Positions 1-38,199 of a DNA stretch of 38,199 nucleotides are shown here, piece by piece. How positions within the stretch are numbered: position 1 is the stretch's first letter; each line of letters opens with the position of its first letter. A model generated the notes under the pieces. The model had not been told where the DNA came from. It was given only the letters and a program-made list of their open reading frames with translations, and searched no databases. The stretch is from Gammaproteobacteria bacterium (GTDB lineage Bacteria > Pseudomonadota > Gammaproteobacteria > Eutrophobiales > Eutrophobiaceae): NCBI GenBank assembly GCA_028281365.1, contig JANQJZ010000029.1, positions 1 to 38,199 of the forward strand, given 5' to 3'. The position numbers were made by a program, and so were the translations under genes.

Positions 1-1372
1 GTTTTACAAATTTTAATTTATCTACCGCGAGCTTGGTATCTCCAGCAAGGTAATAATATTCAGATTGTAGAATGGCAGTTTCGATATCATTTCCAAGCAT
101 CGCTTCAGCCTGACCCAATAGACTATAAGAACTTAGATCGTGCGTATGAAAGCGTTCGTAATTTTTTAATATATCCCGGGCTCGTTTTGCTTGTTTTACA
201 TCAAGTAAAGCCCGGCTGTAAGCCATAATAACAGGCTTGTAATCAGGATAAAGTTCATAGGCCTTTTTGAATATTTTAAATGCGTCATCGTAGTTAGATT
301 GAGAGGTTTCAAGTTTTGCCGCTAATAATAAATAAGCACTATGATCCGGGTCATCCTCGAGTAATTTTTTTATTTGCTGTTCGGCCAATTTAAACTCGCT
401 ATTGGCAATATAGGCATAGGCAAGGCCATATCTAACAGGTAATTTTTCACTATCTGTTTTATCAGTTGTTTCCAGTTCTTTACGTAAATGTCTGGCGGCT
501 TCACTGGCCGATTTAAATGAATTAACAAGTAATTTATTTTTGACAAGTTTATACGTGTGAGAATTTTTATACTCATTTAGTGGATAAGATTCTGCTCTTG
601 CTTTCGAATCGGCGATTCTTGAAGTTGTTAATGGGTGTGTACGTAAAAACTCCGGGACACTTGGATTGAAACGGGATAATTGTTGCAGCTTAAGGAAGAA
701 ATCGGGCATCCCGCTTGGGTCATAACCGGCTCTGACTAATGTTTGAATACCAATGCGATCGGCTTCTTCTTCATTACCTCTGGTAAAATTGATTTGGTTT
801 TGAACACTTAGTCCCTGAATTCCGGCCAATGCTGCGGCCCCGGCTTGGGGATTAGCAATTCCAACGAGTATCGCGCCAACTATAGCAGCAGTTGTTGGTA
901 CCGAATATCTGTTTAATTCTTCATATAAGCGTGCAAGGTGGCGTTGGGTCACATGCGCAATTTCATGGGCCATTACAGCGGCCACTTCACTTTCATTCGC
1001 TGAATTCAGTATTATGCCGCTATTCATCCCGATGACTCCTCCAGGACCGGCAAATGCGTTTATGCCAGGATCATTTACAACAAAGAAAGTAAAAGGCTGT
1101 TCGGTATTGTCACTGTGAGAAACCAGATTATATCCGAGGGATTGGATATAAGATTCAACCTCAGGGTCTGTTATGATACTGGAAAAGTGACGTACCTGTT
1201 TTAAAAACAATTGACCCAATCGGCGTTCGTATTCAGGTGAAATAACACTGCCGGCTGAATCACCAAAATCAGGTAAATCATGTGTTTTTCCGGCTAAGGC
1301 AATGACTGGTGTCAAGATACTTAAAAGAATAATCTTGATGATAAGAAGCAGCTTTTTTTTGAGAAAATACAT
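1..1372 (-). CDS. bepA: BepA-like M48 metalloprotease with TPR repeats (3' end beyond window)
   Basis: Periplasmic zinc protease of the BepA/YfgC family, which helps assemble or degrade outer-membrane proteins such as LptD. I translated this from the minus strand; the frame is open from the ATG at 1372 to the left edge (457 codons), so only a short C-terminus is missing compared with the roughly 490-residue E. coli protein. Residues 1-27 form a signal peptide (basic start, leucine/isoleucine core, A-L-A end). The zinc motif HEIAH is at residues 136-140, and a downstream NEEEADRIG stretch supplies the expected third ligand glutamate. The C-terminal half is helical and TPR-like. The gene diverges from pfp across 126 bp. 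Family assignment is confident; substrates are inferred from the family. Confidence 0.9.
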   Translation of the reverse strand, partial: MYFLKKKLLLIIKIILLSILTPVIALAGKTHDLPDFGDSAGSVISPEYERRLGQLFLKQVRHFSSIITDPEVESYIQSLGYNLVSHSDNTEQPFTFFVVNDPGINAFAGPGGVIGMNSGIILNSANESEVAAVMAHEIAHVTQRHLARLYEELNRYSVPTTAAIVGAILVGIANPQAGAAALAGIQGLSVQNQINFTRGNEEEADRIGIQTLVRAGYDPSGMPDFFLKLQQLSRFNPSVPEFLRTHPLTTSRIADSKARAESYPLNEYKNSHTYKLVKNKLLVNSFKSASEAARHLRKELETTDKTDSEKLPVRYGLAYAYIANSEFKLAEQQIKKLLEDDPDHSAYLLLAAKLETSQSNYDDAFKIFKKAYELYPDYKPVIMAYSRALLDVKQAKRARDILKNYERFHTHDLSSYSLLGQAEAMLGNDIETAILQSEYYYLAGDTKLAVDKLKFVK

Positions 1373-1498
1373 TTTAATATTATGTGCGTTGTAACCGCAT
1401 ACATGAGCGATTACATGATTACCGTGCTTTAAAGTTTATCACAATCAATAGACTGTATTTATTGCAATTCGTTTAAAAAATCAGGAGATATCAGGAAT

Positions 1499-2764
1499 AT
1501 GTCTGCAGGCAAAAATGCATTTTATGCACAATCAGGCGGTGTTACGGCAGTCATTAATGCAAGTGCCTGTGGTGTCATTGAAACGGCAAGAATTCATAAA
1601 GATAAAATTGCCAATGTCTATGCCGGTCGTAACGGTATTATTGGTGCATTGACGGAAGACTTGATTGATACCGGCCAGGAGAGTGATTCTGATATTGCTG
1701 CTTTAAGACACACACCTTCCGGCGCCTTTGGTTCCTGTCGTTATAAATTGAAAGGGCTGGAAGAAAACCGTGAGCAATACGAACGATTAATCGAAGTATT
1801 CAAGGCGCATAATATAGGATACTTTTTTTATAATGGTGGTGGCGATTCCGCAGATACCTGTCATAAAGTCTCACAGCTTTCGGAAAAAATGGGCTTCCCT
1901 ATTCAAGCCATACATGTTCCTAAAACGGTTGATAATGATTTGCCGATTACTGATGTCTGTCCCGGTTTTGGTTCCGTTGCCAAATATATTGCAACGTCAA
2001 CCCGTGAGGCATCATTTGATGTTTGTTCAATGGCAAAAACCTCAACCAAGGTATTTGTAATAGAAGTAATGGGACGGCATGCAGGCTGGATTGCCGCGGC
2101 AGGTGGTCTTGCAGCCGATAAGCATAACCCGATACCGATTGTAATTTTATTTCCCGAGGTGGAATTTGATCAGCAAGCGTTTCTCAACAAGGTAAAACAA
2201 AACGTCGAACAATATGGTTATTGTTCTATTGTTGTTTCAGAAGGTGCACATTGGCCGGATGGAAAATTTCTCGCTGAACAAGGAACACGCGATGCATTTG
2301 GACATGCGCAACTTGGTGGTGCCGCACCGGTTGTTGCCAATATGGTAAAAGATGCTCTTGGCTATAAGTACCATTGGGCAGTAGCTGATTATTTGCAGCG
2401 TGCAGCAAGACATATTGCATCGAAAACTGATGTTGATCAAGCTTATGCTTTGGGTAAAGCTGCGGTTGAGATGGCAATTAATGGTGATAATGCAGTGATG
2501 CCAGCCATAGTACGAAAGTCTGATGAACCGTATGTTTGGGAAATCGGTAAGGCAAAGCTGGAAGATGTTGCCAATGTTGAAAAGATGATGCCGAAGGAAT
2601 TTATAACGGAAGATGGCTTTGGAATTACTGATGCATGTCGGCGTTATTTGACGCCATTGATCGTGGGAGAAGATTATCCTCCTTATGAAAATGGATTACC
2701 AAAATACGTAACACTAAAAAATAAACCCGTTGAAAAAATTCTGAATACTGATTTTCAACTTTAA
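1499..2764 (+). CDS. pfp: Pyrophosphate-dependent 6-phosphofructokinase
   Basis: Converts fructose 6-phosphate and PPi to fructose 1,6-bisphosphate and Pi, reversibly, in the cytoplasm. The 421-residue protein has the family start AQSGGVTAVINAS, a nucleotide/PPi loop GGGDS at 113-117, the catalytic PKTVDND at 141-147 and MGRHAGW at 191-197. Asp116 and Lys142 stand where ATP-dependent enzymes have glycines (E. coli Gly104 and Gly124), and this pair is the accepted signature of PPi use. The base before Asp116 is Gly where this clade often has Asn. An AGGAGA Shine-Dalgarno lies at 1483-1488. The DsbA-like gene follows after 9 nt. The co-occurrence with HppA in this window fits a PPi-based energy economy. 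Confidence 0.93.
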   Translation: MSAGKNAFYAQSGGVTAVINASACGVIETARIHKDKIANVYAGRNGIIGALTEDLIDTGQESDSDIAALRHTPSGAFGSCRYKLKGLEENREQYERLIEVFKAHNIGYFFYNGGGDSADTCHKVSQLSEKMGFPIQAIHVPKTVDNDLPITDVCPGFGSVAKYIATSTREASFDVCSMAKTSTKVFVIEVMGRHAGWIAAAGGLAADKHNPIPIVILFPEVEFDQQAFLNKVKQNVEQYGYCSIVVSEGAHWPDGKFLAEQGTRDAFGHAQLGGAAPVVANMVKDALGYKYHWAVADYLQRAARHIASKTDVDQAYALGKAAVEMAINGDNAVMPAIVRKSDEPYVWEIGKAKLEDVANVEKMMPKEFITEDGFGITDACRRYLTPLIVGEDYPPYENGLPKYVTLKNKPVEKILNTDFQL

Positions 2765-2773
2765 CCTATCGAC

Positions 2774-3391
2774 ATGACAAAACTTTATTATTGTCATGAT
2801 CCCATGTGTAGCTGGTGTTATGCCTTTCGTCCATCACTAACAAAATTGCTCGATACATTACCTGAAGAAATTGAAGTAATAAGGCTATTGGGTGGGCTTG
2901 CGCGAGATAGTGATGAGCCTATGCCAGAACAAACAAGGTCGTTTGTAAAAATGAATTGGCAAACTATTGAGCATCATGTTCCAGGAACAAAATTTAATTA
3001 TGATTTCTGGATAAAATGTAAACCGAGACGATCGACATATCCTGCCTGCCGCGCTGTGATAACAGCAAGTAAGCAGGGCGATGACTTCGATATGGCAATG
3101 ACACATGCAATACAAAATGCCTACTATCTCCAGGCTCGCAATCCTTCTGATACTTCAACATTAATCGAACTCGCAGAAGAGTTAGGTCTAGATAAGAATA
3201 AATTTGGTGAAGACCTCAAATCACAGGAGACAAATGAAACATTACAACAGGAAATAAAATTATCTCGTCGATTAGGTTTAAATAGTTTTCCAGGTTTGTT
3301 GTTGGATAATGGCGAGAAACAGATAAGAATCGAACCGGATTATATTGAGTCAGAGACAATGTTAGAAAGGATTAATATATACACTCATTAA
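2774..3391 (+). CDS. DsbA-family thioredoxin-fold oxidoreductase
   Basis: A 205-residue DsbA-like protein with the active-site motif CSWC at residues 12-15 right after the first beta strand, and a helical insertion typical of the DsbA fold. Near the C-terminus NSFPG carries the cis-proline expected beside the active site. There is no signal peptide, so it should act in the cytoplasm, like FrnE-type or isomerase-like members, rather than as the periplasmic thiol oxidase. It starts 9 nt after pfp and is probably cotranscribed with it. The precise substrate cannot be told from the sequence. Confidence 0.85.
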   Translation: MTKLYYCHDPMCSWCYAFRPSLTKLLDTLPEEIEVIRLLGGLARDSDEPMPEQTRSFVKMNWQTIEHHVPGTKFNYDFWIKCKPRRSTYPACRAVITASKQGDDFDMAMTHAIQNAYYLQARNPSDTSTLIELAEELGLDKNKFGEDLKSQETNETLQQEIKLSRRLGLNSFPGLLLDNGEKQIRIEPDYIESETMLERINIYTH

Positions 3392-3446
3392 AAGAGTTAT
3401 AATATTCAGCAAACGACCCAAAGCGGACATTAGAATTATAGAAATT

Positions 3447-3968
3447 ATGCGTCCATTTCTCTTAATCTTATCTTGTTTAATATTCAGCGCTTGTGATCAT
3501 ACAAGTCATGCTAGTAAAGATTTCTTAGATAAAGCAAATATCTTTTGGATGGATGCGGTTTCTAATAATTGTATTAAAGCTAAAGATATGGTGCGTTATC
3601 CGGTATTGATGGATGGCATTAGTGTTGATAGTGAAGAAAAATTATTTAGAAGGTGTAATGCAATTTCAACAAGCGCGAAATACCTTGAAAAAAAGACAGG
3701 TGTACCAGTTGCAGAAGGGCCAAGTTTTACAATTCATGAAAAAGGCTGGTTAAAACAAGAAGTATTGGCTGGGCATCCTTTACTAAAGGCGCATACTGGG
3801 AATGATGTAAGTTTCTTTCTATTAGAAGTTATAACAAAGAATGCAGAAAATCAGCCTATTACATTTATTTTCCGACGTGATTATGAAGACAAAAATGGGA
3901 GTTGGGACATAATTATGTTAGAAGATTATAGTCTTACCTCAATGATGAATAAGAAGGAAAAGACATAG
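3447..3968 (+). CDS. Putative small lipoprotein of unknown function
   Basis: A 173-residue protein that I do not recognise. It begins with a short hydrophobic signal and a lipobox-like FSAC ending at Cys16, so it is probably a lipid-anchored periplasmic or outer-membrane protein; Phe at -3 is not the usual lipobox residue. The mature part is mixed alpha/beta in composition, with two further cysteines (in NNCIKA and RRCNA) and no recognisable domain. It lies 55 nt after the DsbA-like gene on the same strand. It converges on the DNA glycosylase gene with a 34-nt gap. Confidence 0.7.
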   Translation: MRPFLLILSCLIFSACDHTSHASKDFLDKANIFWMDAVSNNCIKAKDMVRYPVLMDGISVDSEEKLFRRCNAISTSAKYLEKKTGVPVAEGPSFTIHEKGWLKQEVLAGHPLLKAHTGNDVSFFLLEVITKNAENQPITFIFRRDYEDKNGSWDIIMLEDYSLTSMMNKKEKT

Positions 3969-4002
3969 ATATTTAATGTCCACTTCTGGCCGATTGCTGA
4001 CA

Positions 4003-4506
4003 CTAAATAAATTTAATAATAACTTTCCAATTTAATAATTTTTGATTAGTAGTCTTTGCTGCATGCGCAGGACTGGTTGAGGGTAATCGATAAAACTCTA
4101 ACTCTTTTTTATTCAATTCTTTCAAGACATATTTTTTAAACAGCTTTTCTGCAGTTCCACCATTAAAAAAGACAGTATTGATCTGTTTATGTTTTTTAAA
4201 AAAAGCTTTAAAGTCATTTACTTCAATAGTGTCGTGATCGATATTTGAATCAAGACTCCCTTCACGATAACAGCTCTTTAAAACGTCCCACAAGGCAATT
4301 TTATTATCGATTAATAATTGTTTACGTTGTTTATAGTTCAATTCTTCACGGGCATTTAGCAGTTTGCACATGATTGACCAGAAACTATTGTGTGGGTGGG
4401 CATAATATTGATTTTCTTCCAATGACTTTTGTCCAGGCATTGATCCCAGGATCAATATCTTCGCATCCTTGCGTGCGATTGGTGGAAATCCTTTGTTTCT
4501 TGACAT
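4003..4506 (-). CDS. Hypoxanthine-DNA glycosylase-like protein (UDG superfamily, family 6)
   Basis: A 167-residue protein of the uracil-DNA-glycosylase fold. It shows the family 6 pattern: GSMPG at 21-25 followed by YYAHPHNSFW at 34-43. Asn40 in that motif is the likely counterpart of the asparagine needed for removing deaminated adenine (hypoxanthine) from DNA in this family. The middle part (LWDVLKSCYREGSLDSNI) and the C-terminal LPSTSPAHA with the DNA-binding serine-proline loop also fit. It is an isolated single gene between a lipoprotein gene (convergent) and hppA (divergent). Family assignment is good; hypoxanthine specificity is by analogy. Confidence 0.85.
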   Translation of the reverse strand: MSRNKGFPPIARKDAKILILGSMPGQKSLEENQYYAHPHNSFWSIMCKLLNAREELNYKQRKQLLIDNKIALWDVLKSCYREGSLDSNIDHDTIEVNDFKAFFKKHKQINTVFFNGGTAEKLFKKYVLKELNKKELEFYRLPSTSPAHAAKTTNQKLLNWKVIIKFI

Positions 4507-4764
4507 GATGTAGGTTCTATAAATAGAGATATCATTAAATCAGCCAGACACTATATTACATAGCCGGTGGTTTAAAGGCTGGAATAAGTGTTGAAAAATG
4601 CACTAATTATTGAAAATAAGCTGTGTTGCATTTGAACTTGGTGCATATCCAAGTACAATCTGCACGGTTTTTTGGTACCGGCAAGGCAGAGGGGGCATTG
4701 TCGGTGATTCTTAATACTCTTTTATCCTTCAAATTAATAACTTATAAAAGTTAGGGGAATGTAT
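4507..4764. other. Intergenic region between the DNA glycosylase and hppA
   Basis: A 258-bp region separating two divergent genes, so both promoters should lie here. I see one 6-bp hairpin, ACTTGG (4636-4641) pairing with CCAAGT (4649-4654), and a purine-rich stretch near 4681-4696. No convincing -35/-10 pair or known riboswitch was recognised. The hppA Shine-Dalgarno AGGGGA is at 4753-4758. Confidence 0.4.
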
Positions 4765-6891
4765 ATGTCAGGCATAACAATATGGGTAACTCTAGCCCTG
4801 TCGCTGATGGGCTTGGGAATTGCCTTCTTTTACATGAAGAAGGTTGTAAGTATACCGCTTGATCTTGGGCTGGATGAAGCTCAGGCCAGGAAGCTAACCT
4901 TCATCCACGGTGCTATTGCCGAAGGGGCCATGGCTTTCCTGAAACAGGAATACAAAATCCTGACGATTTTCATGGTGGTATTTGCCGCCATTATCGCCAT
5001 TCTGATTAACGATACTCATACCCCTGATATTCATGAGGGTATCTATACAGCTATCGCTTTCCTCTTTGGTGCCGCGATATCAATCGCTTCTGGTTATATT
5101 GGCATGAAAGTAGCAACTCAAGGTAACGCACGAACTACGGTTTCCGCGAAGAAAGATATTTCTTCCGCTTATGATGTGGCCATTAACTCTGGTGCGGTAA
5201 TGGGATTTGCCCTTGTAGGACTGGCAACCCTCGGACTAATTATCATCTATGTGGTGATGAGTACCTTGCTTGCTGATCTTGGGCCTGAGAACAATCATGT
5301 CCTGATGGAAGTGATTGCAGGCTTTGGACTAGGTGGTTCTACCATCGCATTATTTGCTCGAGTTGGCGGCGGTATCTTCACTAAAGCCGCAGACGTTGGT
5401 GCTGACCTTGTCGGTAAGGTCGAGCAGGGCATCCCGGAGGATGACCCCCGTAACCCTGCTGTGATAGCAGACAATGTTGGCGATAACGTAGGTGATGTTG
5501 CTGGTATGGGTGCTGACCTTTTCGGTTCTTGTGCAGAGAGCACTTGTGCCGCAATGGTAATCAGTGCAGTAGTTTTTGCCGGTAACCCGGATGCATTGCT
5601 ATACCCAATTTTGATCAGTGCTGTAGGTCTGCCAATAGCCTTGATCACCAAGCTAATGGTTGGCGTAAAGACTGAAGATGATGTTGCTCCTGCTTTAATG
5701 AAGCTGCTAGTCATCTCCAGCGCCATCATGGCAGTGGTGATGTACTTCGTTACTGTTGCCCTGATTCCGGGCAACTTCGTTTTGAACGGTGAGGACTATA
5801 CGAATTTAGGCGTTTATTGGTGCTTACTGGCCGGCCTGATAGCGGGCCTGGCGGTTGGATTATTAACCGGTTACTACACGTCCGAAAAATATACCCCAGT
5901 TCAGGAAGTCGCCAAGTCCTGTGAGACTGGTGTTGCTACCAATATTATCTACGGCCTCGCCCTGGGTTATAAGAGTACGGTACTTCCCTACCTGGCAATT
6001 GCAGTAAGCATCTTCATCTCCTGGGAGCTTGCGGGCATGTACGGCATCGCAATCGCCGCTTTGGGTATGTTGGGAAGCCTCGTGCTAACCCTGACTATCG
6101 ATGCTTATGGGCCTGTTGCTGATAACGCCGGTGGTATTGCGGAGATGGTAGGCCTGGAATCAGAAGTTAGACGTAGAACTGACATCCTGGACTCTGCTGG
6201 TAATACTACTGCAGCGATTGGTAAAGGATTTGCCATTGGTGCCGCAATATTGACCTCACTTGCTTTGTTCGCGGCCTTTATTACGGCTGCCGAAACATTG
6301 CGTGGTGAGCCGATTAGAATGAGCTTGCTAGAGCCACTGGTTTTCACCTTCCTCTTCATTGGTGCGGTTCTACCATTCCTGTTCACTGCTATGACGATGA
6401 AGTCGGTAGGTGCTGCGGCATTCGCCATGATTGAAGAAGTGCGTCATCAGTTCAAGACTATTTCAGGCATCATGGAAGGCACGGGCACGCCTGACTACGC
6501 GAAGTGTGTCGCTATATCGACGAAGGCAGCGCTAAAAGAAATGATCGCTCCCGGCGTGTTGATCATGGGCTCGCCAATCGTTGCTGGTTTCCTGTTTGGT
6601 GTTGAAGCTGTAGCGGCTATGTTGATCGGCTCGCTGGTTGCTGGTGGAGTACTGGCCATCGCATCATCTAACAGCGGTGGAGCCTGGGACAACGCGAAGA
6701 AATATATCGAAGCAGGCAACCTCGGCGGCAAAGGCTCGGATGAGCACGCTGCAGCTGTTGTTGGTGATACTGTGGGTGACCCGATGAAAGATACTTCAGG
6801 CCCTTCACTGAACATCCTTATCAAACTATCTGCGATTCTGAGTCTGGTATTTACGCCATTCTTTGTTCAGTATGGTGGTATCTTGTTATAA
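4765..6891 (+). CDS. hppA: Membrane-bound ion-pumping pyrophosphatase, K+-dependent type
   Basis: Integral membrane enzyme that couples PPi hydrolysis to pumping H+ or Na+ across the cytoplasmic membrane. About 16 hydrophobic segments run through its 708 residues. The PPi/Mg site motif DVGADLVGKVE is at 210-220, followed by DDPRNPAVIADNVGDNVGD. GNTTAAIGKG has Ala at residue 483, where K+-independent pumps have Lys, so this is the K+-stimulated class; Na+ versus H+ cannot be decided by eye. I chose the ATG at 4765 over the one at 4759, because AGGGGA (4753-4758) touches the first but sits 6 nt from the second. The gene is visibly richer in G+C and in CTG, GCC and ATC codons than its neighbours, suggesting high expression. 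A strong terminator follows. Confidence 0.96.
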   Translation: MSGITIWVTLALSLMGLGIAFFYMKKVVSIPLDLGLDEAQARKLTFIHGAIAEGAMAFLKQEYKILTIFMVVFAAIIAILINDTHTPDIHEGIYTAIAFLFGAAISIASGYIGMKVATQGNARTTVSAKKDISSAYDVAINSGAVMGFALVGLATLGLIIIYVVMSTLLADLGPENNHVLMEVIAGFGLGGSTIALFARVGGGIFTKAADVGADLVGKVEQGIPEDDPRNPAVIADNVGDNVGDVAGMGADLFGSCAESTCAAMVISAVVFAGNPDALLYPILISAVGLPIALITKLMVGVKTEDDVAPALMKLLVISSAIMAVVMYFVTVALIPGNFVLNGEDYTNLGVYWCLLAGLIAGLAVGLLTGYYTSEKYTPVQEVAKSCETGVATNIIYGLALGYKSTVLPYLAIAVSIFISWELAGMYGIAIAALGMLGSLVLTLTIDAYGPVADNAGGIAEMVGLESEVRRRTDILDSAGNTTAAIGKGFAIGAAILTSLALFAAFITAAETLRGEPIRMSLLEPLVFTFLFIGAVLPFLFTAMTMKSVGAAAFAMIEEVRHQFKTISGIMEGTGTPDYAKCVAISTKAALKEMIAPGVLIMGSPIVAGFLFGVEAVAAMLIGSLVAGGVLAIASSNSGGAWDNAKKYIEAGNLGGKGSDEHAAAVVGDTVGDPMKDTSGPSLNILIKLSAILSLVFTPFFVQYGGILL

Positions 6892-6911
6892 GCGTGTAAA
6901 AAACGTTCGAA

Positions 6912-6941
6912 AAAAAAGGGAGTCAATTGACTCCCTTTTTT
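6912..6941 (+). terminator. Rho-independent terminator after hppA
   Basis: A perfect 30-bp palindrome. Its core GGGAGTCAATTGACTCCC is flanked by six A on the left and six T on the right, 20 bp after the hppA stop. The symmetry makes it able to work in both directions. Confidence 0.93.
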
Positions 6942-6986
6942 AATGCCTGGTAGTGTCATAGTTGCACTATTAATTGTGTCTTTGAT

Positions 6987-7014
6987 TTGATTCGGTCGTA
7001 ATCTTTCATATAAA
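6987..7014 (+). promoter_or_regulatory. Predicted sigma-70-type promoter reading into repeat locus 1
   Basis: TTGATT at 6987-6992 (4 of 6 match to TTGACA) and TATAAA at 7009-7014 (5 of 6 match to TATAAT) are 16 bp apart. Transcription would start near 7021, at the first hairpin of the array, and read on into the secreted-protein gene. Prediction only, in AT-rich DNA. Confidence 0.45.
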
Positions 7015-7018
7015 GTAA

Positions 7019-7250
7019 TGCGCCATGGCTAACACTATAGCGCATTTATCTCCATGGATGGAGTGTATGCCGCGTGAGGACACGACTGCATGGATGCAGG
7101 AGGTAGAACGAATCAGGAGACAGAGTCGAGGATGTCCGAAGCGGCGATTTCCATGGATGGACTGGTAGATAATTGTTCCATACATTATCTACACTTCCGC
7201 CATCCACGGCGATCGTATGCTGCGGATGCATATATGCGCAGGAGCAGCGT
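7019..7250 (+). repeat. Hairpin-array repeat, locus 1
   Basis: A run of short hairpins on the plus strand: TGCGC/GCGCA (7019-7044); CTCC-ATGGAT-GGAG (7050-7063); CGTG-AGGA-CACG (7073-7084); CTGC-ATGGAT-GCAG (7086-7099); TCC-ATGGAT-GGA (7150-7161); a 9-bp stem GTAGATAAT/ATTATCTAC (7165-7192); CGCC-ATCCAC-GGCG (7198-7211); and GCTGC/GCAGC (7219-7248). Between them lie AGGAGG, CAGGAGA and GAGGATG. Shared modules with the other loci include the block around GGAGGTAGAACGA (7098-7110) and GTCCGAAGCGGC (7134-7145). Most apical loops expose GGA, as CsrA/RsmA sites do; this function is inferred. The 3' end runs into the next gene. Confidence 0.8.
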
Positions 7251-7728
7251 TCTCAATTGTGGAATAATTCTTTTTTTGTTTTCTATTTTTCTTTGTTTAT
7301 CAATTTCTGTTTCTGCTGAATCTTTACGCGAATTCCATGAACGAAAGTGTAGTGAAGGAGTTGAAGACAATTGTCAGCGTGCTGCAGATATGTTGAAAGG
7401 TGAACAACACGCGAATCGTATTGATGAACTTGGAGATAGATACGAGAGCCAGATCGATCGATCAAAAATGGAAGAAGAAAACAAACCTTTATTAAAAGAC
7501 GCTTACCTTGAAGTAATGGATGATTATTTTAAAGCCGAAGCTGAAAACGGAATTAAACCATTAGTTGCGGATGAAGTGATTTATTTATGCGCTGAACATT
7601 ATAATGATCACTGGCGTAATCGAAAGATGTGGTGGCCTACTGAAAATAATGGACAGCCGGATTGGTCTTCAATTTACTTTTATATTGTTGAACATTATTA
7701 TGGCTATTGCCTGCGTCAGGCTCTCTAA
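7234..7728 (+). CDS. Putative secreted protein of unknown function
   Basis: A 164-residue protein that I do not recognise. Residues 1-28 form a clear signal peptide (MRRSS start, long hydrophobic core, S-V-S-A end), so it should be exported. The mature part is charged and helical at first and aromatic-rich at the end (WRNRKMWW, YFYIVEHYYGY), with four cysteines. The frame stays open further upstream, but that part reads through the hairpin repeat and is unlikely to be protein. The ATG at 7234 itself lies inside the last repeat hairpin, so the repeat appears to supply the start codon and first residues. Start choice is therefore uncertain; the body of the gene is credible. Confidence 0.65.
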   Translation: MRRSSVLNCGIILFLFSIFLCLSISVSAESLREFHERKCSEGVEDNCQRAADMLKGEQHANRIDELGDRYESQIDRSKMEEENKPLLKDAYLEVMDDYFKAEAENGIKPLVADEVIYLCAEHYNDHWRNRKMWWPTENNGQPDWSSIYFYIVEHYYGYCLRQAL

Positions 7729-7742
7729 AAAATTGCTATTTT

Positions 7743-7771
7743 GTCCTGATGCTTCGTTGTCAGACTTTTTT
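7743..7771 (+). terminator. Possible terminator after the secreted-protein gene
   Basis: GTCCTGA and TCAGAC pair with one bulged C around a 10-nt loop, followed by a six-T run. It lies 15 bp after the stop codon at 7728. The stem is short and imperfect. Confidence 0.35.
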
Positions 7772-7871
7772 AAAATACTCATTTACTTTATGTAAACTCC
7801 GTTTTTAAAAAAGCCTTCCGCCTCGCCTGAGAACAAAATATCTAATTTTTAGAATAACCGTTGTTGAATAT

Positions 7872-8438
7872 TTAAATTGAATTCAAGAGTTGCTGTGTTT
7901 CATAAAGTGGCAATCCCATAACGCCACTGTAACTGCCTTCAAGTCTTTCTATAAAAATTGCACCTTTGCCTTGAATGGCATAACCACCGGCCTTCCCAAG
8001 AGGTTCATCACTTTTACAGTAATTTTTAATGTCATTTGTTGTTAATTGCCGGAAAGTGACTTTACTGATACTTAATAAACTTTGTTCTTTATAAGTTATT
8101 AGCACAACCGAAGATAATACGTCATGTGTTTTCCCTGAAAGTTTTTCCAGCATTAGTCTGGCATCAGTTTGTGTTTCTGCTTTTCCCAGAATCTCTCCAT
8201 TAAGAACAACGGCAGTATCAGAGGCAAGCACGGGTATGTCGTCATTCATTTTGTTTTTTCCCGCCCGTGCTTTTTCTTTGGCAATTCGACAAGTGTAGTC
8301 TTTCGGGTCTTCCTTACCGTCCCAGGATTCATCTATGTCAATATCGATTACATCAAAATCAATACCTATCTGTTTTAACAATTCATGACGACGTGGTGAT
8401 TTGGATGCCAGATAAATTTTTTTAGATGGAATAACCAT
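7872..8438 (-). CDS. maf: Maf-family nucleoside triphosphate pyrophosphatase
   Basis: Cytoplasmic house-cleaning enzyme that hydrolyses non-canonical or excess nucleoside triphosphates to NMP and PPi. The 188-residue length is normal. It starts with the phosphate-binding IYLASKSPRR, has the SDTAVVL motif with the metal-binding aspartate, then GKTHDVLSSV and a C-terminal GKAGGYAIQGKG. This arrangement resembles the YhdE (dTTP/UTP) type more than YceF, but specificity is not certain. It is the last gene of the minus-strand run, 5 nt after rlmH. It makes PPi, which this organism can reuse through Pfp and HppA. Confidence 0.92.
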   Translation of the reverse strand: MVIPSKKIYLASKSPRRHELLKQIGIDFDVIDIDIDESWDGKEDPKDYTCRIAKEKARAGKNKMNDDIPVLASDTAVVLNGEILGKAETQTDARLMLEKLSGKTHDVLSSVVLITYKEQSLLSISKVTFRQLTTNDIKNYCKSDEPLGKAGGYAIQGKGAIFIERLEGSYSGVMGLPLYETQQLLNSI

Positions 8439-8443
8439 ATTTA

Positions 8444-8914
8444 TTATTCACGATGGTAAGGATGGTTATTGAGAATAGTCCAGGCTCGATAAATTTGTTC
8501 AATGATCATCACTCTTACTAGACCATGTGGCAAAGTCATTTTTGATAATGACCAGATGTTACTGGCCTTATTTTTTATTTCATTACTTAAGCCATCAGCG
8601 CCACCGATAATTAAACTGATGTGTTGATTATCATCGATCCATATTTTTAATTTATCAGCGAGTTCCTGGCTACTAATTAGGGTTCCTTTTTCATCGAGTG
8701 CAATAATAATATTGTTTGATGACAGTTTAGCTTCGATTTTTTCCTGTTCTTTTTGTTTATAGTTATCAACAGTATTATTTTTACTGCGCTTTGCCGGAGA
8801 AATTTCAATTAAATTAAATTGAATATTTTCAGGTAATCGTTTGGTATATTCTTTACATGCTGTTTCGATCCACGTTGGCATACGTTTACCAACGGCAATC
8901 AATTCTATCCTCAT
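8444..8914 (-). CDS. rlmH: 23S rRNA pseudouridine-1915 N3-methyltransferase RlmH
   Basis: SPOUT methyltransferase that modifies pseudouridine 1915 in helix 69 of 23S rRNA on assembled 70S ribosomes. The 156-residue protein has the full family pattern: the MRIELIAVGKRMP start, ALDEKGTLISSQELA in the middle, the SAM-binding knot motif IIGGADGL, and the C-terminal MTLPHGLVRVMIIEQIYRA with HPYHRE at the end. It follows rsfS by 3 nt, the usual gammaproteobacterial pairing. Confidence 0.97.
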   Translation of the reverse strand: MRIELIAVGKRMPTWIETACKEYTKRLPENIQFNLIEISPAKRSKNNTVDNYKQKEQEKIEAKLSSNNIIIALDEKGTLISSQELADKLKIWIDDNQHISLIIGGADGLSNEIKNKASNIWSLSKMTLPHGLVRVMIIEQIYRAWTILNNHPYHRE

Positions 8915-8917
8915 TCG

Positions 8918-9262
8918 CTAGATGGCCCCGGTTCTTTCGCTGTCAGTGTTCCAGAGTTTTTCCAATTGATAATACTCTCGACATTCCGGGTGCATGATAT
9001 GAACAATGATGTCTCCAAGATCAACCAGCACCCACTCTCCTTCTCTCCTTCCTTCTATACCCAGTGGTTGAATATCGTGTTCCTTTGCTGCTTCAATAAC
9101 TTTGTCAGCGATAGCACTGACTTGCCGGTTTGATCGACCACTCGCGATAATCATGTAGTCTGAAATGCTGGTCAGGTTTTTTACGTCAAATACATTAATA
9201 TTTAAGGCCTTGGCATCATTTAAAGTATCTAGCGTAATGTTTATTAAATTTTTATTATTCAT
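8918..9262 (-). CDS. rsfS: Ribosomal silencing factor RsfS
   Basis: Binds ribosomal protein L14 on the large subunit and blocks joining of the small subunit, lowering translation in starved cells. The 114-residue protein carries the family segments SISDYMIIASGRSNRQVSAI, the GxxGRREGEWVLVDLGD stretch, and the C-terminal HIMHPECREYYQLEKLW. Its ATG overlaps the nadD stop codon as ATGA (9259-9262), indicating translational coupling. Confidence 0.97.
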   Translation of the reverse strand: MNNKNLINITLDTLNDAKALNINVFDVKNLTSISDYMIIASGRSNRQVSAIADKVIEAAKEHDIQPLGIEGRREGEWVLVDLGDIIVHIMHPECREYYQLEKLWNTDSERTGAI

Positions 9263-9903
9263 GCAGTATCCACATAGAGTTGGTTTTCCTTAATATATGA
9301 AAAAGTTTTGTCGGGTAATAAATTTTTAATATTTTCTTTTTTTGAACATGCTTTTCTTATCATTGTTGATGATATATCCAGATCCGGTATATCAATAAAA
9401 TAGATATAGCCATTTAGTTTATTTTTTAGGCAATCAATATTTTTGATTTGATTTTCTGTAAGCCAATCATTAATTTGATTTGTAATGCCCTGATTTAATT
9501 CACCGGGGCGATTAGCAACAATGATATGAGCATAGTCAAGCAAATCTTGCCAGTCTTTCCAACAATCAATCTTGTTAAATGCATCTCTGCCAACAATAAG
9601 AAATAAGACATCATTCTTGAATTCATTACGTAATGATTTAAGTGTTTCAATGGTGTAGGAAACTTCTTCACTTTCAAGTTCACGTAAATCGACAGATAAG
9701 CCGGTTTCATTCTGGACGGCAAGTTCCAGCATGTTTTGTCTGTCAACAGCAGATGCTACGGGGTTATGGCGGTGGGGAGGAATATTAAGCGGGATTAATC
9801 TCACTTGGTCAAGATCGAGCTGTTCAAGTGCCTCAAGCGCGAGACGGATATGCCCATAATGGATCGGATCAAATGTGCCACCCAATATCCCGATTAGTGA
9901 CAT
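9259..9903 (-). CDS. nadD: Nicotinate-nucleotide adenylyltransferase NadD
   Basis: Joins nicotinate mononucleotide and ATP to give deamido-NAD and PPi, a step of NAD synthesis. The 214-residue protein has the nucleotidyltransferase motif GGTFDPIHYGH at residues 8-18, FLIVGRDAF in the middle and the ISSTMIRK motif (ISSTxIR) near the C-terminus. It overlaps rsfS by 4 nt and lies 73 nt downstream of proA, in the common order proA-nadD-rsfS-rlmH. Confidence 0.97.
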   Translation of the reverse strand: MSLIGILGGTFDPIHYGHIRLALEALEQLDLDQVRLIPLNIPPHRHNPVASAVDRQNMLELAVQNETGLSVDLRELESEEVSYTIETLKSLRNEFKNDVLFLIVGRDAFNKIDCWKDWQDLLDYAHIIVANRPGELNQGITNQINDWLTENQIKNIDCLKNKLNGYIYFIDIPDLDISSTMIRKACSKKENIKNLLPDKTFSYIKENQLYVDTA

Positions 9904-9976
9904 TTATTATTACTAACAAACATTAAGTTAATTATGGTAATAACTGACGTAATAATCAAATTGCAAACATCTATTT

Positions 9977-11245
9977 TTATGTACGAATATGCCCATCTCC
10001 CAGGACAATGTACTTTTGTGAAGTCAACCCATCCAGTCCAACCGGTCCTCGCGCATGAAATTTATCTGTACTAATACCAATTTCAGCACCCAGGCCATAC
10101 TCATAACCATCTGCAAAACGTGTTGACGTATTAACCATGACAGAACTTGAATCAACTTCCCGTAAAAATTGTTGTGCAGTAGTAATGTTTTCCGTCACGA
10201 TAGCATCAGTATGTTGCGACCCATATTGAGCAATGTGTTGCATCGCTTCATTAACGTCCGAGACAATCTTTAACGACATAATCGGCGCCAGGTATTCTGT
10301 CGCGTAATCTTCATCAGTTGCTTGCTTAATTTTGTCATAAGAATTGCCGAGTATTTTCAAAGACTCTTTACATCCACGAATCTCAACACCTGCTTCTTTA
10401 TATAAAGGAGCAAGTTGTTCTAAAACTTTATTCGCAATGCTGCGCGCTATTAATAAACTTTCCATCGTATTACATGTCCCATAACGCTGGGTCTTGGCAT
10501 TTAATGCGATACGAACAGCCTTATCGGTGTCTGCTTCGGCATCAATGTAAACATGGCAAACACCATCGAGGTGTTTAATAACGGGCATACGTGCCTGTTC
10601 ACTGACTCTTTCAATCAGGCTTTTACCACCGCGAGGCACGATGACATCAACATAATCAGATAGACCAAGCAGCTCTCCTACCGCTTCACGATCAGTTATA
10701 GCAACAACTTGCACGGCTTCTTGTGGTAAGTTAGCTTCAACCAGACCAATATGAATGCATTTTGCTATTGCCTGATTGGAATTCAGGGCTTCAGAACCAC
10801 CACGCAGTATTGCTGCATTCCCTGACTTTAAGCAAAGTCCCGCTGCATCTGCGGTTACATTAGGCCTGGATTCGTAAATAATCCCGACCACACCCAATGG
10901 AACTCGCATGCGTCCAACCTGAATTCCGCTGGGTAAAGGAGACAAGTTTGTTATTTCGCCCACTGGATCGGAAAGTGTAGCAATCTGATTCAGACCTTCG
11001 GCCATCGCATCAATACGGGCATCTGTTAATTCCAATCGATCCAGTAATGCCGGGTCCAGATCCTTTTTATTTGCAGCTTGTATATCTTCTTCGTTAGCTT
11101 TTGTTATTGCAGCACGATGTTTAATAATATTTTCTGCAATTGCATTTAATGCATTGTTCTTTTGTGCTGTAGATGCGCGCGCCATCATACCTGCCGATGC
11201 TTTGGCAAGTTGACCCATATCCAGTATTTGTTTTTTGATATCCAT
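9977..11245 (-). CDS. proA: Gamma-glutamyl phosphate reductase ProA
   Basis: Second enzyme of proline synthesis: NADPH-dependent reduction of gamma-glutamyl phosphate to the semialdehyde. The 422-residue length is typical. The aldehyde-dehydrogenase-type nucleophile is Cys258 in [10 protein letters not shown]. Other family segments are [21 protein letters not shown] and the C-terminal [18 protein letters not shown]. It lies 11 nt downstream of holA. The partner proB is not in the window. Confidence 0.97.
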
Positions 11246-11256
11246 TTTAAACTTTA

Positions 11257-12288
11257 TTAAATACTCTGCAGTTTTTCAGTATTAATTCCAGCTATTGCTA
11301 GCAATAATGTAATTAATTGATCCCAGGCCTGTTCTTTACGGCTACTTTTTAATGTTTTATCAATAAAAGCACAATAGTCCAATAGCTGCTCCAGTGTTTT
11401 TGATGAATGTCTTTTTAAAATAGCGCTCATAGATCTTTTTTTCTGATCCCAGATACGATAAGCAGAGAATATACTTTCCAGGCTATCGCCGGATTCAAGC
11501 AGATGAGCCATTGAACATGTTCTGCGATATTCCCACATCAATGCACCAAATAATGCAAGTGGTTCGGTCCCTTCTTTACGCAAACCTTGAAGCATATGTA
11601 AAGTGCGATCAGCGTTACCCAGATAGGCACTCTCGATCATATCAAAAACATCATAACGTGAACTATCGGCAACAGCATGTATCACATCATCAGTATCAAT
11701 ATTATCCTTATCAATTAATAAGGCTAATTTTTCGATCTCTTGCTTTGCAGCAAGCAGGTTTCCTTCTACCTTTTGCGCAATTAGTCTTGCTGCATCCATA
11801 CTAAGTTTTTTTTGTTTAGTATGCATTCTTGCCTGTATCCATCCCGGTAATTGAGCCGGTTTAACTGGCCAGACTTGTATTAATACACCATTTTTTTCAA
11901 TGGCCTTAAGCCATTTGTTATTTTGAGAGCCTTTATCTAATTTATCCGAACTTATAATCAGCAGATTATCCTGATTAAGATTCTCCGTATATTCAAATAA
12001 AATCCGACCCCCCTCTTTTCCAGGCTTGGGTGATGTAAGTCTTAATTCGATAATTCTACGACTGGAAAATAATGACAGGTTATCAGTTATTTGATTTATA
12101 GAATTCCAGTCGAACCCTTTATCAACATTTAATATAAAGCGTTCGTCGTATCCTTGTGAACGAGCGTTGTTTCGAATCAGGTCAATGCATTCCAGTTTTT
12201 GTAGCGGTTCATTACCACTAACAAAATAAATCGGCGCGAGTTCAGCACGTTGTAAATGCGTTTCTAATTGATTAGGCTGCAAACGCAT
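11257..12288 (-). CDS. holA: DNA polymerase III delta subunit HolA
   Basis: Clamp-loader subunit that opens the beta sliding clamp during DNA replication. The 343-residue protein has the family start ([30 protein letters not shown]), the short helical linker region, the middle segment [21 protein letters not shown] and the C-terminal collar-like helical domain. It lies 21 nt after lptE, the widely conserved leuS-lptE-holA order. Confidence 0.96.
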
Positions 12289-12309
12289 ATGGTTGTATTT
12301 TATATGTGC

Positions 12310-12807
12310 TTATTTATTGGTTGCTGCCAGGGCTTGTAAACGACGTAAGACCTGATTTGCAGCGAGACGCACCAGATCTTCCTGAATAATGGTTTCTTCA
12401 GAAAACTTTCCCAATACGGCATCTTCATCGAAAGTAAAATCGCGTGCTGTTCTAATATTATCGTCTCTGGCCAACGTCTTACCGCCAGATTGTACTGCGT
12501 CCATTTTCGCTTTAAATACCAATTGATATTCTTCAACTTTACCAGTTGAAGCAGAGACACTGAGTACAGTTTTTTCGAAGCTCTCCTGCTTTAAGTTAAG
12601 CACATAGGAAGCAGCTTCAGCTGAACTCGCAAGACTTACACCGGCACCAGAGAGTTGATATTTGACCTCTTTTTCCAGTTTCGATGCGCCCGATGATTGT
12701 ATGTAAACATTTGCAATATTAAAGTCGGATTGCAAGGATCCACGAAGATGAAAACCACAGGCTGTTGTAATCAACAACAAACATATCAAAAAAAGACGCG
12801 ATTTCAT
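12310..12807 (-). CDS. lptE: LPS-assembly lipoprotein LptE
   Basis: Outer-membrane lipoprotein that plugs the LptD barrel and helps deliver lipopolysaccharide to the cell surface. The 165-residue protein starts with a lipoprotein signal ending in ITTAC, so Cys17 is the lipidation site, followed by the typical GFHLRG. The remainder has the alternating alpha/beta composition of LptE, including AMDAVQSGGKTLARDDNI and a C-terminal amphipathic helix. It sits between leuS and holA as in most gammaproteobacteria. Confidence 0.95.
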   Translation of the reverse strand: MKSRLFLICLLLITTACGFHLRGSLQSDFNIANVYIQSSGASKLEKEVKYQLSGAGVSLASSAEAASYVLNLKQESFEKTVLSVSASTGKVEEYQLVFKAKMDAVQSGGKTLARDDNIRTARDFTFDEDAVLGKFSEETIIQEDLVRLAANQVLRRLQALAATNK

Positions 12808-12855
12808 TAAATATCCTCAGACTTATTATTTATTATCTGGATTTCATATCTTACC

Positions 12856-15360
12856 TTATGCCACCACGATGTTCACTAAGCGCCCTGGAATAATAATGAC
12901 CTTTTTTATTGATTTGCCTTCAATATTTCTCTTAACATTTTCCTCTTCTGTTGCCAATTTCTCGATTAGTGCATTACCCGCATTTTTATCGATTGTGATT
13001 TTGCCTCGAAGTTTCCCGTTAACTTGCACGACTAATTCCAATTTACTTTGTTCCTGTGCTTCAGGATCAGAGACCGGCCAAACAGCATTAATCAAAGGTT
13101 CTTCATGGCCCAGTCCAATCCAAAGTGCATCAGTAATGTGTGGGACGATAGGTGATAGTAACAACACGGCAGTTTCCAAACCTTCATGCATAATCGCCTG
13201 ATCATTGTTATCCTTTTGTTCGGCACGGGATAAGGCATTAATCAGTTCCATGACTGCTGCGATTGCAGTATTAAATGTATAGCGTCGGCCTATATCATCA
13301 TTGACCTTATCAATAGTAATATGGATCTTTCTGCGTAGATCCCGTTGTGCATCTGTTAAGTTTGTTTTATCAAGTGCCTTAACTTCACCTTCATTAACGT
13401 GCGTACTGACCAGTTTCCACAAACGCTTCAAAAAACGAAAGGCACCTTCTACAGCGGTATCTGACCATTCAAGACTTTGTTCCGGTGGTGACGCGAACAT
13501 CATAAACAAACGCACTGTATCTGCGCCATACTTATCGATTAATGTTTGAGGGTCGACAGTATTACCTTTAGATTTGGACATCTTGGCACCGTCTTTCAAG
13601 ACCATGCCCTGGGTTAATAGATTAGTAAATGGTTCGTCACAATGTAATGATGTTTCGTCCGCCGCTCCCGGCGTCCCTGCCTCACGCGGCACTAATACAT
13701 CCTGTATGTCGCGCATTAATTTATGAAAGAAACGAGCGTAAAGTAAATGCAATATGGCATGCTCTATACCACCGATGTATTGATCAACCGGCAACCAGTA
13801 ATTTGCACGCTCATCTAACATTGCATCTTGATTATCAGGGCAGCAATAACGGGCAAAGTACCAGGATGATTCGAAAAAGGTATCGAAGGTGTCGGTTTCA
13901 CGTTCTGCAGGACCACTACCATCGGGCGCGTTAACATTAATAAATTCTGGCATAGACTTGATTGGTGAGCTAATACCTTCAAACTCTATGTCTTCAGGCA
14001 AGACAACCGGTAGCTGATCTTCAGGTACAGCCAGGGCCTCGCCATCTTTATTATTAATAACAGGTATGGGACAGCCCCAATAACGTTGTCTGGATATTCC
14101 CCAGTCGCGCAGTCGATAATTTATTTTTCTGTTGCCATAATTATTTTTTTCAACAAATTCGGCAATAGCATCAAATGCCTCAGCTGATGTTAGGCCATTA
14201 AATTGTCCGGAATTATTTAAAATACCTTTGTCGATAAAGGCGGACTCAGACATGTCGTGTTCACTATCATCGTCAGGAAAGATAACTTGCTTGATTGGTA
14301 AGTCATATTTTTTTGCAAACTCCCAATCACGCTGGTCATGTGCCGGCACGGACATAACAGCACCGGTGCCATAACCCATCAAGACAAAATTTGAAACCCA
14401 TAACGGGACTAATTCATTATTAATTGGATGGTGTACATTGATATTAAGTGGCATACCTTTTTTTTCCATGGCTTCTATGTCTACTTCGGAAGTACCACTG
14501 CTTTTGCATTCTTCAATGAAGGCACGTAAAGCGGTGTCATTTTCAGCGGCGGTTTTGGCTAGCGGATGTTCTGCCGCTACAGCCATATAACTAACACCCA
14601 TTAAGGTATCAGGTCTGGTCGTATAAATTCTTAAAACGTCATTCGATCCATCGACTTTAAAATCAATTTCAATACCTTCTGAACGACCGATCCAGTTTGT
14701 CTGCATGGTTTTAACCGCATCAGGCCAACCGGGAAGATTTTCAAGATCTTCTAATAGTTCATCTGCATATTCAGTAATTTTTAAAAACCATTGAGGAATT
14801 TCCCGGCGTTCAACGGTTGCACCTGAACGCCAGCCCTTACCATCGATAACCTGCTCGTTTGCCAGCACGGTCTGATCAACCGGATCCCAGTTAACGACAG
14901 ATGTTTTTTTATACACCAGCCCCTTTTCATAAAGGCGAGTAAAGAACCATTGCTCCCAACGATAATATTCCGGGCTACAAGTCGCTAATTCACGGGTCCA
15001 GTCATAGGCAAAGCCGAGGCGTTTCAATTGACCGCGCATATAATCAATATTTTCATAGGTCCATTTAGCCGGAGCCACATTATTTTTTATAGCGGCACCT
15101 TCTGCAGGCAGGCCAAAGGCATCCCAACCCATGGGTTGTAATACATTTTTACCCTGCATTCGTTGATAACGGCTAATAACATCACCGATAGTGTAGTTTC
15201 TAACATGGCCCATATGTAATTTGCCGCTGGGGTATGGAAACATTGAAAGACAATAGAATTTTTCCTTGTTCGGGTCTTCTGTGACCTCAAACGCTCTGCT
15301 ATCAGCCCACTTTGCTTGAACTGCCGTTTCTATCTTTTTCGGTTGGTATTCGTTATCCAT
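12856..15360 (-). CDS. leuS: Leucyl-tRNA synthetase
   Basis: Charges tRNA-Leu with leucine. The 834-residue class I synthetase has the HIGH-type motif HMGH at 49-52 within [16 protein letters not shown], and KMSKS at 593-597. The CP1 editing domain lies between them, recognisable by [20 protein letters not shown] and the [15 protein letters not shown] block. The C-terminal [11 protein letters not shown] ends the protein normally. It heads the minus-strand run leuS-lptE-holA-proA-nadD-rsfS-rlmH-maf. No strong Shine-Dalgarno is seen before the ATG, and no leucine leader peptide is seen in the short upstream gap. Confidence 0.98.
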
Positions 15361-15456
15361 TTTATTTTTATAGTTTTAAGGTTTGCGCAAGGATACAGTA
15401 GCAGGGAGCGATGCGACAAGAAGTACGTATATAGCGATATTAATTATTGCTGAAAT

Positions 15457-15486
15457 AAAAAAAGGCTCCATGAGGAGCCTTTTTTT
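15457..15486 (-). terminator. Rho-independent terminator after comEA
   Basis: Stem GGCTCC/GGAGCC with a 4-nt loop, flanked by seven A and seven T, so it can act on both strands. On the minus strand it lies 16 bp beyond the comEA stop and separates comEA from leuS. Confidence 0.92.
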
Positions 15487-15501
15487 AAAATTGGATAATA
15501 C

Positions 15502-15765
15502 TTATTCTACAGTTAAGTTATCCCTGTTTTTTTCAATAATACCAATATCAATGCCTTTTATATTGCTTAGTTCATCAACAGATTTGAAATCACCATTTGT
15601 TTCACGATAAGCAATAATTGCCTCAGCTTTCTTTTCTCCAACACCTTTAATGGCTGATATAAGGGTTTCCTTGTCAGCTGTATTTATATTTATAGTTTCT
15701 GCACTGAATCCAATCAGTGGTAAAGAGAGTAAAATAATTAATAAAAATGATTTGATGGTATTCAT
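15502..15765 (-). CDS. comEA: ComEA-like helix-hairpin-helix protein
   Basis: An 87-residue secreted DNA-binding protein. A signal peptide ends at G-F-S-A (residue 22). The mature part is a tandem helix-hairpin-helix domain: INTADKETLISAIKGVGEKKA, then KSVDELSNIKGIDIGIIEKN. Single-domain periplasmic proteins of this kind take part in DNA uptake during natural transformation in many gammaproteobacteria; that role is inferred here. A Shine-Dalgarno-like AGGAGA lies just upstream of the ATG on the minus strand. It has its own terminator. Confidence 0.9.
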   Translation of the reverse strand: MNTIKSFLLIILLSLPLIGFSAETININTADKETLISAIKGVGEKKAEAIIAYRETNGDFKSVDELSNIKGIDIGIIEKNRDNLTVE

Positions 15766-15903
15766 ATCAATCTCCTTGTCTGATTATTATTTTCCTTAAC
15801 TTAGGAGTGTTAATGCTAGCACTATATATAGGATAAACAATCCTCAGAAAGTGGTAATTTTTATAGATTACTTTTTAATATTTTTCGATGATATTTATCT
15901 ATA
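15766..15903. other. Upstream region of comEA
   Basis: A very AT-rich stretch that must hold the comEA promoter on the minus strand. I see no gene and no clear operator. The hairpin repeat of locus 2 begins at its far end. Confidence 0.4.
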
Positions 15904-16054
15904 AATTGCCGCTTCGGACTTCCTCGATTCTAGCTCGAAAATGTGCTCCCGGCATTTTCTACCGCCTACATCCGTGTAGGCGTCCTGATTCGTTCTCGGT
16001 CTCCGTTCCAGACTCGACTCTACCGATTACATCCATGTAATCGTACCTCCTGCG

Positions 16055-16142
16055 TCCATGCGCCCGCTGCATACGACCGCCATGGATGGCGGAAGCGATT
16101 TTTGTTCCCGACAAATCGCCCTTACCTACGTCCTGTAGGCAA
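16055..16142 (-). repeat. 88-bp inverted repeat, left copy
   Basis: Perfectly identical, as reverse complement, to 21319-21406. It contains the CCTAC-AGGAC-GTAGG, TTTGT-CGGGA-ACAAA and CCGCC/GGCGG hairpins. The two copies bracket the porin, phoB, phoR and pstS. Confidence 0.95.
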
Positions 16143-16144
16143 GT

Positions 16145-16240
16145 GTCGATAATGCAGGACGTTTATAGGACATAAACGGTTGAAATTGTATGGAAGTGCG
16201 CAGCCTGCCCTTGGGTACAAAATTTCCAGCAATTATCGAC
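16145..16240 (+). other. Predicted three-way-junction structure inside locus 2
   Basis: An outer 9-bp stem GTCGATAAT (16145-16153) / ATTATCGAC (16232-16240) encloses two hairpins: CGTTTAT-AGGAC-ATAAACG (16160-16178) and a GAAATT/AATTTC stem (about 16182-16227) around a conserved GGAAGTG...GGTACAA module. The related element in locus 1 (7165-7192) keeps the outer stem with one compensatory pair change. Whether it folds as RNA or as single-stranded DNA is not known. Confidence 0.6.
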
Positions 16241-16310
16241 CAGTACATCCTGTACATCGTCCCTTCGGGCTCCTTGCCCTCTCGGGACATACATTACGTC
16301 CATGTAAATA

Positions 16311-16334
16311 AAAACCCCGCCGAAGCGGGGTTTT
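16311..16334 (-). terminator. Rho-independent terminator after the porin gene
   Basis: Minus-strand stem GCGGGG/CCCCGC with a stable TTCG tetraloop, extended by an A/T flank and followed by a T-rich tail. It lies 24 bp after the porin stop codon. Repeat locus 2 begins within a few bases of its T tail. Confidence 0.93.
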
Positions 16335-16358
16335 GTCTAGTAATTCATTACGATTAAC

Positions 16359-17804
16359 TTAGAAGTACCATTGTCCACGAAGGACGAAGTATTCCGCTTC
16401 CTCAGCATCTGCAACCGCTTGAGATGACAAGTCACCCGCTAACTCTGCATCGGCCGGGCCGTTTGCATGCAGCACATCGACGTAGTTTGCTGAAAAACGG
16501 ATATTATTGCTGGGATACCAGTTTACACCAGCAGTAAGGACATCCGCTTCCGAGTCGACCACTGGTGCGGTTGAATTATCGAATTCACCCGAGGTATATC
16601 GTAATGCGAGTTCCCAGGCACCCCAACCACCTTTATGAAATGGGTTTTTAACCTTGGTTTGTTTGTATGAACCACCTTTCCAGTTATATCGACGAGACTC
16701 GCCAGTCAGGTAGTAGCTGCCATAGATATACCACGCAGTGGCATCCAGATCAGGTAAGGTAGCGGCGTCTGAAATTTCAGCTGCGGCATATTCCCACTGT
16801 GCCGAGAAAGGACCCCATACACCTGATGCTTCTGCTACCCATACATCAGCATTTTTGTGATCTGACGATTCAATCTCAAGGATATCAGCGCCTGGGTGGA
16901 CTTCAGGTTCGGCATCGATACAACCGCCACCACAGCCATCGCCAAAGTTATTGTGATTGTATGCAAACCCTAAGTGAAAGGCCCTGGTTTTCTCATGCCA
17001 TGGAGACCATGTAATACGGCCAACAAAACCTTGTGTGTTTTCTGCATCGTCTTCATTGGAACTACCAATATAATACGAACCAGCCAGTGTTACCTGATCA
17101 GCAAAATGACTTTTCGCAGTCACGGCATACTGACGACCACCGCCCATGTCAGCGACAATACCATTGACGAATTGCGAACGCTCGATAAACGTAATGTATT
17201 TTGAACTGGTCAGTTCTTCGATACTCATCGGCGTTTTGTGATGACCGAATGTAATTGATACTGGCTTGAAGCCTGTATAAGCGATATAGGCATCTTTAAT
17301 ACCATTTGTATTTGCTGTGGCACCACTTTGGTCGTCAGCAAAATCATACTGGAACTTGAACTTCCAGACTTTGTCGAGTACACCACTCAAGTACATGCGG
17401 GCACGGCGAAATTCTGTTACCGGTGAACCGCCTTCACTTCCGGCAAAATCGACGTCGCCCAGACCAACAGTCGTATCTGCCTGTAGACGACCACCAATAC
17501 GGAACTTGTTATCGCCTTTCTTGATTTCAAGTTTGCCCTTGGTGTTGATCTTTGGCAGATCCTTGGTCGCTTTCTTCACTGCAGCTTTGGCTTCGCTTGC
17601 AGCGCCTTCAGCCTTTTCTTTATCTGCCTTACTGGCATTTACGAGCAGTTCATATTCTTCAGAGCTGATACTCCCCTTATCTCGCAAGATTTTTAACAGA
17701 TCCAGCATAGCCTCATTAGTTGCAAATGCCGGAGTGGATATTGCCGCCATCGATCCGATAAGGACCGAAGCGAGCAAAGTTTTTATATGTGTCTTTTTAA
17801 ACAC
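16359..17804 (-). CDS. oprP: Phosphate-selective porin, OprP/OprO family
   Basis: Outer-membrane beta-barrel that passes phosphate or polyphosphate into the periplasm. The 481-residue protein has a signal peptide ending A-F-A at 26-28. A helical region of about 50 residues follows (LLKILRDKGSISSEEYELL, then an Ala/Lys/Glu-rich coiled-coil-like part). The barrel begins near KFRIGGRLQ and includes FRRARMYLSG, FKFQYDFAD and the terminal aromatic QWYF, as porins require. A cysteine pair (GCGGGC) lies in a predicted surface loop. It diverges from phoB, with PhoB-like half-sites between them, so it is likely induced by phosphate starvation. Phosphate versus pyrophosphate preference cannot be read from the sequence. 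Codon use is more biased than in most neighbours, suggesting strong expression. Confidence 0.93.
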   Translation of the reverse strand: MFKKTHIKTLLASVLIGSMAAISTPAFATNEAMLDLLKILRDKGSISSEEYELLVNASKADKEKAEGAASEAKAAVKKATKDLPKINTKGKLEIKKGDNKFRIGGRLQADTTVGLGDVDFAGSEGGSPVTEFRRARMYLSGVLDKVWKFKFQYDFADDQSGATANTNGIKDAYIAYTGFKPVSITFGHHKTPMSIEELTSSKYITFIERSQFVNGIVADMGGGRQYAVTAKSHFADQVTLAGSYYIGSSNEDDAENTQGFVGRITWSPWHEKTRAFHLGFAYNHNNFGDGCGGGCIDAEPEVHPGADILEIESSDHKNADVWVAEASGVWGPFSAQWEYAAAEISDAATLPDLDATAWYIYGSYYLTGESRRYNWKGGSYKQTKVKNPFHKGGWGAWELALRYTSGEFDNSTAPVVDSEADVLTAGVNWYPSNNIRFSANYVDVLHANGPADAELAGDLSSQAVADAEEAEYFVLRGQWYF

Positions 17805-17937
17805 AGTCTTTCTCCTTCCTAAATGTAAGTTATGGATTAAAAATTATTTTTTAAACCCGTGACCCGCATGTAAAAAATATACTGGGAGTCCCCCTAATTT
17901 GAGAGGGCTAACGATAGGTAATGCGTATTGCAGATAA

Positions 17938-17977
17938 ATGACTCTTATGTGACAAAACTATGAAAGAAATTTGACCT
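17938..17977 (-). promoter_or_regulatory. Putative PhoB box cluster for the porin gene
   Basis: Reading on the minus strand, four 7-bp segments follow at 11-bp pitch: AGGTCAA (17977-17971), CTTTCAT (17966-17960), TTGTCAC (17955-17949) and GAGTCAT (17944-17938). They match CTGTCAT at 4, 6, 5 and 5 of 7 positions. No convincing -10 follows at the expected distance, so the site is plausible but weaker than the others. Confidence 0.55.
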
Positions 17978-18052
17978 TAGTATTACTAGACCTAAAGTAT
18001 TTTATTAAATAGAACGATTTTTAATGTGCTTTTATTTTAATGGAGGCTATTT

Positions 18053-18086
18053 TTGTCATGAAGTTGTAATATTTATGTTTTCTAAT
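18053..18086 (+). promoter_or_regulatory. PhoB box and promoter of phoB
   Basis: TTGTCAT (18053-18059) and TTGTAAT (18064-18070) are at 11-bp pitch, matching the PhoB consensus CTGTCAT at 6 and 5 of 7 positions. A -10-like TCTAAT begins exactly 10 nt later (18081-18086). Transcription would start at about 18093-18094, on the phoB ATG itself. Confidence 0.7.
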
Positions 18087-18093
18087 ACGCGGC

Positions 18094-18804
18094 ATGCTAG
18101 AACCCGAATTGAGCGTTGCTAAAGACAAAATCCTGATTGTTGAAGACGAAGAAGCCATTCGTGACATGCTTGGCTATGCGTTGATGAAAGAAGGTTTTAA
18201 TTGTGATGAGGCAGCTGACGCCGAGCAGGCACGAAATACCATTGAATCCAGTCGTCCAAATCTTATCTTGCTTGACTGGATGTTGCCCGGTATGAGTGGG
18301 ATTGATTATGCCCGACGACTACGAAACGTGCCTGAAACCCGCGATATCCCAATCATTATGTTAACGGCCAAAGGTGAAGAGGCGGATAAAGTCAGAGGGT
18401 TGGAAACAGGCGCTGATGATTACATCACTAAACCATTTTCAACAAAAGAATTAATCGCCAGGGTAAAAGCAGTATTAAGACGTTATTCCAGTTCAACTGA
18501 CACAAGTATAATTGAAGTAAATGGTTTGGTGCTGGATCCTGAAACTTATCGTGTTACTGCTAATGGGCAAGATATTGAAATCAGTCCGACAGAATTTAAA
18601 TTGCTGCATTTCTTTATCGGGCATCCAGAACGGGTGTATAGTCGTACACAGTTGCTGGATCATGTTTGGGGTGAAAATGTCTATGTTGAGGAGCGTACTG
18701 TAGATGTCCATATTCGCCGTCTCAGAAAGACACTCGAACCGTATGGTTTTGATAGATATATACAGACTGTTCGTAGTGTCGGGTACCGTTTTTCCACCCG
18801 ATAG
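18094..18804 (+). CDS. phoB: Phosphate regulon response regulator PhoB
   Basis: DNA-binding response regulator that activates phosphate-starvation genes when phosphorylated by PhoR. The receiver domain (residues about 11-130) has the acidic pair in VEDEE, the phospho-acceptor Asp61 in LLDWMLPG, Thr91 in MLTAK and Lys113 in YITKPF. A winged-helix OmpR-type domain follows, ending VRSVGYRFS. At 236 residues it is slightly longer than E. coli PhoB because of a few extra N-terminal residues. There is no Shine-Dalgarno, and the predicted transcription start coincides with the ATG, so the message may be leaderless. Its own PhoB box implies autoactivation. Confidence 0.97.
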
Positions 18805-18817
18805 GAATTTCCTTTAA

Positions 18818-20134
18818 ATGAAGTATGATTTTTGGCGTTTCATCAGTGTTCTATTTTTAAGTGCCTTAATTGGAATTGTTACAGGTTATTTATCTGTTTG
18901 TCTAATTACAGGGTTGTTATTCTTTATCTGGTGGCAGTATAAAGAGTTTTCAAAAATATTAATCTGGTTACAAAAGCGTCATGAAACCAGCAGCCCTTCC
19001 CAGGCCGGGCTTATTGACGAAACATGCCGTGAAATTGATTATCTTCGGGATAGAAACAAGTCCCGTAAACAAAAACTTTCCGGTTATCTAAAGCGATTCC
19101 AGGATGCTACCAGTGCTTTACCCGATGCAGTTATTGTTTTAGGCGCTACTGGTGAAATTGAATGGGCAAATGAAAAAGCGTTGGAATATATTGGTGTTCA
19201 ATGGCCAAAGGATGCCGGATTGCGTTTATCGAATTTGGTTCGTTATCCAAAGTTAATAAAGTATCTCGATGCAAATGATGAGGAATTAGAAAAAGGGCTA
19301 CAAATTGTTTCTCCAATTAACAATAAGCTTAAATTGGAGATTCGTATATCGTCTTATGGCGATACACAAAAATTACTTGTTGCCAGAAATATAACGGCGA
19401 TCTCGAGAATAAATCAAATGCGTAAGGATTTTATTGCTAATGCATCACATGAATTGAGAACGCCATTGACTGTCATATCAGGTTATCTTGAAAGTTTTAT
19501 TGATGATGTTGATTGCCCGAAGGAATGGACGGGTTATATTCAACAGATGCGATCGCAAACTTCTCGTATGCAGCGTTTAATTCAAGATCTTATGCAACTT
19601 TCATCTCTTGAAACAGGGTCAGGTCAGGGCGAAAAAGAAATTATTTCTATTCCTATTATGTTGCAGTCTATTATTAATGAAGCAAGATCATTAAGTGGTT
19701 TCATGAACCATAAAATTACTCTAAATGCTGATCAAGCGCTTTATTTACACGCGAATCTACAAGAAATTTACAGTGTATTTTCAAACCTGGTTTTTAACGC
19801 CGTTCAATATACACCGGAATTTGGTCGTATTGATGTTTGTTGGTATGAAGATGATGAAGGCCCTCATTTTTCTGTAAAAGATAATGGGCTTGGTATTGCA
19901 TCAGAGCATATTCCCAGGTTAACAGAGCGTTTTTATCGAATCGATAAAGGTCGTTCAAGGGAAAAGGGTGGAACTGGCCTGGGACTTGCAATTGTTAAGC
20001 ATGCCTTGGCGCGTCATGATGGTAAATTATTTATTGATAGTGAATTAAGTAAGGGAAGTCTGTTTCGTTGTGATTTCCCTAAAACATTGATTGTTCGTTC
20101 AGAGACAAAGGTTAGTAATAGTTTGTCCGCATAG
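18818..20134 (+). CDS. phoR: Phosphate regulon sensor histidine kinase PhoR
   Basis: Membrane sensor kinase partner of PhoB; it reads phosphate status through the Pst transporter and PhoU. The 438-residue protein has two close N-terminal membrane spans (about residues 10-40), a PAS domain (about 95-190) and the kinase core. The H-box is ASHELRTPLTVI with phospho-acceptor His211. The N-box is FNAVQYTP, and the G boxes are DNGLGI and GTGLGL. There is no large periplasmic domain, as usual for PhoR. It starts 13 nt after the phoB stop. Confidence 0.97.
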   Translation: MKYDFWRFISVLFLSALIGIVTGYLSVCLITGLLFFIWWQYKEFSKILIWLQKRHETSSPSQAGLIDETCREIDYLRDRNKSRKQKLSGYLKRFQDATSALPDAVIVLGATGEIEWANEKALEYIGVQWPKDAGLRLSNLVRYPKLIKYLDANDEELEKGLQIVSPINNKLKLEIRISSYGDTQKLLVARNITAISRINQMRKDFIANASHELRTPLTVISGYLESFIDDVDCPKEWTGYIQQMRSQTSRMQRLIQDLMQLSSLETGSGQGEKEIISIPIMLQSIINEARSLSGFMNHKITLNADQALYLHANLQEIYSVFSNLVFNAVQYTPEFGRIDVCWYEDDEGPHFSVKDNGLGIASEHIPRLTERFYRIDKGRSREKGGTGLGLAIVKHALARHDGKLFIDSELSKGSLFRCDFPKTLIVRSETKVSNSLSA

Positions 20135-20143
20135 TTTTTTAAG

Positions 20144-20199
20144 CTGTCATTAAATTGTAATATTTATTTCACTACCTTGTAATTTGTAATCATGATAAT
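20144..20199 (+). promoter_or_regulatory. Tandem PhoB boxes and promoter of pstS
   Basis: Four half-sites lie in register at 11-bp pitch: CTGTCAT (20144, perfect), TTGTAAT (20155), ATTTCAC (20166, weak) and TTGTAAT (20177). GATAAT (20194-20199) begins 10 nt after the last one and serves as the -10. The leader is about 55 nt, with the Shine-Dalgarno AAGGAG at 20245-20250. Confidence 0.75.
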
Positions 20200-20260
20200 A
20201 ACTAAATAATTATTACGAATAATTTTTTATCTGTTATCTATCTCAAGGAGCTAAAGCAAT

Positions 20261-21268
20261 ATGACTATAAAGAGATTATCAGCATGTCTGGTTGCACTTT
20301 CTATGTTGTTACCTATGTCATCAATGGCAAAAGATAAGGTTGACGCTGGTTTAGCAGATTATGCTAAGGCAAGTGGTGTTTCTGGCAATATCAGCAGTGT
20401 CGGTTCAGACACCCTCGCAAATCTTATGACCTTATGGGCGGAAGAATTCAAACGCCTTTATCCAAATGTGAATGTACAAATTCAGGCGGCAGGTTCTTCG
20501 ACCGCTCCACCAGCCTTAACAGAGGGAACATCAAACTTTGGCCCTATGAGCCGAAAGATGAAAGATAAGGAAATTGCAGCATTTGAAAGTAAGTTTGGTT
20601 ATAAACCTACGCCGATTGGTGTCGCAATTGATGCTCTAGCCGTGTATGTCAATAAAGATAACCCAATTAAAGGTCTAACGATTCCACAAGTCGATGCAAT
20701 GTTTTCAGCAACACGTAAGTGTGGCTACGCTAGCGATATTACTACCTGGGGACAGCTTGGGTTAACCGGTGACTGGGCAAATCGTCCAGTTCAGCTTTAC
20801 GGTCGTAACTCGGTATCAGGTACATACGGTTATTTCAAAAAGAAGGCTCTATGTAAAGGTGACTATAAGGATAATGTAAATGAGCAACCCGGTTCTGCAT
20901 CTGTTGTACAAGGTATAACCAAATCACTTAATGGTTTAGGTTATTCGGGTATTGGATACAAGACCTCTGGTGTTAAGGCAGTAGCATTAGCCAAGAAGGC
21001 AGATGGTAAATTTATTGAAGCTACACCTGAGACTGCATCAACAGGCAAGTATCCTTTGGGCCGTTTTTTATATGTTTATGTAAATAAACAACCAAATAAG
21101 CCATTGCCCCCTTTGGAAAGTGAATTCATCAAAATGGTTTTATCCAAGACAGGTCAATTAGTTGTTGTTAAAGATGGATATATTCCATTACCTGCAAAGG
21201 TAGCTGAAGGTGAATTAGCTAAAGTTACAGGGCAAGGTTCTGACGCAGAGAATATTGTAAAGAAGTAA
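20261..21268 (+). CDS. pstS: Phosphate ABC transporter substrate-binding protein PstS
   Basis: Periplasmic phosphate-binding protein that feeds the PstCAB transporter. The 335-residue protein has a signal peptide ending S-S-M-A at residue 23. Phosphate-binding segments are visible: [10 protein letters not shown] near the N-terminus, [12 protein letters not shown], and [12 protein letters not shown]. These are typical of the gammaproteobacterial PstS form. The gene stands alone behind tandem PhoB boxes and a good Shine-Dalgarno, and ends at its own terminator. High output relative to the membrane genes is therefore expected, as is usual for a binding protein. Confidence 0.96.
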
Positions 21269-21293
21269 TTAGAATAATTGTTTGCTTTTTTAT

Positions 21294-21317
21294 AACCCTG
21301 CTTCGGCAGGGTTTTTT
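21294..21317 (+). terminator. Rho-independent terminator after pstS
   Basis: Stem AACCCTGC/GCAGGGTT with a TTCG tetraloop followed by a T run. It lies 25 bp beyond pstS and separates it from pstC. Repeat locus 3 starts 1 bp after the T run. Confidence 0.93.
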
Positions 21318-21318
21318 A

Positions 21319-21406
21319 TTGCCTACAGGACGTAGGTAAGGGCGATTTGTCGGGAACAAAAATCGCTTCCGCCATCCATGGCGGTCGTATGCAGCGGGCG
21401 CATGGA
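21319..21406 (+). repeat. 88-bp inverted repeat, right copy
   Basis: Perfect reverse complement of 16055-16142; I compared all 88 positions. The match ends exactly at both edges (bases 21318 and 21407 differ from the other copy). Confidence 0.95.
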
Positions 21407-21505
21407 TGCGCAGGAGCTGCGTTCTCCATAGATGTATGTATGCCGCTACTGCATGGGCAAGGATTGTTCCCAACAATCCTATTGCATTTCCTCCATCCAT
21501 GGAGG
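21319..21505 (+). repeat. Hairpin-array repeat, locus 3
   Basis: Hairpins between pstS and pstC: CCTAC-AGGAC-GTAGG (21322-21336); TTTGT-CGGGA-ACAAA (21346-21360), extended by GCGA/TCGC; CCGCC-ATCCAT-GGCGG (21369-21384); a two-tier hairpin GCAGC/GCTGC (21391-21420) enclosing GCGC-ATGGAT-GCGC (21398-21411) plus an unpaired AGGA; a 9-bp stem AGGATTGTT/AACAATCCT (21460-21480); and CCTCC-ATCCAT-GGAGG (21490-21505). Most plus-strand loops carry GGA; two carry its complement. The minus-strand open frame across this region merely reads the repeat. Confidence 0.82.
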
Positions 21506-21584
21506 TCATGCGGAGTGGCGGCTTATTGAAACATTTTTATTGTTAATGTTGAATTAAATTATATTTCATCTGCATATCTTGGTC

Positions 21585-21618
21585 TTGTAACAAAACTGTC
21601 ATAAACCAACTCTAGAAT
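21585..21618 (+). promoter_or_regulatory. PhoB box and promoter of pstC
   Basis: TTGTAAC (21585-21591) and a perfect CTGTCAT (21596-21602) are at 11-bp pitch. A weaker ATTTCAT at 21563 is in phase two turns upstream. The -10-like TAGAAT (21613-21618) begins 10 nt after the box. The start site would fall at about 21625, on the pstC ATG. Confidence 0.72.
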
Positions 21619-21624
21619 AATGCC

Positions 21625-23910
21625 ATGAATACGAATGAGGCTGTTGCAGATTCACCTCTGCTTCATGATTTTAACTCCCAAACCGCAAAAAAATACCGTA
21701 AATGGCGTCATATTAAAGATGTTGCAACCCGGCATTTGATGGCGTTTGGTGGTGTAAGCGTAATTATTGCGATTGTTTTGATTGCTTTTTACTTATTGTA
21801 TGTCGTTATTCCTATGTTTAAGTCGGCAGAAATTGAGTCGATCGCCAGCTATTCACTTCCAGGTAATGCTAATACAAAATCTTTGATGTATGCGATGGAG
21901 GAGCAACGTGAAGTTGCTTTACGTATTGATGAACAAGGTAAGGCCGTATTTTTTGCTACGGTTACGGGTGAAATACGTAAAAGCATTGATCTTAATATTC
22001 CGCTTGATTTGTCTATAACAGCAGTAGCGGCAGGCGATCAAACTGAAAAAATGATTGGTCTGGGATTATCAGATGGCAGTGTTTTATTTTTTCAACATAA
22101 TTATGATGTTTCATATCCTGACGATGTTCGTTTAATCACACCTTTTATAAGTTTTCCATTTGGGGAGACACCAATACAGCTTAATAAAGCAGGCGAATCT
22201 ATTAAGCAATTAAGTGTTCAATACGATGGCGAACAGGCAACTTTGGTTGCTCATGGATCTCGTGCACAAATAAATCTTGTTAGTCTGATAAAAGAAGAAT
22301 CAATGTTAAGTGATGAAATTAAAATTTCACGAGAAGAAAGTGTTATTCCTGTCGATACCGGAGATATTGTTGAGTTGCGAATAGATATCGAACAGCGCGA
22401 AATGTATGTCGCAGATAAACTTGGCAATATATATTTTTATAATATCAGTAATAAAACGGAACCAAGATTAATACAAAAAGTCAGGGCAGTTGAAGATGAT
22501 ATTACTATAACTGCCGTGGAGTTTTTAGCGGGAGGTATCTCTATATTGGTTGGTGATACAACGGGGCAAATTGCACAATGGTTTCCGGTAAGAGATGACG
22601 AAAATAATTATACGTTACAAAAAATAAGAACCTTTAATAAACAAAAATCTTCCATAACTGAAATTGCTCCGGAACATTCTCGTAAAGGTTTTGTTGCTAT
22701 TGATGAAAGTGGAGAAATGGGTATTTATCATACAACGGCACATCGTACTGTTTTACTCGAACAAATTGATGATCATGTACTTAATGCTATTGTATTGTCC
22801 CCTCGGGCAAATGCGGCATTAATAGAAAATGATAAAGCCCAATTACAATTTTGGCATTTTCATAATGAACATCCGGAAATATCCTGGCAATCTATATGGG
22901 GAAAGGTTTGGTATGAAAGTCGAGATAAACCGGAATACGTATGGCAGTCTTCTTCAGCCAGTAGTGATTTCGAACCAAAATTCAGCTTAACACCATTAGC
23001 ATTTGGAACGTTTAAGGCAGCGTTTTATGCAATGATGTTTGCTATTCCGCTTGCCATACTTGGTGCGATGTATACAGCCTATTTTATGGCGCCAAAGATG
23101 CGCCAGGTTGTAAAACCTACAATCGAAATTATGGAAGCATTACCCACAGTAATATTGGGATTTTTAGCAGGCTTGTGGTTGGCACCTTTTGTTGAACTGC
23201 ATTTACCTGGTATGTTTATCATGATTTTTTGTGTTCCTTTAAGCATCGTTTTCGCTGCTGCCGTTTGGGAATTTATTCCTGACAATATAAAACATAAAGT
23301 TCCAGAAGGTTGGGAGGCAGCTTTGCTTATCCCTGTCGTTATTATTGCTGTTTGTTTTTCAGTCTTAATTAGTCAACCCGTTGAGAATTTATTGTTCGGG
23401 GGTAACTTACCTTTATGGCTAAGTCAGGAACTTGGAATTACCTACGATCAACGAAATTCAATGGTAGTTGGTTTTGCAATGGGTTTTGCTGTAATACCTA
23501 CAATATTTTCAATCAGCGAAGATGCGGTTTACAGTGTTCCAAAACATTTAACGACAGGTTCTTTAGCATTAGGCGCTACACCCTGGCAAACCATGATGCG
23601 AGTCGTTTTATTAACTGCCAGCCCAGGTATTTTTTCTGCAATCATGATTGGTCTTGGTCGTGCTGTGGGTGAAACCATGATTGTTGTTATGGCAACAGGT
23701 AATACTGCAATCATGGATATGAGTATCTTTGAGGGATTTCGTGCCTTATCAGCAAACATTGCTGTAGAGATGCCGGAGACAGAGGTTAACAGTACTCACT
23801 ATCGTATTTTGTTCCTGGGCGCCCTGGTTTTATTTGCCGTGACATTTCTTTTCAATACGATTGCTGAAGTCGTTCGACAACGGTTACGTACTAAATACAG
23901 TTCATTGTAA
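21625..23910 (+). CDS. pstC: Phosphate ABC transporter permease PstC (long form)
   Basis: Membrane subunit of the high-affinity phosphate importer. At 761 residues it is the long gammaproteobacterial form. It has one N-terminal membrane span (about residues 40-67), a large periplasmic domain of roughly 390 residues rich in beta strands, then the five-to-six-span permease core with the EAA-type loop ([18 protein letters not shown]) that contacts PstB. The function of the large insert is not known to me. Its TAA overlaps the pstA ATG by one base (23910). There is no Shine-Dalgarno, and the predicted start of transcription lies at the ATG. Confidence 0.95.
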   Translation: MNTNEAVADSPLLHDFNSQTAKKYRKWRHIKDVATRHLMAFGGVSVIIAIVLIAFYLLYVVIPMFKSAEIESIASYSLPGNANTKSLMYAMEEQREVALRIDEQGKAVFFATVTGEIRKSIDLNIPLDLSITAVAAGDQTEKMIGLGLSDGSVLFFQHNYDVSYPDDVRLITPFISFPFGETPIQLNKAGESIKQLSVQYDGEQATLVAHGSRAQINLVSLIKEESMLSDEIKISREESVIPVDTGDIVELRIDIEQREMYVADKLGNIYFYNISNKTEPRLIQKVRAVEDDITITAVEFLAGGISILVGDTTGQIAQWFPVRDDENNYTLQKIRTFNKQKSSITEIAPEHSRKGFVAIDESGEMGIYHTTAHRTVLLEQIDDHVLNAIVLSPRANAALIENDKAQLQFWHFHNEHPEISWQSIWGKVWYESRDKPEYVWQSSSASSDFEPKFSLTPLAFGTFKAAFYAMMFAIPLAILGAMYTAYFMAPKMRQVVKPTIEIMEALPTVILGFLAGLWLAPFVELHLPGMFIMIFCVPLSIVFAAAVWEFIPDNIKHKVPEGWEAALLIPVVIIAVCFSVLISQPVENLLFGGNLPLWLSQELGITYDQRNSMVVGFAMGFAVIPTIFSISEDAVYSVPKHLTTGSLALGATPWQTMMRVVLLTASPGIFSAIMIGLGRAVGETMIVVMATGNTAIMDMSIFEGFRALSANIAVEMPETEVNSTHYRILFLGALVLFAVTFLFNTIAEVVRQRLRTKYSSL

Positions 23911-25568
23911 TGAATAAACATATTAAACATTGGTTTGATACAGGGATGCCTTTTGTCTGGCTAAATGCTGGTGCTGTTTCGGTATCAGTTATTATGGTTG
24001 TTGGTTTAATTGCCTTAATCGCTGTACGTGGCTTGGGTCATTTCTGGCCATCCAATATTGCTGTATTTGATTATTATGCGGAGCCAAACACTTCTGCTGA
24101 ACGATTAATGGGTGAAATAGTTGATGAAGAGACAGTTTCACGTTCACGTGCAGGTAACCCTGGTTATCAGGGAGAAACGATAAAACGAAATTTAATCAAA
24201 AGTGGCAATCGTGATATTTCCGGTTTGGATTTTAGTTGGATACTCGATGCAGGAATAAAAAATATTTCCTATCCTGATGATGCAGTGGTTGTTGAAAGGC
24301 GCGAATGGGGAAATTTTTATGGTTTTCTAACCGGATTAGAAAAAGACGGCCAAAAGATTTCCAACAATGACAGATTGTGGGAAACATTTCAGGAAGAAAT
24401 TGAAAGAAATAATAAGGTCTTTAAAGAAATTCGCCATGTTGAAAAAGATTTAATTGGTGCCATTAATTATAAGATGGAACGTTTACGCCTTAAGGAACGT
24501 AGTCTCGAGCTAGAAGGAGAAAAGACACCGGAAAATTTACAAATAATTAATCAACAACGTGAAGAACTGCAACGTGAGTATGATAGTTATACAACACAAC
24601 TAGAAAAACTATACAGTAAATTTAATAGTTCCAGTTTTAATGCAATTACTGCTGATGGGAAAAAAATTACAGTAAGTCTCTCAAAAGTTGTTAGAGCATA
24701 TCAACCTAATGCGATGGGGACACTAGATAAAACACTTTTCTATTGTGAGAAATTTTGGGAATTTTTGACAGATGATCCACGTGAAGCAAATACTGAGGGT
24801 GGCATTTTTCCGGCCATATTTGGTACGGTATTGATGGTTATTATTATGGCTGTCATGGTTACTCCATTTGGTGTTATCGCAGCAGTTTATTTACGTGAGT
24901 ATGCGACACAGGGCCCATTTACCCGTCTCGTTCGTATTGCCGTGAATAATCTTGCCGGTGTCCCTTCTGTTGTATATGGCGTTTTTGGTCTTGGTTTTTT
25001 TGTTTATTTTCTTGGTGGTTCAATTGACCAATTATTCTTTCCTGAATCGCTACCAGCACCGACCTTTGGTACGCCAGGTCTATTATGGGCTTCACTAACA
25101 CTCGCAATATTGACAGTACCGGTTGTCATTGTGGCAACGGAAGAAGGCCTTTCGCGTGTGCCCAGAGCAATTCGTGAAGGTAGTCTTGCACTCGGTGCTA
25201 CCAAAGCAGAGACAATGTGGCGAACAGTATTACCCATGACGGCCTCTGCAATGATTACAGGTTTAATTTTAGCCGTCGCGCGTGCCGCAGGCGAAGTCGC
25301 ACCTCTAATGTTAGTCGGTGTGGTTAAACTTGCACCATCTTTAGCACTCGATGGAAATGCGCCCTTTTTGCACCTGGATAGAAAATTTATGCACCTGGGT
25401 TTTCATATCTATGACGTAGGCTTCCAGAGCCCAAATGTGGAAGCAGCACGACCATTGGTTTATGCGACTGCTTTATTGCTGGTTGTGTTAATTATTATTT
25501 TAAACCTGACAGCGATACGAATTCGTAATAGTCTTAGGGAGAAATATCGTGCAGCAGAACAATCTTGA
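23910..25568 (+). CDS. pstA: Phosphate ABC transporter permease PstA (long form)
   Basis: Second membrane subunit of the phosphate importer, 552 residues. An N-terminal membrane span (about 15-42) is followed by a periplasmic insert of some 250 residues. That insert contains a long charged coiled coil (about 155-230, rich in Glu, Arg, Gln and Leu). The permease core follows, with the EAA loop [19 protein letters not shown]. It starts on the last base of the pstC stop and overlaps pstB by 20 bp, so translation of pstC-A-B is coupled. E. coli PstA (about 300 residues) lacks the insert. Confidence 0.95.
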
Positions 25569-26442
25569 TGAAATTGAAACGTACCACGGGGAAGAGGCAG
25601 TGACAGAATCAAGTGTGACCACACCAACCCATGCAATCGACTTAGGCAGTATTGTTAAGTCGGGAGTAGAAGCCAATATTGCTGATGAAAATGTTTGTAT
25701 CGAAGTCAGTAACTTCAATCTTTTTTATGGTGAAAAACAGGCACTCAAAGATATCAGCATGAAAATACCGGAGAAGAAGGTGACGGCTTTTATCGGACCA
25801 AGTGGCTGCGGGAAGTCGACACTACTTCGTTGCTTTAATCGCATGAATGATCTAATTGATAGTGTAACGATAGAAGGTAATATCAAACTGGAAGGTCAAA
25901 ATATTTACGATAAAAATGTGAATGTTGCTGATCTTCGTCGTCGAGTTGGTATGGTCTTCCAAAAACCCAATCCTTTTCCTAAATCAATTTATGAAAACGT
26001 GGCCTATGGTTTACGTATTCAAGGCATCAAAGATCGACGTACGATTGACACTGTGGTTGAAAAATCATTGAGGGGCGCAGCACTTTGGGATGAAGTGAAA
26101 GATCGTCTTGATGATTTGGCAATGGGTTTGTCCGGCGGCCAACAACAGCGTTTGGTTATTGCTCGTGCTATTGCGATTGAGCCCGAAGTTATCTTACTTG
26201 ATGAACCTGCTTCAGCACTGGATCCAATCTCAACATTAAAAATTGAAGAATTGATCTATGAATTAAAGGATAAATTCACTATTGTTATCGTTACACATAA
26301 TATGCAACAGGCTGCGCGTGTCTCAGATTATACGGCTTATATGTATTTGGGTGAGATGATCGAGTTTAATGATACAAGTACATTGTTTACTAATCCAAAT
26401 GAAAAAATGACTGAAGATTATATTACAGGACGTTATGGCTAA
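25549..26442 (+). CDS. pstB: Phosphate ABC transporter ATPase PstB
   Basis: Cytoplasmic ATPase that powers the PstCA channel and passes the phosphate signal to PhoR. The start is GTG, set by GGGAG at 25537-25541, inside the end of pstA. The 297-residue protein has about 50 extra N-terminal residues, then Walker [10 protein letters not shown] (83-91), the Q-loop region [11 protein letters not shown], signature LSGGQQQR, Walker [14 protein letters not shown] and the switch histidine in VTHNMQQ. These PstB-specific features make the call firm. Confidence 0.97.
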
Positions 26443-26467
26443 TATTCTTATTAACGGAGAATCTTAA

Positions 26468-27187
26468 ATGAGTTATGGCGCTATAAACCAACATATATCA
26501 AAACAGTTTGATGACGAATTAGAAAATGTTCGCGGCAAGGTGCTTGCTATGGGTGGACTTGTTGAGCAGCAACTTAATAATGCACTTAAATCATTAATTG
26601 ATGGTGATATGGAATTGGCGACATCAGTAATTGAAACGGAAGTCCAGGTTAATACTTATGAAGTTACTATTGATCAGGAATGTACAAAAATACTGGCGCG
26701 CAGACAGCCTGCAGCAAGTGATCTACGTTTGGTTATGGCAATTACCAAAACAATTACAGATTTAGAACGTGTGGGCGATGAGGCTGAAAAGATTGCCAAG
26801 ATGGGTTTGGAGTTAACAGATAAACAAGGACCTAAATCTTATTACATTAGTATTAATGCGATGGGTAATTTAGTTAGCCGAATGTTACATGATGCATTAG
26901 ATGCATTTGCACGTATGGATTCAAAAAATGCGGTAGAGGTCGCTGGTAAAGAACCAGAGTCGGATGATCAATACAGTGCAATTTTAAGACAGCTGATCAC
27001 TTATATGATGGAAGATACAAGAAATATTAGCGGTGCACTTGATGCTATATGGACAGTCCGAGCATTGGAACGGATTGGTGATCATGCCAGGAACATTTGC
27101 GAGAATGTTATTTATCTCGTTGAAGGTAAAGATGTCCGTCACATTAGCTTGCAGCAAATGGAAGATATCGTTTCAGATAACGATTAA
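26468..27187 (+). CDS. phoU: Phosphate signalling protein PhoU
   Basis: Cytoplasmic helical protein that links PstB and PhoR and shuts off the Pho response when phosphate is ample. The 239-residue protein is made of two similar three-helix halves with the metal-binding pattern TDLERVGDEAEKIAK in the first and ALERIGDHARNICE in the second. A good Shine-Dalgarno (GGAGA at 26456-26460) precedes it. It ends the pstCAB-phoU operon and converges on pit with only 3 nt between stop codons. Confidence 0.97.
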   Translation: MSYGAINQHISKQFDDELENVRGKVLAMGGLVEQQLNNALKSLIDGDMELATSVIETEVQVNTYEVTIDQECTKILARRQPAASDLRLVMAITKTITDLERVGDEAEKIAKMGLELTDKQGPKSYYISINAMGNLVSRMLHDALDAFARMDSKNAVEVAGKEPESDDQYSAILRQLITYMMEDTRNISGALDAIWTVRALERIGDHARNICENVIYLVEGKDVRHISLQQMEDIVSDND

Positions 27188-27190
27188 TTA

Positions 27191-28444
27191 CTATCCAAAG
27201 ATTGTCGATAAGACATAAAAGAAAATTATTGCTAAAACACCGCCTGCGGGTAAAGTAATTATCCACGACATAAATATCGAGCCGATCATTCTCAGGTTCA
27301 AGGCCGATATACCACGTGCAAAACCTACACCCAAGACGGCACCTACTAATGTGTGCGTTGTTGAAATTGGTATCCCGGTTCCAGAGGCAAGAACAACTGT
27401 TGTGGATGCTGCCAATTCACCACAGAAACCTCGGCTAGGTGTTAATTCAGTAATCTTTGAGCCCACGGTAGCAATAACCTTGTGTCCGTACATAATTAAA
27501 CCCACAACAATTCCACATGCGCCGAGCAAAAGAATCCAAATCGGCATTGCAGATTTTTGAGCAATTTCACCACCACTGGAAACGACACTAACAATAGCAG
27601 CCACTGGACCAACTGCATTGGCAACATCATTAGAGCCATGTGCAAATGCCATTGCACATGCTGTGAAGATCATTAATACACCGAATACTCGTTCAACATC
27701 ATGAAAATGATAAGATATGTTTCTCTCTTTGTTAAAAGAAATTCGTCGTATTAAAAATGCGCCAATCATTGCACAGACAATACCTACTGCGAAACTCATT
27801 GTGTAAGCTTCAGTTTTAGATAAATTTAAACCGATGTGTTTTAATCCTTTAAACATCGTAACCAAAGAGATCATGAAACCTGTTAAAAAAATATAAATAG
27901 GTACATAACGTTTTGCATTTTTCATTGGATCTTTGGTATTGAGTACTAATTTTTGTACGCTACGGAATAACGCATAAGCAATCGTACCAGCGATAATAGG
28001 AGAAATAACCCAGCTTGCTGCGATGGAACCAACCTTGCTCCATTTAACAGCTTCTATACCGATACCAACAGCTGCAAAGCCAACAATTGCACCAACAATG
28101 GAATGTGTTGTTGATACAGGTAGTCCATAGCGTGTTGCAATTAATAACCATAAACCCGCAGCGAGTAGAGCAGCAAGCATTCCAAAGATTAGTACTTCTG
28201 GTGTGCCTGAGAGTAGATTAGCATCGATAATACCTTTGCGAATCGTCGAAGTAACCTGGCCACCTGCAAGAAAAGCGCCAGTAAATTCAAAGATAGCTGC
28301 AATAATGACAGCACGTTTAAGTGTGAGTGCTTTTGAACCGACCGATGTCGCCATTGCATTAGCAACATCATTCGCGCCAATACCCCATGCCATAAACAAG
28401 CCGAAACTTGCCGCCAATATTAAATATATTGTTGTATGCTCCAT
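27191..28444 (-). CDS. pit: Low-affinity inorganic phosphate transporter, Pit family
   Basis: Membrane permease driving metal-phosphate uptake with protons or sodium. The 417-residue protein has about ten spans in two repeats, each with the PiT signature: GANDVANA at 23-30 and HGSNDVANAVGP in the second half. It lies downstream of a PhoU-like gene, a pairing seen in many bacteria where that partner modulates Pit. It converges on phoU, so high- and low-affinity systems sit tail to tail. Confidence 0.95.
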   Translation of the reverse strand: MEHTTIYLILAASFGLFMAWGIGANDVANAMATSVGSKALTLKRAVIIAAIFEFTGAFLAGGQVTSTIRKGIIDANLLSGTPEVLIFGMLAALLAAGLWLLIATRYGLPVSTTHSIVGAIVGFAAVGIGIEAVKWSKVGSIAASWVISPIIAGTIAYALFRSVQKLVLNTKDPMKNAKRYVPIYIFLTGFMISLVTMFKGLKHIGLNLSKTEAYTMSFAVGIVCAMIGAFLIRRISFNKERNISYHFHDVERVFGVLMIFTACAMAFAHGSNDVANAVGPVAAIVSVVSSGGEIAQKSAMPIWILLLGACGIVVGLIMYGHKVIATVGSKITELTPSRGFCGELAASTTVVLASGTGIPISTTHTLVGAVLGVGFARGISALNLRMIGSIFMSWIITLPAGGVLAIIFFYVLSTIFG

Positions 28445-28465
28445 TGTGGATTTTTTTATTGGTTA

Positions 28466-29146
28466 TTATTTTGCCAGCATTAATTGCAGACGATTCCCGG
28501 TACTTTGAGCAGAATCAGCCAGATCACCTGTCCATTCGATGATTTTATAAATAAACATTACATCTATAGGTGATAAGTCTTTTTCTATTTTGAATAATTC
28601 AGCGCGTAGATTTACCTGAATTTCGTCTGTTTCCCCTTCAATTGTGTGTAATTCTTCAATCATCTTTTTGACACGGCTTGCCTCATCTCCTCGAAAACCG
28701 GTAACGACTAACTCATCTAATTCGTTTATTGCAACTTGCGCTTGACGAGTTGCATCAATACAGCGTTTTAAAAATTCCATATAGGAATCACTAATAGATT
28801 TTGGAAGAGTCATTTTTCTGCCAAGTATTAGCCCCGATATATCTTTAGCTTTGTTTGCAATTTGGTCCTGCAGATCAAGCACGTCCAGTACATCTCTTCG
28901 ATCGATTGGCATAAAAAGGCTGGAAGGCAGGTTTAATCGTAATTCGTTTTTAATGAGATCAGCCTCATTTTCGAATTTTACAAGGCTGGACTGTGTTTTA
29001 CTGGCTTCAGCCCAATCTTCCTGAATAACGGATTCGAAGTATGGAATAAGTTCTTCAACACATACGACAACCTTGTCAATATGCTTCTGTAACGGGGTTA
29101 CTGGTGAGTTACCAAATATGCGGGAAAAGTAGCCAGATTGAGTCAT
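28466..29146 (-). CDS. PhoU-like (DUF47, TIGR00153) partner of Pit
   Basis: A 226-residue all-helical cytoplasmic protein of the DUF47 family, distantly related to PhoU. Recognisable segments are FENEADLIKNELRLNLPSS, the PIDRRDVLDVLDLQDQIAN block, IEGETDEIQ and the C-terminal YKIIEWTGDLADSAQSTGNRLQLMLAK. It starts the operon with pit (21-nt gap), and the family is thought to regulate Pit-type transport. The symbol is left empty because usage varies. Confidence 0.9.
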   Translation of the reverse strand: MTQSGYFSRIFGNSPVTPLQKHIDKVVVCVEELIPYFESVIQEDWAEASKTQSSLVKFENEADLIKNELRLNLPSSLFMPIDRRDVLDVLDLQDQIANKAKDISGLILGRKMTLPKSISDSYMEFLKRCIDATRQAQVAINELDELVVTGFRGDEASRVKKMIEELHTIEGETDEIQVNLRAELFKIEKDLSPIDVMFIYKIIEWTGDLADSAQSTGNRLQLMLAK

Positions 29147-29429
29147 TAATAATATTTCCTGAAAGTTAGTCTGATTTTCGAAAGAAATACCTGAATTTCA
29201 TAATATCAATCCTTAGCCTGTTTCATGAATATGTCATATTAAATGGCTAAACTGTTGTATTGTCTGATTGTATGCTCTAAGAAGTGTTTTTGTATAGTCT
29301 GATTTAACCAGTCTTTACATATATTCAGCCTGATTTAATGTATTCTTAAATTGATTTACATCAAATTTGGATATTTTCAATTATTTTAATATCTATTGGG
29401 TATAAGCCTTAGTTAAAGAACATTACTAA
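29147..29429. other. Divergent promoter region between the DUF47 gene and ppk1
   Basis: A 283-bp AT-rich region with no gene. It contains one PhoB-like box facing ppk1 (29220-29237). I see no hairpin array or terminator here, and no clear site for the minus-strand operon. Confidence 0.45.
29220..29253 (+). promoter_or_regulatory. Putative PhoB box and promoter of ppk1
   Basis: GTTTCAT (29220-29226) and ATGTCAT (29231-29237) match CTGTCAT at 5 and 6 of 7 positions with 11-bp pitch. TAAACT (29248-29253) begins 10 nt later, the same geometry as for phoB, pstS and pstC. The leader would be about 170 nt. Confidence 0.55.
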
Positions 29430-31499
29430 ATGGATGATATAAATCTAAAATTACCTGAACTCTATATCAATCGAGAGCTGAGTTTGCTGGAATTCAATCG
29501 GCGCGTCTTTGAACAGGCAAAAGATGAAAATAATCCACTGCTCGAGCGTCTTCGGTTTCTTTGTATTGCCAGTACGAATCTAGATGAATTTTTTGAAATA
29601 CGTGTTGCCGGACTACATCAACAGGTTAAATATGGATCTGTACAAACCGGCGAGGATAACCTGACTCCAGTTGAGTTGTTAAAGAAAATAAGTGAAGTTG
29701 CGCATGAGCTTGTCGAAGAGCAATACAAGATTCTTAATGAAGTACTCATTCCAGAATTGGCAAAGGAAAAAATTCGTATACTTCGCCGCGCTCACTGGAA
29801 ACCGAAAATTTCAAGATGGATTAAGCGTTATTTCAATCGTGAACTGGTACCTATTCTAAGTCCTATTGGATTAGATCCTGCTCATCCATTTCCAAGAGTA
29901 TTGAATAAAAACCTGTATTTTATCGTTACGCTTGAGGGAAAGGATGCCTTTGGCCGGGAGGGTGGATTAGCGATAGTGCAAGCACCTCGTTCCTTGCCTC
30001 GAATAATTGAAGTGCCAAAAGAATATTCGACCCGGACAAATGATTTTATTTTATTATCTTCAGTGATCCACGCACATGTTGGTGATTTATTTCCCGGCAT
30101 GAAGGTGAAGGGTTGTTATCAATTTCGTGTTACGCGAAATAGTGATTTATTTGTTGATGATGAAGAGGTTGATGACCTATTGCGCGCGCTTGAAGGAGAA
30201 TTACCATCCCGACGCTACAATGATGCAGTTCGATTAGAGGTTGCTGATAACTGTCCTGAAGAGATCAGTAGCTTTTTACTCGATCAATTTAAATTAACCG
30301 ATGACGCACTATATAAAGTTAATGGCCCGGTAAATTTAAACCGATTATTACAGATTCACGATTTGGTTGATCGTCCGGACCTGGTTTTTCCCGGTTTCAC
30401 ACCAGATATACCACCGCGTTTATTAAAAGCAACGAATATATTTGAAACATTACATAATGGCGATATTTTACTTTTACATCCGTTTCAATCTTTTGCGCCT
30501 GTTGTTGATTTCCTGAGGCAGGCTGCGAATGATCCTGCTGTATTATCAATCAAGCAAACCCTGTATCGAACCGGAGATGAATCTGCCATCGTTAAAGCAT
30601 TAAAAGATGCTGCTAATGCAGGCAAGGAAGTCACCGTCGTTATTGAATTACGAGCGCGATTTGACGAAGAGGCTAATATTGAATTAGCCAGTGATCTGCA
30701 AGAGGCGGGAGCACATGTTGTTTATGGTGTGGTGGGTTATAAAACGCATGCCAAAATGATTATGGTTGTCAGGAGAGAAGGACGATCACTACGCCGTTAT
30801 ATGCATTTAGGTACCGGTAATTATCATACTCGTACAGCACGACTTTATACAGATTATGGTTTACTCACGGCTGATCAGGCGGTTGGTGAAGATGTTAATA
30901 AGTTATTTCATCAAATGACCGGACTGGGCAGAGCAACTAAACTCAAAAAATTATTACAATCACCGTTTACCTTACATAAAGCTATTCTTGGATATATCCA
31001 GGATGAAATAAATTATGCCAGGGCTGGAAAGGAAGCCAGAATTATTGCCAAGATGAATGCATTGGTAGAGCCACAAATCATTCGAGCACTATATGAAGCC
31101 TCTATGGCAGGTGTAAAAATAGATTTGATCATTAGAGGTATATGCTGCTTGCGACCGGGAATCAAGGGGATATCTGAAAATATACAGGTTCGATCAATTA
31201 TCGGCCGTTTTCTTGAACATACCCGCATCTATTATTTTCACAATGATGGTAATCCACATTTATATTGTGCTAGTGCGGACTGGATGCAGCGTAATCTTTT
31301 TCATCGGGTTGAAGCCTGTTTTCCGATTGAGGAAAAACGGCCGCGGGTTCAGGTTATAAAATTGGGTTTAATGAATTATCTTTCAGATAATTCTCAAGCC
31401 TGGATATTACAATCGGATGGAACCTACAAACGCGCAAAACCTGGTAATGCAAAACCGAAAGCAGCACAACAAACTTTACTCGAGCACTATTGTTTTTGA
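29430..31499 (+). CDS. ppk1: Polyphosphate kinase 1
   Basis: Makes polyphosphate from ATP, and can run in reverse. The 689-residue length is standard. The N-terminal domain begins YINRELSLLEFNRRVFEQA. The catalytic part contains His440 in GYKTHAKM (equivalent to the phosphorylated His435 of E. coli) and His459 in YMHLGTGNYH (equivalent to His454). The C-terminal domain has IRGICCLRPG and HNDGNPHLYCASADWMQRNL. It ends directly against the ppx stop codon with no base between, an unusual tail-to-tail pairing of the synthesising and degrading enzymes. Confidence 0.98.
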   Translation: MDDINLKLPELYINRELSLLEFNRRVFEQAKDENNPLLERLRFLCIASTNLDEFFEIRVAGLHQQVKYGSVQTGEDNLTPVELLKKISEVAHELVEEQYKILNEVLIPELAKEKIRILRRAHWKPKISRWIKRYFNRELVPILSPIGLDPAHPFPRVLNKNLYFIVTLEGKDAFGREGGLAIVQAPRSLPRIIEVPKEYSTRTNDFILLSSVIHAHVGDLFPGMKVKGCYQFRVTRNSDLFVDDEEVDDLLRALEGELPSRRYNDAVRLEVADNCPEEISSFLLDQFKLTDDALYKVNGPVNLNRLLQIHDLVDRPDLVFPGFTPDIPPRLLKATNIFETLHNGDILLLHPFQSFAPVVDFLRQAANDPAVLSIKQTLYRTGDESAIVKALKDAANAGKEVTVVIELRARFDEEANIELASDLQEAGAHVVYGVVGYKTHAKMIMVVRREGRSLRRYMHLGTGNYHTRTARLYTDYGLLTADQAVGEDVNKLFHQMTGLGRATKLKKLLQSPFTLHKAILGYIQDEINYARAGKEARIIAKMNALVEPQIIRALYEASMAGVKIDLIIRGICCLRPGIKGISENIQVRSIIGRFLEHTRIYYFHNDGNPHLYCASADWMQRNLFHRVEACFPIEEKRPRVQVIKLGLMNYLSDNSQAWILQSDGTYKRAKPGNAKPKAAQQTLLEHYCF

Positions 31500-32993
31500 T
31501 TAACTGTATAGTAATTTATAGGGTGTTATCGATAAATAGTTTGATTCTGTTTCTAAATCAGCCTCAGTTAAGGGGTGTTGATCTAACCAGTCATCACTAA
31601 ATTGTAGTTCAAGCGACGTTCCTTCAATTTTTATATCGATATTTGGTAATTTAATTCTATTACGGCTGCGATTTAATACGATGGCTAATCTTAAAATTAA
31701 TATTAACTTTACCAATCTATTTTTAACGTCATCTGTTACTTGATCAAAGATTTCGATTGCAATTTTTCGACGATGCAATCGAACCAATATACTGAGCAAT
31801 GTTTGTTCTTGTCGTGAAAAACCTGGCATATCCGAGTTACTCAATAAGTAAGCGCCGTGCTTATGATATTGACTGTGCGCTATTGCCAACCCAACCTCAT
31901 GTAAGCGTGCAGCCCACCGAATCATCTTTAAATCGTCTTTTTTATCCAAAGTCCATTCAGATTTTACATTTTTAAATATATGTTTTGCTGTTTTTTCTAT
32001 ACGTTCCGCATGTTCACCATCAACGCTATAACGATTCATTAAACGGTCTACGGTTTTATCACGAACATCTTTATCAAATTGTCTGCCAATCTGGTCATAT
32101 AACAAGCCTTCGCGAAGCGCACCGTCAGAATACTCCATTGATGTAATACCGAGTGCTTCAAATACAGCCGATAAAACAATAACTCCACCGATAAAGACTG
32201 GTCTGCGGTTTTGCGATACTTCAGGGTAATCAATATCATCAATATGTCCTATTGTGATTAGTTCTTTCTTTAATTCAGACAGTGAATCAGGGGTGATGAT
32301 ATTCTCGCTCCATCCCTGGCTAGTAACGACATTTGCAACGGCACTAATGGTTCCTGATGTACCAATTACCTTGTCCCATCCATATACTCGATAGAGTTCC
32401 TGAATATTTTCCAATTCCTGTAGTGCAGCTATCCTGGCCTTACGTAAACGTTTTGTAGTTATCTCTCCATCACTAAAAAAACGTTGACTAATGCTGACAC
32501 AACCCATGAACAAACTTTCTGTTAGAATTGCATCAAAACCCTTTCCTATTATCAGTTCTGTACTGCCACCGCCAATATCAACAACGAGCCGTTTGTCTTT
32601 TTCATTAAAAATAGTATTAGCGACACCGAGATAGATTAATCTTGCTTCTTCCCGACCGGAAATAATTTCAATCTTATGACCCAATGCAGAATTAGCACTA
32701 CCCAGAAATTCAATACCATTCCTGGCCTGGCGTAATGTATTTGTACCTACGGCACGTATATTAGTATCGGGTATTGATTGAATTCGTTGGCCGAAACGTT
32801 CAAGACATTGTAAGGCTGTCGTAATTGCATCTTCTGACAGATACCGGTTTTTATCCAGTCCACCTGCAAGCCTGACCATTTCCTTAATACGATCGACGAT
32901 TAGTGCCCGACCATCAACCAGATTGGCGACAACCATATGAAAACTATTTGATCCCAGATCTACTGCTGCAAAAGTTTCGTTATCGTATGACAA
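31500..32993 (-). CDS. ppx: Exopolyphosphatase, Ppx/GppA family
   Basis: Removes phosphate from the ends of polyphosphate chains and possibly converts pppGpp to ppGpp. The 497-residue protein has the ASKHA nucleotide-binding fold: FAAVDLGSNSFHMVVA at the start and VDIGGGSTELIIG in the middle, with GTSGTISA. An HD-like C-terminal domain (AARLHEVGLAIAHSQYHKHG) and an end domain follow; this long form is typical of Ppx rather than short Ppx1. It converges on ppk1 with zero intergenic bases. Confidence 0.95.
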   Translation of the reverse strand: MSYDNETFAAVDLGSNSFHMVVANLVDGRALIVDRIKEMVRLAGGLDKNRYLSEDAITTALQCLERFGQRIQSIPDTNIRAVGTNTLRQARNGIEFLGSANSALGHKIEIISGREEARLIYLGVANTIFNEKDKRLVVDIGGGSTELIIGKGFDAILTESLFMGCVSISQRFFSDGEITTKRLRKARIAALQELENIQELYRVYGWDKVIGTSGTISAVANVVTSQGWSENIITPDSLSELKKELITIGHIDDIDYPEVSQNRRPVFIGGVIVLSAVFEALGITSMEYSDGALREGLLYDQIGRQFDKDVRDKTVDRLMNRYSVDGEHAERIEKTAKHIFKNVKSEWTLDKKDDLKMIRWAARLHEVGLAIAHSQYHKHGAYLLSNSDMPGFSRQEQTLLSILVRLHRRKIAIEIFDQVTDDVKNRLVKLILILRLAIVLNRSRNRIKLPNIDIKIEGTSLELQFSDDWLDQHPLTEADLETESNYLSITPYKLLYS

Positions 32994-33104
32994 TTCAGCA
33001 ACCAGGTATATTTAAACTAATATTATGTTGTTGAAAGATATTTTTGTTTAATTCTTAATTAAGAAATGTAACATACTTTGTAATTCTTGAATGTAGTTTT
33101 TAAT

Positions 33105-33617
33105 ATGAAATTTAGATTATTCATAATGCGCCATGCCAAATCCGATTGGTCCGATCAAGGTGTATTGGATTTTGACCGACCAATAAACAAGCGTGGCCGG
33201 AAGAATGCCAAACGTATTGGGCTTTGGATGGTTGAAAATCATCTTATTCCTGATCAAATAGTATGTTCACCAGCTCTGAGAGCAAGACAAACAATAGAGT
33301 TAGTAGCAGAACAAATTAAGGAAATTGATGCTTCTACAATATTTTTTGACGAATCATTGTATTTGGCAGATTTAGAAACATTAATTGAAGTTATTCAAAT
33401 CTATAAATCAAAACATAATAGCTTGATGATCGTTGCTCATAATCCTGGCTTAGAAGAGCTTGTAAATTACTTGATAACTAAATCAAAAATTAATTCGGAC
33501 TATGAATCACTAACGACAGCTAATCTGGTCATTTTCAAATACCAGGATAGTCAATTTGATCCGGTGACAGACCAAGGGAAATTAATTGAATTTATAAGGC
33601 CAAAAAAACTGGGTTAA
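33105..33617 (+). CDS. sixA: SixA-type phosphohistidine phosphatase
   Basis: Small histidine-phosphatase-superfamily protein, 170 residues, with the catalytic motif MRHAKSDW near its N-terminus, RGRKNAKRIG, the CSPALRARQT segment and VAHNPGLEEL carrying the second histidine. SixA proteins remove phosphate from histidine in phosphorelay or nitrogen PTS proteins. I chose ATG at 33105, since the protein then starts MKFRLFIMRHA as in the family; an in-frame TTG at 33087 is less likely. No strong Shine-Dalgarno is seen. It diverges from ppx, and repeat locus 4 follows it. Confidence 0.9.
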   Translation: MKFRLFIMRHAKSDWSDQGVLDFDRPINKRGRKNAKRIGLWMVENHLIPDQIVCSPALRARQTIELVAEQIKEIDASTIFFDESLYLADLETLIEVIQIYKSKHNSLMIVAHNPGLEELVNYLITKSKINSDYESLTTANLVIFKYQDSQFDPVTDQGKLIEFIRPKKLG

Positions 33618-33624
33618 AATTCAT

Positions 33625-33829
33625 AAGAAGTGTTTATCTTCTTCGACAACTTGCACCTAAAGGTAGACTACACACTTCCAGACGTTGTCTACCGCTTCGA
33701 CTCTGTCTCGAAAATGTGTACCTACAGGTAGGCTAGAAACGCACTCCCCGACATTTTCTACCGCCTCGACTTTATCTCCTGAGTCGTTCTACCTCCTGCA
33801 TCCTTGCAGTCGTACATCCATGTAGGCGA
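33625..33829 (-). repeat. Hairpin-array repeat, locus 4
   Basis: Fills the gap between sixA and the methyltransferase stop codon. On the minus strand: TAC-ATGGAT-GTA (33813-33824); CTGC-AAGGAT-GCAG (33796-33809); a GACT/AGTC hairpin with CAGGAGA in its loop; an 8-bp stem GAAAATGT/ACATTTTC (33710-33758) enclosing CCTAC-CT-GTAGG (33721-33732); and a 6-bp stem GACAAC/GTTGTC (33645-33689). A further AAGAAG/CTTCTT hairpin is at 33625-33643. The block around GGAGGTAGAACGA matches locus 1. The first base of the array follows the methyltransferase TAA directly, so the array would be its 3' untranslated region. Confidence 0.82.
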
Positions 33830-34663
33830 TTATTTTTCTGCGACTAGGTAAGCAATCCACCCGGCATCAGCATCCCCTTCTGTTTCAGGTATGAAAACGC
33901 CGTTTCCCTCACCGTCTTCATCAGCCTGTTCCCAGTATACAGTTGCCTTAAAACCAGCTTCGGTTAACATTTCCAGCAATTCCGGCAAAGTCCAGATCCG
34001 CCATTCATAGGTGAAGGCTTTCATTATCTTTGAACCGTCCTTGAATTTAAAATGAATATAATTCGTTGAAATCCCGGTTATCGGGTTATATCGATGCTGG
34101 TCCCAAATATAGGTAAATGTCTTATGTTTAGTTTTTTCTATCATTTCCTGAAAGGCCTCATAACCACCGTATGCATCGAGAAAAAAGATTCCATCATCAA
34201 CAAGAGATTTATATATTTTTTTAAAATACTCGATCGTCAACTTTCTCTCTTTTAATAGCCAATAACTAAAATTCATTGCCAGGACAATATCAACTGGTTT
34301 GGTTTTCACCTTTAATATGTCTTCGTTAATTATTGAGATTCGTTTTTTTTGTTCCGGTGATAATTTTGATATTTTATTTTTTTTGCCCCACTCAAGAACA
34401 TCATTATCCAGATCAATGGAAATGGCTGTATTTGTTTTACGACGTCTTACCCATTCGCATGATGTATTTGTTGTACCACAGAAGTCTTCACGTAAAGTCG
34501 ATGCTTTTCGTTTGCGAATTTTTGTGAATGTTTCGTCTACAAAATCTATTTCAGACTCAACACATTGTACTGACTCTTCATAATAAATATGCTTATCAGC
34601 CAATTCAGCCATGCTGGGTCCGTTTTGTTTCTTCTGTTTGTTTTTCTTGTTTTTTGAAGCCAT
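33830..34663 (-). CDS. Class I SAM-dependent methyltransferase, substrate unknown
   Basis: A 277-residue protein. After a basic Lys/Asn/Gln-rich N-terminus (KNKKNKQKKQ) comes a Rossmann-type methyltransferase domain. LREDFCGT takes the place of the glycine-rich SAM loop, SIDLDNDVLEWG carries the acidic residue for SAM ribose, and IVLAMNFSYWLL is motif IV. The C-terminal part (FTYEWRIWTLPELLEMLTEAGF) is typical of small-molecule methyltransferases, but I cannot name a substrate. I chose the ATG at 34663 over an in-frame GTG at 34675; neither has a good Shine-Dalgarno. The stop codon abuts repeat locus 4. Confidence 0.8.
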   Translation of the reverse strand: MASKNKKNKQKKQNGPSMAELADKHIYYEESVQCVESEIDFVDETFTKIRKRKASTLREDFCGTTNTSCEWVRRRKTNTAISIDLDNDVLEWGKKNKISKLSPEQKKRISIINEDILKVKTKPVDIVLAMNFSYWLLKERKLTIEYFKKIYKSLVDDGIFFLDAYGGYEAFQEMIEKTKHKTFTYIWDQHRYNPITGISTNYIHFKFKDGSKIMKAFTYEWRIWTLPELLEMLTEAGFKATVYWEQADEDGEGNGVFIPETEGDADAGWIAYLVAEK

Positions 34664-34785
34664 TTTGTATGTCACTTAATAAAAAAGGTTTTTATTATTG
34701 GTTAGATAAAAGCGGTATTATAACGAATAGATCCAAATCGGGTTAATCTAAATAAGTTTTATTACAATTTGGTTAAAACATTAAT

Positions 34786-35574
34786 ATGAACTGGTGGGGA
34801 AAGATACTGGGCGGCACGTTCGGCATGATAATAGGCGGACCATTAGGAGCCTTATTAGGTGTAATACTTGGCCATAATTTTGATAAGGGGATATCTACAA
34901 CAGTAAATTACCAGGCAGATTTAGATAAACAGGAACGCATTCAAACGCTGTTTTATACCGCCACATTCTCGGTTATGGGTCATCTATGTAAAGCAGATGG
35001 GAGAGTTACAGAAGATGAGATTTCGTTGGCCAAACAGGTCATGCAGCAAATGGAACTGGATGGTCAACAAAAGAAAGCGGCGATTGAATTATTTAACGAG
35101 GGAAAAAAACCATCATTTCCCCTCGATGATGTCATTAAACAGTTCAAACAAGAGATTGGTTTCCGTCCTAATTTAATACGGATATTTATTGAAATTCAGA
35201 TCATGGCGGCCTTTGCCGATGGCGTCATGCATCGGGAAGAACAGAGGCTATTAATTCGTATAAGCCGTTTATTGAATATTTCAAAACACGAATTCGATCA
35301 TCTTTGTAAGATGATTGGTGGTATGCACGGAAGCACTTCAGAATCAGGCCAGCATGGCACGCCAACCCTGAAACAGGCTTATGCAGTACTGGACGTAAAA
35401 GAATCTGCTTCGGTTAATGAGATAAAGAAAGCGTATCGCCGTTTATTAAATCAGCATCATCCGGACAAATTGGTAGCTAAAGGTCTGCCTGAAGAAATGA
35501 TGAAAGTTGCAGCAGAGCGGACACATGAAATCAGAAAGGCGTATGAAACGATAAAAAAGAAAAAAGGATTTTAA
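34786..35574 (+). CDS. djlA: DjlA-like membrane co-chaperone
   Basis: Membrane-anchored J-domain protein that stimulates DnaK. The 262-residue protein has a glycine-rich N-terminal membrane span (about 5-28), a TerB-like helical domain (about 45-175, with CKADGRVTEDEI and FADGVMHREEQRLL), and a C-terminal J domain with the HPD motif at 225-227. This architecture is diagnostic for DjlA. It converges on the TrmH-like gene with stop codons overlapping by 3 nt. Confidence 0.95.
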   Translation: MNWWGKILGGTFGMIIGGPLGALLGVILGHNFDKGISTTVNYQADLDKQERIQTLFYTATFSVMGHLCKADGRVTEDEISLAKQVMQQMELDGQQKKAAIELFNEGKKPSFPLDDVIKQFKQEIGFRPNLIRIFIEIQIMAAFADGVMHREEQRLLIRISRLLNISKHEFDHLCKMIGGMHGSTSESGQHGTPTLKQAYAVLDVKESASVNEIKKAYRRLLNQHHPDKLVAKGLPEEMMKVAAERTHEIRKAYETIKKKKGF

Positions 35575-36251
35575 CTTAAGATCCCTTTTTTATATTTTTC
35601 GAGCAAGACTTTCCCGGTTGGCGTTGATTTGCTTAGCCAGTCAATAAGTAATGTTTCTTTTTCTTTTTTACTCAATTGCCAGTTTTGTTGCAAATCCTTT
35701 ATCTTGTTTATTAAGTAGTACAAACTTATGCCTGCACTTACCGATACATTATAACTTTGCGTGAAACCGGTTATAGGTATTTGCACTTTATAGTCTGCGT
35801 TGTCTTCGATTAACTTACTTAAACCAGTCTCTTCACTACCAAAACAAAGCGCAAGTTTGTCAGTAACTGGTAGTTCTTCTAAAGGGATACTATTTCTGCT
35901 TAATGTCATTGCAACTACCTTGTAGCCATTATTTTTTATGTTATCAAGGCAATCCTCTCTGCCTTTTTGTTGTTTATAGTGGGACAGACGCACCCATTTT
36001 GATGCCCCCTTAACAACCATTTTGTTTACTTTGTAATCATTTTTATCTTCAATAACATGTAAATCCTGTATCCCAAGGCATTCACAACTACGTAATATCG
36101 CACTGGCATTTTGTGGTTGATAAATATCGTCAAGGACGACTGTTAGATAACGGGTTCGTTCGTTTAATACCTGATGTAATAAGTCAACACGATCATCATT
36201 AATTACATCCGTAAGTTTTGAGATGATGTTGGAATGTTTTTCAGTTTTCAC
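35571..36251 (-). CDS. trmH: TrmH-like SpoU-family RNA 2'-O-methyltransferase
   Basis: SPOUT methyltransferase, 226 residues. Motif 1 is YQPQNASAILRSCECLGIQDLHVI, motif 2 is ALCFGSEETGLS and motif 3 is IPITGFTQSYNVSVSAGISLYYL, with the catalytic arginine in motif 1. Length and the VVLDDIYQPQN start resemble TrmH, which methylates G18 of tRNA, but rRNA-specific relatives look similar. The start is GTG (36251), 3 nt after the fxsA stop, so the two are cotranscribed. Confidence 0.85.
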   Translation of the reverse strand: MKTEKHSNIISKLTDVINDDRVDLLHQVLNERTRYLTVVLDDIYQPQNASAILRSCECLGIQDLHVIEDKNDYKVNKMVVKGASKWVRLSHYKQQKGREDCLDNIKNNGYKVVAMTLSRNSIPLEELPVTDKLALCFGSEETGLSKLIEDNADYKVQIPITGFTQSYNVSVSAGISLYYLINKIKDLQQNWQLSKKEKETLLIDWLSKSTPTGKVLLEKYKKGILS

Positions 36252-36254
36252 AGT

Positions 36255-36689
36255 TTAAGATGAGTTAGAATCAGACTCCCAATGTTCTCCCTCAATTATA
36301 TTCCCCGAAGAAGTTTGTTGGATATTGATTCGTGTCTGGATAAAGTTTTTCAATAAGGTACGTGCGAGTAAATGTCGTAATGACGGTATTAAAACCAGAA
36401 AACCAAACACATCAGTAAAGAAACCCGGTGTTAATAACAAGGCACCGGCAATTAATAATATAAGTCCTTCAACAAGCTCGGTTGCAGGCAAGTTTCCCTG
36501 ATCCATATTCATCTGTACTTTGGCCAGGGTTGAGAGGCCCTGGTGTCGTAATAGTGCTGCACCTAATGCTGCAGTCCCAATTACTAATATAATTGTATAG
36601 GCAGCACCAAATACTTTACCGATTTCAATCAATATGACGATTTCAATTAATGGAATTGTAAGAAATAATATAAATAGTAGTTTAAACAA
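36255..36689 (-). CDS. fxsA: FxsA-family membrane protein
   Basis: A 144-residue cytoplasmic-membrane protein with four hydrophobic segments in the first 100 residues and a polar, Ser/Glu-rich tail. Typical FxsA stretches are PLIEIVILIEIGKVFGA, GTAALGAALLRHQGLST and ALLLTPGFFTDVFGFLVLIP. The E. coli protein is known for relieving exclusion of phage T7 by the F plasmid when overproduced; its normal role is unclear. It leads the two-gene unit with trmH and diverges from cutA. Confidence 0.93.
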   Translation of the reverse strand: MFKLLFILFLTIPLIEIVILIEIGKVFGAAYTIILVIGTAALGAALLRHQGLSTLAKVQMNMDQGNLPATELVEGLILLIAGALLLTPGFFTDVFGFLVLIPSLRHLLARTLLKNFIQTRINIQQTSSGNIIEGEHWESDSNSS

Positions 36690-36791
36690 TCAGGCTGGCT
36701 CCGGTATTCCGTTAGATATGTATTCTGGCATTATTGTGCAGGTGAAGGCAAAATACCATTTTTCAAGTTATATGATAAAAACTAATAAGTT

Positions 36792-37118
36792 ATGAGTAAT
36801 AAAACAAAATATGTACTGGTTCTGAACACCTGCCCGGGTTCAATATCGGCAAAGAAAATTGCTCAGGATCTGGTTAATGAAAAGCTGGCGGCCTGTGTCA
36901 ATATTATCCCCGATGTTCAGTCTTTCTTTGCCTGGGTCGGAAAAGTCGATACAGCCAACGAGCACATGTTAATTATTAAGACGACTGTAGATAACTACAA
37001 TGCAGTTGAAAAGCGAATCAAAAAGCTACATCCCTACGAACTTCCTGAAATAATTGCAGTCCCTATTCACACAGGTTTTGAAGGCTACCTTGACTGGATT
37101 AATACAAATACAAAATAA
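36792..37118 (+). CDS. cutA: CutA1 divalent-cation tolerance protein
   Basis: Small trimeric cytoplasmic protein, 108 residues. It shows the family pattern: NTCPGSISAKKIAQDLVNEKLAACVNI, then VQSFFAWVGKV and the C-terminal HPYELPEIIAVPIHTGFEGYLDWI. It is linked genetically to copper tolerance, but its biochemical role is unsettled. It stands 2 nt before dsbD, the same cutA-dsbD pairing as in many gammaproteobacteria. Confidence 0.96.
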   Translation: MSNKTKYVLVLNTCPGSISAKKIAQDLVNEKLAACVNIIPDVQSFFAWVGKVDTANEHMLIIKTTVDNYNAVEKRIKKLHPYELPEIIAVPIHTGFEGYLDWINTNTK

Positions 37119-37120
37119 CC

Positions 37121-38199
37121 ATGCGTTTTATTCATCGAAGTTTTTTGCTTTTGGCTCTATTGCTGCCTCTGTCCGTTTATGCGGGCGGCCTGGGTGAAAA
37201 ACTAGGTAATATCTTTTCTACTGATAGCGGCCCTGTATCTGATGAAATACTCGATCCGGAAATAGCATTCCAACTCAGCATCAATCAGGTCTCGAATGAC
37301 CAACTGGCCCTGTATTGGCAGATTGAACCGGGGTATTACTTATATAAAGACAAGTTCTCTGCATCAACTACTACGCCTTCCGTTGAGATCATAAACGCGA
37401 TATACCCGCAAGGTAAGCTTAAACAGGATCCCTTGTTTGGTGAAGTTGAAGTGTATTATGGAAAAAATAATGCTTTGATACCTGTTGATGTTAAAGATCA
37501 ATCTGTAAAAGAAATTATATTGGAGCTTGCTTATCAGGGTTGTAAAGAAGGCGCAATTTGTTATCCACCCATTAAGAAATCATTACCTGTAAGCTTTTCA
37601 TTTAATGTCAATGAAACCAGCACCCTATCAAGCAGGGTAGATAAAACGAAGTTGTTGTCCGAACAGGATACAATAACGCAAAAACTGAAGGATAAAAGTT
37701 TACTTATTAATATACTCACTTTCTTTGGCTTTGGTTTTTTATTGGCGTTAACTCCCTGTGTTTTCCCGATGATTCCTATCCTGTCAGGTATCATTGTTGG
37801 TGAAGGGGAACGTATAACCCGGTTACGTGCAATTTTATTATCGATTAGTTATGTACTTGCAATGGCATTAACGTATGCAGTGTTGGGAGTAATAGCCGGA
37901 CTATTTAATATTAACCTGCAAGCAGCATCACAGAATATCTGGGTGATAAGTTTGTTTAGTGCCATATTTGTTGCACTTGCACTTTCAATGTTTGGGTTTT
38001 ATGAATTACAACTTCCATCAAGTTGGCAAAGTAAATTAACGAATGCACAAACCCGGGAACGGGGTACCTTAAAAGGCGCAGCTTTTATGGGCGCTTTGTC
38101 TGCAATAATTGTTGGTCCCTGTGTTGCACCACCACTTGCCGGTGCATTGCTTTATATTAGCCAGACCGGTAACGCGGTATTGGGTGGTCTTGCATTATT
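37121..38199 (+). CDS. dsbD: Thiol:disulfide interchange protein DsbD (3' end beyond window)
   Basis: Membrane protein that carries electrons from cytoplasmic thioredoxin to periplasmic DsbC and DsbE-type proteins. I translated 359 codons from the ATG at 37121 to the right edge. A signal peptide (about residues 1-21, ending V-Y-A) precedes the periplasmic alpha domain, which has its cysteine pair in CKEGAIC. The membrane domain then begins, with the redox cysteines in LTPCVFP and GPCVAPPL. The rest of the membrane domain and the thioredoxin-like C-terminal domain lie outside the window. Confidence 0.95.
   Translation, partial: MRFIHRSFLLLALLLPLSVYAGGLGEKLGNIFSTDSGPVSDEILDPEIAFQLSINQVSNDQLALYWQIEPGYYLYKDKFSASTTTPSVEIINAIYPQGKLKQDPLFGEVEVYYGKNNALIPVDVKDQSVKEIILELAYQGCKEGAICYPPIKKSLPVSFSFNVNETSTLSSRVDKTKLLSEQDTITQKLKDKSLLINILTFFGFGFLLALTPCVFPMIPILSGIIVGEGERITRLRAILLSISYVLAMALTYAVLGVIAGLFNINLQAASQNIWVISLFSAIFVALALSMFGFYELQLPSSWQSKLTNAQTRERGTLKGAAFMGALSAIIVGPCVAPPLAGALLYISQTGNAVLGGLAL

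Follow-up and report, generated by a model that had tools for sequence, protein, structure and literature searches.

A dispersed hairpin repeat as the probable source of the start codon of a small-protein gene in a gammaproteobacterial genome

We analyzed a 38,199-nucleotide stretch of gammaproteobacterial DNA (hereafter the window), which constitutes contig C26 of a 2.2-Mb draft genome and in which an array of short hairpins runs into the gene for a protein of 164 amino acids. The history that we consider likely for this locus is that an array lying behind the terminator of a second pyrophosphatase gene was captured as the start of the small-protein gene, with transcription arriving from upstream and with a leader that could possibly respond to CsrA. 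The array probably supplies the start codon and the first few residues of the gene, and CsrA responsiveness of the leader appears less likely than the capture of the start. This explanation was built on sequence, homology, covariation, and orthologue comparison, from which translation from position 7234, the source of transcription, and the regulation are inferred. If translation from 7234 holds, the locus would clearly exemplify how a structured repeat of mostly intergenic location was turned into the start of a conserved gene, with the repeat-free state of the same gene displayed by its orthologues.

The small-protein gene and its start-codon unit

The ORF of the small protein (7234-7728, plus strand) is located between hppA1, the gene for an H+-translocating pyrophosphatase (4759-6891, plus strand; PF03030, 828 bits), and a minus-strand Maf gene (7872-8438; PF02545), the latter being a frequent downstream neighbor of the small-protein orthologues. 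The protein had no match in Pfam, PHROGs, or NCBIfam. Read from the ATG at 7234, its product starts with the signal-peptide-like segment MRRSSVLNCGIILFLFSIFLCLSISVSA followed by ESLREF, in which, by eye, a hydrophobic core can be recognized between a basic n-region and a plausible cleavage site, suggesting that the protein is probably secreted or exported. A match to a pyrophosphate-dependent phosphofructokinase subfamily (NF010675) was also found in the window at 1499-2764, near the proton pyrophosphatase gene, and in the stretches fetched from genomes G034, G035, and G050, relatives of this phosphofructokinase are likewise close to a pyrophosphatase gene.

The hairpin array reported in the preliminary description of this DNA proved to be real. 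Two plus-strand hairpins with a CsrA-site-like loop, CTCCATGGATGGAG at 7050-7063 (CTCCA-TGGA-TGGAG) and CTGCATGGATGCAG at 7086-7099 (CTGCA-TGGA-TGCAG), are followed on the same strand by a degenerate hairpin of 4 bp, TTCCATGGATGGAC at 7149-7162 (TCCA-TGGA-TGGA), which was aligned with GTTCATGGATGAAC of G050. The last member of the array is a two-helix unit at 7219-7248 (plus strand) with an outer helix formed by 7219-7223 and 7244-7248 and an inner helix formed by about 7226-7230 and 7235-7239. The ATG at 7234, described earlier as lying inside the last array hairpin, was indeed located at the loop and 3' arm of this unit. The noncoding homologue noted before at 21391-21420 was likewise recovered, since the 64-nt repeat unit at 7194-7257 is 86% identical (E 5.2e-15) to the plus-strand segment 21366-21429, which is flanked by one ORF that ends at 21268 and another that starts at 21625 and is accompanied by a 94-aa antisense frame as the sole other ORF of at least 80 aa. 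Relatives of the start unit occur at other places in the genome, and a further copy of the repeat in the window (16028-16121, minus strand; 92% identity), which by eye is devoid of the 3' outer arm, belongs to an array at about 15940-16130.

Six chosen copies of the unit were aligned with both helices, namely window 7216-7248 and 21388-21420, three other places in the same genome, and G050; the set comprised five of the six listed own-genome matches (C48:1390 was left out) plus G050, and the copy at 16028-16121 (without the outer 3' arm) and partial copies on contigs C76 and C38 stayed outside it. In this alignment, 96.7% of the 60 cells were paired, and changes on both sides that preserve pairing were observed in 5 of the 10 pairs. 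The covariation score reached 0.427 compared to 0.199 in shuffled alignments (0 of 500 shuffles were as high) and at most 0.133 in slid versions, although the copies were picked by their common core and the structure was drawn from the same sequences, and the slid control is therefore lenient. Scanning for the two-helix form revealed 8 instances in the own-genome sample and two orthologue loci versus 0 in reversed sequence. In the window copy, the inner helix is weakened and the GGA of the loop is lost: the start-codon hairpin presents TATA, whereas the other five aligned copies present TGGA. The leader at 7015-7260 folds somewhat better than its shuffles (z -2.1; 7 of 200 were as good), the G050 leader folds better than its shuffles (z -2.8; 1 of 200), and the 67-nt piece around the window unit alone folds no better than shuffles (z -0.7; 40 of 200).

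Orthologues with and without the repeat

The small protein was identified in 28 of 144 related genomes, its own included. Among the 27 matches outside the window, only the match in G050 begins at residue 1, and none of the others reaches upstream of residue 10. Of the 27 loci examined (window included), 3 carry array hairpins close to the start, namely the window, G049, and G050. The locus L044, with one CANGGATG near the start and no 5-bp hairpin, and the locus L032, with one unrelated NGGA hairpin, were not included in this array count, and L050, a 40-aa match, was excluded from the orthologue study.

In G050, the hairpins GTTCATGGATGAAC and GTGCATGGATGCAC are present, and the second of them holds an ATG at the place corresponding to 7234. 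From this ATG, G050 and the window align without gaps into the hydrophobic core (MHKSNVLQRKII versus MRRSSVLNCGII), the next gap after the core being 6 nt long and in frame, and the start-codon hairpin of G050 retains TGGA. The array of G049 is degraded, and the start would fall in a different hairpin. G035 has neither the array nor the window-type N-terminus, and its likely start lies in a terminator arm. Nine further loci (L027-L035), inspected by eye, possess starts of their own, such as MRKQLLLSIF and MNFRRPFLIL, and carry no array; the upstream pyrophosphatase gene points the other way in these loci. No orthologue combining the window N-terminus with absence of the repeat, which the preliminary description had named as the finding that would speak against capture, was encountered among the 27 loci. 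The earlier proposal that the repeat was captured as leader and start is thus supported by the same N-terminus together with the repeat in G050, by the lack of both in G035, and by the other, repeat-free N-termini of L027-L035. The simplest account of these patterns is a loss of the native start in the window group, with the repeat giving a new one. A protein tree of 22 of the 27 loci (L041 and L046-L049 were left out) fits either a single gain of the array with a loss in G035 or more than one gain. A Fibrobacter protein (L057) that matches residues 1-38 and shares LNCGIILF in the signal-like segment was rejected as an orthologue because its match is confined to this segment and stops before the mature part.

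Start capture is rare as far as sampled. A called ORF start falls in 1 of 27 hairpin clusters, the window one, a rough figure, as the filter removed hairpins lying within called ORFs and as a few other clusters have hairpins 22-60 nt away from gene starts. Rickettsia palindromic elements (RPEs) are dispersed palindromic repeats that add in-frame codons to host genes (PMC10969869). If translation starts at 7234, the window would resemble them in that a dispersed repeat contributes N-terminal codons to a conserved gene. RPEs, as characterized in the same source, are joined in frame to ORFs and code for a conserved peptide (PMC10969869), whereas in the window a mostly intergenic hairpin array gives one gene a start codon and an n-region; the comparison was made by description rather than by RPE sequences.

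Terminators, pseudogene remnant, and origin of the leader

The hppA1 gene is followed by an intrinsic terminator at 6912-6941 (plus strand), a perfect 15-bp inverted repeat with a T run that is omitted by the terminator scan as a repeat without a loop. Its core, GGGAGTCA-TTGACTCCC, is kept in G049, G050, and G035 with at most one base changed, and in all four genomes the terminator of the first pyrophosphatase gene is followed by a piece of a second one. In the window, this piece (6960-7016, plus strand) is what remains of the 3' end of a decayed second hppA, recognized by alignment with G049, G050, and G035; blastn supports 7005-7047 only (88% over 43 nt to G035), and the rest was assigned via the alignment with G050 and G035. 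By tblastn, the second-hppA copies of the three relatives match pyrophosphatase, with 51.6% over residues 618-703 in G049, 45% and 60% over two stretches in G050, and just 20 residues (E 0.007) in G035, whose remnant DNA is 81-88% identical to the G049 and G050 copies. A second pyrophosphatase gene is thus seen decaying behind an intact one at differing stages in four relatives (window 6960-7046; L081, L082, and L083).

After the remnant, G049, G050, and G035 carry a stem and then a T run (CGCCATGGGTAACCCTATGGCGCATTTTTT in G050), as judged by eye, and the corresponding plus-strand segment of the window, 7017-7046, is a decayed intrinsic terminator of the second hppA with a mismatched stem, a broken T run, and a folding energy of -12.0 kcal versus -15.2 in G050. 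The preliminary description had taken this segment for the first hairpin of the array and had proposed a promoter (6987-6992 and 7009-7014) that would start RNA at it. Both proposals were abandoned, as the former corresponds to the second-hppA terminator of the relatives and the latter to a pseudogene end. Promoter-like letters are present (TTGATT at 6987-6992 and TATAAA at 7009-7014, 16 nt apart, with 9 of 12 matches) and are composed of the end of the second hppA and the base before its terminator. In favor of the earlier proposal, G049, G050, and G035 retain a weaker pair with the spacing kept (TTGATC, 16 nt, TTTAAA), but it stands directly before the intrinsic terminator, and an RNA begun there would be expected to hit the terminator immediately. 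Since the promoter scan rejects the window pair (its last base is not T), 3.5 +/- 2.1 accepted pairs are expected by chance in the scanned 1.1 kb, and in the relatives a terminator follows at once downstream, the pair was not regarded as evidence for a promoter. An inverted divergent pyrophosphatase gene was also considered as the cause of the native-start loss and was rejected, because the G049 and G050 remnants share only 46-65% protein identity with the divergent pyrophosphatases of G018, G029, G034, and G039, which in addition have other terminators at their 3' ends.

The proposed course of events begins with a dispersed hairpin array, the units of which follow the plan GCNGC..CA-NGGA-TG..AGGA..GCNGC, that would have been inserted or would have grown just behind the terminator of the decaying second pyrophosphatase gene and would thereby have been placed immediately ahead of the codons for the hydrophobic signal-peptide core of a small exported protein. 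The last unit would provide ATGCGCAGGAGC (Met-Arg-Arg-Ser), that is, a start codon and a basic n-region, and GCGGA at 7222-7226, located at the base of the unit 7 nt upstream of the start, could serve as a weak ribosome site. The window gene would no longer have the native start of the other relatives. Transcription would probably come from upstream via the decayed terminator, and the array RNA with its at least two CA-NGGA-TG hairpins may render the leader CsrA-responsive.

Two alternatives concern where the gene begins and where the array RNA ends. The ATG at 7234, earlier called the only reasonable one, is by eye the only one that would give the hydrophobic stretch an immediately preceding basic n-region, but in-frame ATGs at 7090, 7132, and 7153 exist, and with them the frame stays open across most of the array, so that a longer product is possible. 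Initiation at, e.g., ATG 7090, which has GAGGA 9 nt before it in a frame open from 7078, would make the array coding along most of its length and yield a product of 212 aa, and the upstream frame is open in G050 too. However, this product would bear 48 extra residues ahead of the signal-like segment, and the sequence before that segment varies in length and letters among the window, G049, and G050; we therefore consider an upstream start very improbable. CsrB-type RNAs contain several GGA hairpins in a row, a feature shared by the array, and arrays occur between genes elsewhere in the genome, as might be expected if the array were a separate CsrB-like decoy small RNA ending before the gene and the gene were read from another promoter. 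The array nevertheless runs into the ORF, with hardly any space ahead of ATG 7234 for a terminator or promoter, and no terminator was listed in the scan of 6800-7900, an argument of low weight given that the scan misses the plain terminator at 6912-6941 too. A decoy RNA at this position is thus unlikely in our judgment, and a search of the window against Rfam at gathering scores returned 0 matches, CsrB/RsmZ-type RNA included.

Distribution of the repeat and possible CsrA control

The motif CATGGATG was found 134 times in the own genome versus 35 times in the reversed control, and TACANGGATGTA 32 times versus 0. Across the class, TACANGGATGTA was matched in 95 of 185 genomes, with at least 14 matches in 8 of them and high counts in G135 (62 versus 1 reversed) and G061 (52 versus 0). 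The TACANGGATGTA-type repeat is abundant in a scatter of gammaproteobacterial genomes. The pattern GCANGGATGC was matched in all 53 genomes of the family (36 versus 2 for the reversed pattern in the own genome), occurs at low numbers in genus g17, whose genomes are small, and in G046 does not exceed the control (25 versus 24). In two of six loci read in G061 (L148 and L154), GTACANGGATGTAC is followed by a hairpin within GCTGC..GCAGC, the same plan as in the window. In G135 (L147, L149, L151, L153, L155, and L157), CANGGATG hairpins lie within elements about 150 bp in length that have long inverted arms (GAGACAGGGATTG..AACAGAGAC / GTCTCTGTT..CCTGTCTCG), which by eye have the look of a mobile form.

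Like REP/BIME elements, the arrays consist of short palindromes that are mostly intergenic, clustered, and of mixed orientation. Hairpins of the NGGA type closed by CA/TG numbered 50 in intergenic DNA and 11 in called ORFs. The cluster count skips hairpins inside called ORFs of at least 110 aa, and a cluster of three hairpins at L060 2460-2586, which lies in a frame of 117 aa, therefore falls outside the 27 clusters. The genome encodes three Y1_Tnp genes, none of which is flanked by array hairpins within 1.5 kb on each side (by eye), and mobilization of the array by a RAYT/REP system was rejected on this ground; in a further difference from REP/RAYT systems, two of the three genes have, by eye, inverted flanks of other sequence. 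The Y1 transposase genes at L101 and L102 possess short inverted flanks of their own (GGGGTCAGTGTCGATTG and AGTGCCGGAGTGAATATTT, respectively) that are unrelated to the arrays.

The form of the hairpins raises the question of CsrA control, which we regard as plausible for the small-protein gene in view of the loop form and the presence of CsrA. The CsrA consensus obtained by SELEX is RUACARGGAUGU, with a preference for hairpins carrying GGA in the loop (PMC4347634), and the loop form CA-NGGA-TG equals the core of this consensus. With their serial CA/TG-closed NGGA tetraloop hairpins, the arrays are similar to CsrA/RsmA leaders and CsrB/RsmZ decoys (PMC4347634), from which they differ in occupying dozens of dispersed places in one genome and in giving no Rfam match in the window. 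In the open-access literature, the scope within which we searched and which most subscription papers lie beyond, no description of these arrays was found.

Under the most specific form of this idea, CsrA dimers would occupy three NGGA hairpins (7055, 7091, and 7154) as well as the GGA of the ribosome site, repressing the gene until CsrB-like RNAs remove CsrA. In its favor, a CsrA gene (92 bits) is encoded in the genome, and GGA occurs in hairpin loops of the 5' region at 7055 and 7091 (7154 is degenerate). In a sample of 737,572 own-genome bases, TGGA (with its complement) was the most enriched tetraloop among loops seen at least 8 times (47 versus 9.5), and TACANGGATGTA (21 versus 0 reversed) and ACANGGATGT (26 versus 7) were also in excess, although the first 20 stretches of this sample were picked with the CATGGATG list in view, which inflates the enrichment, and the next 20 were likewise not random. 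Furthermore, GGAs outside the hairpin cores favor the hairpin strand (120 versus 64), with 17 clusters having more, 5 fewer, and 3 equal numbers (p 0.017); this count covered 25 of the 27 clusters, with the window cluster extended to 7154, and omitted two copies of a different 10-bp hairpin (L058 7083 and L059 5451). CsrA was present in 18 of 18 chosen motif-rich versus 14 of 18 chosen motif-free genomes, a weak point, as these 36 of 185 genomes were hand-picked for high counts or for zero counts with a completeness of at least 99. However, 47 of the 53 genomes of the family, genomes of the repeat-poor genus g17 among them, encode CsrA, and its presence was rejected as a discriminator for this reason. 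The GGA at 7224-7226 lies within the presumed ribosome site, but the loop of the start-codon hairpin of the window is TATA, not TGGA. The full SELEX consensus occurred just twice in the sample (RTACARGGATGT, 2 versus 0), the CGGA, AGGA, and GGGA loops were only about twofold enriched, equally to a few non-NGGA loops (TGGG, 2.3-fold), and the hairpins within one array often face both directions. In G050, 20 stretches of one contig (400 kb) displayed no NGGA enrichment (TGGA 5 versus 4.0). CsrA repression in this form is accordingly a tentative proposal that we doubt more than we believe. The mixed orientation and mostly intergenic position of the arrays, together with the called ORF start in 1 of 27 clusters, also fit a palindromic repeat of the REP/MITE type, selfish or structural, that has no role here, the start capture being accidental and tolerated by selection. 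The compensatory changes and the same-strand GGA excess argue for a functional RNA form somewhere, though not specifically at the small-protein gene, and we give this neutral origin a little under an even chance. The broader possibility that several gammaproteobacterial families carry the dispersed CsrA-site-hairpin repeat as a mobile source of post-transcriptional control and new protein N-termini is rather speculative. If true, a spreading repeat would plant ready-made CsrA sites before genes and, in the window, a start codon and a basic n-region as well. The CsrA-core form of the repeat and its abundance make it testable whether regulator sites are spread by a repeat or arise gene by gene.

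The window contains two more arrays, both on the minus strand, at 33650-33840 and 15940-16130, in which hairpins are followed by GGTAGA linkers and longer stems such as GTAGAAAATGT..ACATTTTC occur. An identical 20-nt hairpin, CGATTACATGGATGTAATCG, was observed at four sampled places, i.e., L061 9496, L065 12880, L072 8550, and window 16032.
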